From: Acanthamoeba lenticulata
Taxonomy: Eukaryota > Discosea > Longamoebia > Acanthamoebidae
Assembly (NCBI GenBank): GCA_002179805.1
Contig: NAVB01000032.1
Location: 1-64,000 of the forward strand
DNA length: 64,000 nt
Direction of reading: 5' to 3'
The notes beneath the pieces were generated by a model that saw nothing but the letters and a program-made list of their open reading frames with translations, was not told where the DNA came from and ran no database searches. A program made the position numbers and the translations under genes. This document shows, in pieces, positions 1-64,000 of this stretch. Position 1 is the first letter of the stretch. Each line of letters opens with the position of its first letter.

Positions 1-74
1 CCCTAACCCTAACCCTAACCCTAACCCTAACCCTAACCCTAACCCTAACCCTAACCCTAACCCTAACCCTAACC
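1..74. repeat. Telomere, (CCCTAA)12
   Basis: Twelve perfect CCCTAA units followed by CC. The C-rich strand reading 5'->3' at the left end is the expected orientation for a TTAGGG-type telomere, so base 1 is at or near a true chromosome end. The array is short for a telomere and is probably clipped by the assembly. It passes without any subtelomeric satellite into a gene fragment at position 79. Confidence 0.97.
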
Positions 75-78
75 GACC

Positions 79-180
79 ATGGTCCACTTTGAGGACATGG
101 GCAATGCTTTGGAGCTGGTGGAAGACTGGCTCAAGCAGAACATCTTTGTCAGGAAGAATGCTGCTGGCAGAAAGAAATGA
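79..180 (+). pseudogene. 3' end of a gene cut by the telomere
   Basis: An open frame of 33 codons starts five bases after the last repeat and ends at TGA 178-180. AATAAA follows at once (180-186), as expected for a gene 3' end with a poly(A) signal. The peptide is mixed-charge and helical (LELVEDWLKQNIFV) with a basic end. I do not recognise the family. The abrupt junction suggests that the telomere was added to a broken chromosome inside a gene, leaving only the last exon. The ATG at 79 may be an internal Met. Confidence 0.45.
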
Positions 181-934
181 ATAAATGATTGATGTTGGAC
201 GACCATCTTAGTGGTCGTCTCCAAGTCCACAAACTTGATCAAAATGGATGTTTTTTGCTGCTGGGGGTGGAGCAGGAGCTTGGCTAGAGCAAGACATGCT
301 TCGCATGTCCTGCTCACGCCTCAGCATCCCAAAGGTCTGGACTCGCAATTGACACCCCCCTGTTTTCTGCGAAATTTCCGACATTTTCCACTTTTCTGGC
401 TTGTACGTTGACATCAAGACCTCTAGTATAGCACGTTTTGTAGCCCTTGTCCTGTTTTACAAGAAGGTCAAAGAGTGACATGTCTCAGATGCTCTGCAAG
501 CGCGTCAAAGAGCCCTAACCCTAAGGGTGGACCCCAGGGGTGCCACGCTGTTTTGTCAGTTCGACCAAGCGGGCCAGTGATCCAAGCCAGCTCCCGCCTT
601 GTTGGATAACAGTAATGGCCAGCGAGATGAGAACACTCCAACGTTTGCTAACGTGGATGGACCAAGTACTAGACGCAGAGGAGCAAGCAGCCGCGGAGTC
701 GTGGATACAGAATGTATTAGTCACGGGCCACGACATTGTGGCTGCCCCTTCGCATATCCCACGGGCATTAGAATTTATGGCATAAAAAAAACAGACACCA
801 AAGCTTATGCCCTATATGGCGTTGGCTCACCTGGCTCCAAGTGGAAGTTGGACCTCCAGACCTCTGTGAGGGATACCCACATTTTCACGCGTTTCCTCGT
901 GGCGCGTGGCTAGTAATCTGATCACCATTAATTG
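181..934. other. Subtelomeric spacer with weak ORFs
   Basis: No gene is convincing here. A short helical frame (615-785, +) could be a small protein or a remnant. A degenerate interstitial telomere motif, CCCTAACCCTAAGGG, lies at 513-527, head to head, as left by an old end-joining or telomere-capture event. Nothing else is recognised. Confidence 0.4.
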
Positions 935-1972
935 TTACAATGTAATTTCCATGTATTTCCCGGAAAGGGTTTCTTCGCTACAATTTAGGTTAGTCAGGAC
1001 CTGAGCGGGTATGGAGGGCGGTCTCAAGGAGGAGACTTCTTTGAATTTGAGAAAGATACAGTTGTGCAACGGATCAGCACGCATGGTCGTCGAATCGAGC
1101 ATCGCGTTCTGGAAATCGACGAGCTTCTTTGCACACTCGTGGATCGTGCTGTAGCTCAGCGCGTCGATCCCTGAGATCCATTGGAGGTCCAGGCACCACG
1201 GAGGCATGCCGAGCATCGCACGAGTGATCACCAAGGCGGCCGCGGCGATGGTGGATGGAAGAAAGCCCGTGGAGTCAACAGCGTTATCCGCCGCCAACAT
1301 ATCGGGGACGAGGGAAGACAACTCGCAGTAGTAGCTAGAGAGGGAATCGCCTGTTGTACGCCTCTCCCTCGATTGGTCCCAGGTTCAACATGACGCAAGC
1401 CCCCTGTAGTAGCTCAGGAACGAGTGTGGCGTCGGCGCCATGAGGCTCGTGGGAGCGGTGGACGTGACCAGCGCAAACTCCACGGCGCAAATCTGGGCGC
1501 AGCTCGAGGTGAACTTGGTCATGTTGGCGTAGTCGTGCATGGGCGGGTTCGAACCATTGTCAAGCTCCTGCATCTTGGCGGCCAGGCGAACACAGGCCGT
1601 TCCCAGGCACTGGTAACGGGATAGCGCGATCTGGGCGCGCTTGTCATAGACGTAGTCATCCATACACTGGACGGCCAGCTCGAACGTGCGGGAGGAAAAG
1701 TTGAAATCGGCGCATAGTTCGTTCATCCAGTTCACGAGAACTTTGCGGTGGTTGAAAGTGATGCCGGCCCGTGCCACTGGTTGGTCGTCTTGGAACCAGC
1801 GCCTGGCGCCCCGTCTCCGTTTCGCCTCGTGCATATTCGACAGCGCGTCTTGAGTGTAGGCCGCCTCGAATGGTTCGCGCTGGGCTCGCGCCAACCTTGC
1901 CTCCACTGACCGGGTGTAGAAGTCGGTACACTGCTCGCTACAGGCACAGGTCACCTTGTCGCACTGGGCCAT
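935..1972 (-). CDS. Cyclin
   Basis: Two exons. Exon 1 (1395-1972) starts at MAQCDK and holds the N-terminal cyclin box: an N-W-M-N-E-L-C helix, then FELAVQCMDDYV and LSRYQCLGTACVRLAAKMQE. These match the conserved cyclin pattern, including the Lys of the AxKxxE segment. A 60-nt GT-AG intron (1335-1394) restores the frame, and exon 2 continues with LPSTIAAAALVITRAMLG, the start of the cyclin C-terminal fold. Cyclins activate cyclin-dependent kinases. The box resembles mitotic A/B-type cyclins, but I cannot assign a subtype. An in-frame Met exists upstream (2101), but that stretch is (GA)n-rich and looks like leader. The neighbours are virus-like, so this may be a captured host cyclin. The cyclin identity is firm from the paired boxes. 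Confidence 0.85.
1335..1394 (-). other. Intron of the cyclin gene
   Basis: A 60-nt intron with GTCATG donor and CTCTAG acceptor. Splicing joins GGG-CTT-GC to C-TAC-TAC and keeps the cyclin frame open across the domain junction. Without splicing the frame stops within three codons of the donor. Confidence 0.8.
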
Positions 1973-2200
1973 GGCGTATTGTGTTTGGTTATACTTGTCG
2001 AAGTTTGTACGGACACGATGAGAGAGAGAGAGAGAGAGATATAACTCAAACGAAACCATGTGAGTTCGTATATGATGTATGTAAGTTGACATGAAATCCA
2101 TGGCTATATATTTTTAATTTATGTTGATTGTTTTATCATTCATCAACAATAACCCTAAAACCCTAACAACAACCTCGACGCCTCAAGCCCGATTGCTGTC
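1973..2200. promoter_or_regulatory. Bidirectional promoter region
   Basis: A 228-bp gap between divergent starts (cyclin on minus at 1972, the gene at 2201 on plus). It holds a (GA)n run at about 2020-2040, an A/T-rich block at 2105-2140 and two telomere-like CCTAA motifs near 2153-2166. No TATA box can be assigned with confidence. Confidence 0.35.
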
Positions 2201-2882
2201 ATGCAACAGGACGAAAACACCCCCTGGGAAAAGGACCCATTCGACGTGACATGTTTCGTTGGACGGATGGAGAAGCGACTGCCCGCGAAGTCCATCGTCA
2301 TGGCTCGCACGCTCCAGGGCGATAGCGGCGAGCCGGGCTGGAAACTGGCGTGGACGCACGAGGACTCCCTTTGACAAGCACAGCGACCTCGAGAAGATCG
2401 CGCAGGATGCCGACTTCTTCATGAGCGTGCGCACCCTCCAGCGAGTATTCGCCATCGAGGCCGAGCACGAGTTCAGAGCGTGCTACTACAAGGGATACGA
2501 GGACGAAGCCATCCGGGCCGATTCCATCATCTACGGCCCGCTCAACGACTACATGCCGTCAGTCAAGACCGATGGCGGGCGGGCCTACAAGACGCTAACG
2601 TATCGAATGTTGGCAGAGCTCCAGTACATCTTTGCGCTGGACATGTGCGGCGAACCCAACGAGATCTATGCTCCGGGCGAGCCTCTCGTTACGTTCGAGA
2701 AGAAGCGAAAGAGAGTCGGTAACAAGAAGAAGAGGAAGGAGAACGACGAGCAAGACACAGGCGATACGACCGCCGAGCCGGTCTCCAAGAAGAAGAAGAC
2801 GACGGAGAAGAACAAGAAGAAGAAAAAACCCAAGGTTAGATCCGTGTCCAAAGTCCCAAAGAGCCCAAGTGTTTCATCATAA
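2201..2882 (+). CDS. Lys-rich-tailed protein read through a +1 frame change
   Basis: The ATG at 2201 opens 57 codons that end at TGA 2372-2374. The next frame (+1) continues without a stop to TAA 2880-2882, and the protein character is continuous across the join. The junction reads CTT TGA C, which is also the heptamer used by bacterial release factor 2 for programmed +1 shifting. Skipping T2372 gives one protein of about 226 residues. Its N-terminal two thirds is acidic and helical, and its last 60 residues are Lys/Arg-rich (KKRKRVGNKKKRK), probably a nuclear or nucleic-acid-binding tail. I recognise no family. The gene overlaps the convergent gene at 2877 by six bases. A one-base assembly insertion is the simple alternative. 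Confidence 0.5.
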
Positions 2883-3431
2883 AATGGCCGGTGCCAATAT
2901 AATTATGCCTTCATCCAACCTTGATAACTTGGTGAGCAAGTCGATGCGCGCTTTGCTTGTCTTGGCCAGCCTCTCGTCCGCGCTCTCCATAAGTTCACGG
3001 TATTCGGCAGGATCGAGATACTCCTTGGTCATCTCAACATCATGTTTCGATGGACCTCCATTGAAATGCCACGCGAGTATTCTGGGTAGTGATCTAGTCA
3101 GGGGCTGGGGCAAAATTCCTCTGGTGATCATGTCGGCGATGACAGGCATAACGGCGTGGCCCGACATGAGGTCGGTGCATACCACCGTCATGGCTCCACC
3201 GGTGTCCTTCAGGGAGGCTATCTGGAGAGCATTGCACTTACCCCAGCTCCTCAGCTGGCCCTGAACGGGGTCGTCGTGAATGTTGCGCATGGGACCAATG
3301 CCCGCGACCTCCACCCATCCGGGCCTTGTTGTGGTAGGGAGTGGAGGTGCGGTGACCCTCTTCCACATCCGTGTATTGATCTTAACGCGAAATCCATCCC
3401 CGATGCTTTGCCTCTGATGATGTTTGGGCAC
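2877..3431 (-). CDS. Hypothetical protein, 184 aa
   Basis: Intact frame on minus whose 3' end overlaps the convergent gene 2201-2882. It has a basic N-terminus, a central hydrophobic stretch (AVMPVIADMITRGILP) and a charged helical C-terminus (SADERLAKTSKARIDLLTK). I recognise no family motif. The N-terminal 40 residues are low-complexity and the true start could be an internal Met. Codon bias resembles neighbouring genes of region 1. Confidence 0.45.
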   Translation of the reverse strand: MPKHHQRQSIGDGFRVKINTRMWKRVTAPPLPTTTRPGWVEVAGIGPMRNIHDDPVQGQLRSWGKCNALQIASLKDTGGAMTVVCTDLMSGHAVMPVIADMITRGILPQPLTRSLPRILAWHFNGGPSKHDVEMTKEYLDPAEYRELMESADERLAKTSKARIDLLTKLSRLDEGIIILAPAIL

Positions 3432-3540
3432 TTGGCAATGGGAAGATCAACGGCCACACGAGATTCTCCCTACCGTGGACACTCGGTTGTGAGTATTGGC
3501 CTGTGATGAGATTGGCCTCTCAAATTTAGGGCGGGGGGGG

Positions 3541-3864
3541 GGGCTCCTCGCTGGCGTTTCAATGAAGAAGACCCCCACTGACGCGGGAGATATGGCGTAC
3601 AGGGTTGCCACTTTATTGGGCCAAGAAATAGTGACAGCCTTTTTGTTAATAGATGATGGTGGTTTGACATGATCCGCTTTCCCACAAGGCCATTTTCTCT
3701 CAAGGCAGCAAGTCTTACATAAGCTGTGGCTACACTTCGCGTTGACCCAGCGGTTCGGACCTTTGCATTTTTGGCATTGAGTCCTTCCATGTGTTGGCGA
3801 AGATAAAACTAAAACAACGGCCGAATCCTTGACTCCGTTTTCTTCGCTTTGTGAAAAAACTCAG
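3541..3864 (-). pseudogene. Cys-rich zinc-finger-like gene fragment
   Basis: A frame on minus with no start Met carries a dense Cys pattern: CQKCKG, about ten residues, then AKCSHSLCKTCCLERKWPCG and a His. The spacing C-x2-C-x10-C-x5-C-x2-C-C-x6-C resembles zinc-binding segments in some eukaryotic transposase-like proteins, but I cannot name the family. Stops bound it on both sides and it ends near a G/C homopolymer at 3530-3542. It looks like a relic. Confidence 0.35.
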
Positions 3865-4001
3865 AAAAATCTATTTCCCTGTTCCTGTTTTGCGGAAGAT
3901 TACAGCTATTTTCATACCTAGTGCCTGAAATTTCGCCGTTATTCTCACATAAAATGAGCTCCATTGTCTGTATCTATCCATACACAGATACCATTGTCTG
4001 C

Positions 4002-4777
4002 CATGATTCGCATCATCAACCAGCCCTGCATTGGAGTCAAGGAGACTTTTGGTCGCTTCCGGGAGGTCCTCCAACCTTTACCTGCCCTTGGTCAGTCGCA
4101 TCCACGTCTACGACACCCTCAAGTGCAACACCCGCTATAGTCTCGCGGTGAAGACGAGGGACAACGTGTTTTGCACACTTGGAGTCAACACAGTACACTC
4201 GGTGGTGGACGTGAAGCGACGGCGCTACGCATCATGTGACCCTCACACCACCCTGGGTGCCCGACTCGAGGAGGTGGTGCGCAATAGCGCGGCACAGTTT
4301 AAACTCGAGGATCTCTTCGAGGCGCGTGAGCAGGTCCAGGAGGATGCCATGCAGGGCGTGGCACAGATGGGCCTCCAACTCGGCATTGAGGTCTCCTCCC
4401 TGGCCAACACCGACATTGATCCAGACCAGCGCGTCAAAGAGTCCATGAACAAGGTCAACGCTGCCCTGCGCGAGCGCCAGGCGGCCGCCGTAAAGTCCGA
4501 AGCCAAGAAACTGGAGCTCGTCAAGGAGGCCGAAGCTGACGCCGAACGCAAGAAGCTGCAGGGACAGGGCATCGCCGACATGAGGAGCGCCATCATCGGA
4601 GGCTACCGAGACAGGATTCACGAGGTGGCCGACAGCCTGGGCATCACCCCGCAGCAACTGACGGATGTCGCCAGGCGTTTTTGGGCCACCTCGGCGATAC
4701 AACAGAGACGGCGGTATACCAACTGTACTTCTGGGATAAGTTTGCGGTGGCTTGTCTCAAGACTTCCCATGATATAA
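4002..4777 (+). pseudogene. SPFH/band-7 protein (HIR type), frame-broken
   Basis: The ATG at 4002 begins MIRIINQPCIGVKETFGRF, the usual start of hypersensitive-induced-response SPFH proteins. After REVLQP the frame shifts by one base at about 4071-4084, and the remainder (VSRIHVYDTLKC..., VKTRDNVFCTLGVNT) continues the SPFH domain. The IDPDQRVKESMNKVNAA segment, then a KxEAxxxK coiled coil and GIADMRSAIIGGYRD match the flotillin-like C-terminal half. A second shift near 4675 may hide the true C-terminus (a frame ending in KTSHDIS is open). SPFH proteins form membrane-associated oligomers. With two breaks this is probably a pseudogene, unless these are assembly errors. Confidence 0.7.
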
Positions 4778-5154
4778 GTTAGCATGGAAGAAATTACCAT
4801 GCCAGGAAGCAGGCTGTGAAGTGGCAAATCAACCACGGCACCAATGTATGCACCCACTGATTGATAGACCACCAAGACTACGCGATCAGCCCCAGTCCGT
4901 TCACTGCTTAGTTCGTGTATGACTCGCAACTAGATGCAGCTAGCTTGGCCTGCTCCAGAGCGTCAATCACGCTTCCAGCTAACTGCTGTGCTCGAGCTGC
5001 TCATTGAGATAGGGAACTGTAGCCTTGTGGGATCGAGAGTACTACCGCTCTGCAATTGGTCTTTGGCGGTCGATGCAAATCGAGGTGCAGTGCGTATTCA
5101 GATGCAATGCATGCACAAGCTTCATTAGATAAGTTGGCTGATACAATCGCTGGG
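4778..5154. other. Spacer, nothing recognised
   Basis: About 380 bp between the SPFH relic and the 3' end of the SDR gene. A 103-codon open frame on minus overlaps it (4618-4929) but shows no motif and lies antisense to the SPFH C-terminus. I do not call it a gene. Confidence 0.4.
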
Positions 5155-6053
5155 TCATAATCCTCCAGCCAGTGCAATCACCTGAGCAGTCACCCAGCTG
5201 GCTTCATCGCTTGCAATGAAGGCCGCTACATTCGCCACCTCTTCCACCGTGCCCGCGCGTTGTTGGAGTGGCGTCTGCTTGAGGAACGCGTCCATCACCT
5301 CTGGCTCCGCAACCTCAGCAGCCAGTTCCGTAAGGATCAGGCCTGGAGCGAGAGCGTTGACCCTGATGCCGCGTGGGCCGAGCTCCTTGGCAGCGATCTG
5401 CGTGACGGCATCAACCGCAGCCTTCAACGCAGCGGACACCCCATAGTTCTGTTCCCACCAACCACTTCTCACAGGTAAGTATTCGCTACTCTCGTTATTG
5501 GCCGCTTTTGTGTACCGGAGGAAGCAAAGTAGCTCCTCGACTGGAGATGTTGATGATGGAACCACCCGATTTGAGGTGCTTTGCTGCAGCTTGCACGCCC
5601 CAAAGGGTGCCCTTGAAGATCACATTCGTCAACCGATCCACGTGCTCTTCAGTCTCGTCCTCCAGCGCCGAGCAACGAGATATGGCGCCGTTGTTGACCA
5701 TGATGTCGAGCTTGCCCCACCGCTCCACGGTGGCAGCGACCAATGCTTCCACCTGGTGCTTGACGGCGACATCAGCCTGGAAAGCAAACGCCTCTCCACC
5801 AGCGGCTTCGATGGAGGACACCACCTCCTTGGCAGCACTAGCATTCTGAGTGGGTGGTCAAGGAAGGTGGTTAGTTGCAACTACGACCACATTGAAGGAA
5901 TGATGTGCGGACCTTGGCATAGTTGACGGCGACCTTGGCGCCGTGAGAGGCGAGCTTCTTGGCGATGGCGGCTCCAATGCCGCGGGAGCCACCAGTGACG
6001 ATGGCCACCTTGCCGCTGAGCGGCTGGTGCATGATCTTGATGTTAGAAGCCAT
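5155..6053 (-). CDS. Short-chain dehydrogenase/reductase, catalytic Tyr replaced
   Basis: Three exons (5913-6053, 5516-5845, 5155-5448) separated by two 67-nt GT-AG introns encode about 254 residues, the classical SDR length. The N-terminus carries [16 protein letters not shown], the dinucleotide-binding TGxxxGxG motif. The middle has the DIMVNN segment, and the C-terminus [14 protein letters not shown] is typical. Two key sites are unusual. The NNAG motif reads N-N-G-A. The YxxxK catalytic motif reads S-A-A-L-K (codon TCC where Tyr would be TAC), so the proton-donating Tyr is missing while Ser (NISS) and Lys remain. Most SDRs of this type use NADP(H) on alcohols or ketones. This one may be inactive or have another role. 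It reads as a host-type gene. Confidence 0.88.
5449..5515 (-). other. Intron 2 of the SDR gene
   Basis: 67 nt, donor GTACAC, acceptor AACAG. It joins LLPP to NYGVS in frame, at the usual SDR position just before the catalytic Tyr region. Confidence 0.8.
5846..5912 (-). other. Intron 1 of the SDR gene
   Basis: 67 nt, donor GTCCGC, acceptor ACTCAG. It joins VAVNYAK to NASAAKEVV in frame. Confidence 0.8.
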
Positions 6054-6560
6054 GTTGAGTTTGAAAGAGCGAGTGTACAAGCTGTAGTTTGATGACGTCT
6101 ACTGGCCTCTTCCGTTTTATGGGCTAATCACCCATCGGAACAGGACAATTACTGGCCAATCGTAACAAAGACAGCGCATCTTAATACGTTTGGCACACTC
6201 GGCGATATAACCTGCGGCTGCAACTCTACTGAGCATCTCCACCAGTACCGAGGGTAGCATTGGATGAGTGTGCTTGGAATTTTGAGTGGCATCCTACTTT
6301 CACTATGATCAGTTGGGCGTACCCCTCATACAACAATTGTTCAAAACGACATGGAAGCAAACAATAGACCACGCCAACTCTACATTTGTCTGTCTTCGGC
6401 CAGTCCCGACATTAGGGCCAGGAATCGAGGTCTCCCTCGCATCTCTCCGCGAGCCAACGGCGGTGGTACACAAGTGCATCACCGAGACAGAGAGCATATA
6501 CAGAGTGCGCGTGGTCGTTGGAGCTGACGCGGTCTACGTGGTCGACGAGGCGGTCTTCGA
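6054..6560. other. Spacer with an ATG-less ORF
   Basis: A plus-strand frame (6286-6645) opens straight after a stop and has no ATG. Its content (RVRVVVGADAVYVVDE) looks protein-like but matches nothing I know. It may be an exon relic or antisense to the Fanzor 3' end. No other feature is seen. Confidence 0.3.
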
Positions 6561-7966
6561 CCTTCGACTTCGAATCCGTGATGCCCTCTGGTCGACCCTA
6601 AGGAAGCCAGGCGGCACCAAGGGTATTCGCGGACCTTGTGCTTGAGCCACTCCTGGAAACGATATCCAGCTCCACGTGAGCATGGCACGTACCGACTTGG
6701 CGCTGATCCGTCTCCTGCGCTGCTTGAGGTCCTTCTTGGCGACCATGTTGGAGACACCCGACAGAGGCCAGAGGATGACACGGTGGTTCTTGCACAAACA
6801 GAGCGCGATCTTGTGGTGGGCCTCGTTGATCAGGTCGTGGATTCGACGTCTCAACTGAAGAGCGGCACGTTTCATCCTCCAGCGTTTCTTCTTGCCATGG
6901 AGGAAGCTCTGCCCGTCGTTGGGCCTCTTGGCGTAGGTGTGTGAGATGAGGTTGTTGAGGCGACGGCACAGCTTCTCGACACGCCCGATCGAACCAGCGC
7001 CAAACTCGTGGACGCATCCGCTCAAGTCAAAGGTGGTCACAAACGTGCGCACCCCGGGTTGATAAACACACACTCGGTACCGACGTCGTCTGATGGTGGG
7101 CTTGGCTTTCGCCCTGCTTGTCCAGATCCGTCGGGATGCAGATGTAGTAGCGCACAAGGGTCGGGATGCAGATGTAGTAGCGCCTGAGTTGAGTGCGCAA
7201 GATCATAAACTTGTGCGCTACTACATCTGCATCCCGACAAGACCTTGTTGCCGGTGGAGTAGGCCGTCGAGAGTTCCTTCACAGCCTGATCGCGGATGTC
7301 ACGTGGCGTGTTGAGCACCCAGAGTGTTGAAGGGCCTGGTAGATGGTTGGTGGATGTGAGCAGTGCCGCCTTGCACTCGGAAAGTGGAGCCACCTTGGCC
7401 TTCTTCTTCATGGCCTTACGTCTTGGTGCTTGGCCAAAGGCTTCATTGTCCAAGAAGTGAACCCTCAGTTCGCTGATGGAGGAACCACATATGCCGGAGC
7501 GCATGGCTGCGTTGCAGGCGTTGTAGGTCCAGTGCACAGTGCCCATCCAGCCCTTGAGGAGATCCTTCTGCCATGGATTCAGGAAGATGCGGATCTTGTG
7601 GCATTTGCCCTCATGTGGGGCTGGATCAGGATCAGGATCATCCTTAGAGGTCAGCACGCACTCTTTTTCTTTTCGCTTGTGTTTTTGTCCAGGAGGTGCA
7701 TCATCGACGCTTTCTTCCTCCTTGGTCGTCGACGTCGATGCCCTCTTCTGATTCGCCTTCTTCTGGGCTGTCTTCAGATTCGCTGCTTGCTGTTTCCTCC
7801 ACGGTTGCATCTTGGGCAGCAGCGCGCGCTCGTCAATGTGCTGCAGAGCGCAATCCATTATGTCGCGCCATGAAGAAGGTGGTAATGGCGATGAGGTCGT
7901 TGGTGAGTTCCTGCGCTGGGTCAACGACAGCTTTGAGCGCCATGTGGGTCGCGGCGTCGGCTCCAA
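6560..7966 (-). pseudogene. Fanzor / TnpB-like RNA-guided nuclease relic
   Basis: Read on minus, the order of conserved blocks is that of eukaryotic TnpB homologues (Fanzor, OrfB_IS605 family). An HKIRIFLNPWQKDLLKGW block and WTYNACNAAMR come first, then LNTPRDIRDQAVKEL, then the RuvC-I region (QPGVRTFVTTFD), then a basic helix with RRRIHDLINEAHHKIALCL. Next come SGVSNMVAKK, ISAKSVRAMLTW and YRFQEWLKHKVREYPWC. The RuvC-I DPG motif has Gln for the catalytic Asp, and the Glu expected after ILxP is not seen. At least two frame changes occur (about 7090 and 6660), and the C-terminal zinc ribbon and last RuvC Asp are not recognisable. A hairpin duplication sits inside the gene (7130-7238). This is a dead copy. 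Fanzors occur in amoebal giant viruses and protists, so either source is possible. Confidence 0.75.
7130..7238. repeat. Local direct plus inverted repeat inside the Fanzor gene
   Basis: A unit beginning GTCGGGATGCAGATGTAGTA occurs at 7130-7158 and again with 30-bp spacing at 7160-7183. It then occurs inverted at 7210-7238. The first and third copies are a perfect 29-bp inverted pair around a 51-nt loop. On minus it encodes repeated LLHLHPD. It interrupts a conserved protein region, so it is a late insertion, most simply by polymerase template switching. Confidence 0.85.
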
Positions 7967-8175
7967 TAACGAATGAATATTTATTCGTGGGGGGTGGTAT
8001 TAAAATGTGTTGGGACCGTTGGACCTGGGTACCGTCAAGAGTAACAAATAAACCATCGACATCAATCAGTGTCCCTTGTAAGGCGCCACCACGCGGGATC
8101 GATCGATCTGGTTGATTTTTTCTGTGCTACTGTGTGTATTAGCGTTAGCATCACACCACCACCACCACCACCGCC

Positions 8176-8385
8176 ATGTCTGCCCGTCCCGTTGCTGCCA
8201 ACTCCATCCTCATGAAGACGCTAGCCAGCGCCATCACCGCTGCCCTCGCCACTGCTGGTTGCTGGGGCGCCATGAAGTACATCAAGAAGAACTACCCCAA
8301 CGACATCACCACCGAGACTTCGATTGGCCTCTCCTTTGGCATCGTTTTCATTGCCGCGATCTTGATCAACCTCCTCATGTTGTAA
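8176..8385 (+). CDS. Small two-helix membrane protein, 69 aa
   Basis: ATG in a good context (CCGCCATGT). Residues about 13-33 and 49-69 are hydrophobic (LASAITAALATAGCWGAM; SIGLSFGIVFIAAILINLLML), separated by a charged loop with KKNYPND. The protein ends at the second helix. A (CAC)n run precedes the start. No family is recognised. Small membrane proteins of this kind are common in giant virus genomes and as virion components, but that is only an analogy. Confidence 0.6.
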   Translation: MSARPVAANSILMKTLASAITAALATAGCWGAMKYIKKNYPNDITTETSIGLSFGIVFIAAILINLLML

Positions 8386-8425
8386 AAAACACAAACATCA
8401 AATACATATTGGGTAAATATTGACA

Positions 8426-8617
8426 TCAACCACCGGTTTGTTGAAGTGCTGTTATCCCTCCCGCGGCCATAGCGACGAGCATGACTACACCGCAGGCGAC
8501 AATCACGCAGGCCACACATCCAGAATTTCCTCCGTTGTCATCGTCGTTGTAGTCGTCTTCACCTTCATGAGATCCCTCGTACGAAGGTGATGATGATGAT
8601 TCGGCACTATTCCCCAT
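8426..8617 (-). CDS. Small single-pass membrane protein, 63 aa
   Basis: MGNS start, then a Ser/Glu/Asp/Asn-rich soluble segment, then a hydrophobic helix (CVACVIVACGVVMLVAMAAG) near the C-terminus. The MGNS N-terminus would fit N-myristoylation, which is inferred from Gly2 and Ser5 only. It is convergent with the 69-aa membrane gene, 40 bp apart. Function unknown. Confidence 0.5.
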   Translation of the reverse strand: MGNSAESSSSPSYEGSHEGEDDYNDDDNGGNSGCVACVIVACGVVMLVAMAAGGITALQQTGG

Positions 8618-8674
8618 TGATTTGCAAACGCGTGGTATATGTTTATGTGTGTGTATTTACATAGAGCTATTGTA

Positions 8675-9232
8675 TCATTTTAACTGAGCGGCAGCGGCAG
8701 CGGCTGACCGGCGAGCCATGATCGTCCAGAGTAGGAGTCCAACCGCGAGTGACGCGCCTCCCCCAAGGAGCAGGAGCTTCCAATGTTCGCGACACCAGCT
8801 CATGGTTCTGGCTACGAACCCCTCTCTAACCTCATCACTATCAGGCGCGATGACCGAATCGGCATCTTGTTGTTGCTGCTCCTGAGACTCGAGCTTCACC
8901 GTCGCGGCAACATTGCCACTGGCATCGTATGCGGTCAGGAAGGTGGCAAGTTCCGCAAACTGCACCAGGGCATCCCTCGCGGCGGCACCCTTCACGCCAT
9001 CGGAGGCCCTCGCTAGCTTACCGCTCTCAGTAAGTCTGTAGATGTCCAAGAGATTGGGGGTGTCACCCGGCTGCTGAGCTGGACGCTGAGTGGCAAGAGC
9101 GATGGTGCCACCCACTAGGGCTGCATCGCGCATGAGCTTCTCGACGAGCCCCATCACGGCCCTGCCCTTCTCACCGGGAGGACTAAGATGCCTCTTCCCA
9201 CCGCTCTTCTTCTTATGGTGCTGCTGAGACAT
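8675..9232 (-). CDS. C-terminally anchored membrane protein, 185 aa
   Basis: Starts at MSQQHHKKKSGGKRH and ends with one transmembrane helix (WKLLLLGGGASLAVGLLLWTIMA) followed by a short Arg/Ala tail. The body is helical with a QEQQQQD stretch. The layout, with a basic N-terminus, a soluble body and a C-terminal anchor, suggests a tail-anchored protein. A 38-codon upstream extension to 9346 is open, but MSQQ has the better look. No family recognised. Confidence 0.5.
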   Translation of the reverse strand: MSQQHHKKKSGGKRHLSPPGEKGRAVMGLVEKLMRDAALVGGTIALATQRPAQQPGDTPNLLDIYRLTESGKLARASDGVKGAAARDALVQFAELATFLTAYDASGNVAATVKLESQEQQQQDADSVIAPDSDEVREGFVARTMSWCREHWKLLLLGGGASLAVGLLLWTIMARRSAAAAAAQLK

Positions 9233-9305
9233 TGTTGACTCGGTACCCACTATTTTTACTCCATGCGAGAGAGAAACATGTACACGAGCGTGACGCGCAG
9301 CGTCA

Positions 9306-12115
9306 CTATAGAAAGCACTCATCTTGTGTGGCCGAGATCGCTTCATGCTCCTCCTGCATGCTCATGGCGTTCTCAAAGGCGTTGTCAAACACTGCTCGAA
9401 GGACGGGCTCCGACTTCAAGTTGGGAAGGGTCTGTAGCATCAGAGACCAGTGCTCCTCCTTATCGGCGTGCTGAGTCGCAGGAAGAGAAAGAATCGCGTG
9501 TGCAAGAACTTCGAAATAGAAAGATATGCGTGTGTAAATGTATTGTGTGTAACGCCACGAACAATTTATCTGTTTACTCGCCGCAGCATCATCATCCTCA
9601 TTCGGTCTCGTAGTGGATTGGCGCTTGACCCCGGGCCGTCGCGCTGCGTCGACGAAGAACCGCTGAAACTGGGCACAGAGGAAGGCTGCACATACGTAGG
9701 ACGGGGAGGCTCGTCACTACCTTCAAATACACAATCGTTGTCCTCGATCAAATCGATGGTCGTCATCGAGTCCAACATCGCTGTCGCTGGAGCCGTCGGA
9801 GGGATGTCGGGTTGATAGCGGCGAAGTCTCTCGGCCAGGTCGACCGTACTCACCTCACTGGCGCGGCTTCGATGTTTCCTCTTGGCCTTCTTGGCGGCCT
9901 TCTTGGCCTTCTTGATCCACCGATCGCCACCACTCTCCAAAAAGTCCAGGAGTGTATTGTGCTTCCTCTTCGCCGAAGGTCCCATCTCGCGTAGGATGTT
10001 GCCCGAGTCGTCCAGCTTGAAGAGTAGGCGCATCCTCTGCACCAGGTGAAGCATCTTGGGCACGCCCCTCTCGGCGACGGCCGCCGAGGCCACGGCCTTC
10101 TTGACGATGCACGTTGCTCGCATCTCCTTCTCGATCGACTCCTGCACGATGAGGGTCCGCGCGATCACCGGCCTGGTCTGCCCGCGACGGTGGAGCCGCG
10201 AGAAGATCTGGTACTCCATCTCACCGTTCCACCAGATGTCCATGTTGTAGACTCGACTGGCCGCCGTGAGGGTGATACCCTGGGACATCGCCTGCGAAGA
10301 CATGAAGCAAACTCGCACGTTCTCGTTCTTCTGGAACTCGCTGATGAGCGAGAAGCGCCGTTCGCGAGTCGTGGAGCCGGTGAGCACGATGTACTGCATG
10401 TCGGGAAAGTCACGCTTGAACGCGGCGATGATGATCTCCAGGAACTGCGTCCATTGACTGGAGATGGCTATCTTCTCAGTCCGGCCGTGCTCGCGGATTT
10501 GGCCCAGGACCCACCTTTTCGTCGATCAGCCTCTTGCGCTTGCGCCCGCTGCCGCCGAGGCGTCTGGCAAGACCGTTGCGTTCCTCTTCTTCCTTGGCCG
10601 CGGCCCGCTGCTGTTGGATTAGGTCAAAGTTCTCCAAGATCCGCTTGACTCGGTCGCGACAGTAGAAGAACATGGCCTCGTAGAAGAGCCTCTCCACCTC
10701 CGAGAACTCCAACACCTCATCCTTGTGATCCAACGGAGGCAGGTTGAGGCTCTTGTTGGTTCGCCTGATGGTGACCGGCAGGATGTGCGCGTGGAAGTCA
10801 CGAAAGGCCTTTTGCGGAGATAAGGCGAGCTGCTTCGTGATCCTCTCGTTCCAGATGCGCTTGTTGATGGTGAAGGGCCGGAGGCGGATGAAGTCGAGGA
10901 GCGGCCAGACATCGTCTATCCGATTGTTGATGGGTGATGCGGTGAGCACCCAGCGGTAGAGACCAGAGAGAGCACGGGTGGCACGCGAGATTTTCGAGTT
11001 GTGGTTGCGGATGATGTGGCCCTCGTCGAGGATGATGCGCCTGAACCGAAGCTTGAAGATGGAATGCTCCGCAATGGGCAGCTGATGAGGGTCCCGGCCG
11101 TCTTGCTTCTTTCGGCCCCTGCCGCTGCCGCCGCCGCCGTCACTCGTTGTGCCCGCCTCCTGTGCTTCATCACTGATGTCACAGTCAAAAAAAAGCAAGT
11201 CAGGTGAGTGCACCGACAAGGCGGCGAAGGGGGGACGTGGTACCTGTCGTCGGACAACGGCTGTTTGGTGCCCGTCTTCCTCCTCTTGGTTTCAAAGAAC
11301 TCATCCCGAACGATCGTGTAGGTGGTCAGGACGACGTCGTAGCGCCCCTCGAAAAGCGCATCAACGTAGGTCGAGTCTTTGTTGAGCTTGGAGCCGTGGT
11401 AAACCAGCACGCGCAGGGAGTTCTTCTTGAAGTGATCCTCGATCTGCGTGCTCCAGGCGGTCATTACGCTCAGCTCGGCGACGACGAGCGTGGCTTGCGT
11501 GTCCACGTTGCTCCACGGCGCCTTGGCCAGCTGCTCCAGGAATCGAGGGCACCGCTTCCGCACCGCCCTGGCATCGACCGCGACGGGGGCGAGCACGCTC
11601 AGAGTCTTGCCGACCCCGGCGGCGTCGAGGACGAGACCGCCGCGGCAGCCCATGTGACTGTGCGCCTCCCTGTAGAGAATCCACGAAAAGGCCCTCTCTT
11701 GAAGAGTATCGAGACGAACAGCGCGTTTGAGCATCTTGGCCAGTCTCCGCATCGCCTGTTGGTAGTTCGCACTAAACTCCTCCAGTTCCTCGGGTAGCAT
11801 GCTCTTCTCGAAGTCGTCGTGAGCATAGATGTTGATGGGCGCCGAGGTCAAACCGGAAGAGGCGGAGGAGGAAGTAGCCGAAGAAGAAGAAGAACCTTGG
11901 TCGCCGTCACCGCCGAAAAGGGCTTCAGCCGTTAGGTCAGTGTCGGGGGTAATCCTCACGGGCGGGGCAGCCGGTAGGGTGATACTGTCCGCTAGCGAGC
12001 GTAGGAGGGCCTCCTCAAGGTCTACGTCGAAGTCTGCCATGTCATCATCGTCGGCGGCGGCGCTGTTGTTGTTGTGGCGGTTAACGAAAGCTTGATCTGC
12101 ATTGGAGTCCTCCAT
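9306..12115 (-). CDS. SNF2-family DNA-dependent ATPase
   Basis: Exons 11244-12115, 9578-11172 and 9306-9470 are joined by GT-AG introns of 71 nt (11173-11243) and 107 nt (9471-9577). The acidic N-terminus is followed by Walker A (DAAGVGKTLS), VVAELSVMTAW and a DEGH box in RIILDEGH. Motif III is TASPINN. The C-terminal helicase lobe has SQGITLTAASRVYNMD and RLHRRGQTRPV. These are SNF2 motifs; the family translocates on DNA and remodels nucleoprotein. No RING finger lies between the lobes. One base too many at about 10512-10515 shifts the frame between IDEK and WVLGQIREHG, although both sides are clearly one protein. SNF2-type ATPases are common in giant viruses. The large gene is otherwise undamaged, so the break is perhaps an assembly error. 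Confidence 0.88.
9471..9577 (-). other. Last intron of the SNF2 gene
   Basis: 107 nt, donor GTAAAC, acceptor GACTCAG. Splicing joins MLRR to HADKEEHW in phase and adds about 54 residues. Without it the frame stops two codons later. Confidence 0.6.
11173..11243 (-). other. First intron of the SNF2 gene
   Basis: 71 nt, donor GTACCA, acceptor ACATCAG. It joins QPLSDD to SDEAQEAG in frame between helicase motifs I and II. Confidence 0.75.
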
Positions 12116-12505
12116 CCTCTCCTCTGACGAGACGAACGCCGACAGCCGCGCGCGGGGTTAGGTCAAACGACCAGTTGACTGATGACCGTGTCAGGGGAAG
12201 TTTCCGGTGGTGAATGGTACCGACGGGGTGAAACTAGACCACACACGGCCCCTTGTGTCTTTTTATGTCCACTGCCTCGGAATGAAAATCAGCACGTTTT
12301 CTCTCAGATTTATAGTTTTAAATTCCATGCGAAATCACATAGGGTTATTCCCGGTATGTGAACTCGCATCAGAATTTAAAACATAAATCCCGAAGCTGAT
12401 ATTTCGCCGCGGTTTCATTTTTGTACGGTGCTCGCTGGCGCGGAGACTTTGAGCCATTTCCCACTGCCACCCCCACTAAGTAACGGCACAGAGACACGCG
12501 CTGCC
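12116..12505. other. Divergent intergenic region
   Basis: 390 bp between the SNF2 start (minus) and the SP-RING-like gene (plus). It carries the shared dyad CATGCGAAATCACAT (12326-12340) and an A/T-rich block around 12290-12380. No gene seen. Confidence 0.5.
12326..12340 (+). promoter_or_regulatory. Shared dyad element CATGYGAAATCACAT, copy 1
   Basis: CATGCGAAATCACAT lies 166 bp before the likely ATG of the SP-RING-like gene 1. The same 15-mer with one change is found upstream of both paralogues (46755, 62223) and, with one or a few changes, before two other genes (41208, 57734). The core ATGTGA-AA-TCACAT is an inverted repeat. It is most likely a promoter site for a dimeric factor; this is inferred from conservation between copies. 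Confidence 0.55.
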
Positions 12506-14238
12506 ATGGAAGACCGCAATGCCGTCGACCCTCTTCTCCCCGGGCTCGAGGGGAGCGAGGAGGAGGACGGGGCGCGACCGTGGTGTCGGTGGAGCACTGT
12601 GGGCTGTCGTGCCCCCTGACATTGAAAAGAATTGAACAACCAACGAGGGGGGTCCACTGCACCCACTATGCTCCCTTTGGCCTTCGAGCCTACACTGAGC
12701 TGGCCACCGCCAGTTTCGAGCAGATCAACAAGCCAATGATGGATACACTGGACGACCTCGACCAACTCCTCGACGCCCTACGCGCCTTCTACCAGGTGCC
12801 CCACGAGTCTCTCCTCGACGCCGAGCTGCTCGATACCCTGCGGGTGCGCCTTGCGTCGATCAACCGCGTGCGATCTCAACGATGCCCCGTGTGTCTGGCG
12901 TATGCACCTGTGACGCACCACGGTCTCATCCCGGCAGCAGACTTCGAGCGAATGGCCGCTGTCGTCGACAGCACCGACGTGGCCATCCCCGTTCTCCCGC
13001 CCAAGCGGTGGACCCCCGGCCTGGCCCTGGCCAACCACTACGACCCAGAAGCGTGCCCCATCGTCACCCCAGCGTTTGGTCGACGGTGTGTCAACCATGC
13101 AGAGCAGCCGTTCTGCGCCCGCGCGCTCGCCCGCTACCTCGACTTCTTTTGCTTGGCCCTGGCCAGGCTGGCGACCGTAAGTGAGGAACTCTCGCGGTGG
13201 CTTGACGAGGCGCCAAAGCGGGAGGACAAGGAGACTTTCATTCTGAACTTCAAGAACACCATCGAGGGTATCAACTTCGCACGAATCGACATCGTCACCA
13301 GTATCGAGTACCTCACAAGATGCCCCATACCATCGTGCAAAAGCGTCGTCGTTGCATTTAAAGAAGCAACCACCACGTGGACCCCTCAGTATATTGTGGA
13401 TGGGGCCGACTCCACCTTCAATCGACTCACGGAGCGACTCCACAGCCAATATTCCGCCCTCGCCTACCGACATATCGGCCGCTTCAACCCCAAGGAGTAC
13501 AGGTGGATATGCGAGTCATACCTCCACGATATGGTCACCGAATCGGATCTCGAGGCACAGAGGAGCATCCAGAACACTGCCGGCAAGACTCCCGCCTCCG
13601 ACGAACGAGGCACTGCTCATGACGCCAGTCCCGTCGTGATCGACCTAGAGGCCATGCCGACAACGACGACGACGACTGCCTCTGTTGGCATCAAGACAGA
13701 ACCGACTGACGACTCGGACATCGCTTCACCCTTTCCACAAGACGATAGTGACAGTCCCTTGGATTTCGATGAGCTGCGATCTTTCTTCGTAAACCGGGAA
13801 GCCGAGGAGATCGAGACTGAAGTGGTCGAAGCCGAGGAGATCGAAGCCGAAGCAGAAGCGGAAGATGACTTCCTCCTTTCATCTAGCACGACGACGACGA
13901 CACCGACCAGAACACGGTCAGAAGAAGAAGCGAGACGAGGTCTGAGAGGCCTGTTCAAGCAATTCAAGGGAATGGTTCTGATCCACGGTCGTTCTCATGG
14001 GTTCTTCGATCTCGACGATCTACCTACTTACCGGCGAATCGACCGACTGTTTAACGAGTTCACCCAGAAGACAATCGACCTACTCGACGAAGAGGATGAC
14101 GACGACGAGGGCGAGGACGAGGACGAGGAACGGCGTTCACACAAACGCAAATGGGACAATGCCGAAGGCGCGATCGCCGGACGAACACGAAGCAAGAACC
14201 ACAAGAGGCGCAAGAGGCAAAAGCAACGTCCCAAGTAA
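12506..14238 (+). CDS. SP-RING-like zinc protein 1 (split Miz/SP-RING)
   Basis: Starts MEDRNAVDP. A one-base deficit in a G run (12569-12572) separates the first 22 codons from the long frame. The conserved core reads SCPLTLKRIEQPTRGVHCTH, matching PIAS/Siz SP-RING (CPL...I..P.RG..C.H). About 90 helical residues follow, then RCPVCLAYAPVTHHGLI, which matches the second SP-RING half (CPVC.K.AP...LI). All four single-zinc ligands (C, H, C, C) are present, but the domain is split by an insert. A third Cys group (CPIPSC) and a long acidic Ser/Thr tail with a basic nuclear-type end follow. SP-RINGs are SUMO E3 ligases, so that role is inferred. Two paralogues lie at 46849 and 62312. Confidence 0.6.
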
Positions 14239-14287
14239 ATTGTGTACTCTTAGCTTTTACGTTAACGAAGAAAGAATTTGAGGCCAC

Positions 14288-14932
14288 TCACACCCGACTG
14301 GTCCTTGCAGCTGTTGGGCGCTGCTTCTTAAGGTTTGTTGTTGTTGTTGTCGTTGTCGAGGCCGCCTCTTGCCGAGGGATCAGGGGTATGGACTGTTGCA
14401 CTCTGACACTAGCACCAGCTGCCTGGAAGACCTTGCGTACGCGCATCACATTCGCTTTGGTGAATGGCTGCCACTCCCTCGCGCCACTCGTGGCACTCAC
14501 GAGGCCAACGAACAAAAAGTCCCTCTTGTTTAACTGGGCCTCCTCCCTTGGCCGACTCGACTTCAGCTGAAGAATCCTGGCTTTGGCCTCGGGCTTCACG
14601 ACGATCGATCCCAGCGGCAGCGCCGCCAACAGCCACCTCCGGATGATCTCAGCACGTTCCTCGGGGGTCTTGACGGCATGCCCCAGACGTCCGTGCAGAA
14701 GGTTCACAAACTCTTCTTGGATGCGCTTTGATGTCTTGCGTGCGTTGCTGGCGGTGGCGAGGGTCCACGTGTACTTGCCTCCGCCCTTACTGCCGGGGCA
14801 GTAGGCATTAAACCACAGACGCCCGTCATACTCGAGCATCTGCCCTGGCTTGGCGTTCGCATGGGCGTCAGGTGCCGTTGACCCAGTTGGAGTGACTACG
14901 ATCACGGCAACCGCCTCATCGTTTGCTGACAT
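14288..14932 (-). CDS. Hypothetical protein, 214 aa
   Basis: Intact frame from MSANDEAV, convergent with the SP-RING-like gene 49 bp away. A globular middle (GRLWFNAYCPGSKGGGKYTW; ERAEIIRRWLLAALPLG) is followed by REWQPFTKANVMRVRKVFQA and a Thr-rich, basic tail. The family is not recognised. A (CT)n tract lies directly upstream of the start, as before several genes here. The frame is undamaged, unlike most neighbours. Confidence 0.6.
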   Translation of the reverse strand: MSANDEAVAVIVVTPTGSTAPDAHANAKPGQMLEYDGRLWFNAYCPGSKGGGKYTWTLATASNARKTSKRIQEEFVNLLHGRLGHAVKTPEERAEIIRRWLLAALPLGSIVVKPEAKARILQLKSSRPREEAQLNKRDFLFVGLVSATSGAREWQPFTKANVMRVRKVFQAAGASVRVQQSIPLIPRQEAASTTTTTTTNLKKQRPTAARTSRV

Positions 14933-15099
14933 TGCGCCTCTCTCTCTCTCTATCTCTCTCAAAGGGGGGTGCTTAATGGGGAAGTGCATAGATATTTCTA
15001 AGATGGCGACACGCAAGTACATGCATGTGCGTGCTCGGCATGAATGAATGAATCTTATTATGACACACACTCTCCGGACATCTAAAAAATAATTAAAAA

Positions 15100-15417
15100 A
15101 TGATTTTACGCCAAAAACGCCAAATGAGGGAACAACTCCCTGGGCAGTCTGGTCGCTTACGTGTACGACTACCATATTAGGATATGCATTCTTGAAATAC
15201 CATTACCTTTTTAGGGTTTTACATACCAAATTCATCATCGGAGAATTAGTTTCCGTAAAACTCCGGAGTATCCGGACAATAGACTTCCTAAAAAGGTGAT
15301 GCATAACCTCATATCCAAAAAAGGAGATCCGTAAGGTGTAAGAAATAAAGGCACTTTAAAAGTTGAATATTTTGGGTTATTTTGGCGTTTTTGGCGCACA
15401 CACCAATCAGAATATTC
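15100..15417. mobile_element. TIR element, family member A (about 320 bp, empty)
   Basis: The left end reads ACGCCAAAAACGCCAAA and the right end carries the inverse, TTTGGCGTTTTTGGCG, followed by CACCAATCAGAATATTCC. The same terminal block (CTGATTGG...CGCCAAAAACGCCAAA) bounds three other loci here (27598, 38874, 56029). Subterminal TTAGGAAGT/ACTTCCTAA-like motifs also recur. It holds no ORF. It is interpreted as a non-autonomous DNA transposon or MITE, and its ends are approximate. Confidence 0.6.
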
Positions 15418-15439
15418 CATTAAAATATATATTTATTAA

Positions 15440-17255
15440 TTATTTTTTAGACCATCGATCAGACAAGTAGAGGCACAACTCGTCCCACCATGAAGTCATG
15501 CTGTCCTTGGTGTTGCATACTCTGATGACCTGGTGGTGGTTGTGATGCGATCGATCGTCCTCCACATTAGGCTGGATCATGCGGGCCATTTGGACACTGT
15601 CGCGTGGAGGCAGCGCGTCGATCGACTCATTGGCTCTCGTGATCGCCATGCACGCTACTCGCTTGCGGTCGGCAGATTCGCGGTTGACGATCGCCTTCAT
15701 CGCGTTCGATATGTGCCTCCGTTGTAAGTTGATCCTGAAGTCCACGTCTGCCTTGGACTGCCGTGTCAGGGCCACGCGAAACGACGGTGGCGCGGAAGCT
15801 GTCGTCACGCTAATGCCGTCGGGCGTCTTGCTCGTGGTGATCAGAGTGGTGCGTTGTACACGTTCTCCCGAAACGAGGGTGAGAAAGCATCTGGACGTAG
15901 CCGTCTCACCCTCGTCGGTCAACACCCGCTCTTTCATTTTTCCCACCTCGGCGCGCACGACCGTGTCGTGCACTTGCTTAACAAAGGCGTTGGCCTGAGA
16001 CCTGCTCATAGTCTGCAGAACCGGCGGTAGTTCAACGGCCATGTAACCGGTGCGCAGGGTCTTGTGTGTCTCGGCCTCTGCTGTGTGCACCAGAACGATT
16101 TGCTTGCTAGTCACATCATACACCACCAGGGTCTTGGTGGAGTAACCTGTGGTAGGGAGATCTCTGACATCACCCACGACGTTGTCGTCGGTGTCGTCCA
16201 CCCAGCTCTGACAATTCGGCCTGGTCTTATTTGTCGGTTCGTGTAGAACTTGGTAAAAATACACGCCCGTCTCTGGCCCATGGATCGATTGCCATGAATT
16301 GACGGAGGAGTCGAGCACGGTAGCCGGTATGATCTTGCCATCGATGACGAGAGCATCCTTTCTATCCGACGACCGCGTGTCGACTTGGCCACAAATACCT
16401 CGGCGCACACACTGCTTGCATTCATCGTCCAGGCACTTGACGACTGCCCGCTTTGGATCATGCATGGCCAAGACGATCGCCGGGCGCTTGCGCAGTTCGT
16501 AGGCGCGCCGCACGTTGTGTGCATGAGGCGTGTAGGAAGAGTAGGCCCGTTTGAGCCACGATCGCATGATCATTACGCACGACGTCCGAGCGGAACACAT
16601 CCAAGGCATTCTTTGACGCGATTGATGCCAAGGCCGTGAATCGGACGGGCATGGGCGCATCACTCTCTCTCTTCAACTTTTTGGCCTTAGTACGGTCGTA
16701 AGGATATGACGCCAACACATAACTCCAGGTGATTGTGATGGCTTCACTACCAAGGGTGTGGGGTACATCTCCGTGCCCAATGCTGATCGATCCCTCCAGG
16801 CCTTCATCTTCGACAAAGTCCACGTGTAGCCAGAATGAGTTGGTGTTGGTTGTGATCGCGTGGCCTCCCGCCATGGTGTTCTTGACAGGACTCCAAGTGG
16901 ATGAGCCCAGACGTAACCAGAGTACACTGACACGTTCCTTATTGAGGTCGGTGGGGCACAACTCTATGGAGAGAGCCAAAATGTGCGCGTCTTCTACCAG
17001 GGTGCACCCATCGTAGTTCTCATAATGACACGGTACCAACATAACGCCCTGATTGGTGGTGGTGCAAACGCCCATGATATCGCTTGGTGGGTATTGTAGC
17101 GAGTGTGCGTCATTAATGATGGAGTCGTGATCAAAGGAGTTGTTCTTGGACGCAAAGACCATGGTCGACCTTTCGCAACTGAGGTCAACACGGGATGTTT
17201 GCAAGGAATGATAATACACTCTTCTGGCAAGTTGATGCAGCTGTTGATGTGGCAT
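15440..17255 (-). CDS. Large hypothetical protein, one frame change
   Basis: Starts at MPHQQLHQ (17255) and runs to 16563, where one extra base moves the reading to the frame ending at 15440. Protein character is continuous across the join (DVFRSDVVRNDH, then RSWLKRAY). The combined length is about 600 residues. The first half has beta-rich patches (GCTLVEDAHILALSIELCP). The second holds ECKQCVRRGICG, a Cys cluster, and a charged C-terminus with HHNHHQ. No family is recognised. Size and position fit a virus-type gene. The single shift is either decay or an assembly error. Confidence 0.5.
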
Positions 17256-17527
17256 TGATAATGTCCCTCCCTTTGTCGCTGTTAGAATGATGGTCGTTAC
17301 AATTGTAGATTCTGAGCACAACACATCGATTAATATTGACACACAACACGTCCAAGAGATGTTTGAATGAATGTCCTCTTCAAGGTAAGAGAAGCAAAAT
17401 GCGGAAGACTCCACGGAGATGTTGGAGTTTGCCAACTGGACCTTACGAAATGGAGTCACTGAGGGTGGTATTCTCTTGCCTAGGCTGAACCATTTGTGTA
17501 CCAAAGAAATGACGTCCAGTCAAAGAG

Positions 17528-18240
17528 ATGGAACAACTTGAATTTATGATGGAGATCAAAAAGGGCACCAGCGGCATGGTCTACCAGGCATACTCTCTTG
17601 TGCTAGAGACCACGGTCACCATGAAGAAAGTCAGTAGCAACAACAAACGAAGACAAGAATGGAAGCTGGAGATGGCCAAGAGGGAAGGGATTCTGCTACA
17701 GGACTACATCAAACATCCTCACATCGTCAAGTGTCACGATGCATTCCAGACAGTGACCGGCGTCGAAGCCTTGCACTATCTACATGATGATCTGGGGGTA
17801 GTTCATCAGGACATCAAGATGGAGAACATCCTCATGCGAATGACCCCTGAAGGTGAGGGTGAGGTGGATATTGCACTGGCTGACTTTGGATTTGCCACAA
17901 TGTGGCAACGACCCAAGAAGACCTACAAGGCTGGTTCATCAAGGGCCATGGTGGGAACATTTCCTTACATGGTGCCTGAATGCATCAACCCTGATCAATA
18001 CCTCTACCCACACGGTCTTCCAGCCACTGACATGTGGTCGGCAGGTTGTGTGGTGATATCCATACTCACCTTGAGAATACCCTTTGGAAGAACATATTCA
18101 CTGGGATCTATATGCCACTGGATGCTGATGCATCTCCTGACGCCAGAGACTTTGTGGTGTGCCTGATGCGACTTGACCCCAAGAACAGGCTCACGGCAGC
18201 CAAGGCCTTGCAACATCCTTGGCTTCATTTGAAACAGTAA
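17528..18240 (+). pseudogene. Ser/Thr protein kinase relic with internal deletions
   Basis: The glycine loop is imperfect (KKGTSGMVYQAY), followed by HPHIVKCHDAF. The hinge and alpha-D/E region is then missing, because the text jumps directly to ALHYLHDDLGVVHQDIKMEN. HRD is HQD; DFG (ADFGFA) and the APE-like GTFPYMVPE are present. After SAGCVVISILTL the frame changes near 18080. The last lobe (DARDFVVCLMRLDPKNRLTA, HPWL) is in another frame, again with residues lost. The family phosphorylates Ser/Thr on proteins, but this copy cannot fold a full kinase. Confidence 0.75.
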
Positions 18241-18299
18241 ACACATGAATACAAAAAATTCCAAAGTATCATTCTGGGTTTTATTACACAAGTCTAGCT

Positions 18300-20529
18300 T
18301 TTCATGATGAGTGGCCTAAAATCAAGCACTGGATCTCCATTGCTGTATTTGAAAGATAAAAGAAGAAGAAGAAGAGGAGGAGGAGGAGGTTGATGGAGCA
18401 GGAGGTCATGGGTGATAGGGAGTGCCTCTCCTTGGGCCATGTGCTCTACATGGCCATCATTGTTGGGTCTAGGTTCAGAAAGTCCAGTTGGTTGCATGAT
18501 GTCCATGCCAATGATGAACTGGCTGTGTGTTTGCTTGGCAAATTGTGTTCTTGGTGGGTACATCTTCAACACGTGGTTGTTCTTGCCGCTGCTGGTGTCC
18601 TCTAATTGCAGGTTGGCAATGGTCAACTTGAAGTTGTGTTGATTGATGGCCTGATTGATGATGCCTGTGTTGGTGCACCACTTGTTGTAGGCCTTCTGGA
18701 ATTCGCTGTAGAGGATGTAGAGTTCTTTGTTGTTCAGTTCGAGGGTGATGTAGCTTGAATTCACAATTGAATGAACTGTGCCAGTGGGTTGGTATCTGAG
18801 GTGACCTGTGACTTCTGGTCGTGGAAGTAGTTGGGGAGGACCTGTGGTGTTTGCTTGTCCCAGATGCCTCGGTTGCTGTACTTGTGTGTGAACTGGAGGT
18901 AGTGTTGGAGCCCCTTAGTGATGAGCATGGGCAGCTCCTTGTAGAGCTGGTCCTGGAGTGTTGGGTCACTTCGATAAACTCTTCAAAGGCAAAGACCATG
19001 AGGTGGTGAATGACAGAGCCGGTGGTGTCCTGGTAGTCTGGCAGCTCATTGCCGGCCATGCAGATTGGCACATCCCATGGACGTGCATGGATTGGGTTCT
19101 GCTGGTGCTTGACCAGGAGCTCTATCACTTCACTGGTGACGGCTGACTGGAAGGTGGCTTGCTCCAGGGTGAGCTTCTTCTTCACCTTGGGGAAGACCAC
19201 CAGGAAGCAGAGGCCATGGAGAACTGGGCTTGTGTGTTGTTGGCCATCATGTAGATGTTGCATGACTTGTATATTCACATGAGCGTGTTGATGATGGTGG
19301 ACTTGCCCGTGCTGGTGAGACCCAGCAGGTAGGGCGCCACCTGCCACTTGTTGCGCTCGTTGGTCTTGAAGATGGGCTGGCCAAAGAGCATCATGTAGAA
19401 CCACTCCTTGACTTCAGGGCTCCACTTTTGACTGTTGAGGATGGTATCCATGTTGGGCGTGGGGATGGCCTCGACTGGGAAATCCTTGTCTGCCCATTGT
19501 GGATCAAAGCATTGCTTGATGTAGTTGGCTGAGCTGATGTCCGCGGGGAGCTTGTTGTCCACCTGATCGTAGGGGATGAAGTAGAGCTTGTTGGTGATGC
19601 GAAGGCGCTGGTGGGTCTTGGTGATGGGCTGGTCATTACCGTTGGGAGCCACCAGGATGCTGTTCTTGAACGAGAGCACATGGCAGTCCTTCTTCAGCTC
19701 AGGAAACTCCTCATTGGTGTAGCTGTGCGTGAGGTAGTGGATGACCTGTTGCTGGATGTTCTTCTGCGAGAAGTGTACCCAGAATTGGCCGAAGCGCTTC
19801 TTATCCATGCACTTGCGCATCACGAACTCATTGATCTTGATCGTGGCTATGTAGTGCCTCGTGTCTTGATTATCCGATGTGACCTGCTTTGAGCAGGCCC
19901 AGTCCTGGTGCCACTGCAGTTGACAGGTCTCCAGCATAGCCAGGGCAAAAATTGTGCAGTGGTTTCGACACGTCATCCTCTTGACCTTGGCTTGCAGGTG
20001 ATCGATCTCTCGATGAATGGAATGGTCGGGGCAGATGTCTGCGCGTGAGCTCCTTGAACATGGAAAAGCGTGTCTGTTGCTCCCTCATCATCTCCTCGGT
20101 CCTCTTCTGGGCCAAATCCCAGTTCCCACTCAAGAACTGGTTGTGGGTCTGGCGACCCTCGCCCGCCAGCTTGAGGAAGTTGATGATCGCATTGAGGGTG
20201 CTGTTCTGGTACTTCTGAAGGAGCGCGTTGAGTCTTTTGTTTGAACCGTCCACTAGGCTTGGTATCTTTTGACAGGCCAGCTTCTGCTTGCGTGTCAATG
20301 GGACAGCTGCTTGTCCCTCTGGATCGCCGCCAGAGGCCAATGGCGCGGGAGACCTGCCATCTGGTGTTGGGTACATAAGCCACTGTGTTGTAGATGGTTT
20401 GTGAAACAGCGGCACCGGATGGTTTGTGAAACAGCGGCACCGAAAAGGCCTCATTATGTCTTCCATAACATGAACGCCACAACTGGCAGCTTTTAACGGA
20501 TTATTTGTCAAACTTTTCTCACATGCCAT
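18300..20529 (-). pseudogene. D5-type SF3 primase-helicase relic
   Basis: Frames on minus hold a D5-like NTPase in pieces. The D5_N region has FKNSILVAPNG and KLYFIPYDQVDNKLP, followed by WFYMMLFGQPI and a Walker A in LLGLTSTGKSTIINTLM. A TGA (19275-19277) follows at once. After a frame change come FPKVKKKLTLEQATFQSAVT and MAGNELPDYQDTTGSV, the classical SF3 sensor region. Two more shifts follow. The N-terminal part (19985-20529) shows no primase motif I can identify. D5-type proteins unwind DNA at replication forks of giant viruses, virophages and some transposons. This copy has one internal stop and at least four frame changes, so it is dead. It lies just downstream of PolB on the same strand. 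Confidence 0.82.
20394..20441. repeat. Short tandem duplication
   Basis: GGTTTGTGAAACAGCGGCAC occurs twice with a 26-bp period in the 5' part of the D5 relic. It encodes a repeated short peptide on minus (PLFHK). It is a local slippage duplication. Confidence 0.7.
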
Positions 20530-20886
20530 TTAAGAAGTGTCTGGGAATTGCCGTGAAGTAACGGCCTAACTTGCCGGCCGCTCCGCCACCTCCACCACCA
20601 GTGTGAAGAACAATGGTGGCGAACTGGCATGTAAGACCACGGGCAGGGTTATCACGCAATGGCGCTGTCACCGTTGCGGAGAGTGGCCAAGCGTGACCAA
20701 TTCATCAACGTCAACGTCGCCACACAAGAGGACTAAAAAGAGTCCCCCGAACACTGCGACTACCATGGTAGATGGGCAGTTTGCCGCCGAACCACCCGTG
20801 GGTCCAAGAGCGACACCTCCGGGGATTGATAAAACTACAAAAGAGAATGGCCGAGGAGGAGAGGGAAAGGAAGAGGAACATACCTC

Positions 20887-22762
20887 CTTCTGTACACCAT
20901 CCAGGTAGTGGGCTGCGACGGTGTTGAGCTTGTAGTCGCGGAGGCGGTGGCCGTACTTCTCGACCTCGGGACGAGCGTCTACCGCGATACGGCCGAACCA
21001 GGTCGGCGTTTGCGACTTACGGGTGCCAGCGGCCTTGGTGGACATGCTGTGCTGGCGGATGCGCGTGCAAGCTCCAGTGCGACCGAGCAGACACGGGCGT
21101 TGGAGGGCCTCGTAGCGCTCTATCAGATACGAGTAATCGAAGCCTGATATGTTGTAGCCCGTGATGATGTCGGCATCAGCTATGGCCATGTAGCGGGTCC
21201 ACTCGCGGAGAAGCTTGGATTCCTCTAGGAAGCGATCAAAGTTGGGCGAACTTGGTTCATTGCCAAAGCTGAACACCTGAACGCCCTCGCCGACCTCCTC
21301 TGGGATGCAACTTCCGAGTGTAAAGAGCGCCTTGTGGATCACCTTACCGCTGGGGAACTCTGTAATATAGGCCGAGATCTGAATGATACCAGCCTCCTTG
21401 CTGCTCCCGTTCGTCGCTCGTGATCTCTTGTTGGGTGGTGAGTAGTCTGGTCCACGCGGGCGTCCATAGTTGGCCCGCATCTCGGCGTCGTCGCTGTCGT
21501 TGTCGTCAGAGCCGCCTTCTACGTAGATGCCGTTGTTATTGTCCTCCTCGGCTGGTCGCTCGTCCTCCCTCGACTCGTCCAACTCGCAGATACCGTAAGG
21601 CCTCGCTTGATTCGATGACGGCCTTGAGAGACAGGGTCTCCAAATCGAAGCTGAGAATTAGAAGAGGCGGGTAGTCTTGGCGGTGAGGCAAAGACACGAT
21701 TGATTCCCAATGGACTTGAGCATTGCATCGGGCCAGTGAGCGATTGTGCGTGAAGCTTCCGAGGTTGAAGGGATCGGCCGTGTCGAGCGCCTCGGCGAGC
21801 ACCCTGATCGGTATGCCCCGTTCGATGGTGTAGCTACCGGCCGGCAGCTCGATCCAGCCGCACCCCGCCACGTCAATATCCCCGAGGAAGCGCAGGGCAA
21901 TGTTGATATCCGACTCAAACGTGTAGGGTGGGATGCGCGCCAGCAAGCTGGCTCCCGTGGGATTGGAGGCCTGGTCGACGCAGTGGATGCGATCGCGGAG
22001 CAGTCTGAGGTCGTCCTCGAGATGAAGGTTGACAAAGAGCATCGTCTCGCCGTTGGAGGCGGGCTGGTCCCCGATGGCGGGGCGGTAAAATTTGTGCAGA
22101 TCCTTGACGTTCTCGGCGACGGTGATGCTCTTGATGGCATTTTCGTGCTCCACCACCCAGTCGGGAGGGCGGTATCGTGAACCCAGATCCTCCTTACGCT
22201 TCGCCTCCCGTCTGCGCCGCTCCACATTGATGGCGATCTCCATGTTCACGGCAATGTCCTCCAGCTCCTGTTGAGTGCCCTTGAACCCCGGCGGAGGCCG
22301 ACAGTAGAAGTAGGGACTATAGCCATGCACATCGATCGAAACCACCATGCCTTCGGCTGTCACCGCCAACACGCGCATGACCTGGATCTGTCCAGTCGGG
22401 CACGGGTCCATGGCCCATCGTCCAAAGGAAGAGGGCTTGCGCTTGAAGGAATTGACGTCGAGCACCATCGCACGCAGAGGCAACTGGTCGGCGTTCCAGT
22501 CTTGTGGGAGGATGGCGCGCGGCGGGGGATACTTGGGCAAGTTCCAAGTGTAGTCCTCCTCTGTGTAGTCCTCCTCTCCGGGCTCATCCACGTCGCCTCC
22601 AAAGACGTCATCCTCGTCGTCATCGTCGCCCTTGCTGTACTGGGGCCGCTTCCTCTTCTTCTCTCGCTTGAACGGAGGCAGGGGTACGCGGCGTTGTGAA
22701 TCGGCCATCTGGACCTCCATGGGCAGGAGGTTGACCCGCCGTCCAAATGGTGACCGAAACAT
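20887..22762 (-). pseudogene. Family B DNA polymerase, exonuclease half only
   Basis: The N-terminal part has an acidic linker, then polymerase-delta-type text (YSPYFYCRPPPGF, CGWIELPAGSY). Exo I is ILSFDLET with D and E present. One extra base near 21599 shifts the frame in an acidic loop, after which IIQISAYI follows. Exo II is GYNISGFDYSYLIER and Exo III is around YKLNTVAAHYL. Coding ends at DGVQKE followed by a good donor (GTATGT), but no palm motifs (SLYPSI, DTDS) exist in the next 380 bp before the D5 relic. The polymerase domain is therefore lost. Proofreading residues remain but synthesis is impossible. It is the delta-like PolB type used by giant viruses and by eukaryotes. Confidence 0.85.
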
Positions 22763-22904
22763 ATTCTAGTGGACGCGACCGCTTGTAATTGTTTTTCTAC
22801 AGAGGATTACACAAACAAAAACAAAACACACAGGGCTGTAAGTTTTATTAATTTCGTTGAAATTTCGTACTGTGTTTTCCGTAGCCCTAACAAGGCGTTT
22901 TGAC

Positions 22905-23124
22905 TAACGCTGGGCAATGGCTAGCCGGCTCAAAATAGCGGCTAGCCGGCTAGCCAACCGGCTCAGCACCACCAAATTTTTGTCGTCAAAGCAATTTACG
23001 AAGGTGGAAAAATTGTTGTTTGATGGAATGTTACAAGCATTCCTACAAACTTTATCAAAATGTTAGTAGCTGGCTAATCGGAGCCGGCTAGCCAGCCACT
23101 TAGCCGAGCCATTGCCCAGCGTTA
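22905..23124. mobile_element. hAT-like MITE with 8-bp target duplication
   Basis: A 220-bp element with 18-bp perfect terminal inverted repeats (TAACGCTGGGCAATGGCT) and subterminal GGCTAGCC repeats. It is flanked by the direct repeat GTTTTGAC at 22897-22904 and 23125-23132. An 8-bp target duplication is the mark of the hAT superfamily. No coding capacity. It lies 73 bp before the ATG of the kinase at 23197, so it is part of that gene's promoter region. Confidence 0.9.
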
Positions 23125-23196
23125 GTTTTGACGCACACGGGGGTCTCATCTCCGTCAACAAGTTCCCAGTATCATACAGGGCAGGCGCTCAGCACT

Positions 23197-24225
23197 ATGA
23201 CGACGTCATTGGGAGCAGACGCGATCCTGAACGAACCTGCTGTCGTTGCGGCATGTAGAAACCAGGGCCTACTCGTCACTGACGTGATAGGACGCGGGGC
23301 CACCGCCGTAGTCGTCAAGGCGCGAGTATCAGGAGCACCAAAGGCAGAGAGGAACAAGAGATACGTGGCCCTAAAGATCAACTATGGTCGTTCGAGCTCG
23401 GAGGAGAGCTGGAACAACGAAGTGAATGCATTGGCCAAGCTCAGCGGGCTTACTCCATACGTGCCGGTGCTCATCGACGCGTTCGTCATTGAGCATGCCG
23501 TCAAGGACAACAGCACACGAATACCGTCCCATGCATACGCCATCGTCATGCCGTACTACGAGGAAGGCACCCTACTTGACTATATCAACAAACGCAAGAA
23601 GGCAATAGCAATGAAAGACACACTGGGAACAGCGATAAGCCAGACCTTTGCCGACAATGCCAAGCGCATACTGGCGCAGCTCGCAGAAGCTATTCACGTG
23701 GCGCACAACATTGGCATGGCACACTGCGACGTCAAACCAGAGAACGTCATGTTGAGCCGTCGCGTAGATGGGAGTAAGGGGCTCACGGCCGTTCTTTGCG
23801 ACTGGGGTATGGCAGTCGACAAGTGCCCCGAGAATGTGTTACTAGCTCGAGGGACCTACCGTTACGCCCCGCCAGAATTCCTAGACATGTGTGTTCGCAA
23901 GCATTTTACACAACAGCAACCCAACAACAACGAAGCAACTCCGCCGCCAGGGTTGAACGCATACGCGTGCGATGCCTGGTGCTTTGCGATGACCATGTGG
24001 ACGACCCTGGCCGGCAGACCAGCACTCAGGGGGAGCACTCTGTTGGAGATACGACAAAGCCAGAGAGAGTTCATAGCTAAACATGATTCGGCCGTTAACC
24101 ACCACAAGTTCGACGCCGATACACGCCGCCTACTCTCGGGGCTGTTGCGCTGCGAGCCCACCCGACGCATCAACATGCACGAAGTGTTTATTGGAATGAA
24201 CGAAATGGCTATGACTAGCGCCTAA
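23197..24225 (+). CDS. Protein kinase with HCD and DWG motifs
   Basis: 342 residues, intact. The ATG at 23197 is the first after the MITE. The glycine loop is IGRGATAVVVKA and the Lys is in VALKIN. The catalytic loop is AHCDVKPENVML, with Cys for Arg of HRD. DFG reads DWG (LCDWGMAV), and the APE motif is APPE. The C-lobe has ACDAWCFAMTMW and a conserved Arg in PTRRINMHEV. All catalytic residues (K, E, D, N, D) are present, so activity is likely. Arg-less HRD motifs are usually not controlled by activation-loop phosphorylation (known for the family). Its TAA overlaps the stop of the convergent phosphatase. The subfamily is not assignable; it resembles virus-encoded Ser/Thr kinases. Confidence 0.9.
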   Translation: MTTSLGADAILNEPAVVAACRNQGLLVTDVIGRGATAVVVKARVSGAPKAERNKRYVALKINYGRSSSEESWNNEVNALAKLSGLTPYVPVLIDAFVIEHAVKDNSTRIPSHAYAIVMPYYEEGTLLDYINKRKKAIAMKDTLGTAISQTFADNAKRILAQLAEAIHVAHNIGMAHCDVKPENVMLSRRVDGSKGLTAVLCDWGMAVDKCPENVLLARGTYRYAPPEFLDMCVRKHFTQQQPNNNEATPPPGLNAYACDAWCFAMTMWTTLAGRPALRGSTLLEIRQSQREFIAKHDSAVNHHKFDADTRRLLSGLLRCEPTRRINMHEVFIGMNEMAMTSA

Positions 24226-24728
24226 GAGGAGAGCTCAATGAGATACTCCAATGTGTCGATCAGCCCGCGATCGTATGTAATCATATTGGAATCAAATGAA
24301 GAGACCACGACAAGGTTTTTTGGTTGGTAGCTGACCTTGGAGGGACTATCGTCGATCACGATGGTGTTGTGTTGGTTCCATCCCCTGGCTTGTAGTTCTG
24401 GGTTGTTCCATCCCTGCCTCAGATCCTTGACGCGGCCGTTGAGAACGCAGTCCTCCTGGCCAAACACAAACTCGATGTTACGACCCTGCAGCAGATGTTT
24501 GGCAGCGGGGACGGCCCTCTTGCGTTGAGAGCATGTCCACACAGCAAAGGCCCAACCACGGCGCTCGAGCGCATCAAGAAACGAGTTCAGGTGCGGACGC
24601 GGCACGAGCCATTTGTCGCCCACGCGTGATGCGGCCACTCCACTCGGGCGTTTCCACGAGTAGTGAGCGATGGTGCCGTTGATATCCATGACCAAGAGCA
24701 TCTTGGGGCTGTTGTTGTTGTCCGTCAT
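24222..24728 (-). CDS. NIF/FCP1-like HAD phosphatase
   Basis: 168 residues from MTDNNNSP. HAD motif I is LVMDINGTIAH, so the second Asp of DxDGT is Asn. Motif II is AVWTCS and the acidic motif is VIDDSPSK. The middle (RPHLNSFLDALERRGWAFAVWT) matches the NLI-interacting-factor/CTD phosphatase fold. The nucleophile Asp is present, but the acid/base Asp is replaced, which in HAD enzymes strongly lowers phosphatase activity. It converges on the kinase gene with stops overlapping by three bases (24222-24225), leaving no space for separate terminators. Such a kinase-phosphatase pair is suggestive but its linkage is unproven. Confidence 0.8.
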   Translation of the reverse strand: MTDNNNSPKMLLVMDINGTIAHYSWKRPSGVAASRVGDKWLVPRPHLNSFLDALERRGWAFAVWTCSQRKRAVPAAKHLLQGRNIEFVFGQEDCVLNGRVKDLRQGWNNPELQARGWNQHNTIVIDDSPSKVSYQPKNLVVVSSFDSNMITYDRGLIDTLEYLIELSS

Positions 24729-24923
24729 GATCGCTACTGAAGCATACGCGTGCTGTGTTTTATTTTTGAATTTTGTAAGTATCACGCGTCCATAGTCACA
24801 TCCGCTACGAGACGGTTCTAACTGACGCATCAACAAACATCGGGACCGATTTCTCTTGTCTCGTCTTGTCTCGCGTCAGCCATCAAAAGGAGGTGGCTCA
24901 ACCCTAAATAACCAGCAGCGACG

Positions 24924-27210
24924 ATGCAAGACGATGAATACAAAGACGTATCAAGCATGTTCGAAGGAGGTGGACCACTTGATGCAGTGAACGTCAACTT
25001 CCCAGGCCAGGCCAAGCAGGCCATTAGATATCGAAAGAGCTTCATCAGCGACACTAAGGGATGGGCTAGTGCGCGCCCTGTTGCAGTGGATGTGAAGGAT
25101 CTCGCTGATTGGTGGGCTAGAGCACAAATTTTGGAAACGAGGAGACAAAACGATCGGCAAGAGCGAAACTGTTGACCGAATCGTGTTAGAGGGCAAGCGC
25201 GCGGTCGAAAAGCTGCGTCTCGCCACCGAGGAGATCAACTCGCTCAACAACGTGGCCATTGATTTTGCCAAGAAGGTCCAAGAGTTGGATGTGTACATCG
25301 ACACTCTGGAACCGCTGGCCAGGCAAGCCAAACACTGGAAGGAGGTGGCCTATGCCAACAAGGGCACCGCCGAGGAGTACGACAGGGAGCGGACAGAGTT
25401 GCGGGAGACCATCACTAAGATGAAACGAGAAAGGGCGGAACTGGAAGTAGCTGTAAACGCCTTCGAGGCCGAGAATCGCGAGGAGAAGGAGGAGTTGGAA
25501 AGGGAGAAAGCGACGTTGCAAAAGAACATCGAAGCCCTCAAAACAGCTGCCCAGAACAAGCTTAAAGAAGCGCAGAAAACCAACGACACTCTGCGTGCAG
25601 AAGTCGAACAGGCCAAGAGGAACCAAGGTGCCGCTACACAGGAACTCGCCACCGAACAAGTTAAAAACACCAACCTTGCAAACCAAGTAAATGCCCTGGT
25701 CGCCGAGCGTGATAAGATCAACAAAACCGTTGAAATGATCTCTCAGGAGAACCAAGGCCTGAAGGCAACCATTGTCACGGCCAAAGCCTCGCTTGCTCAA
25801 GTGCAGGGAGAAACGCAGCGCTTGAGAGAGCAATTGAATGAGATCGCAATCCGACCGTCGGCGCGTATCAAGGAGGCCGAAGATGGGCAGAAGCGCGCAC
25901 AACAGTTCGAGCGGCAACTCATTGATCAAAGCAATGCCAACAAGGCGCTCCAGGCTCAACTCGCGGCTGCCCAACAAGAGCGTGATGCCTTGGCACAGCA
26001 AGTGGGTGCACGAAACAAGAGCGTAACCGAGAACGAGGCACGCATTGCGGAACTGCAACGACAGTTGCAACAGGAGAGACAGCGCGTAACCGCCGTGGAG
26101 GATGCTCAGAAACAGGCAGCGGAGCATGCTCGGGCGCAGATGCGTGAAGCGGCTGCTGAACTGGGTCGGGAAAGGGAACAGGTCACCGCCCTCCAACGAC
26201 AGCTACGAGAACAGGCGTCGAGGGACTCGCCCATCGCCCAGGAGCTTCAGGCCAAGCTGATTGAGATCCAAAATGAGAACATGAAGTTGGCTGCCAGACT
26301 CGACGAGGCCAGCGTCGAACGTGATACCACACGCGCGGATGTCACTCGAGTCGTCGAAGAGAAGGCCGAGCGCCATCGGCAGGAGTTGGAACGCATCACC
26401 ACGGACCTACGCAACTTGCGAGAACTCCTGACGACCAAGGACGACACCATCACTCAACTCCACACCGAGGCCGATCAACTGCGAGAGCAGATCGCCAAAT
26501 ACCAAAACGATGTCATTGCACGCGAAGCCGACGTCAACATCCAAGAGACTGTCGATCAGCTGCGTCGCGATCTCGATCAACAGAAGCTCTCCCACGATGC
26601 CGTCACAGCTGCTGCTGCCTTGCACGTTCAACAAGCCGAGCGCGATAAAGAGGCCCTCCGCGATCGGATCAATCGACTCGTCCAAGAGAACGAGAACCTT
26701 AGAAAGGCACCGGCGCAGCAACCAGAGGAGATTGAAGCACTCCAGGCGAAGCAAAAGTGGCTCGAACAACAGAATGCTGACCTTGTCCAAAGATACCACT
26801 ACCTGGCTCGACAGTACGCAGACTTGCAAGAGAGCGAGCAGGAAGCTGCCCTCGAGCCACCTCACCCTAACCCTAAACCCACTGATGCCCAACCATGGCA
26901 GGACTTGGAAGATGATGAGACCATCAAGATCAGCGAGCAACGGCAGGAGCACCTGGAAGAGGAGATCACCGAGGCATTGCGCGGCAAGCCCCTCCCAGTG
27001 GAGCAAGGGCACGAGCAGCCCTTTCGTCCAAGCTTCATGACCATGTTCGAGCATGGTCGATGGGACACGCCACACTTTGACGCGGAACACGGCATGGCAC
27101 CATAACAGACGAGAAGACCAAGAAAGGCATCGAGCTCATCGAAGCGGTCCGCGACAGATACGTCGACATGCAAAACAAGTTCAACGAGTATGCCGCCTGC
27201 CGACACTAAG
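24924..27210 (+). CDS. Long coiled-coil protein
   Basis: The N-terminus (MQDDEYKDVSSMF) has a short globular start. One extra base at about 25114 leads into the long frame 25120-27105, an almost unbroken heptad coiled coil of about 570 residues rich in E, Q, A, R and L. After GMAP a second single-base change near 27101 opens a further 36 codons (ITDEKTKKGIELIEAV) that continue the same helix type to TAA 27208-27210. No motor, kinase or DNA-binding domain is seen. It is probably a structural or scaffold protein. A stretch at 26864-26878 is telomere-like by chance (HPNPKP). Confidence 0.7.
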
Positions 27211-27597
27211 GGCCGCTCTTCCTCGACATCCTGCGTAACCAAGTGGCACCAAACGATACATTGCGAGCATCCTCGACTGCACACTTCCTAGCGGGTGCTA
27301 GTTCTCGTTGAGTTCACCTTATTAAAAACAAACGATTCATTTTTATAGATAGTGGTCCGTGTTGATGCGATCAAAGTCAACATTGTCGAGGTTGATGATG
27401 ATGACAGAGTTGAAATGATTGATCACGTCTTGATGCTGATGTTGGTGACATCATTGTTGATATCATCGTCAATGTCAACGTTGATGCTTATGGATATCAT
27501 TATGTTGCATGCACCATCCCAAGTCTAAGTCTTAGTCTTGATCTCATCTAATCCGATCTGATCAATATAAATAATCATCAAAAATATATTTTTAATT
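27211..27597. other. Spacer, nothing recognised
   Basis: A/T-rich and GATG-rich DNA between the coiled-coil gene and TIR element B. Repeated TTGATG/ATCATC words give a low-complexity feel. No ORF of note. Confidence 0.5.
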
Positions 27598-27935
27598 GGA
27601 ATATTCTGATTGGCTTGTTCGCCAAAAACGCCAAACAAAGGCCAAAATAACAACTTTTAATAGTCCAAAAATCCTTACACTGCCGACTTCCTAATATGGA
27701 TATGTATACCATGCATACCATTACCTAATTAGGAAGTCGGTGCGTCAGAGAAGGCACTGTAAAATTCGTGGAGTCCGTATCCGGCTGCTTGCAGACTTCC
27801 TAATTAGGATATGGTATGTATGGAATGCTTAACCTAATTAGGAAGTCGGTAGTGTAAGGAATTTTTGACCATTAAAAGTTGTTTTTTCGGCCTTTGTTTG
27901 GCGTTTTTGGCGCACAAGCCAATCAGATAATTTCA
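27598..27935. mobile_element. TIR element, family member B (338 bp, empty)
   Basis: Long imperfect terminal inverted repeats of about 100 bp. The left arm holds TTCTGATTGGCTTG, CGCCAAAAACGCCAAACAAA, and further in CGACTTCCTAAT. The right arm is the mirror image. The inner part also has ATTAGGAAGTCGG repeats in both orientations, so the whole element can fold on itself. No coding capacity. It is the best preserved empty member of the family seen at 15100, 38874 and 56029. Confidence 0.8.
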
Positions 27936-27995
27936 ATTTAAATATATATTTTAAAAAATATTATAATAATAAAATTTAGATTCTAATCTCATCGA

Positions 27996-28992
27996 TCAAT
28001 ACACATGGTTCTCGAGATTGCGTGCACCCATGGGGATCGTCAGGACCGTAACGTTGTCATGGGGCCTCGGACCACAAGCGCGTACGAGCTCCTCCGATGT
28101 CGTCATGAGAGGAGAGTCATGGGCGATCTTGGCGACTTTGACAAAGCATCCCAGAGGCCATCGCTGGCGATGATGATGTGCGCATCGACGACCTCTTCGT
28201 ACCGTAAGGTGCGAACACTTGGTGTCGGAGACACTGCATAGCGAGACTTGTCTCGAATGAAAGGAGGGCCACCGTTCCGTGGTATGTAAGAACCGAGATC
28301 GCCAACAGAACGCGAGACCGCCAATGACATCGTCGGGCACCTGACGCGCACGGTACCTGCCCAATCGCGTACGACGGAGCCCCCTATGCTAATGACGCGC
28401 ATGGCCTCCTTGGGTTCGGAGGGTTGATGATCAGGGTCGGTGATGACAGCCCATCTCCCTTCGGGTCGCAGACACATGGCACGCGAGTCACCCACCCAGG
28501 CGCACATCAGCTTCGGCTGGCGGTTGATCGTGCCGTCGTGAAACTTGTTGATCCATGCGACGACGGTGGCCGTCGTGCCCTCGGTCAGGTAGTTAGGGTA
28601 GGCACCAGAGATGCACTGCGCTTCAAAGTGATCCTGGAGACACCAGAAGGACTTGTACATGGCTACCAGTAGGGATGACTCCTCATCGTCGTCGTGTCTC
28701 TCGTGCTCGGCCATACGACTATCAAGACCAGTACGCATGTGATGTCACCCACCATCGTAGATGCTTCCTCTGACGCCTTGAACCCGCCATGGCCGTCAAA
28801 CACCCCCGCGTATGCAAACTCCCCGTCCACGCCATACTTGCGCACTCCCATGCACCACCTGTCCTCTTGGTAGGGTCGCGCCCCTTGGATCGAGAAGACA
28901 TTGGCGTTGGGTATGCCCTTCACGTCATCGTCGTGGCTCAAGAATGATCGCGGGGCACGCGATGCGTTGTGCAACGCCAAAGAGAGAAGCAT
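27996..28992 (-). CDS. PP2C-family protein phosphatase
   Basis: Exon 1 (28753-28992) has ARPYQEDRW and VFDGHGG, the metal-binding PP2C motifs. A roughly 71-nt intron (28682-28752) leads to exon 2 with TTATVVAWIN, AWVGDSRA, TDPDHQPSEP, LAVSRSVGDLG and IIIASDGLWDAL. One missing base in the T run near 28145 separates this from the last helix and strand (KIAHD..., HDNVTVLTIP), which complete the domain. PP2C enzymes are Mn/Mg-dependent Ser/Thr phosphatases. All metal-binding Asp residues are present. No targeting signal is obvious. Apart from the shift it looks functional. Confidence 0.85.
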
Positions 28993-29064
28993 TTTGCTAT
29001 GATTGAAAGTTTGATGGACTCTCTTCTTCTTCTTCTTGTTTGTCTGTATTGAGTTCATATCTGA

Positions 29065-30811
29065 TTAGTCATATACAAATTCTTGGTCATCATATTGGTC
29101 GCAGTAGCCTCCGCCGTTTCCATCGGCGGCGTAAAGCATGGCGTCGTCCGATGTCTCCTCGGTCTCATACTGATCCAATGTGTCGGGCATATCATCGTTC
29201 ATCGTGCTGTTGTACGCCTCCCATTGTGAAGTAGGAGAGAGACCCTGTAGATGATCGGGGAGCTCGTCATCGGAGCCCTGTAATTTTAGAGGAGCTCCGG
29301 AGCTCTCACCAAACGAGATGGCTTGGCCTGTGGTGCCTGAGGCCACGTAGGGGATTGGCGCACTTCCGTGGTCCGTGGTTATGGCGTAGTTGGTGTCAAC
29401 GTCTGGAATGCGCGAAGCGATATAGAAGGTCAGCTCTCCTAGTCCTGTCAGAGGATAGACAACCACGAGAGGTTCGTCCTTGTCGACATACAGATGTATG
29501 TTCTGGCAGAGCTGTGATGGTTTGATGACGACACTCATCATCTTGACAGAGAACTCGTTGACGAAATCTACCTGTTGGCGTATTGATGCCGCCGCCGCCG
29601 CCGTCGGTGTCTGCTCGAGAGCAGCGGCAGCATCAACTGCAGTGCTTTCGGCGGTTACAGTCTGTACGTTGGGGATCTCGATCTGCTCGAGGGAAATAGG
29701 CGTGTGCAAATTCGCCAATACCATGAAGAGCCAGCCGTCCTTCCCTGCTCGAGACACCAACAGAGGGGGGATCGACTGACTGGATGAGGTCACGAACCAG
29801 CCCTTGGAAGGTCTTGGCGGGTATGTGTCTGACCGTGTTGTATTGCGACTTGCAGTCGCCGATGGAGTCGTCATTCAAGGCCAAGAGCATGTACTTGAAT
29901 TCCTGCGGTTGCGAACCGCCCATGGAACCGGCACGATTGGCCCGTAGGTAGAGGTACCCCGAATTGTCATCTTTCATGAAGAGAACCAAGCTATCGTGGT
30001 TCTTCATTGTCTTGAGCAGACGATAGAACTTGGCGATGTTGATGCCCGCCCGCACTGCTCGCTTGCAATGGAACACGCCCGCGTTAGAGATGTCCGAGGC
30101 CGGGCATGTGAGCTTTACCAGAGCCGTTGTCGATGTGTCAAATGAAGACATCATCAAGCCATGGTCTGGATCGCCTTCGGGGAAGAATTTCAGGTTGACG
30201 TCGGTGATGATCTCCTTGATGGAATCGAAGATGGTCCTCAATTTGTGAACTTGAATGGTTTCCAACCAGACCAGGCACTCCTTTGCCTCCGCCGAGAGTT
30301 CTCTTTTGGTGGGCTTGAGGCTAATAAGATTATCCGTTGAAGGTGATGCGGTGAGCGAAGGAGACGCAACGACAAAGGGCACGGTGTCTGGTTCTGGACG
30401 TGGGCGGCGCGAAATCTTGGCCCGTTTGGGCGGTTGCTCTCGCTCTTGCTGTCCCGCCGGGAGACGCTTCCTTGGTGACCGCTGCTGCTGCTGCTGCTGC
30501 TGTTGCTGCTGTTGCCTGTGTTGTTGTTGTTGATGTGAGGATGGAGCGGAGCGTGGACGTTTCTGTGGGCGTTGTTGGCGTGGAACATCAGCCGGTGGCC
30601 GTTTGAGGGTGACTGTTATATTGGGCGGATGTTGAGTTCTGGTGGCACTTGGCTGAGGTCGTCGTTGTGCGTCCGGTGGTGCAGGTCCGTTTGATCTGCG
30701 CTGCACAGTAGGGCGTGCGAGTACGACGCGTCTGGTGGGCGTACCACCACCACCAGTCGGGCGATGGGGAGAAGAATTGGCGGAGTTTTTGGACGGAGGC
30801 TTCTGCATCAT
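29065..30811 (-). CDS. PCNA-like sliding clamp with long N-terminal extension
   Basis: The first 170 residues are a Pro/Arg/Gln-rich tail with a run of about 11 Gln (30480-30515) and basic clusters. The PCNA-type fold starts at ECLVWLETIQVHKLRTIFDS and continues through GLMMSSFDTSTTALVKL, FYRLLKTMKNHDSLVLFM and RDLIQSVDPPSVGVSSREG. One extra base near 29701 shifts the frame, and EFSVKMMSVVIKPSQL with DEPLVVVYPL completes the second half. An acidic C-terminus follows. PCNA encircles DNA and tethers polymerase. It sits in a region with PolB, D5 and SNF2 relics, consistent with a virus-type replication set. The 170-residue disordered extension is unusual for a clamp. Confidence 0.78.
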
Positions 30812-30944
30812 CACTGGCTGTCGAAGAAGGAGAAGAAGAAGGAGTTTAGGGTTTTGTATTTTTCTGATTGGATAAACCCCAACACACATCCCCAAAGCAC
30901 AACTGATCAATCTCTCAGACTCTTGCTTTCCCACCCGTCCTAAT

Positions 30945-31510
30945 TTAGTGGTGTGTCTCGACTGGATGACATTCGAGCGCGGGCGATGAACCAACCCAAA
31001 GGAATTCACCCGGGTAGAGAGTGTAGTGTTTTGCATTTGATGTGCCGGCGTCATCGGTGAATATCATGTGGTTGCCTTCGACGTGAAAGGTCACGCGAGC
31101 GCACCCGCCGACATGTACCGGTCTACGCTTGCCACGCATGACCAGATAGCATCCCGCGACTATGGGGAAGGTGTGAAAGCCATAGTTCATCCACCTCACC
31201 AGACGGAGACCAGTTTGGTCTTCAAAGTGTGTAAAGTCCATCCCCATGTAAGTGGCGGGGTTGTGGCTCGAGCTGTAGGTCGGCAATACAAGGTCGTGTG
31301 AGGGTTGATCGCTGGCCATGTGTAACCGCTGGACGCAAGAGATGGGGAACGGCAGGTAGGCTCCGCGGGCCGCGAATGTGTCCCATTGGAAGGGCAGGGC
31401 CGGTGTCGTGGCGCACCCCTCCCCGCACTCCTTTGTGGTGTTCACACTGACGATGTCATGCTCCCACGAGTGCGCAAACCCACACGGCACCCACAGGCGT
31501 CCATCTATGT
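30945..31510 (-). CDS. Hypothetical protein with beta-rich domain
   Basis: The frame from about DGRLWVPCGFAHSW to ALECHPVETHH holds several Cys/His and Trp residues and beta-type segments (ARVTFHVEGNHMIFTDD). The start is uncertain. It may be the second exon of the upstream CLU-like fragment (31527-32016), with the intron near 31512-31570, because an acceptor-like ACACCGCAG directly precedes it. No family recognised. Confidence 0.4.
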
Positions 31511-31526
31511 AACTGCGGTGTGTAAA

Positions 31527-32016
31527 TCAGAGTGGTCGGTCGAGAGCACCCAAGCCATTGACAGTCACCTTACAAAATGCCCAGGACGCGGACGTGCGTG
31601 CTTTATACATGTCGACGTATCGGCGGGCGATGTCCCACCCCTGATGTTTGGCGATGAGCTTCTCTACAACGTTGTAGTCTGTGATGACTTCACAAGATTC
31701 GATGGAGGCTTGTCTGGTTGAAGGGGCCAACATCTCAAGGCTTTCGGCTTGACTGCCGTCGGCTTGTGCGTCATAGGCGAATCCCTCCTCTAGTAGGTCT
31801 ATGAAGAGCGCTCGTGTGTATTCATCAGCAACATCGGCCAGACGAGGATAGGAAGGCACCGCCGTCGGGCGCCTCGGGCGGGAACACACGGGATAGGTCG
31901 ACCAGGTAGAACTGCCCGTCCTGGACGGTCCTCGCCCCCCAAGCAGCAGCGGCACATAAGCAAACACAGCAAACTTTTGGTTGCATATTTAGAAGAGAAG
32001 GAGTGGTTGGTTGCAC
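31527..32016 (-). pseudogene. CLU-like C-terminal segment, frame-broken
   Basis: DGQFYLVDLSRVFPPEAP matches the D-[LIV]-[AS]-R-x-FPPE signature found in CLU/TIF31-type proteins and their protist and viral relatives. The frame then changes by one base near 31850, and a helical segment follows (DEYTRALFIDLLEEGF, VVEKLIAKHQGWDIARRY). The N-terminus has a hydrophobic Cys/Ala-rich stretch. Too short for a full CLU protein, so it is a fragment or a small derived protein. The link to the 3' neighbour is unresolved. Confidence 0.4.
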
Positions 32017-32138
32017 TTAGTATTGCGGTGGCGCGATGATAAGAGAGCTTATTGCTTTGATCGTTAGGGTTGTGCCATGCGGCGAGTAGCCGCAGAGGTG
32101 TTTTATTCCAAGAGAGTGCGATCGAGTTTGTTTTTTTG

Positions 32139-33365
32139 TTACTCATCGACAGGGTTGGCGCGAATGAGCTTGGGAGCAAACGCGTAGATGTGACACGGCG
32201 AACTGAGATTCAGGGGCTTGCCCGTGGTGAGTAGAGGGCGTTGCGTAAAGTTGTCACGCTTCATGGTGTCGCACGTCATACCGACCACTTGAGCGTAAGA
32301 AGGGACAACACCCTTGCTCTCGTCGGCGAGGTCGTACAGGCTCTGCAAGAGGTGGTTGGTGAGCGCTCCCTGCGAGCGCAGCATACGAGGCATGGGCGGT
32401 GGAAGAGGGCAGTCGGCTGAGGTCTGCGTTTAGGGGTAAGTCAGATATACACACAGGGTTATTAGCAGGGGCGAGAACAGGGCTAGGGTTTCATTCAAAC
32501 GGAGTGTACCTGATAATCCTGACAGCCAGAAAGAGCGATGATCTGGGCCTCGGTTTCCAACTTCCTCTTGTTGATCCTCACGGCTGCCTTGGCATCGCCT
32601 TTTGACGCATCAGGGTACTCGTAGCGCAGGTCAAACATCGTCCCGCTGTGACAAGCGTCGCAAAAGATGTGAGCAATCACCCCAGCAGGCAGACGCTCGA
32701 ACTTGCTGCGAAGGAGATCATCGAGAATGTAGCCGGCACTCGCTTAGTCGAGAGGGACGAGTACTTCGTCCATGCCGTCCTCCTCGTCCCCGTCGCGGTC
32801 AGGGACTTGTGCCCCGTGCCCCGAATAGTGGAACAGGAGCTTGTCACCGTTCTGGGCCCCGTCGACGAGCCAATCCAGACCCTTGAGGATATTGGCTCGT
32901 GTGGGCAGGGCCCTGGTGCCCTCGATGGGGATGCGGTCTCCGTTGTAGCCCGCATCGGTGAGGATGTAAAACTCAATGTCTTCTTCCGCGAGGCCGCCGT
33001 GTTTGATGAACTGCATGAGATGCACGACGTCGTTCACGCAGCCGCTCAGTTCGCCCCCCGTCCCGACGTAGTTGATGCCGACCAAGAGTGCCTTCATGCG
33101 ATCCTTGCGAACCGGCTGTTCCGCTGGTGATGCCTTGAGTGCGTCACCTGCATGGGAGAGAAGAAGTGGACACGGGAGAGAAGGAACGAGAGAACGTCTG
33201 AGGAGCAACAGGCGCAATGGGAGGAGGAGGGGGAGGGGTAGGGATAGCGGCGTGTGGCTGCGGCTTCACCGGGCCGATCGCACCTTGTGCCGCCACGTGA
33301 TGGGGCGCGGCGTTGTGATGGCTGCAGCTGAGAGCAGGGGAGTGAACGAAACCAAACTTTTCCAT
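32139..33365 (-). pseudogene. Type I metacaspase with in-frame stop
   Basis: A Pro-rich N-terminal segment (TPPPPPPIAPVAP) precedes the p20 domain: MKALLVGINYVG, LSGCVNDV, and the catalytic His in LLFHYSGHGAQ. Before the catalytic Cys motif (FCDACHSGTMFD) lies an in-frame TAA after VLVPLD, where homologues usually have Tyr. An 86-nt intron (32424-32509) then joins SGCQDYQ to TSADCP and the p10-like end. Another one-base change lies near 33160 between the Pro-rich part and the p20 domain. Metacaspases are Ca-dependent Arg/Lys-specific cysteine proteases. His and Cys are both retained, so loss may be recent, or the stop may be an error. Confidence 0.85.
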
Positions 33366-34001
33366 TTGTTGTTGTTGCCGTGTGGGATCTAGCAATGATC
33401 CAGCACACACATTTTATCTCGCACATGCGTGATCAACAAACGCACCACCACCACCACCATGATGACGAGTGCGTTCTGGAAGCAACGGTTGGGCGTGTCA
33501 TATTTTCGCAATAGGACGGGCGTGCAATCATGATGGAACAGGAAGTAGCAAACACGTTGGGCGTTGGTGTGAAGTTGTTTCGTCAGTGGGGCAAACTGTT
33601 CCAGGACCAAGCGCACGCTGAGCTGGAGTATCAGTATGAGAGTGACGCCTGGGCCAGATCGAAACTGTTTGTATTCGACGTCAACATGTCTTGGGCTTTC
33701 CTCTCAATCTGTTGAGGTGTAGTGCACGTCATGAACAGCGACAACAATGAGATGATGTGCGAGGTTATCGATTCATGGAGGTTTAGTCCCAATTTCAGGG
33801 TTTCGATATGCTTGCTCATGTGCGCGTGCATGCATCAGTTGGATGGCGACCACTTCAGTATTAGATGATTCATTACTTTCAAGTTTATTGATGAATTTCG
33901 CAATCACGTCAAGGAAAACTATGCTTACAACTTTGACGACGACGACGACGACGACGATGATGGGGATACGATGACTGAACGCATGGTACACGCGATCGTG
34001 T
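33366..34001. other. Spacer with weak ORFs
   Basis: About 640 bp. The best frame (33530-33715, plus) is 61 codons and helical (VKLFRQWGKLFQDQAHAELEY) but matches nothing. A (GAC)n-type run is present at 33935-33960. No gene assigned. Confidence 0.35.
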
Positions 34002-34719
34002 CTAGCGCCTTGGTCTACCTTGCGTTCCATGTCCGGCCTGATATGGTCTGGGAGGTGCCATGCGAGCCAATTTCCCCAGAAAGTAGAAAGGGGTAGCCGA
34101 GGGAGGACCCATGACACGGAAAGCCGGAGGTGGTGGCGCTACAGCGGCTACAGATCTCGCGGACGCCACTGGAACTGGTGATTCTGTCTTGATGGGTGGT
34201 TCTGGCGGGAGGTGTTGGTCGCGTGACGACCGTGATGCGCTGGTTTCGACCGGCACGTTCATGTTGGCCTTGGCGGTCTCCTCGGCCTTCTTGGTAATCT
34301 TCTCCTTGTATATTATGCTAGCCTCCTCCATGTGTGGCATTTCCACCAGAAGAGGGGCGTTGACGAGAGAACACGTTGTGGTTTTGCTCTTGGTGTGAAA
34401 TTCCTGGATGTTGTAGGGGCCGCCAAAGATCCTGAGCGCCATGTGAGGAGGGGCGACTGGGATCTTGATGCGATAGCTGAGGCGGTAGTGCCTTTGGATG
34501 ATGTCAGAGAACCAAGACAGAGTGGCCTCTTTCAAGGCTCCGCGGCTCAAGGCTGGCGCTCGGGGCAGGGAGCGGGGCAATGACGTGCGGAAACTTGTCT
34601 TCGACGCACTGTCTGCACTGTACATACTCTGTCATACCGTTGGCTCGCTGTAAGGCATCAATGAACTCATTGGTGTTGATGAGCGTTTCAGCATCATGTT
34701 CGGGTGTAAAGAACTCCAT
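34002..34719 (-). CDS. Hypothetical protein, one frame change
   Basis: Starts MEFFTPEHDAETLINTNEF after a (GT)n/(CT)n leader. ECRQC-like Cys pair (VQCRQCVEDKFPHVI). One base excess near 34565 joins it to the frame holding LSWFSDIIQRHYRLSYRIKI and IFGGPYNIQEFHTKS, a charged helix (ITKKAEETAKANMN) and a Pro/Ala-rich tail. No family recognised. It is divergent from the intact gene at 35014 with a microsatellite-rich gap between them. Confidence 0.45.
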
Positions 34720-34721
34720 TC

Positions 34722-34790
34722 TCTCTCTTTCTCTCTCTTGTGTGTGTGTGTGTGTGCGTGTGTGCGTTTGTTTGTTTAGATAATCACAAG
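34722..34790. repeat. (CT)n(GT)n microsatellite upstream of a start codon
   Basis: CTCTCTCTTTCTCTCTC followed by alternating GT, just before the minus-strand ATG at 34719. Pyrimidine or GA tracts next to start codons recur at about 2020 and 14940. They may be core promoter parts or simple repeats. Confidence 0.7.
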
Positions 34791-35013
34791 AGTCTCTTTT
34801 ATACCGCCTTGGACCATCCCCAGCCCCCCCATACACCAGAGCCGAATTTTTTTACAACTTACGGATGCGGAGTTTGTTGGAGTTGCATACGAGGTCGCAT
34901 GGAGACGGATATATAAATACAGCCAAAAAGAGTTAAATATATAAGTAGCCAGACTCTCGGGTCAAGATCCATTGTGCTTCAACGCCTACCATACAGACCT
35001 CTATCGGACAAGC

Positions 35014-35886
35014 ATGTCTTCCATCACCGACACCATCCTCCAGAGAGCTTCGCAACTGGTCACCCAGGCCCGTCGCACCACTTCTACATCACACAAGCCC
35101 AAGTTCGACGTGGCATGGCCCTGCTCCAGTGCGTCATTCCTGTCGAACGCGACCGACAACAGCGACCCCTCCATCTTCGTCACGCTCCCGCCCTCCCTGA
35201 CGCCCGACAAGTGCGACTTCAAGGTCTCACTCATTTGTGTCGCATCCCCTCATGTCCGGGACTACGGATTCTACTTCCCGATCGCCGCCATGACCAGCTC
35301 GCACATGGTCAAATCCAACGACCATGCCCGCGTCCCCGGCGGACTGCCGTGCTTCCACCAGGCGAAACTCACACTCACCGGCCTCCTGGCGTTAAACAAA
35401 GATCCCGAGAACATCTACGCCACCATTACCTCATGGGCTATCACCTCCCAGAAGACCGAAGATCTCTTTGCGCTGTGCGTGCAAATCGACGCCAAGGATC
35501 GCGAGCAGAGCACTCTCGGGAGGTTCGTGTCATTGAATACGTACGGTCTCTCCGAGCAGTGGATGCCTCGCGCCACTGACGCCGTGAATGCCCACGTCAA
35601 CGTCGCCCGGGTGCCAAGTACTCCGATGACGCCGACTACTACGACCACCACCACCACCACCACCACTGCCGCCACTGTAGAATTGCTTGTACCCGAGACA
35701 GTGCACAAACGAAAAAGGGCCGACGTCAAGGAGAAGGAACAGTACATACCCGACAGCGACAGCGAAGAAGGGGACGTCGAGTACAACGACAGCAGTTACG
35801 TGGAAGGGACTCCGGCACTGGCGCCCGAGATCATCAAGCGAGCCGACGCGACGCGCTCGACACGGCGGCGCCTCTCCTACGATTGA
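35014..35886 (+). CDS. Hypothetical protein, 290 aa, intact
   Basis: ATG at 35014 (MSSITDTILQRASQL). A globular N-terminal domain of about 200 residues (FDVAWPCSSASFL, DFKVSLICVASPHVRDYGFYF, ENIYATITSWAITSQ) is followed by a Thr run (about 35636-35670), a basic KRKRADVKEK stretch and an acidic then basic tail. The layout, a beta-rich domain with a disordered charged tail, is common in nuclear or virion DNA-associated proteins, but I recognise no family. One of the few undamaged genes in region 1. Confidence 0.65.
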   Translation: MSSITDTILQRASQLVTQARRTTSTSHKPKFDVAWPCSSASFLSNATDNSDPSIFVTLPPSLTPDKCDFKVSLICVASPHVRDYGFYFPIAAMTSSHMVKSNDHARVPGGLPCFHQAKLTLTGLLALNKDPENIYATITSWAITSQKTEDLFALCVQIDAKDREQSTLGRFVSLNTYGLSEQWMPRATDAVNAHVNVARVPSTPMTPTTTTTTTTTTTAATVELLVPETVHKRKRADVKEKEQYIPDSDSEEGDVEYNDSSYVEGTPALAPEIIKRADATRSTRRRLSYD

Positions 35887-36025
35887 TTGTCCTTAGGGGT
35901 TGACTTGTTTGTACCATAAAATCTCGTTGAAAATTCCATTTTTCGCCCATTTATGTTCGCCTCCGCAGTGTTGTTGTTATTGTTTACCCCACCATACACC
36001 CTCGTAGTAGACGACAACGACAAGA

Positions 36026-37178
36026 ATGAAGCGCGCCCATTCCACCACCCTTGAAGGAGACCATAAGAAAAAGACGAAGAACAAGGATGATGCCAAGGAC
36101 AGGAAGAAGCGCACTCACGCAGACAACACCAAGAACCCTGTCCTGACCGAACTGATCGCGTTGAAATCCCCCGAGATCATTGGCTCCTACACGCCAGTCG
36201 CTCCTAGCCCCTCCGCCGCCGTCTACGCCACAAGACAGTTCAGACTCGGCCGTGGCTACGCGTTCACCACGGCCGACCACCCGGATGGTCTCCATGGCGT
36301 TGGTCATCTCACCTGCCACAACGTGGGCAATCATCTCCACTCCACCGATCTCCCTCACACGGCTGTGAAGATCGTGACGAGCAACGGCTACGTCTACACC
36401 CAGAGCGAGACCTGGTGGAGCAATGCCCCGCATTCCTTCGACGACCAGAGCATTCATCCTCTACGACCGAAGGATCGCCGGGCGGATCTGCTCGTCCATC
36501 GCCTGCCCCGTACACCTTCCTCCATATCAAGCTCTACCGACCCTACTTTGATGAAGGCGACAGGCCCACCGTGGTCGGTACTACGGACGCGCGCGCCGAC
36601 GAGCTGGGTCCCTTGGTCATAGTTACGTTGTGCCGCTACCCTAAACCCGGTAGCGACCCAAAGTACCAGCAGCAACTGCGAGTCAAGTTCACTGCGGCCG
36701 ATATGCACGTCGATCGTCGCGTGCGCCTGGGATACAAGTCCTTCGGGGTCTTCTTTGGCTCGACTCCCCCGACGACGTGCAACGACGCCGCACTCGACCG
36801 CGGGGTGCTGATCGACCTGCCCACTCTGGGGATTGACGAGAGTCTGGCCGACAAGAAAGAGGCCAGCCTCATCGAAAACTGGAATACATCGGCTCGGGCT
36901 TCTACTATGCGCGCTTCGGAAGCTCAATGATGGAGCTGCCCGAAGAGACACACCAGAAGGCCGCCCTGGCCGTGATGCTCCACGCCGAAGATGCCCTCCG
37001 CGAATTTGGTGAGACGCTCGTCAAGTTGTCCTTCGTCGACCCTAAAGCCTTCCCCCTGGAGCATGACTTCTACACCGAGGAGGAAACAGCATGCCTGATC
37101 ACCACACTCGCCGATGATGATGATGATGACGACGACGACGAGGAGGAGGAGGAGGAGGAGGAAAAAACGGGCTTCTAG
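36026..37178 (+). CDS. Hypothetical protein, three frame changes
   Basis: MKRAHSTTLEGDHKKKTKNK opens a basic N-terminus. Frame changes at about 36450 (+1), 36508 (+1) and 36880 (-1) link segments that read as one protein: SYTPVAPSPSAAVYATRQF, ILYDRRIAGRICSSIACP, YTFLHIKLYRPYFDEGDRP, GSGFYYARFGSSMMELPEE, and an Asp/Glu run at the end (37120-37165). Its arrangement resembles the intact gene at 35014. Three breaks in 1.15 kb make it a pseudogene unless the assembly is poor here. Confidence 0.45.
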
Positions 37179-37288
37179 GGATATGACGATGAAGCTGAAT
37201 TGCAACATGTCGACAAGATACAGTATTGCAGCCTTTGTCTGTATTTGGTAAGATCACACGTCATCATTTTTCTTAGGGTTTAAGGTTT

Positions 37289-38475
37289 TTAGACGCTGAG
37301 CACCAAGTCATGAAGTTTTGGCTGTAACGGCACCAGCGTGATCACACCAGGCTTCTTGGCGTGCATCATGAGCGCGTAATTTTTGATCCTCATCTTGTTC
37401 ATGACGCCAAGAAGATGACTTATCCCCTGTGGCACAGTCTCCGAGAAGCCCATCTTGTGCCACATGTTCTCACCTACGCGCTCGTTTAGTCCAGCCCACG
37501 ACAGATATCATCCCTTTTGTTCTTCTTCTTCCTCTCTCGTGACCGCATACGTCAGCCATCTCTTCAATATTGATTTCGTTGTTTCGCAATCGCTGCCAGG
37601 CACGACAACGACGGCATCGAAGCGCTCAGTAAAGTCGTATGCCTTGTACTTTACCAATTGACCATCAGCTATGAAATGGTCATTGACGTGTACTGAACCA
37701 TTGTACTCCACGGCCTTGCTGATCAGATCGTTGCGTTTGGGCATCACGATCGTATCAAACACGGCCACTCCACTTGATTCCACGTGCGATAGAAAACGCT
37801 GGTGCATTCGCCCCAAGATATCACCAGCTGTTTTGGTCTTGAAATCGACCACGCCTGTCTTCTTTGCCGTCAGAGCATCCCATTTCTTGTCGTCCTGGGT
37901 CATGACATCCAGCACAACGCACGGACCTAGTGCCCTCCGGCAAATTGCAACCTGCCACTCGGCGCTTTCCAGGTTACCTGGAAAGACTGCGTAGATCCGT
38001 GTGCCAGCCCCAAAGGCATCCGAGTCCACGTTCTGTGGATAAGCAGCGCCAGTTGAATCCTCCACGCTCAAAGATGGCACCCACACCGATAACTGATGGA
38101 GCAAATTCTGGCGTTCCTTGCACATGGCTTTGAAGGATTCCAATAACTTGGCACGCGGGACTTGAGTGTAGAGGACGGGGTTGATGTGTTCAATACGCGA
38201 GAGCAAGAACGCATCTGATCCAAAGGCATCCTGGGCTTCTCTACATAGTATAGCAAGCGCTTCCACGGTCTCTTGATTGCAATGTGTTCCCACCCTCCAA
38301 AGCGACACCATAACGGGCACCACTGTCAGCAGTGGCAGCATCGCTGCACAACTGCCTCCTGACTACCGTCCTGCTTGTCCCGGTCGATCGTGAAGTGGCA
38401 CTTCTTGCACTCGAACACCTTGGCGCTGTTCTTGGAGAAGGATTCCTCGACCCAGAGGCACTCGCTGCACGTCAT
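37289..38475 (-). CDS. Zinc-ribbon-start hypothetical protein with internal TGA
   Basis: MTCSECLWVEESFSKN and FECKKCHFTIDRDK form a C-x2-C...C-x2-C-H zinc pattern. A short (44-nt) intron, donor GTAGTC and acceptor GCTGACAG, would bypass a TGA and join KQD to VVPVMVSLWRVGTHC. The body is about 260 residues (AVFPGNLESAEWQVAICRRA, SSGVAVFDTIVMPKRNDL). An in-frame TGA (37508-37510) follows EEEEEQKG, after which 73 further codons remain open and protein-like (ENMWHKMGFSETVPQGISHL) to TAA at 37289. The reader may stop at 37508 or continue. Family not recognised. Confidence 0.45.
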
Positions 38476-38873
38476 CAAGGTGTTTTGGGATATTGGAGCA
38501 CGCTTAAACTCTCAACTTCCAACCTCTATCGAGTTGGTGAATCGCCATTGGCATCAAGTGTCGTGCGCATTGAGATCAACCAAAACATATAAAGTGTGCA
38601 ACATCGTCAAATGTGCCCGTGTTCCACCCACAGATTTGATCTATCGATGCAACGCCATCACGACCTGCGAGCATCACAACAACTCGCATGATGAGTGCAG
38701 CCGGATCGTTGGTGTGTGTCCAGGACACACCAACGTCATCAGGGTGTATGTCCACAATTACAACATATTGCGTATGATGAATGGCATGGCTGGTCACACA
38801 TATGCAAACTGATCAGATCTTTAAAAAAATTGATCAATAAATATTATTTTACAAGATACATAAAATACACACA
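38476..38873. other. Spacer with a hairpin
   Basis: No firm gene; a 73-codon minus frame (38576-38797) is weak. A near-perfect palindrome around GTTGGTGTGTGTCCAGGACA lies at 38708-38735. Confidence 0.4.
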
Positions 38874-39499
38874 AAAAATCTGATTGGGAGTTGCGCCAAA
38901 AACGCCAAACAAAGGCCAAAATAACAACTTTTAATGGCCCTAAATCACTTACACCTACTGATCTCCTAATTAGGTAGTGTATTCTTTACATACCATAACC
39001 TTTTTTGGTAGTCAGCATTTGTGCCAGGGTATTCTGTACGGCGGTTTTCCGCCTATTCCACTAATTTTAGGGCTATTGTTTTTTTAGATATTATTTATTA
39101 TTTAGTTCTATGGTGGTCCCAAACAGTTTTTATTCCAGTGGACCAACACCCACCATCCACGGGAGGCAGTTTCAGCAAGTTGATCAGCCTGCAAAAGACA
39201 AAGCTGTTACAACTTGGGTGAGAAACAATTCCCAGTGGTATCTTTTGATTGGCTGACACATGCTGGCTGGCTTGAACTGAGTGGAAACAGTGCAGTAGAA
39301 AAACAGCATGTTTATTCAGGATGACAAGAAGATCACGCCTTCTGGGAACATTAAATAGCCCAAGATGGTGCTGTTTGATTGTAAATCCAAATCAAAGTCT
39401 GCTGGACAGTTTTTGGCCTTCTGGAAAGCTGCCAGTGCTTGTAGGTGGCAATGGAGCCCTCACAGTGCAAGACCTTTATTGGACCACCCCTAAAAAAAA

Positions 39500-39960
39500 A
39501 AACGTAAAATCTGTTATTGCATTACATAAGGCAAAAATTAACTGAAGAGAGGGCGTACGCTTGATGAGTCTTGCCATAGTTCAATACACTCCTCTGCATA
39601 GTCCAGTGCGCTTCGAACTGGTTATCAAGTGTGAGCTGCACGCCTGCCATAATTAAAAACTGACAGTGTAGCTTGGTATTCAAGCCTGGGACATAAGGGC
39701 TGTAGTCCACTTTTCTAGGGCCTTATCTGGCTTACTCTTGAATAACTCTACTGCCTGGTCAGCAAGTTTCCACACTTCGTGTGCTGCCTCCTGGGCCACT
39801 TTGCATTCTGCCTCCCAGCTGCTTTGTGTGCTGCCTTTTTAGCTTTCTTTGCTGTCTTCTTTTTTGCTGAGTCCTCACTGGTCTTCCTCTTCCTGCTTGT
39901 GTTCTCTCACTGCATCAAGTCTGCCTTGGCTAGAAAAAAAACACTCCACAACCCCCTAAG
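39500..39960 (-). pseudogene. Unidentified inserted gene fragment
   Basis: On minus, Lys/Ala-rich text (AKKKTAKKAKKAAHKAA) and a helical stretch with LADQAVELFKSKPDKALEKW are seen in different frames. It replaces the first part of F-box copy 1: homology to copy 2 begins abruptly at 39961. It is probably part of another mobile element. No family assigned. Confidence 0.35.
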
Positions 39961-40740
39961 CTTGCCAACAGCGACCACTCGTGGACGCGCCACCTGGACG
40001 AACAGCACCCAAAGTGGCGGACCATCATGGGCTTCATGGACATCGACCTCGGCACTACGCCGCACCGCCAGTGCTTCCACCTGCTCCTACCACACGACCC
40101 AAAGGAGAAACGCACAGGTTGCTGTCGGCATCGTCGGCGGAGGGGCGCCGCTTGCCTCTGCTGTACCTGCTGACGCTACCACAGCAACCAACAATGGGAG
40201 CCCGTCTCGATAAGGGTACGCATATACGATATGTTGAAAGAAACTTACGACGCCTACGCATGCACCTACAATTCCCTAGTGACGACCAACGACGAGGACC
40301 TCGACGTCATCTCCTTCTATCGCACTCAGTCCTTCGCGGCTGACTTGCTCCTGAAGGAGGGACTGCTGGAAGTGCGGGGGACCTTCGACGACGAGACGGT
40401 AGGCTGGACAGCGGAGGCGCATCGCACCTTTAGACCACCTCTCCTCGACCTCAAATGGCGGCATCAAATATGTTTACAGCGACGCCAAACTCTTCCAGGC
40501 CCTGATGAGGAAGCACCCAGAGCTCTGCGACAACACTGTGCTCGATCACTACGGGGCACTACTCGACAGGTTCAGCACAGAACCCAGAGTTATTCAGGAG
40601 GTCTTTGCCAATGCCAGCAGATTGTGGATGCGCGAGACGTTCAACGAGGCGCTAATGGCACTTTTGAAGGCCAGATGGCTCCGGATGGTGGGGACATCGG
40701 AGATGGCCGCCTGGACCTCCCCAACGATCGACCGTCATTG
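39961..40740 (+). pseudogene. F-box protein copy 1, truncated
   Basis: It begins inside the F-box at the homologue's LANDDHLWTRHLDEQHP (here LANSDHSWTRHLDEQHP) and follows copy 2 (56436-57341) at high identity, including GFMDIDLGTTPHRQCFHLLL and DLDVISFYRTQSF. A TGA at 40171-40173 stands where copy 2 has CGA (56748-56750). A frame change near 40455 shifts the C-terminal part (ALMRKHPELCDNTVLDHYG). The F-box itself is lost to the insertion at 39960. F-box proteins recruit substrates to SCF ubiquitin ligases; this copy cannot. Confidence 0.8.
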
Positions 40741-41207
40741 ATTGATTCGCAACTCAAAGATGATGAAAGAATAGAAATACAAATGGGTCATTGATTTGAT
40801 CACCGAGATAGGGTCAATGGTCGTGTAGTCGGTGACGTGTATGTGTGTATGTGTGTGTGTGATCTCTTACCTAATGCCATTATTGATCTAAAGAATCAAC
40901 AAACATCAGATCACCAAGGTACTCTTGAGCGTTGACTACATAGATCCGCATGCCCCTAATACGCCACACATGACTATCACAATTACGTCAATGACACCAA
41001 CGATCATGTACATATTGACCATAATGTAAGGATCTACCCCGAGACTTGCCGACTTCCCATTTAGGGCAAATTATGTAAAGAATGTTTAACCTAATTAGGA
41101 GGTCATCAAGCGTAAGGATTTTAGGGCCATTAAAAGTTGTTATTTTGGCCTTTGTTTGGGGTTTTTGGCGCAACTCCCAATCAAAAAAATCCAATAAAAA
41201 TGATAAT

Positions 41208-41222
41208 CATGTAAAATCACAT
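41208..41222 (+). promoter_or_regulatory. Dyad-like element CATGTAAAATCACAT
   Basis: One base different from the dyad before the SP-RING-like genes. It lies 39 bp before the ATG at 41261. Its duplicate at 57734 is in the homologous position before another gene. Confidence 0.45.
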
Positions 41223-41260
41223 TCATCGACATTTCATTTGTGGGGATTTATAAATGGGTA

Positions 41261-41941
41261 ATGAGAACAACATCAACATCAACACCAACAACAACAACGA
41301 CGATGTCCTCCAAAACCTCAGCTCATCTCTTGCATCTTCTTGTTACGGGGTCCAACAGCGACATGGACGTGATCACCTCCGATGGCACCGTTCATCGTCT
41401 CCACAAGCTCCTCATGTCAGCGGCCTCCCCCGTCTTTGCCGAGCTCCTCAACTGCTGGGACGCGGACGACACCAACGATCGTGCGGTCATCCGCGAGGGC
41501 GTTGCCCCATTCGATCCATTCTACATCAGGATACTGATCGCCTCTGCCTACGCGGTGGAAGTCGATATGTACAAGCGCGATCGCTTCATCGCTTCATCGG
41601 AAGTCCAGGGGGTTCGTCGATGTTTGTCGCCTTGTCAGATCATGGCCATCTCCGAGACAGCCACCTACTTTGGGATGTCACTGCCCTCGTGGGTGCGAAT
41701 GGACGACTCGCCTCATCTTCTCTGCAATGCCCGCTACTATTCCCGCAATCGTCTCAGGCTAGGCATCTTCGATGAGATCGTCGACTGCGATGGCGATACC
41801 CTGCGCCGCGAACTCGACAGCCCCGCGCCCATCGTCATCAACCGTGCAGATCAGTCCACCGACTTCACGTTCCCCGATGATGCACTCGAGATTATCAACG
41901 CCTATTTCAAAAGCGAGCGCAAAATCATTCGATCGTTCTAG
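41261..41941 (+). CDS. BTB/POZ domain protein, 226 aa
   Basis: The leader MRTTST..TTTMSS is followed by DMDVITSDGTVHRLHKLLMS and ASPVFAELLN, the BTB/POZ core (D-hxh-x-H-K-x-hL-xxxS-xhF). The rest is helical to FKSERKIIRSF. Intact. BTB domains dimerise and often link substrates to Cul3. No Kelch or zinc-finger partner domain follows. The first 15 residues are nearly the same as those of the unrelated gene at 57787, because the promoter and leader belong to the duplicated block while the rest differs. Start could also be the ATG at 41303. Confidence 0.75.
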   Translation: MRTTSTSTPTTTTTMSSKTSAHLLHLLVTGSNSDMDVITSDGTVHRLHKLLMSAASPVFAELLNCWDADDTNDRAVIREGVAPFDPFYIRILIASAYAVEVDMYKRDRFIASSEVQGVRRCLSPCQIMAISETATYFGMSLPSWVRMDDSPHLLCNARYYSRNRLRLGIFDEIVDCDGDTLRRELDSPAPIVINRADQSTDFTFPDDALEIINAYFKSERKIIRSF

Positions 41942-42081
41942 CTCGTCTGGGGTGGATCGTCCGGCCGCGACGTGCACGTCTACCACTATTACATGGTGAG
42001 GATCAACCGGTGCAACGTCGGTCGGATCTCACTGTCTCTCTCGTACCCACCCCAGGCCGTGGTGAAGATCACTGATCTTTG

Positions 42082-42381
42082 TTACCAGTGGACACGATAG
42101 GGCCTATGCTTGCTACAAACGAGACCTGGGAAGAGCTCATCGTCATGGGCGACGATATCCCGATCTAGTTGAACCCAGCATCCACGCTCCATGTCGTATT
42201 CCCAGTCAGGGTCGGCTTCAATCTCGTCTTCGGGGCAGTCGGCGACGGTGAAGCACTCGCGATGGCCAGGACAGAGGTGGTCGGTGGGGCATTCCATGGA
42301 CAACCAGCGATTGGCTTGGGCATCCTTGATCCGAAGGGCGAGGATCAAGATGGCAATGAGTGTGTAGTAGTGGCTCAGCAT
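42082..42381 (-). CDS. Small secreted Cys-rich protein, copy 1
   Basis: The signal peptide MLSHYYTLIAILILALRIKDAQA is followed by a mature part with eight Cys in pairs: MECP, LCPGHRECF, ADCPEDEIEADPDWEY, MERGCW, LVCSKHRPYR. Its paralogue at 58383 keeps DCPE, EADP-WE, ERGCW and CSKHRPYR, so these define a family. No known domain is recognised. Exported or lysosomal function is likely from the signal peptide. Orientation is opposite to the paralogue, showing a local inversion within the duplicated block. Confidence 0.7.
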   Translation of the reverse strand: MLSHYYTLIAILILALRIKDAQANRWLSMECPTDHLCPGHRECFTVADCPEDEIEADPDWEYDMERGCWVQLDRDIVAHDDELFPGLVCSKHRPYRVHW

Positions 42382-42414
42382 GTGTTTTGTATACGAGTTA
42401 GGGCAATACATCAC

Positions 42415-42890
42415 TCTTGGTGATTTTTTGTTTTTCTTTATGTCCTAAAGTGGAAAATGCATGAAAATTCTAAATACATTGACTTGTAAACACTCGATCT
42501 CAAGCCACGCGCCACGCCAATTTGCTTGAGATCATGTGGCCACCTTTCGTTGTTCCTGGCTCGTATATCACCCCAGTCCCCATGTGAGCCATCCCAACTG
42601 AGACGTCAAACGGTCATCGTCTTTGGTCGCCCAAGTCCTGACTGAAAAATCCCACACCAAAAATTGTACAGGATTGAAAGAAATGAATCGAGAAAATACC
42701 AAAACCGTACATGGTGGCTCTGTACAAGCGAGCTGTGCCAGGGAACACCAAGGTGTGCATAGGAAGTTTGTTTGTGTGATAGGTCTTCCCACAAGAAGGG
42801 AGAGGGGTTTGTGGTCACACGCCCCGCTTGCTTCCCATATTTGACTGACAATGGCTTTCTTTCCACCCACCACCACCGCCACCACCCACC
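42415..42890. other. Spacer
   Basis: About 475 bp between the secreted-protein gene and a small ORF. No gene recognised; (CCACCA)n precedes the ATG at 42891. Confidence 0.45.
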
Positions 42891-43127
42891 ATGACCGACA
42901 ACAACGACACCGTCAACGTCCTCACCGAGATGCAAGCTATTCTTCAAGCAATTGATGCTTTCAGTATCGAGGTGCTCATGGGCATCCCAGCGGCAGCAGC
43001 CACGGCGAACCCTCTCGTAGATGCGGGCGAGCTGGTGGAGAGAGTACTCAGAGTTCGTGCCCTGGTCCACAGCCTTGGCCCGCTGCCTGCCTACCAAACA
43101 AACAACCCCCGCCACCACCACGAGTGA
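42891..43127 (+). CDS. Small acidic helical protein, 78 aa
   Basis: The ATG context CCCACCATGACC is strong. The peptide is helical and acidic to neutral (VNVLTEMQAILQAIDAFSIEV, GELVERVLRVRALVHSLGPL) with a His-rich end. It ends 126 bp before the SET gene start, on the same strand. No family, and the second block has no clear counterpart. Confidence 0.45.
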   Translation: MTDNNDTVNVLTEMQAILQAIDAFSIEVLMGIPAAAATANPLVDAGELVERVLRVRALVHSLGPLPAYQTNNPRHHHE

Positions 43128-43253
43128 AAAGGGCCCGTGGGCTCTGGGCGCACACAAACAATGTTTTCTTTTTCTCTTTTTTTCGGGGAAATTGTTTTCA
43201 TTTCTTGTCTCTCCTCCGCTCCACGCACGCACACAAAAGCAAGACAACCAACA

Positions 43254-44066
43254 ATGGAGGAGGCGGCCAAGCTGAAGCAAGCGCGCGAGGGCACCACAGC
43301 AGCTGTACCTCTGCCTGTGAGTTACTGGCTCTTTTTCAAACGCGCCATACTTGAACGCCCCCAAGTACGCGCACTGTTTGCCTCGGCCTCCCCGCCGCTC
43401 GACCCCGACGGGTTTCGAGCGCTCGTGAGGAAGGAGGCAAACCCGGGCAAGTGGGGGCCCTCCTTCTGCCGCAAGGGGCGCGGTAGGCCAGCGCGCACTG
43501 TCCGGCGCATGACCAGCGACATGCTGGTCGTCGCGTGGCGGTACTACGAAGTGCTCCTCCACCCAGCGAGTCCATTCTACGTTGCCAAGAGCAGACATGC
43601 CAGTGGTCTGGGTTTGTTTGCCAAACGCACGTTCAAGGTGGCGGTCGGCAAAACCCTCGCTCCCACTCACCTGTTCGGCATCTGTTTCGGAGTCACGGAA
43701 GAGCAATTTGCTGACCTCGAGTCAGTCGGGTATCCATCGCTCTACTGGTGCGAGCCAAGCATTCTGTATGGTCCCCTGTCGCTCGTCAATCACGAGTGCG
43801 GGTCGCCGCTGTGCTTCTCGTTCCCGCGTAAGGTCGATGCCCAGCAGCGCCGGGGCGGAGTCACGCTCGAGGAGTTTGACGGACTATCGGCCATCTACGC
43901 GCAATCGATCAAGGAGGGCTGCCGGTTGAAGAAAGACCAGGAGATCACCATCGATTACTTCAACAGCGGCAACGACGTGAGCCGAGACAGCGATGAGAAG
44001 CCCAGTGCAAACTTTTTTGGCGTTAGATGCAGGTGTCGCTCATGTTGCAAAGACAAGAACAACTGA
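43254..44066 (+). CDS. SET-domain protein, copy 1
   Basis: 270 residues, intact, from MEEAAKLKQ. SET blocks: SRHASGLGLFAKRTF (the GxGxxA/F-type start), YGPLSLVNHECGSP (NHxC SAM-binding motif), QEITIDYF (the ELTxDY-like motif with the lysine-channel Tyr), and a post-SET-like CRCRSCCK end. It is therefore likely a protein lysine methyltransferase, although whether histone or non-histone is unknown. A preceding 100-residue helical part contains KWGPSFCRKGRGR. It is nearly identical to copy 2 (59033-59845), with homologous 5' and 3' flanks. CpG differences concentrate between the copies. Confidence 0.9.
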   Translation: MEEAAKLKQAREGTTAAVPLPVSYWLFFKRAILERPQVRALFASASPPLDPDGFRALVRKEANPGKWGPSFCRKGRGRPARTVRRMTSDMLVVAWRYYEVLLHPASPFYVAKSRHASGLGLFAKRTFKVAVGKTLAPTHLFGICFGVTEEQFADLESVGYPSLYWCEPSILYGPLSLVNHECGSPLCFSFPRKVDAQQRRGGVTLEEFDGLSAIYAQSIKEGCRLKKDQEITIDYFNSGNDVSRDSDEKPSANFFGVRCRCRSCCKDKNN

Positions 44067-44200
44067 TGCAATCTAAACACATTTGAACGTTGTAGTTTTG
44101 GCGCCAACCCATTTTCTTCCCTTCCTTTTTCCCTTTGATTTCTCTATTCTTTGGTTTTAATGTTGTCGACAAGTCGCCCAGGGTGCTTGTGTTGCAGAAG

Positions 44201-45184
44201 ATGAACGCGAGGGCGTGGACGATTTTGCTGCTTTGCCTCGCTACCTCACTCGTGCTGGCACAGGGCGAGGTGGTGCGCCTCAATATTGGCGGACGCAAGT
44301 TTATCACCACCATGGGCACCCTCACGGCTAACGGCACACAAGACAACTACTTCACCCGCTTGTTCAGCGGCCGGTTGCCCCTCTCCCACCTGCCCAGTGG
44401 TGAGAAGGAGATGCAGTGGGTCTTTGTTGATCGGAACGGGCGCCACTTCGAGCCTCTGCTTGACTTCCTCCGCACGGGCGAGTGGCTGTTACCACAAGGC
44501 ATGGATGAGCGGCTCGTGCTTAAAGAAGCTGAGTTCTACCACATCGAGGTGCCTCGCTTGCGTGATTTGGCTGTCTCCAACGTCGCCCTTCGCAATCAGG
44601 TAGACAGTTGTTTTTTGACCTCCGATGAGGTGCTCACGTAGCGCTGATCATCCATTTTGTTGCAGGAACTGGCCTACGATCTTGTGTTGAAGCCGCACCA
44701 GAGGTTGGTCAGGTTCCTTGAGCAACTAATGCTGAACGCACTCATGCAGGAGAAGCCTTCGCTCGACGTACCTGCCACACCCTGGATTTCGGTTTGGCCG
44801 CGGGAAGCGTTTATCAGCGCCTTTACCAACGCGCCTCCATCGGGTTCGCACATGACGCCTCGGGTCAAGTTGACCTTCGACGACATTACCTACTACGATC
44901 CTCATGAAGATGAAAACATCAAGGACATCTCCTCCCATATCCGTTGCGAGGACCTGCCGGCATTCACCACGGCGGTAGTGTGGCACATGCGCCAGCGGCA
45001 CGGGCTGACCGTAAGCGCTGACCAGTCCTTCTTGCATTCGGCGGGCGATGGGCGACACGGGCCTGTGGTGACGGGCGTGACGCCTGGTAACATGCAGAGC
45101 AGGGCCATAATGCCGCCACTCCTCCAATTCCGTTGGTGTCCTTTCCACACAAGCCATTCTGCCTCGGGTTCAATGTGCAAGTGA
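44201..45184 (+). CDS. Secreted-type T1/KCTD-like BTB protein
   Basis: Two exons (44201-44599, 44666-45184) with a 66-nt intron encode about 305 residues. MNARAWTILLLCLATSLVLA looks like a cleavable signal peptide. It is followed directly by EVVRLNIGGRKFITTMGTL and FVDRNGRHFEPLLDFLRTGEW, the tetramerisation (T1) fold of KCTD proteins. The C-terminal part has PRVKLTFDDITYYDPHED and no channel segments. A T1 domain behind a signal peptide is odd, since KCTDs are cytosolic. Either the N-terminus is a membrane anchor or the true start is an inner Met (none is well placed). A decayed relative lies at 46135. Confidence 0.75.
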
Positions 45185-45281
45185 GTTCATCAAGACCAGC
45201 TAGTCGCAAGGCGGCAACGGCAACGTGGTAATGTTGGATTACAATTGGAACAGTTTCTTCTCAACATGCATGTTATGATCG

Positions 45282-46029
45282 TCAAATTGGGTCAGAATAA
45301 AACGCAGAATGACCCATTTGTGTTTGGAGCTGTGGTCCGGGCACTGGAAGAGGTCGTCGACGGTGGATAATTGCAAACCGATCTGCGCGCTTCATACGCC
45401 CCCCACGCATTGTCGTCGTCCGACTCGTCCTGCACAAACCCACGCACACGTGTTGTTTCAGATGGGAACCCGTGTAGCGCATCGGGCTGGGTACCTGCAA
45501 AGGGTTGGACACCGGAGCGGCTCTTGGCGCAGCTGCAGGCCGAACCGGCGGCGTGTACTGCGTCGAGCCCATCTTTATCGCTTCCTCCACGGCTATGCGA
45601 GCACGGTATTCAGCTTCCGCGGCCGAGCATGTAAGCCCGGACATGCAGCGCTCGCACAATTCGGCCATGTGTCGCTTGGTTGGATCGCCTTGGTTCTGCG
45701 TACCGACTGTCTTGTACTGCGCCTCAAAAGGGTATGCCTCTGCGCCACAGCGTTTGCACTCCTGAAAGCAGAACACAATCGGCTCTGAGAGAAGAAAGGC
45801 ATGGCACTGGAACTGGGGGACGTACCTGATAATTCTGGCAATAGGCGTGCGCGCTGGTCCACCATGCGGAGCACTCAGGGCATTCGAACTTGGCCAATAG
45901 TGGACCTCGCTTCTCAAGGTGCTTGTTGAGGCGGAACTGTGCTCCTGTCTTCAAGTCGCAGTCAGGACACAGTACTGCTCGTCGTCTTCGTCAATTGGGG
46001 TCCTTGCTTGGTTGCGGGCTGCATACATT
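45282..46029 (-). CDS. 3CxxC-type zinc-finger protein
   Basis: The exons surround a 64-nt intron (45762-45825). The N-terminus (MYAARNQARTPIDEDDE) leads after a one-base change near 45970 to CPDCDLKTGAQF. Then come FECPECSAWWTSAHAYCQNYQ, ECKRCGAEAYPFEAQY and HMAELCERCMSGLTC, the spacing of the zf-3CxxC domain (CxxC, W.S, CxxC, H, CxxC-x4-C). A Pro/Ala/Arg-rich tail follows. In animals this zinc fold occurs in receptor-transporting proteins; role here unknown. Confidence 0.7.
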
Positions 46030-46134
46030 GTCCGTTGTTATCCTTGTGTTTCTTTGTCAGTAATGAAGTCTGGTGATAATGGCAATTTATTCTGCTTTTT
46101 CCCTTTGTTTTCTATGTCAAAACAATAATAAAAA

Positions 46135-46578
46135 ATGCACCAACAAGAGGGGGTGGTGGGCGTTGAAGTGGTGGGTTTGAATGTGGGAGGTGTGGTCCAC
46201 TTGACCTCCTGGGCTACTCTCCTCCGCTACAATGAGTCACTACTCGCATGCATGATTAATGGCCACCACCAAGTTATATGAGGGGCTGATGGGCACATCT
46301 TCATCGACCGCGACGGGGAGCTGTTCAAGTTTGTCCTGCAGTTCCTGCGGGATGGCGACCTTGATGTGGAGTTCCTCGACAATAGCCTCAAACAGCGACT
46401 CAAGCGTGAAGCCGCCTACTTCTGCCTACCCGACTTGGAGAAGAAGCTTCTCATTTTGGCTGATGCAGCACGACCCAAGGATACCTTGAGCGTCTTCTTG
46501 CGTGTCCGCTTGCACAGCCTCTCCATCGATGGCCCTGACCCATTGGGTGTTGTGCCTCGGCTTCCTCCATGGCCATAG
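46135..46578 (+). pseudogene. T1/KCTD-like gene relic with TGA
   Basis: MHQQEGVVGVEVVGLNVGGV starts a T1 domain. TGA at 46279-46281 interrupts it, and GADGHIFIDRDGELFKFVLQ with FLRDGDLDVEF continues in the same frame. The end (ARPKDTLSVFLRVRLHSL) differs from the gene at 44201. The TGA stands where Arg or Lys is likely, consistent with a CGA to TGA change. No signal peptide, so it resembles a normal KCTD. Confidence 0.7.
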
Positions 46579-46754
46579 GATTTACTACACAATCCATATG
46601 GAGAAAAATGGGACAAGTACCTGTATGAGGCATGGATGCCAGCCCTTATCAGGTTGTATGGTCAGGCCGGATATAGGGTGGTATCTGTGCTGCACAACAC
46701 GCATTAAACCAATATGCACTTCCTCTTTCAAAAATAAAACACATATTGGATTTT

Positions 46755-46769
46755 CATGTGAAATCACAT
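46755..46769 (+). promoter_or_regulatory. Shared dyad element CATGTGAAATCACAT, copy 2
   Basis: Perfect inverted repeat ATGTGA-AA-TCACAT, 80 bp before the SP-RING-like gene 2 ATG, with flanking TGGATTTT also shared with 62215. Confidence 0.6.
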
Positions 46770-46848
46770 AAAAGATAAAAGTATAAATATATCTATTTTT
46801 ATATTCATTTATCATTGCCAACAACAAAACACCCAGATATCAATCAGC

Positions 46849-47959
46849 ATGCAACACAAAGTGACCGACCTCCACTATGTCCACCAGAACTACAACAACA
46901 AATGCCCTGAGGACACAGATGAGGAGCCCTATGATGGTCATGATGAGAGTGACTTTATGCGCCGCATGAGTCTCAACATCACGTGGGGTGGCATCCCTGT
47001 GCCCACTACCTGTCTGATCTCCAAGGACTACATCAACGACCTGTGTCGTGGGCCTCTCTGTGCCCACTTTCACGCCTTTGGTCAAGCGGCCTACATCGCC
47101 AAGACTACCGAGGCTCTTCGGGATCACAAGGCCAAGACCAATGGAATGCTACAGCGCCTCTCAGAGATTGGTTCAGCTCTGTCATCGTTGCCCATCAAGA
47201 GGAAGACGAGGAGCTCAAGCCCAAGTCCATCAACATGCTGAGCATGCTCCAACTGCAGGCCTTGATCAAAAAGGCGATACCCAAGTTGCTTGTGGCACTC
47301 AACCACTATGGCAGGCTCAAGTACGAGGTCTGTCCAATCTGCAAGGCTCTCACCCCAATGGACAGTCTCATCAACGCAGACGACTTTGCCCAGTAGGCCT
47401 CCAAGCACAATCCCGCCAAGTCGCCCAGCATCATCTATCCTCCTGGATGGAACCTCAGCCAGACTGCCTATAGCTACCACGACGGCAAGTTGCGCATCGT
47501 CAACACAGCCATTACCACTGCCTGTCAACACGCGCATCAGCCCATCTGCCTCGCCAGAACCGAGGCCATCCTCTACGAGACCGAGAGCGTGCTCGATAAC
47601 TTTGCCAAGATCGAATCCAGGCTCAAACGTCACTACGAGGACGTGGTGGACGTCCTCGACAATGAGGATGACTCGAGCGTGACCCTTTTAGCGAAGAGAA
47701 GATCCACAAGTGTCCCTACCCCAGCTGCAGCAAACCCCTCTTGTCGTCCACTGGCAAGATCCTGCTTGAGTCAACTCCTGCCACGAAGGCCTTTCAAGCC
47801 AGAGTCGACGGTTCATCTCCACACACAATCAGGCTCAGAGAACCCAAGTACATTTGTATCGACAAGGAGAACAACAAGAAGAAGAAGAGGAAGCACACTC
47901 ACAAAAAGAAGTTGAAACAAGGACGTGAGACCAAAAGACGCAGGGAGATTGAAGTGTAA
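46849..47959 (+). pseudogene. SP-RING-like zinc protein 2, decayed
   Basis: Starts MQHKVTDLHYVHQNYNNKCP. It holds TTCLISKDYINDLCRGPLCA with H and F following, so the first SP-RING half has Leu for the usual Pro after Cys. A frame change follows near 47200. The second half is YEVCPICKALTPMDSLI. TAG at 47394-47396 stands where copy 3 has Glu. After another break near 47690, KCPYPSCSKPLL and a basic tail follow. Sequence and promoter match copy 3 (62312-63514) closely, so this is the dead sister within the duplicated block. Confidence 0.75.
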
Positions 47960-48302
47960 TATATGTTATTTAGACAGACAAAGAACAGGGTTTCCTTCCA
48001 CCTCATGCAACTCTTGGAGGAATTAACAAGAGATGAGGGAGAATATCATGGCGCTGCAGGCAACACTACAGGGGAGATGGCCATGTGCAAACAGGGCGAC
48101 CACAAGGAACCAAGACATAAATCCCGTTACAACTATTGTGTGAAAGTAGCAGTCATGTTCACAGTCACGCGCCAAACTGCTGCAAGCCGCAATAAAATTC
48201 AAATGTATCCGTGTAACCATAAACCAATGGGCACATTTTATTATTTATTTATCAACAGCGGCAACACCAAGGAGGCCTTTGCACACACACATCTAAAACC
48301 AA
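47960..48302. other. Spacer
   Basis: About 340 bp between the SP-RING-like relic and the HNH gene. No gene seen. Confidence 0.5.
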
Positions 48303-48785
48303 ATGAAGAAGAAGCAGAAGGAGGAAGTGTGGGCACACTGTGGGCACCCGAAGCAACAACGCAAGAATTGGAGACGCACAGAAAAAGATAGGCACGCAGT
48401 ATTCAACAAGACCAACAGCCAGTGCTGTCATTGTTCAAAACTATTGGACTTTGACAGCGACTGGGAAGTTGAACATTGGATCGAGCTCAAATGTTGCCCC
48501 GGTCACTCAAAATATGACACATTCAACAATGTCTTTGTGGCTCATAAAGAATGCCACAGCCACAACAAGGTTCTATCTTAACCCTTTCCTTAGCCATTTT
48601 TACAACATTGAATTGAATATTTACCCCTTCTGTAGTGTCAGAGCCACTTCAACAGTGACTTGGCAGCTGTGTTTGACATGCACAGCCATTGGAAGCACGG
48701 GTTTCATCCACACCCCAAGGTTCAGCTCTTTCTTGAATTTGAAGAGGCCCGCGTGCGCTTCAAGCACATCCATGAAGAGATGTAG
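48303..48785 (+). CDS. HNH-type nuclease-like protein
   Basis: Exon 1 (48303-48569) has CCHCSKLLDFDSDWEVEHWI and NNVFVAHKECHSHNK, the order of an HNH fold: CxxC zinc pair, E-x-E-H (first His), Asn, and CxxxxN with a zinc Cys/His. A 66-nt intron (48570-48635) leads to exon 2 with a His-rich end (DMHSHWKHGFHPHPK). Total about 138 residues. HNH proteins cut nucleic acids and are common in viruses and mobile elements. The active-site His is plausible, but the family match is by eye only. The copia element starts 18 bp after the stop. Confidence 0.5.
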
Positions 48786-48803
48786 ATGGAGGAAGACATA
48801 AAC

Positions 48804-49093
48804 TGTTACAGAGCAGGGTTGAGCACTGCTCTGTACCAACTCTGTCACTGGCTCTCTACACACTATGTGCCTGCCTGGCACCCTCTTAAGAGAGCTGCGA
48901 CTGCGGCAGACTGCCACAGAGTCAACAGCAAGTGCGCCAATGGTGCACTGCGTCCGTTAGCATAAATGTGCCAAAACAAAACGCAAATAAACATTCTCTT
49001 TTCTCTCTTTACTTTACAGCTCTTCTTCGTCTTGCGTAGCAGTCTCTTGGCATCGACCGTGCTCGGAGTCCTTTGTCCCCACGCTTTGCTACA
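48804..49093 (+). mobile_element. 5' LTR of the copia element
   Basis: 290 bp, TG...CA ends (TGTTACAGAGC...TTTGCTACA). It differs from the 3' LTR at about 19 bases in 17 CpG sites and nowhere else. Possible primer site region GGTTATGGGCCC directly follows. Confidence 0.95.
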
Positions 49094-49108
49094 GGTTATG
49101 GGCCCATG

Positions 49109-52100
49109 CATCACGCAATGACATTGAAATCGACTTCCACTTTGCACATGGTCGCCCTGACTTGCCTCGCATCGAGTGAGGACTACGACACATGGCTATT
49201 GAATCTACAAGTCTACCTGCTCTTGCACCATCTTTGGAGCTTCACGTTAGAAGCGTCAGTCTGCCCTGCACCTCCCATTTACACCAGTGAGGGTCTACCT
49301 CCGCCTCCTACTCCCGACATGCGAGCCCAGATAATCAACTACACCAAACACCAAGAACAAACACTTGGCATTATCCTGAGCAGTCTCAAACCAAACCTAC
49401 AGCCAAGCCTCAGGGTACACAAGAGCCCCTACTCGCTTCTACAAGCAATTGAAGCCCACTTCAAGCCTCGCCAAGCTGGCCGTCTTGTTGCTACTATGAT
49501 GCGCTTCCTTGCGCTATGCAAGGAGCCAGACCAAACGCTTGAGGACTACTTCAGCCTGGTCAACCAGATGGTTGCTTCCCTCAACACGCAGCCTGGCTAC
49601 AAGTTCAGCAGACTGGTCATGCTCAACATCATGCTACTCGGCCTCCCTAGCAAGTTTAACCTGGTGTGCATCCTCATTCAAGACTGCAGTGAAGTCAAGC
49701 TCGAGGCCGTGAGAACAAGGATACGCAACTTTGACACGAACTGATGTCTAATGGACAGCACAAGTGAGGGTCTTCTCTTCACATCGTCTAGGCATCCGTG
49801 TCCGAACGACTCGCCTCACCTGAGGACTACACCATTGACAAATAAACCAGCTCAAACCAGCCAATTGGCACTGAGTCAACCTTCATCAACTTCAACCTTG
49901 AGCGCCATGGACAGCAAGACTCCTGCCTGACGTTGCAATTACTGTTGGCAACCAGGCCATGTCAAGGAGGAGTGTCCTTGCCTCAAGCACAAGAATGAGA
50001 AGTCCAACTCAACCCAGACCAGCCCAGGACCGCTTAATCTTCTCCACACTCAAGCCGTGAAGCAGCTCGGCAATGAACGCCATCTATGGTACCTCGACTC
50101 TGGCGTGTTGTGCCACATGACCGGCAAAAGGTCGTGGCTACATGACTTCGAAGCCATTGAGCTGCACACCATCTACTTCAGAGACAATTCCACAACAGTC
50201 GCTACGGGACGCGGGACCATTGTCGCTGAACACAAGCTCCACAACTTGAACGCCCACATTGAGCTTCAGGAGGTTCTCTTCATACTGGCTCTCAAGAAGA
50301 ATCTCATCTCGACCGCCTGAATCCTTCAGCCCAGCCTCGAGCTCGTAATGAATTCCACTGAGTGCAAGTTGTTCAACCACAGCAACAAGCGTGAGGTTCT
50401 ACATGCAGGACGCAGCAACAACATGTACACAGTCGATCTCTCGGTACTTGCTCCTCCCAAACACACTCTTGCCAGTTGTGTTACTGAGTGTACTTTAGAG
50501 CTTCTCCATCGTCACCTTGGGCACGCCTCTTGCGCGCATGTACTCACCACTGTGAAAGCGGCCAATCTTGCACTCTCAAATGAGACACTCCCTGAGTGCG
50601 AGGTGTGCATCAAGGCCAAGGCCAAGCGTCCAGACATCTCCTTGGGGCCTGCCAAGCGCACCACGACCTTTCCTACCAAGGTCGTTCACGCCAACATCGC
50701 CGGTCCCTTCAACATCCCATCGCACAGTGGCAATCGCTACATGCTCATGATGGTGGACAACTACATGAGATTCTCTCAAGTCTTCCTCATCAAGCGCAAG
50801 AGTGACGCCCCAACAGTGATCAAGACGTACTTTGAGCGCTCTCCCCATCCGGCACTGAAGCAATGTGTGCTCCACACCAATCAAGGGGGCGAATTCATTA
50901 ATAAACAACTACTCAGGTATCTTGACCAGCTCAACATTCGTCACAAGACAACACTGTCGCATACCCCTGAGTTCAACAGCATTGCTGAGCGACTCAATCG
51001 CACGCTCGGCAAGATGACACTCACGCTACTTCTCGACACTGGCCTCCCCAAGATTTTCTGGGGAGAGGCGATGCGCGCCTTGTCCATCATCAACAACAGG
51101 CTACCCTCGAGTGCACTCAACAGAGTCTCTCCATTTGAGCGCTGGTATGGCCTGCCTCCGCCAGTCACCAATCTACGTGCTTTCAATCCCCAGTGGCCAA
51201 TGCAAGAAGCTCGACGCACGTACCCGTGAAGGGTATTATCTTGGCCCAGCCCACGACATGGCCTTGCACCATCACATCTACATCATCTCCATGAAGGTGG
51301 TCATTGAGACTCGTGACGTCACTTTCAGTGAGCTTCACGTCTCGACCGCCTCTGGAGCCTCTGCATCGACTCCTCCTCCAGCCACGATGGACACTCAGGT
51401 GCCCAATCAGGCCGCGAATAAGGAGACGCCGAGGTATGCCAAGTGGACCACTGAGGAGTTCCGTGTCACACACAAGCTGGGAACCACTCCCATCATCATG
51501 CCCATTGATGATTTGCCGATGCCATCTCTCTACAACCCGATGGCCAACATCAAACCAGTCACGATTCACAGCGACAAAGACGAAGTCAAACCCACTACCA
51601 TGACAGCCAACGTCAAGGGACCCAATACAGTACCCATTCACATCATCAAGCCCACTCTCAAGAAGCCTGTTCAGCTTCCTGACCTCATTGATGATGTACA
51701 AACCGGTACTCGCCCTGCTCCTACTTGCGGTTCTTTGCAGTTGAGGGGTGATCAAGCACGCCAACTTCAACCAGTGGGGACTCATTCAACCTGTCTCCCG
51801 CCTCAACTCCACCATCAAGTACTCGATTCCCACGCCAAAGATGATCAAGGAAGCCCGCACAAGTGAGCAAGTTCTTGAGTGGCAGTTCACGATGGATGAG
51901 GAATACTACAGCCTCACCAAGAACCAGATGTGGGTCCTGGTCCTGAAACCTAAGGGGCGCCACGTCATCAAGGGCAAGTGGGTCTTCAAGATCAAGTTTC
52001 GAGCCAACAGCTTGATCAACCGCTTCAAGGTGCGCTTTGTAGCCAAGAGCTACACTCAGCACTTTGGCATCGACTTCAATGAGACCTTCGCGCCCATCAT

Positions 52101-53403
52101 CTACATTGGCAGCCTACGCTTCATCCTTGCGCTCTCTGCTGCACTCGACCTCAAGATCAAGGTTCTTGACGTCAAGGGCGCTTTCCTACACTCGGCCCTT
52201 GATGATCACAACATCTATGTCAAGCAGCCCAAGGGCTACGTCGACCCTGATCATCCTGACTGGGTCTGCAAGCTCAACAAGAGCTTGTACAGCCTCAAAC
52301 AGGCGCTGTACATTTGGAACAAGGAGATCGATGCACACCTCTGTTCCAATGGCTTTGCCACCGTCAAGGCCGATCCCTGTCTCTACGTCAAGCGCGAGAG
52401 AGGTTCTCTCGCCATGATTGGTCTCTACGTCGACGACTGTACTGTGGCCGCTCACGCGACGCTGGTACAAGGCGTCATTGATGTACTCATTGTGGCCTTC
52501 AAGATGCAGGACCTCAGCGACGCCTCATCCATCCTCAGCATGGAGGTCCTTCGTGATAGACCTAATCGCTGGATCTATCTACGCCAATGCGGCAAGATCG
52601 ATGAGATTCTCCACGCCTTCAACCTCGTCGATGCCGCTGGCCAAGCCACTCTGATGGAGGCCAAGTTACAACTCATCAAGGACGCTCCTGGCGACAAGCT
52701 GATTGACACGCCCTATTGTTGAGTGATTGGTATGCTCTTGTATCTCGCCAATGCGACTTGACCCGACATCAGCTTCGCTGTCAACTACCTTGCCCGCTTC
52801 TCTGAGAGCCCTTGCACGTCGCATTGGAAAGCGGTACAACGCATCATCAAGTACCTGAGAGGTACTCGTGAGCTCGCCATTCTCTACGATGGTAGTGGCA
52901 TCGACTCGACTGATCTGCACCCACTGACTCCAATCATCTACTGCAACGCCGACTATGGTGCCGACATGATGACCAGACACTCAGTGTCTGGTCGTGTCAT
53001 GATGTGCCATGGACTGATCTTCTGGGCCTCTCAGTCCCAGAAAGTTGTCTCCCTCTCTTTGACTGAGTCCGAGCTCTTCGCTCTCTCCAAAGCTGGCAAA
53101 CACTGCCTCTACCTCCACAAGTTTCTCTCTCTTCTCGACGAGACCGCTTCGATCCTCCTTCTCAACAACAACCAGAGCGCCCTTACTATCGTCGGCTCTG
53201 AGGCCGATCTTGTGCACACTCGATGCAAGCACTCGAGTGTTTGTCTCGCTCATCTACACGAGGCATGCAGCTGAAGGCTGATCGACATCCGTTACGTGCC
53301 CATGAAGAACAACGCCGCCGACATTCTGACCAAAGCTCTCGTCATCACCAAGCACGAGTACCTCGTGCGCATCGTGGGACTCATCTACCCATTGTGCACT
53401 TGA
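49109..53403 (+). pseudogene. Copia gag-pol polyprotein, six TGA stops
   Basis: Gag (49109-49744) has the DYDTWLLNLQVYLLLHHLW helix set, followed by the zinc knuckle RCNYCWQPGHVKEECP. Protease follows with LWYLDSG. The integrase has HRHLGHAS, HANIAGPF and TNQGGEF. After frame changes near 51195 and 51700, RT has FKVRFVAKSYTQHFGIDFNE and GLYVDDC, and RNase H shows SLTESELFALS and RYVPMKNNAADILTKAL. In-frame stops at 49742, 49928, 50318, 52720, 52759 and 53272 are all TGA. At 49928 and 52759 the family usually has Arg, as from CGA. RT YVDD is intact. Confidence 0.95.
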
Positions 53404-53409
53404 GGGGCG

Positions 53410-53699
53410 TGTTATGGAGCAGGGTCGAGCACTGCTCTGTACCGACTCTGTCGCTGGCTCTCTACGCGCTACGTGCCTGCCTGGCACCCTCTTAAGAGAG
53501 CTGCGACTGCAGCAGACTGCCGCAGAGTCGACAGCAAGTGCGCCAATGGCGCACTGCGTCCGTTAGCATAAATGTGCCAAAACAAAACGCGAATAAACAT
53601 TCTCTTTTCTCTCTTTACTTTACAGCTCTTCTTCATCTTGCATAGCAGTCTCTTGGCATCGACTGTGCTCGGAGTCCTTCATCCCCACACTTTGCTACA
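53410..53699 (+). mobile_element. 3' LTR of the copia element
   Basis: 290 bp, TGTTATGGAGC...TTTGCTACA. See the 5' LTR for the CpG-only divergence. Confidence 0.95.
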
Positions 53700-53807
53700 T
53701 AAACTCCTTCTTGGAAATACTAATTCAACAAAACAAGATCAAAATCATTCATTCAGCCTAGTTTCCCTCTTTGTTGTGTTAACTGAACTTCCTTATCGCA
53801 ATTGCAG

Positions 53808-55148
53808 TGAAGGAAGATGCAATCCTCCATGGTGCCCGCTTGGTGGTCATGAAAGGTGAATGGCAGGGATGTAACGTTGCTATCAAGATGCCCAAAAACG
53901 ATCAACAATCCAACTACATAGACTTGGTGACTGAAATTCATACCCTCAGGTCTCTATTTCTCAATGTTGGTATTTTGGTCTGAATTCTCGAATGAACTGA
54001 CTTAATTGGCATGTAGGCAACTCCATCACCCGAATATAGTCAAACTGTTGGGGGTGACAGTGTTAACACTGAACGTCTGATGGTCGACCCTTGTTGGTGA
54101 TGATCACTGAGTGGGTGCCTCACACGTTGTTGAGCCACCAATTACCACCATCGTGGGACCCTATCGATTTGACCAAAGCCATCGTCGAAGGTTTGCAATA
54201 TATACATCACCACAGATTACTTCACCGCGACTTAAAGCCAGGCAACATTTTGGTACGTCAGTGCCTATTTAGCTTGAGACTGTTTTCCCTCCTCCATTTT
54301 ACAATAACTCCACTTTTGGGGTTCAGGTATTACCTGACGGTAGTACAGCCAAGATATGTGATCTGGGCGAGTCCAAGAAGGTTGCTGGCCCTGAAGATCC
54401 ACCGCTGACCGCTGGCGTAGGTACTATTCATGCATTCACAGACCCTTTGTGTTAGAGCTGACTCTCCCACCATTAAGGTACTGCCGGTTATCGTGCGCCT
54501 GAAGTCCAGCAAGGCCAACCTTACAACGAGAAGTCAGACATCTGGAGTCTGGGTAAAATTATGGACACCCTCTACTACAATTTCAGGGATGAGGAAAGAG
54601 AGCTCCCCGGCGGTTTCATCGATTTGGGCAGGTCTTGCGCAGCCAAACTACCAGGCGAACGTCTGGAGCTTGACGAAGTTAAAGCCCGACTGGACAGTCT
54701 CGAATATCGGTCGACGCGCGTCCAACCTCCTTCGAACCACCGTCCTACGAAATCAAAGTCGACAGCTCACGTGCCAGTTGAAAGTTCTTCTTCATCGGAG
54801 GATTCAGACTATGAACCGGACGAAGAGGATGGTATTCCAGTACCCCCATGGCCGACTGTAGTCCCCAAGTCTGCCAAGTCGAACGGATCGCCAGTGCCCT
54901 CCAAGCCGAGCCCTGCCAAGTCGAATGGATCGCCGGCGCCCTCCAAGCCGAGTCCTGCCAAGTCGAACGGATCGCCAGTACACTCCAAGCCGAGTCCTGT
55001 CAAGTCGCCGGTGCCCCGTAGGACGAGTCCTGAGAAGCCGCGCTCGCGTCGTGAATCGTGGTGTCCAGAGGACGATGAATGCGTCTATTGCCACGACTAC
55101 AAGAATGGCAACAGGATGAAGCAGGCTTGCAAATTGAGACCTATGTAA
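53808..55148 (+). pseudogene. TKL-type protein kinase with SP-repeat tail
   Basis: Exons 53808-53949, 54017-54252, 54327-54420 and 54478-55148 are joined by introns of 67, 74 and 57 nt. Kinase text: GEWQGCNVAIKMPK, LHHPNIVKLLGVT, MITEWVPHTLL, LLHRDLKPGNIL, CDLGES (DLG for DFG), GTAGYRAPEV, SDIWSLGKIMDTLYY. Frame changes occur in exon 2 (about 54060-54100). A tail of three 14-residue repeats and a Cys-containing end (CVYCHDYKNGNRMKQ) follow. The glycine-loop exon lacks its own start; a candidate first exon with ATG 48786 is split from it by the copia insertion. TKL kinases phosphorylate Ser/Thr. Probably inactivated by the insertion and frame damage. Confidence 0.75.
54876..55001 (+). repeat. 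Three 42-bp tandem repeats in the kinase tail
   Basis: Unit starts AAGTCGAACGGATCGCCAGT. Starts at 54876, 54918 and 54960. It encodes KSNGSPVPSKPSPA with small changes, giving a disordered SPxK-type tail rich in possible proline-directed phosphorylation sites. Confidence 0.9.
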
Positions 55149-55427
55149 AAACTAGGTTTTTTGCGCAGTGAATAAACTTGTTTTTGCATCAACAGAGCAA
55201 CAAGAACATCAGTTGTTCGACACCCCCACCAAGGAAGCGTGGCAGGCAAGAAGCCGACCGAGAGAAGGCTATGGTGACGAACCAACACACTCGCTACTTA
55301 ACCATCTTCCACCAGCGTGTAAGGCAAAGAAAGCCAACTGTAATGAAATATGGCGCCCTAGTTTTTTCAATGGCGATACAGGGAGGGACGGCACGTCCCT
55401 GCCGCCTCTGTAATGCCACACAAAAAA

Positions 55428-55919
55428 TTACACGCCCAAGAACTGGGCCTTGGTCCTTCTCCAACAATTCCCCTCTTCGGTGTTCTTCTTGAGGTAGTCG
55501 CAGATCTCCTTGCTCCTCCTCGCCATCTCCTCCTGCGTGGCTGAGACGTGGCACAGTAGTGGGTAATTACGGAAGCCTTCCCAGAGAGATATCTTCTGGC
55601 GGGCAGTGCGAGGTCTGATGGAGTCGTTCGTTGCCTTTGCCAGCCAGTCCTTGAATGGCCCTCCCTTTTCCTTCTTCAGTGTCTTCTTGACGTAGTGGAG
55701 GTCATGTCCCAGGAGGATCGCTGCATGGAGGTTCGCCTGGCTGGTCTGACGGTAGAGCGAGTAGTCGTACGTCCAGTATTTGTGTTCAAAGTCGCTCAGA
55801 CCCTCACCCGGTGCCCCCAATCGCATGAGACGACGATGACAACGTTGCTGATCAAACGAGTGGTCACACAAGACATGAAGACCGACAAGGGATGTAATGC
55901 AGTTCTCAATGTTGTCCAT
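55428..55919 (-). CDS. DUF3102-like hypothetical protein, 163 aa
   Basis: MDNIENCITSLVGLHVL starts an intact frame. The block AAILLGHDLHYVKKTLKK, GPFKDWLAKA, then RPRTARQKISLWEG resembles the DUF3102 pattern (hxxhLxxhKxxhxHGxFxxWLxxxhxhSxRTAxxhhxh), found in phages, bacteria and some large viruses. Function unknown, possibly DNA-related. This match is by eye and tentative. Antisense ORFs exist on plus but show no motif. Confidence 0.5.
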   Translation of the reverse strand: MDNIENCITSLVGLHVLCDHSFDQQRCHRRLMRLGAPGEGLSDFEHKYWTYDYSLYRQTSQANLHAAILLGHDLHYVKKTLKKEKGGPFKDWLAKATNDSIRPRTARQKISLWEGFRNYPLLCHVSATQEEMARRSKEICDYLKKNTEEGNCWRRTKAQFLGV

Positions 55920-56028
55920 GATGACAACCTCGTTGATTGATGATGATGTGCAACATTGATGATGTCACGCGAGACATGGCCTCCAACAACATACAAAAAT
56001 CGATTTAAAAATGTATTTTTTTGATGAA
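55920..56028. other. A/T-rich flank of TIR element D
   Basis: Short A/T-rich DNA leading to the inverted repeat. No gene. Confidence 0.4.
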
Positions 56029-57715
56029 ATTTTCTGATTGGTCAAATGAAAAACGCCAAACCAGCCCGGAAAACATTACTCCCTGATGGCCTCGTTCGTT
56101 TAGACCCTAATTCCTCACATACCTTATCCTTTTTTGGTAGTCGGGGAGGGATGGGGAAAACCGACGGATGGAATAACCTGTCTATTTTACATTTGCATCC
56201 AACAGTTTTCCCCGTCCCCTACCCCGCCATTTTTTAACTATTTGTTTTTTATGATTTATTAACAATGGCCCAGATAAACGAGGGGGGGGATGAGCCTTAG
56301 GGTCCCATGGTGGTCCCGAACAGTTTTCATTCCGTGGACCAACAACACTCACCTTTACTGGGCCTGCTGGTGCACCCAACCTTCGAACAAGTATATGCAT
56401 ACTCTTCCAACACTAACTCACACAACTCAAAGGCAATGGAGGAGCTGCCGGTGGAGTTGAGGCTTCAAGTCCTCTCGCACGCGTCGGTCCCCGACCTGGT
56501 GCTTCGGTGGGGCACCGTCTCGAGATCGTGGAACAAGCTTGCCAACGACGATCACTTGTGGACGCGCCATCTGGACGAACAGCATCCAAAGTGGCGGACC
56601 ATCATGGGCTTCATGGGCATCGACCTCGGCACAACGCCACGCCGCCAGTGCTTCCGCCTACTCCTACCGCACGATCCAAAGGAGAAACGCATGGGTTGCT
56701 GTCGACATCGTCAGTGGAGGGGTGCCGCTTGCCTCTGCTGCACCTGCCGACGCTACCACAGCGACCAACAATGGGATGCCGGTGACTCGAAGGAAGACGT
56801 TTGGGATGACATGTTGGCAGTATCTTACGACGCCTACACACGCACCTAGAATTCACTAGTGACGACCAACGAAGAGGACCTCGACGTCATCTCCTTCTAT
56901 CGCGATCAGTCCTTCCAATTTGACATGCTCCTAAAGGAGGGACTACTAGAAATACGGGGGACCTTCGACGACGAGACGGTGGCCTGGACAGCGGAGGCGC
57001 ATCGCACTCTAAGACCACCGCTCCGCGACTGGCAGTACCTACTACGTTACAGTGATGCCAGACTCTACAAGGCACTGATGAGGAAGCATCCAGAGCTCTG
57101 CGACAACACTGTACTCGATCGCTACGGGGAACTACTCGACTGGTTCAGCGCGGAACCCAGAATTGTCCGGGAGGTCTACGCCGAAGCCAGTGGATCATGG
57201 ACGCGCGAGACGTTCCACGAGGCGCTAACGGCGCTTTTGAAGGCCGGGTGGCTCCAGAGGGAAGGGACATCGACCGCGGTCGCCTGGACCTACCCAACGA
57301 TCTACCTTCGATCGAATCGCAACCCAATGATGGAAGAATAAAAATACAATCGAATCAAGTGCTCTGATCGCCAAGAGGGTCAATGGTGGTGTAGTTGGTG
57401 ACGTGTATCGCACACCCCAACGTAGTTGAACACGGACAAGTCTCCGTCTATCTACAGAATCAACACACACACACACACGTCATCATCAACACACTCCTGA
57501 GAGATGACTACCCAGTTCTGCATGACACGAAAAGACCACACGCGACCATCAGAATTACGACAATGACACCAATGGCCATGTACACTTGCCGACTTCCAAA
57601 TTAAGATAAAGTATGTAAAGTATGCTTAACCTAAAAAGGAGGTCGGCAGGTGTAAGCGAGAGTTGTTTATTTCGGCCTGGTTTGGCGTTTTTGGTGATTT
57701 GACCAATCAAAAAAT
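56029..57715. mobile_element. TIR element, family member D, carrying an F-box gene
   Basis: The left end has TTTCTGATTGGTCAAAT and AAAAACGCCAAACC. The right end is the inverse (GGTTTGGCGTTTTTGG...ATTTGACCAATCA) and also keeps subterminal TTAACCTAAAAAGGAGGTCGG. Both ends and the F-box cargo parallel member C (38874-41191), but the arms are more diverged. Length 1.7 kb. Confidence 0.6.
56436..57341 (+). CDS. F-box protein copy 2, with in-frame TAG
   Basis: MEELPVELRLQVLSHASVPD and VLRWGTVSRSWNKLA form a clear F-box at the N-terminus. A Cys/Arg-rich middle (CCRHRQWRGAACLCCTCRR) follows. TAG at 56847-56849 sits where copy 1 has TAC (Tyr). The frame then continues as DLDVISFYRDQSF, ALMRKHPELCDNTVLDRYG and the C-terminal helix set to 57341. 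F-box proteins bind Skp1 in SCF ubiquitin ligases. The stop splits an F-box-containing peptide of 137 residues from the putative substrate-binding part. A single base change or error could account for it. Confidence 0.75.
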
Positions 57716-57786
57716 CCACAACAAAATAATAATTATGTAAAATCACAACCATTGGTATTTCATTATTGAGAGAATATAAATTGTCA
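57342..57786. other. Spacer and right TIR of element D
   Basis: (AC)n run at 57463-57478, the right inverted repeat to 57715, then the dyad-like element at 57734 before the next gene. Confidence 0.5.
57734..57748 (+). promoter_or_regulatory. Dyad-like element TATGTAAAATCACAA
   Basis: Duplicate of the element at 41208 in the homologous position, 53 bp before the ATG at 57787. More diverged from the CATGTGAAATCACAT consensus. Confidence 0.4.
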
Positions 57787-58233
57787 ATGAGAACAACATC
57801 AACAACAACAACACCACCACTAACAACCATGGCCACGCCACGGTTGCCTCGATTCTATGCTTCCCGATGCAAGAACGGAGAGTTCAAGCAACTCTCCTTT
57901 CACGTACTCATCAACAACGATCAGACCTCCGAGTGTCAACTGAATGTGTGTCGTCCTGACGACAAGAGTCCTTGGGGGATCGACATGACCAAGGCACCTG
58001 CAGATCTGGAAAAATACATTGGCGAGACTGTTGGATGCAAGGTGCTACTCGAGAGCTTCAGACGTCAAGGGCTGACGAACAAAAGCCAGTTTCTCCTCTT
58101 CCCACACTTTGAATTCCTCGGCGCCACCGAGGGCACATGCTCGTCGTACGTGGCGACCATACGACTACTGGGCTCTCTCGCTGAGGATGGTTCAGTCACC
58201 GAGGAGGACCTCCCCCCTAACGTGAAGGATTAA
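57787..58233 (+). CDS. Hypothetical protein, 148 aa
   Basis: The leader MRTTSTTTTPPLTTM is shared with the BTB gene at 41261. Then an unrelated small globular protein follows (FYASRCKNGEFKQLSFHVLI, WGIDMTKAPADLEKYIGETV, FLLFPHFEFLG, SYVATIRLLGSLAEDG). Intact. No family recognised. Start may also be MATPRLP at 57829. The shared 5' end with a different body marks a duplication or recombination breakpoint inside the leader. Confidence 0.6.
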   Translation: MRTTSTTTTPPLTTMATPRLPRFYASRCKNGEFKQLSFHVLINNDQTSECQLNVCRPDDKSPWGIDMTKAPADLEKYIGETVGCKVLLESFRRQGLTNKSQFLLFPHFEFLGATEGTCSSYVATIRLLGSLAEDGSVTEEDLPPNVKD

Positions 58234-58382
58234 GCGAGACCTGAAGAGATATTGTAACACGTACTTGAAATTCTAAAGCTTTTCATCACAAACTTACTTG
58301 TCACTGAAATATCCATTCTTACGAGCACAAAAAGAAACAACTCATACACACACACACACAACAGACACCCATGGATACACAA

Positions 58383-58712
58383 ATGTCTCTGACAAGCACA
58401 ATTCACTACTACTACTACTTCCTCGTAGCCCTCTTGGTTGTCACGCTCCAGCTCAAGGATGCTCAAGCCAATCGGTGGGTTTGAGTTGATTGTCCAAGCG
58501 AATATCCTAACTCAGGTTACTTCTTCAATTCCATCGACTGTCCCGAGAATGAGATGGAGGCAGACCCCAATTGGGAACACGATGAAGAACGTGGATGCTG
58601 GATCAAGCAAGGCCCGGCCATTGATCAAGAACAGCTCTTCCCCATCATCATCTGCAGCAAGCACAGGCCATATCGTCGGCAAGATGCACAAGGAGCACAT
58701 TGGCACTTTTGA
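58383..58712 (+). pseudogene. Small secreted Cys-rich protein, copy 2, with TGA
   Basis: The signal peptide includes YYYYFLVALLVVTLQLKDAQA. After NRWV a TGA (58482-58484) interrupts, then VDCPSEYPNSGYFFNSIDCP, EMEADPNWEHDEERGCWI and IICSKHRPYR follow in the same frame. It matches copy 1 (42082-42381, minus). Opposite orientation within the duplicated block. Without the stop it would be a 109-residue secreted protein. Confidence 0.7.
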
Positions 58713-59032
58713 AGAGAGAACTTGCGCACACCCAACTACATTTAAATTTTCAGATACTTTATAGTATTCTATTCTGTACATTCATACTGGGATGTACCAT
58801 CGCGTATTATTTTAAATAACTTAACCACCTTCCTTGACTCCTGAGTCTTCTGCCACACCATGCTCTATGTGGGCCAACACAACTGTATTGAAAAGAGCCA
58901 CTAAGGGATTTCATGGTCACGCAGGCCAAACGATGTTTTCCTCTTTTTCTTTTTTCCCAGAGAAATTCTTTTTCTCTCAGCTGCTGGGGATTTAACCAAC
59001 AAAACAACTCTACCCCTCGCCCCCCTCACTGC
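58713..59032. other. Spacer before SET copy 2
   Basis: About 320 bp. The T-rich leader at 58930-58980 is homologous to that before SET copy 1. No gene. Confidence 0.5.
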
Positions 59033-59845
59033 ATGGAGGAGTTGGCCAAGCTGAAGCAAGCACACGAGGGCACCACAGCGCCTGTCCCTCGGCCAGTAAG
59101 TTACTGGCTCTTTTTTAAACGCGCCATACTCGAACGCCCCCATGTACGCGCACTGTTTGCCTCGGCCTCGCCACTCGACCCCGACGGGTTTCGAGCACTT
59201 GTGAGGAAGGAGGCCGACCCAGCCAAGTGGGGGCCTTCTTTCTGCCACAAGGGGCGTGGCAAGTCAGCACACACCGTTAAGCGTGCAACCAACGAGATGC
59301 TGGCCGTCACATGGCAGTACTACAAAGTGCTCCTCCACCCGGCGAGCCCCTTCTACGTGGCCGAGAGCAGACATGCCAGCGGGCTGGGTTTGTTTGCCAA
59401 GCACACGTTGAGGGCGGCGGTCGGCAAAGCCCTTGCTCCCACGCAGCTGTTCGGCATCTGTTTCGGAGTCATGGAAGAGCATTTTGCTGACCTCGAGTCA
59501 GTCGGGTATCCGTCACTATACTGGTGCGAGCCGAGCATTCTGTACGGTCCATTGTCACTCGTCAACCACGAGTGCGGGTCGCCGTTGTGCTTCTCGTTCC
59601 CGCGTAAGGTCGATGCCCAGCAGCGCCGGGGCGGAGTCACGCTCGAGGAGTTTGACGGACTACCGGCCATCTACGCACGATCGATCAAGGAGGGCTGCCG
59701 ACTGAAGAAAGACCAGGAGATCACCATCGATTACTTCAACAGCGGCAGCGACGATGTGAGCCGAGACAGTGACGAGAAACCCAGTGCAAACTTTTTTGGC
59801 GTTAGATGCAGGTGTCGCTCGTGTTGCAAAGACAAGAACAACTAA
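59033..59845 (+). CDS. SET-domain protein, copy 2
   Basis: 270 residues, intact, from MEELAKLKQAHEG. Same SET blocks as copy 1: SRHASGLGLFAKHTL, YGPLSLVNHECGSP, QEITIDYF, CRCRSCCK. The copies differ mainly by substitutions in the N-terminal half, one codon lost (ASPPLD to ASPLD) and one gained near SGSDDVS. The C-terminal 140 residues are almost the same, suggesting gene conversion or strong constraint. Many nucleotide differences in the N-terminal part are CG versus CA or TG. Likely a lysine methyltransferase. Confidence 0.9.
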   Translation: MEELAKLKQAHEGTTAPVPRPVSYWLFFKRAILERPHVRALFASASPLDPDGFRALVRKEADPAKWGPSFCHKGRGKSAHTVKRATNEMLAVTWQYYKVLLHPASPFYVAESRHASGLGLFAKHTLRAAVGKALAPTQLFGICFGVMEEHFADLESVGYPSLYWCEPSILYGPLSLVNHECGSPLCFSFPRKVDAQQRRGGVTLEEFDGLPAIYARSIKEGCRLKKDQEITIDYFNSGSDDVSRDSDEKPSANFFGVRCRCRSCCKDKNN

Positions 59846-59999
59846 TGCAACCCAAACGTGTTGAACGTTACAGTTTTGGCGCCAAAATCTTTTCTCTTTT
59901 AATTTTCCGACAGGCAGTTAATAATCATACCTCCGTTTGCCATCGAAGATGAAAAGAGCAAGAGATGATGAAGACACTAACAATTGTTATGTTATGCAG

Positions 60000-62085
60000 T
60001 GTCTGACAGTGAGAAAAAAGACTTGGAGTCCGGCATTTATCGGCGTCAGTGCGGCACAATTCCAGGGTGAGTAGCCTAACACCCCTTTAATTAACTCTGT
60101 TCAAGTTTATGACACTATATTCCCTGCTTGTAGGTTTTTGTTCCATTTGCTCTCGGATGGAGAAGGTAGGATCACTAAGGCAAGTTACGCCACCGCTATG
60201 GAGATGCTCACGTCTGGGAATCTACGAGATAGTACAAAGTGTATGTCCGTAATCATCCTTTTTTGCCTTATGCAAATGAACATATACGTGTTTGTTAGGG
60301 GTATTCCAGCGTTTGAAGCAGAAGTATAAGACCGAGACCGTGTCTGGAGCATGTGTGAAGGCTGAGATCAAAACACTGTCCGAGGTACACAAATGTGCAA
60401 CGTTAAGAAAGTTATGCTAACCTTTATTGCATATCCACCGTTTAGACATACGATACAACAGAGATACCTGACGATTCCGCGTACGATGAAGAGTCGTTTA
60501 CACGCCATTTTGTACAACGGCAGGTGAGCAAGCAGGTCCTTTATCCCAGTTTGCATTTACTCTTTCTCACAAATTGCTCAGGATCATCGTGAGTCATCAT
60601 GGAAGCCTGGCAAAATAATCTCCCTCATCGGCCAACTCTCAGATTGGATAGAATTCGCCACTAATGTTCTCAAAGTACGTGCATAGGTTCCACTCTCGTC
60701 ACTGACCTTTTGTTAACTATTTTTGCACAATGTATGTATATAGGGAAGTAACGATGACTCGTTCACTGCCCTCCGTGAAATGTGGGGCCTAGACGAAGCC
60801 TTGCGCAAGTCTTTGGGTACGATAAAGGTGTTATAGGTGAGCATACAGTATGGATTCACATTGGACCTTCTTGCAGATCCTGGTGGCATATTCCGAAATC
60901 TCATTCGCGGCGAACTCCTGCTTCCTAATTGGGCGTTATCAGAGGCACGATCAAACAGCACTATGTACTACAGGTAAACCCTAAGCATTGCCCTTTCTTT
61001 TTTTATTTAACTGACTTTTGCTTTGTTTTCAGCCATGATGGTCGTTTTGTTATCAAAAGTCTCAACGATTCTGACAAAAAGAGTTGGGAAGACATGGAGA
61101 AAGCATACATTGAGGTAACACACGCTCCCGTTATATTGGCAGCAATCCCATTTTCACTTCTCTGTTTCAGTATTGCGCAAGTGATGCAGGAAAGCATTCC
61201 CTGATTGCACGCGTCGTTGGCATCGGCGAGTTGGGGGGACAAACATACATGATCATGGAAAACGTATTTTGCACTACCAATGTTCAGTATTTGTTTGACA
61301 TCAAGGTACACGCATGTTTTTTTGGTCAGTATTTTTTATCTATACTTACTGATTGAGAACAAAACAAACATAGGGGTCTACGCGTGACCGCTGCTCAATG
61401 CCAACAGATCGCATCAAAAAAGATCTCAATTTTTGCCAGTACACATCCTCTCCTTATTAAATCACTCAGAGAAACTCACCACGAATGAACAACATCACCA
61501 ATTTACAGGCCCATACACCTCAACGAGGAAGTACAAGTACAACTGATGAAGCAGATCGAACAGGATGTACAAGTATGGACATTAGATTATGCTCTCATTA
61601 TCTCCCTGAGAACAGACTTACAAAGTTTTACTCCATTCAGTTCCTGAAAAAGCAAAAACGAATGGACTACAGCCTACTGATTGGGATCAAATACAACTAC
61701 GAGCCAAAAGAAGCAGAGGATATAGGGTCCAGTTTCCCCCATCCGCGTTCTTGAACTATACCTGGCTAATGTTATAGTTATCCAGATGCCAGCATGGATT
61801 CAGTGGAGGCATCAAAGGCGCGCTGCACTCAGAACAGTATTTCTTTGGAATTATTGACATCCTCCAAGACTACAATATCTCCAAGCAGATCGAATCGTTT
61901 TACAAGTATTTGTTGGAGCTTCTTAACGCCTCACAAAAGGTTCGTTTCCCTCACGGCTACTGTCCCATACATTTCTCTGATTGTCTGTTTCTGTTTGACA
62001 GGAGCCGTCGGCTGTTGCACCAGATCAATACGCTCTAAGGTTCCTTGTTCGCGTCGAGGAGATTCTCAAGCCCCCTCCGAAATAG
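60000..62085 (+). CDS. Phosphatidylinositol-phosphate kinase
   Basis: Fourteen exons joined by thirteen GT-AG introns of 48-77 nt (for example 60067-60132, 61306-61373, 61940-62001). The PIPK core reads YYSHDGRFVIKSLNDSDKKS, ARVVGIGELGGQTYMIMENV, FDIKGSTRDRC, KKDLNF, KKQKRMDYSLLIGIKYN, YFFGIIDILQDYNISKQIE and YALRFLVRVEEIL. These are the signature blocks (DxKGSxxxR, MDYSLL, IID). The enzyme makes PtdInsP2 from PtdInsP at membranes. The N-terminal part has an EF-hand-like SDGEGRITKASY and no named domain otherwise. The first exon with its ATG is not certain; an upstream frame stops, so the 5' end may be missing. This is clearly a host-type gene. Confidence 0.92.
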
Positions 62086-62311
62086 TCAATGCCTCCATTG
62101 TTGCTTCAAATACGAAGCTCGCGGGTAGCAGTCCAATCCCCTCTTTCAGAAATGAAGTTGCCAGTCTAGGCACGTCCCAACCCTGTTGACAGGACCACGG
62201 CTCCAGTGACGTCATGGATTTTCATGTGAAATCACATTAAGAAACAATATATATATATACATATCTATTTTCATTTGTAAATCACACAAAGTCATCAACT
62301 TGCAACACAAA
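62086..62311. other. Intergenic promoter region of SP-RING-like gene 3
   Basis: Contains the dyad 62223-62237 and a (TA)n run at about 62249-62260. Shares TGGATTTTCATGTGAAATCA with the promoter of gene 2. Confidence 0.5.
62223..62237 (+). promoter_or_regulatory. Shared dyad element CATGTGAAATCACAT, copy 3
   Basis: Identical to copy 2 (46755-46769); 75 bp before the ATG at 62312. Confidence 0.6.
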
Positions 62312-63514
62312 ATGGCCCACCTCCACTATGTCCGCCAGAACTACAACGACGAATGTCCCGAGGCCACAGACGAGGAGCCCTACGATGGTTACGATGAGGG
62401 TGACTTTACGTACCCCAAGCGTCTCAATGTGACGTGGGCTGGCATACCCGTGCCTACTACCTGCCCGATCACCGAGGACTACATCAACGATCCATGCCGT
62501 GGACCCCTCTGTGCCCACTTTCGTGCCTTTGGCCGAGCGGCCTACATCACCAAGACCGCTGGAGCTCTTCGGGAGCACAAGGCCAAGACCGACGGGATGC
62601 TGCGACGCCTCTCAGAGATAGGATCGGGCCTGACGTCGTTGCCGATCTTCGAAGAGGAAGACGAGGAGCTCAAACCAGAGTCGCGGTTCGAGTCCATCGA
62701 CGTGACGGGCATGCTCCAACTGCAGGTCATGATCAATAAGGCGAGAGCCAAGTTGATCATGGCACTCAACCTCTGCGCCAGGCTCAAGCACGAGGTCTGT
62801 CCGATCTGCAAGGCTCTCGCCCCAGTGGACGGTCTCATCGACGCCCATGACTTTGCTCGAGAGGCCTCCAAGCACGACCCCACCAAGTCGCCTGGCATCG
62901 TCTATCCTCCCGGTTGGAACCTCAGCCAGACTACCTACAGCTATCACAACGGCAAGTTGCGCATCGTCGACGCAGTCATCACAGTGGCCTGCCATCACAC
63001 GCGCCAGCCCATCTGCCTCACTGGGACCAGGAGCATCCTCTGCAACACTGAGAATGTGCTCACGACTCTCATCAAGCTCAAGGACAAAATTGAACGCCAC
63101 TACGATGACGTGTTGAACGTTCTTGATGATAGGGAAGACCCCAGCGTGGCTCCCTTCCGCGAAGCTTGCAAGATCGTGAAGGGACTCCAGAAGATGATGT
63201 ACAAGTATGTTGAGAAGATCCGCAAGTGTCCCTACCCCAGCTGCGGCAAACCCCTCTTGTCGTCCACTGGCAAGATCCTGCTCAAGTCGACTCCTGCCAC
63301 GAAGGCCTTTCAAGCCAGAGTCGACGATTCATCTCCATGTACAATCAGGCTCAGAGAACCTGAGTACATTTGTATCGACGACAATGGTGATGGTGATGAT
63401 GATGACAACAACAACAACGAGAAGAAGAAGAGGAAGTGTGCTTGTGAGACTGACACGAAGAACAAGTTGGAGCAAGTGCGCGAAACCAAGAAATGCAGGA
63501 AGATCAAAGTGTAA
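62312..63514 (+). CDS. SP-RING-like zinc protein 3, intact
   Basis: 400 residues from MAHLHYVRQNYNDECP. First half of the SP-RING type: TTCPITEDYINDPCRGPLCA followed by HFRAF, matching CPxT..I..P.RG..C.H...F. About 105 residues of helix follow (LREHKAKTDGMLRRLSEIGS, MLQLQVMINKARAKL). Then comes HEVCPICKALAPVDGLIDAH, matching CPVC.K.AP...LI. A later KCPYPSCGKPLL Cys pair and a basic, Asp/Asn-rich end complete the same order as protein 1 (12506). All SP-RING zinc ligands are present. A SUMO-ligase role is inferred from the motif; no SAP domain or SIM is seen. It is the only undamaged member, so it is the best one to study. Confidence 0.65.
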   Translation: MAHLHYVRQNYNDECPEATDEEPYDGYDEGDFTYPKRLNVTWAGIPVPTTCPITEDYINDPCRGPLCAHFRAFGRAAYITKTAGALREHKAKTDGMLRRLSEIGSGLTSLPIFEEEDEELKPESRFESIDVTGMLQLQVMINKARAKLIMALNLCARLKHEVCPICKALAPVDGLIDAHDFAREASKHDPTKSPGIVYPPGWNLSQTTYSYHNGKLRIVDAVITVACHHTRQPICLTGTRSILCNTENVLTTLIKLKDKIERHYDDVLNVLDDREDPSVAPFREACKIVKGLQKMMYKYVEKIRKCPYPSCGKPLLSSTGKILLKSTPATKAFQARVDDSSPCTIRLREPEYICIDDNGDGDDDDNNNNEKKKRKCACETDTKNKLEQVRETKKCRKIKV

Positions 63515-63706
63515 TGTATCATTCACCCAGACAAACAGTAATGTTTCTTGCCATCACATATACACTGATCCAGCACCAAGTAGTAGTTCGGACGCGCGTT
63601 GTAATCACAAAATCCACTCTTGGTTTGCATTCGTGCTTTATATGACGATGATGGCGGGAGGAGGAGAAAGAGGGAGCTTTCGTGGTGGATGAGCGGTCTT
63701 CTCCTT
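63515..63706. other. 3' spacer between convergent genes
   Basis: Nothing recognised in 190 bp. Confidence 0.5.
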
Positions 63707-64000
63707 TTATTTGTTGAGCATGACAACGCCAGCCATCACTGCGAACAATAATGCAGCCAACGAAATGATGGTGATGATAATGCCGAAGCCCATGCAACAG
63801 CTGTTTACAATGAATAGAGGGATGGACTTCATATTCATCCATCCGGTAGCTGGGTCCCAGGCCCCAGCTAGGAGCATCGGGAACAGGCTATTCACGTCGT
63901 ACGCAAGGAATGCTTGGAGCGTGCCTCGGTATGTTCGCCCTTCTGCCCAGGGCTCATCAAGACCTATCGCCATTATCGCCTTCTCATGTTCCTCGAGCCA
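63707..64000 (-). CDS. Membrane protein, C-terminal part (runs off the window)
   Basis: The frame is open to the window edge on minus and ends at 63707. It has LAYDVNSLFPMLLAGAWDPA, a segment with Trp/Met residues and then a C-terminal transmembrane helix (CCMGFGIIITIISLAALLFAV, MAGVVML). It may be a tail-anchored or multi-pass protein. The start lies beyond 64000. No family recognised. Confidence 0.5.
   Translation of the reverse strand, partial: WLEEHEKAIMAIGLDEPWAEGRTYRGTLQAFLAYDVNSLFPMLLAGAWDPATGWMNMKSIPLFIVNSCCMGFGIIITIISLAALLFAVMAGVVMLNK

Follow-up and report, generated by a model that had tools for sequence, protein, structure and literature searches.

Methylated transposons lose their CpG dinucleotides through deamination of 5-methylcytosine (5mC), a kind of decay known in vertebrates, plants and some fungi. 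In human DNA, including the germline, the resulting excess of mutation at CpG is about 10-fold. RIP (repeat-induced point mutation), i.e., the directed mutation of repeats, involves a RID/Masc1-type methylase, acts in bursts during sexual reproduction and is expected instead to leave strand-coherent stretches of change. Within the genus Acanthamoeba, DNA methylation has already been described in Acanthamoeba castellanii, where, according to excerpts of the published account, it is predominantly at CpG (1.3% overall) and the LTR and LINE copies are preferentially methylated, the younger ones above all, with the exception of a divergent LTR group; both DNMT1 and DNMT3 are present (PMC12344493). 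Parts of another report indicate that virus-derived regions of A. castellanii, and the mobile elements within them, are methylated as well (PMC12210455).

Here we describe a Ty1/copia LTR retrotransposon of an Acanthamoeba genome, located at 48804-53699 of the window (the whole stretch of 64,000 nucleotides that was analyzed), in which the two LTRs have diverged exclusively at CpG sites.

Structure and Insertion of the Element

The features of the element and of its left flank are as follows.

46747..48006, strand not applicable: left flank, a CpG-eroded relative of 62215-63559
48799..48803, strand not applicable: target-site duplication TAAAC, left copy
48804..49093, + strand: 5' LTR, 290 bp with TG...CA ends, 12 CpGs left
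49094..53409, + strand: element interior, CpG observed/expected (o/e) 0.72
49286..49723, + strand: copia-type gag domain (PF14223, 35.2 bits, above the cut-off of 27)
50420..50959, + strand: gag_pre-integrase and integrase core, both below the Pfam cut-offs
51922..52659, + strand: copia reverse transcriptase (PF07727, RVT_2), a strong match above the cut-off
53410..53699, + strand: 3' LTR, 290 bp with TG...CA ends, 17 CpGs left
53700..53704, strand not applicable: target-site duplication TAAAC, right copy

The domain order is that of Ty1/copia elements, with gag followed by the sub-threshold integrase (gag_pre-integrase 27.4 against a cut-off of 28.4, integrase core 28.3 against 32.6) and RVT_2 downstream. 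The pair of 290-nt LTRs was also returned by the repeat search. Since they have TG...CA ends and TAAAC on either side, both LTRs belong to one insertion, and the 5-bp duplication marks the element as a real insertion. The coding sequence is split into several ORFs and frames, i.e., this is a decayed copy, and a single intact frame is not necessary for its assignment to Ty1/copia. The sequence 3' of the 5' LTR (GGTTATGGGCCC) is reminiscent of a site for priming by the anticodon arm of the initiator tRNA (compare Drosophila copia). In a protein search, the top-scoring relative of the reverse transcriptase was a GagPol of A. castellanii Neff (44% identity). A profilin encoded on contig C607 of the same genome was aligned over 125 residues with the A. 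castellanii profilin II of PDB 1f2k and differed from it at 11 of them, which places the genome in Acanthamoeba, although it is probably not that of Neff. No contig with an alternative allele or an empty insertion site was returned when the right flank (53700-56700) was used as query; the matches were the flank itself, diverged paralogs on contig C1323 and a single short paralog on C31, which is the contig of the element itself.

Divergence of the LTR Pair

The global alignment of 48804-49093 with 53410-53699 is ungapped along its 290 columns; the 19 mismatches fall into 17 sites, of which 15 oppose CG to TG or CA and two oppose TG to CA. The preliminary description, which had counted by eye 19 bases in 17 places, all of them at CpG, is therefore borne out to the base, and scoring by dinucleotide confirmed that there are no differences outside CpG along the 290 columns. 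Ten CpGs were lost in the 5' LTR (LTR1) and kept in the 3' LTR (LTR2), five were lost in LTR2 and kept in LTR1, two decayed to TG in one LTR and to CA in the other, and seven remain CG in the two LTRs. Just 74–79 of the 290 bases are positions where a transition could mimic a change of the CpG type, so that 17 CpG sites out of 17 are very unlikely to arise by chance (P ~1e-10); among 20,000 simulated random sets of 17 transitions the maximum was 12 of CpG type. The lower limit of the per-base ratio of CpG to other change (CpG:other ratio) for this pair was >75.

A Second Copy and Other Elements

The copy on C910 shares ca. 2 kb with the window element, of which four pieces with a total of 2,043 columns were aligned. 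CpG accounted for 178 of the 187 differences; 136 CpG sites had changed and 55 were kept, against nine differences at 1,661 other sites. The earlier statement that all mutation since insertion has been CpG transition holds in full, therefore, for the LTR pair, and for 178 of the 187 differences from this second copy. The ratios were fitted with a simple model in which the survival of a CpG has a single probability per copy, and those that do not survive become TG or CA equally often. The CpG:other ratio obtained was 146 (CI 80–302) for C31 against C910, 64 (35–140) against C957 and 17.5 (14.0–21.3) against C130. The LTR of C910 differed from LTR1 of the window element by 21 bases, 20 of them at CpG; its differences from LTR2 were 11 CpG sites plus one other base.

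The search with RVT_2 gave 32 matches, counting fragments, and LTR pairs were sought in 14 elements and found in 12; no pair was found for C918 (at a contig end) or for C208. The most decayed of the 12 pairs, that of C1495, gave a ratio of 47 (16–122), with one CpG kept and nine of its 15 differences outside CpG, as if the CpGs had been exhausted before the other sites; the CpG o/e of this element drops to near 0.1. Ten young LTR pairs, which keep 160 of their 165 CpGs, had when pooled five CpG and three other differences (ratio 9.8, 2.4–45.9), although young pairs may hold transposition or base errors. We also compared copies with each other, retaining alignments of 200 bases or more with an identity of 78% or higher, and all the 11 resulting pairs were fitted. 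The interiors of C1285 and C882 had a ratio of 86 (67–111), based on 57 differences among 3,031 sites outside CpG (a count that excludes ca. 140 bases adjoining the 5' LTR). The ratio was 13 (5.8–32.6) for the close copy pair C1086/C700 and 20 (7.6–63.7) for the close gypsy pair C213/C1254. In these gypsy-type copies the loss of CpG was one-sided, with 19 lost only in C1254 and three only in C213.

Six older pairs that do not combine C31 with C910 (C1086/C709, C130/C910, C239/C282, C242/C409, C433/C918 and C700/C709) gave ratios of 3.1–15.5, and for this reason a uniform extreme ratio in all elements was rejected. Diverged pairs include changes that predate insertion, from active lineages. Over the element pairs other than C31/C910 the ratio spans from 3 to 86. 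The extreme ratio is thus found in the family of the window element, in C1285/C882 and, loosely, in C1495, and not in all elements.

Nearly Intact LTRs Around Eroded Interiors

Another pattern was found in the elements on C1285, C882 and C1351, where most interior bins of 250 bases have a CpG o/e below 0.6 and the LTR bins have 0.9–1.3. For C1285 and C882 the host flanks are near normal, at 0.65–1.23, and one flank of C1351 is lower (0.5–0.8). When C1285 is compared with C882, the 3' LTR keeps 19 of 19 CpGs and the interior 21 of 230 (P 1e-17); two CpGs are lost in the 5' LTR of C882. The border of the erosion lies near the inner ends of the LTRs, except for ca. 250 intact bases inside the 3' LTR of C882. 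In contrast, in the window element LTRs and flanks have decayed too. Possible reasons for the sparing of LTRs are that they are unmethylated and protected, that eroded copies are mobilized in trans, that the LTRs have been converted, or that they were collapsed during assembly. If the three LTR pairs had the age of the C1285/C882 interiors (applying the rate of this pair to C1351 as well), ca. 10 non-CpG differences would be expected and one was seen, so that protection alone fits the sparing poorly.

Controls and CpG Landscape of the Window

The bias was nearly missing in the gene pair used as control, C71/C399, with a near-normal ratio of 1.9 (0.9–3.7); on this one pair, non-repeat DNA of the same genome has been spared. 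The two stretches are 98.8% identical, either allelic or duplicated, and presumably carry a DNMT2-like gene, as judged from its motifs. Four comparisons of paralogs from the region of the window, 81–91% alike, gave ratios of 2.3–4.7.

Along the window the CpG o/e is mostly 0.8–1.1, with low patches at 18–20, 38–40 and 46–52 kb. The loss of CpG is greater in both flanks of the element than in their paralogs: between 46747-48006 and 62215-63559, 39 CpGs were lost only in the former and 15 only in the latter (P 0.0015), and for the right flank the losses were 31 against 13 (P 0.0096). Survival along the element is uneven, with one of 32 CpG sites kept in one stretch of 314 bp (P 0.0002). At 18001-20000 the CpG o/e is 0.33, with TpG and CpA raised; this is likely an old methylated patch, and the ORFs at 18478-19413 and 19873-20529 had no Pfam match.

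Three diverged duplicated pairs are present in the window (43254-44107/59033-59885, 39958-41308/56535-57834 and 46747-48006/62215-63559), and the copy that adjoins the element (46747-48006) looks degenerate and CpG-poor. A cluster at 9569-31054 includes SNF2/helicase, the exonuclease of a family B DNA polymerase, PCNA, protein kinases, an NIF phosphatase and PP2C, and could be made of host genes or be a giant-virus insert. The relative search with its DNA polymerase piece gave no scored relative, and one gene of the window had a single relative at 70%. Common short inverted and direct repeats, MITE-like, are found at 27590-27977, 38826-39017 and 41045-41201.

Methylation and Repair Genes

A search for C5-methylases (PF00145) gave four matches in the genome, all exon pieces. 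The nearest solved relatives of the one on C10 are DNMT1, and a BAH match, below its cut-off, adjoins it; the other three we take to be DNMT2-type from their motifs. Neither a DNMT3-type nor a RID/Masc1-type methylase was recognized among the four pieces. An SRA piece on C1119 has UHRF1 as its nearest solved relatives. The search for a DNMT1/UHRF1 pair suggested in the preliminary description therefore gave a piece of either type, and the machinery for CpG maintenance appears to be encoded in the genome, represented by gene pieces rather than gene models. On C286 there is a TDG/MUG-like piece of a DNA glycosylase, closest to thymine DNA glycosylase, so that repair of G:T pairs is probably present; a lack of such repair is accordingly a disfavored explanation for the high ratio.

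Origin of the CpG Bias

We consider it probable that the copia element, once inserted, was silenced by CpG methylation and then decayed through 5mC deamination. Silencing would have followed insertion, with methylation maintained by a system of the DNMT1/UHRF1 type; the 5-methylcytosines would then have deaminated, each independently and on one or the other strand, to leave TG or CA in place of CG, and the non-CpG bases would hardly have changed in the meantime. Both outcomes, TG and CA, do occur, and there are changes on both strands. No strand-coherent runs were detected in four lesion sets (runs test, P 0.055–0.93), and the effect of the 5' context was weak (P 0.034). Change limited to CpG, on both strands, at independent sites, with a weak context effect and a spared gene pair is what fits 5mC deamination. 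This reading, already put forward in the preliminary description, gains support from a second copy with the same spectrum, from one control gene pair that does not have it, from the DNMT1-, UHRF1- and TDG-type pieces, from the greater CpG loss in the two flanks than in their paralogs and from the methylation known in A. castellanii. A processive or strand-biased deaminase was discarded because there are no runs and, of the four lesion sets, a skew to the + strand was present in one (55:32, P 0.018) and absent from the rest.

The size of the ratio, however, is not easily reconciled with plain deamination, being several times the mammalian value for 5mC in spite of the TDG-type piece. A ratio of 10 predicts 14.9 differences outside CpG for the LTR pair, where none was seen, and 131 for the comparison with C910, where nine were seen. 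This leaves two causes: mutation outside CpG may be very rare compared with 5mC deamination, or CpG mutation may be raised in these repeats. Also counting against plain deamination are the variation of the ratio among elements, the uneven survival of CpGs along the element and the lack of a recognized DNMT3-type match, given that A. castellanii has this type. With a ratio so far above 10-fold, the main rival is still a CpG-directed, RIP-like mutator that attacks repeats, perhaps via a methyltransferase, in place of slow deamination. Besides this deficit, the sole control gene pair is nearly free of bias, and CpG-biased change resembling RIP is known in basidiomycetes (PMC4014442, in part). We nevertheless regard such a mutator as unlikely, given the absence of strand-coherent runs, the weak 5' context effect, the DNMT1- and DNMT2-type but no RID-type methylases among the four matches (seen exon by exon) and the near-complete retention of CpGs in the ten young LTR pairs. 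A broader version, for which our expectation is lower still, is that Acanthamoeba has a CpG-directed mutational defense, in which the methylated bodies of some families would change from CG to TG/CA ca. 50–150 times faster per base than all other sites, with the LTRs of some elements at the border of the mutated zone; if true, it would amount to RIP-like inactivation outside fungi.

Errors of base calling follow methylation in some technologies, and the assembly is fragmented (1,825 contigs, 48.5 Mb), from which it could be argued that methylated DNA was systematically miscalled or misassembled, giving rise to the CG to TG/CA differences. This is hardly credible, as a CG kept in one LTR stands opposite TG or CA within an identical context in its partner, both outcomes occur, and C1495 has come near to a CpG o/e of 0.1 with nine non-CpG changes in addition. 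Recombination or gene conversion with another copy could also have set the LTR pair, in which case the differences would not all postdate insertion, and conversion could yield the intact 3' LTRs of C1285/C882. However, the window LTRs have the same ends and an intact target duplication, and the LTR of C910 differs from both of them nearly always at CpG, so that a donor of the same family would import the same CpG spectrum; we give this origin very little credence. 5mC deamination on a silenced element is, in our best reading, ordinary in kind, and the size of the bias in the family of the window element is not.

Comparison With Known Systems

The age of an LTR pair is usually estimated with a single clock. 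Since the divergence in the family of the window element is nearly all of CpG origin, ages obtained in this way would be grossly in error, and CpG and other sites provide two clocks, each of which can be read by itself. The element is also an amoebozoan record, in plain sequence, of likely past methylation, and a system for telling 5mC decay from directed mutation.

The observation is correct and of a known kind, in a lineage with methylation already documented; what is above routine is the extreme ratio in this family together with the LTR border. As in classical 5mC-deamination decay, CG becomes TG or CA on both strands, the effect is strong in silenced repeats and old copies are CpG-poor. 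The difference is in magnitude, 47–146 in four fitted comparisons and >75 in the window LTR pair, whereas other pairs in this genome are at 3–20, compared to the ca. 10-fold of the human germline. Literature searches, which cannot prove absence, found no mutation spectrum of LTR pairs for Acanthamoeba. With A. castellanii our case shares the genus, methylation at CpG (probable here), young LTR elements as its target and a DNMT1-type gene, but those studies, in the portions considered, measure methylation and ours the mutation spectrum of LTR pairs (PMC12344493; PMC12210455). The RIP-like hypermutation of Rhizoctonia solani AG8 is similar in its excess of CpG to TpG change, but there, as far as the relevant sections describe it, genes are hit too and CpG makes up ca. 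40–50% of the C/T alleles (PMC4014442), whereas here no difference between the LTRs falls outside CpG, and the gene pair C71/C399 has been spared.
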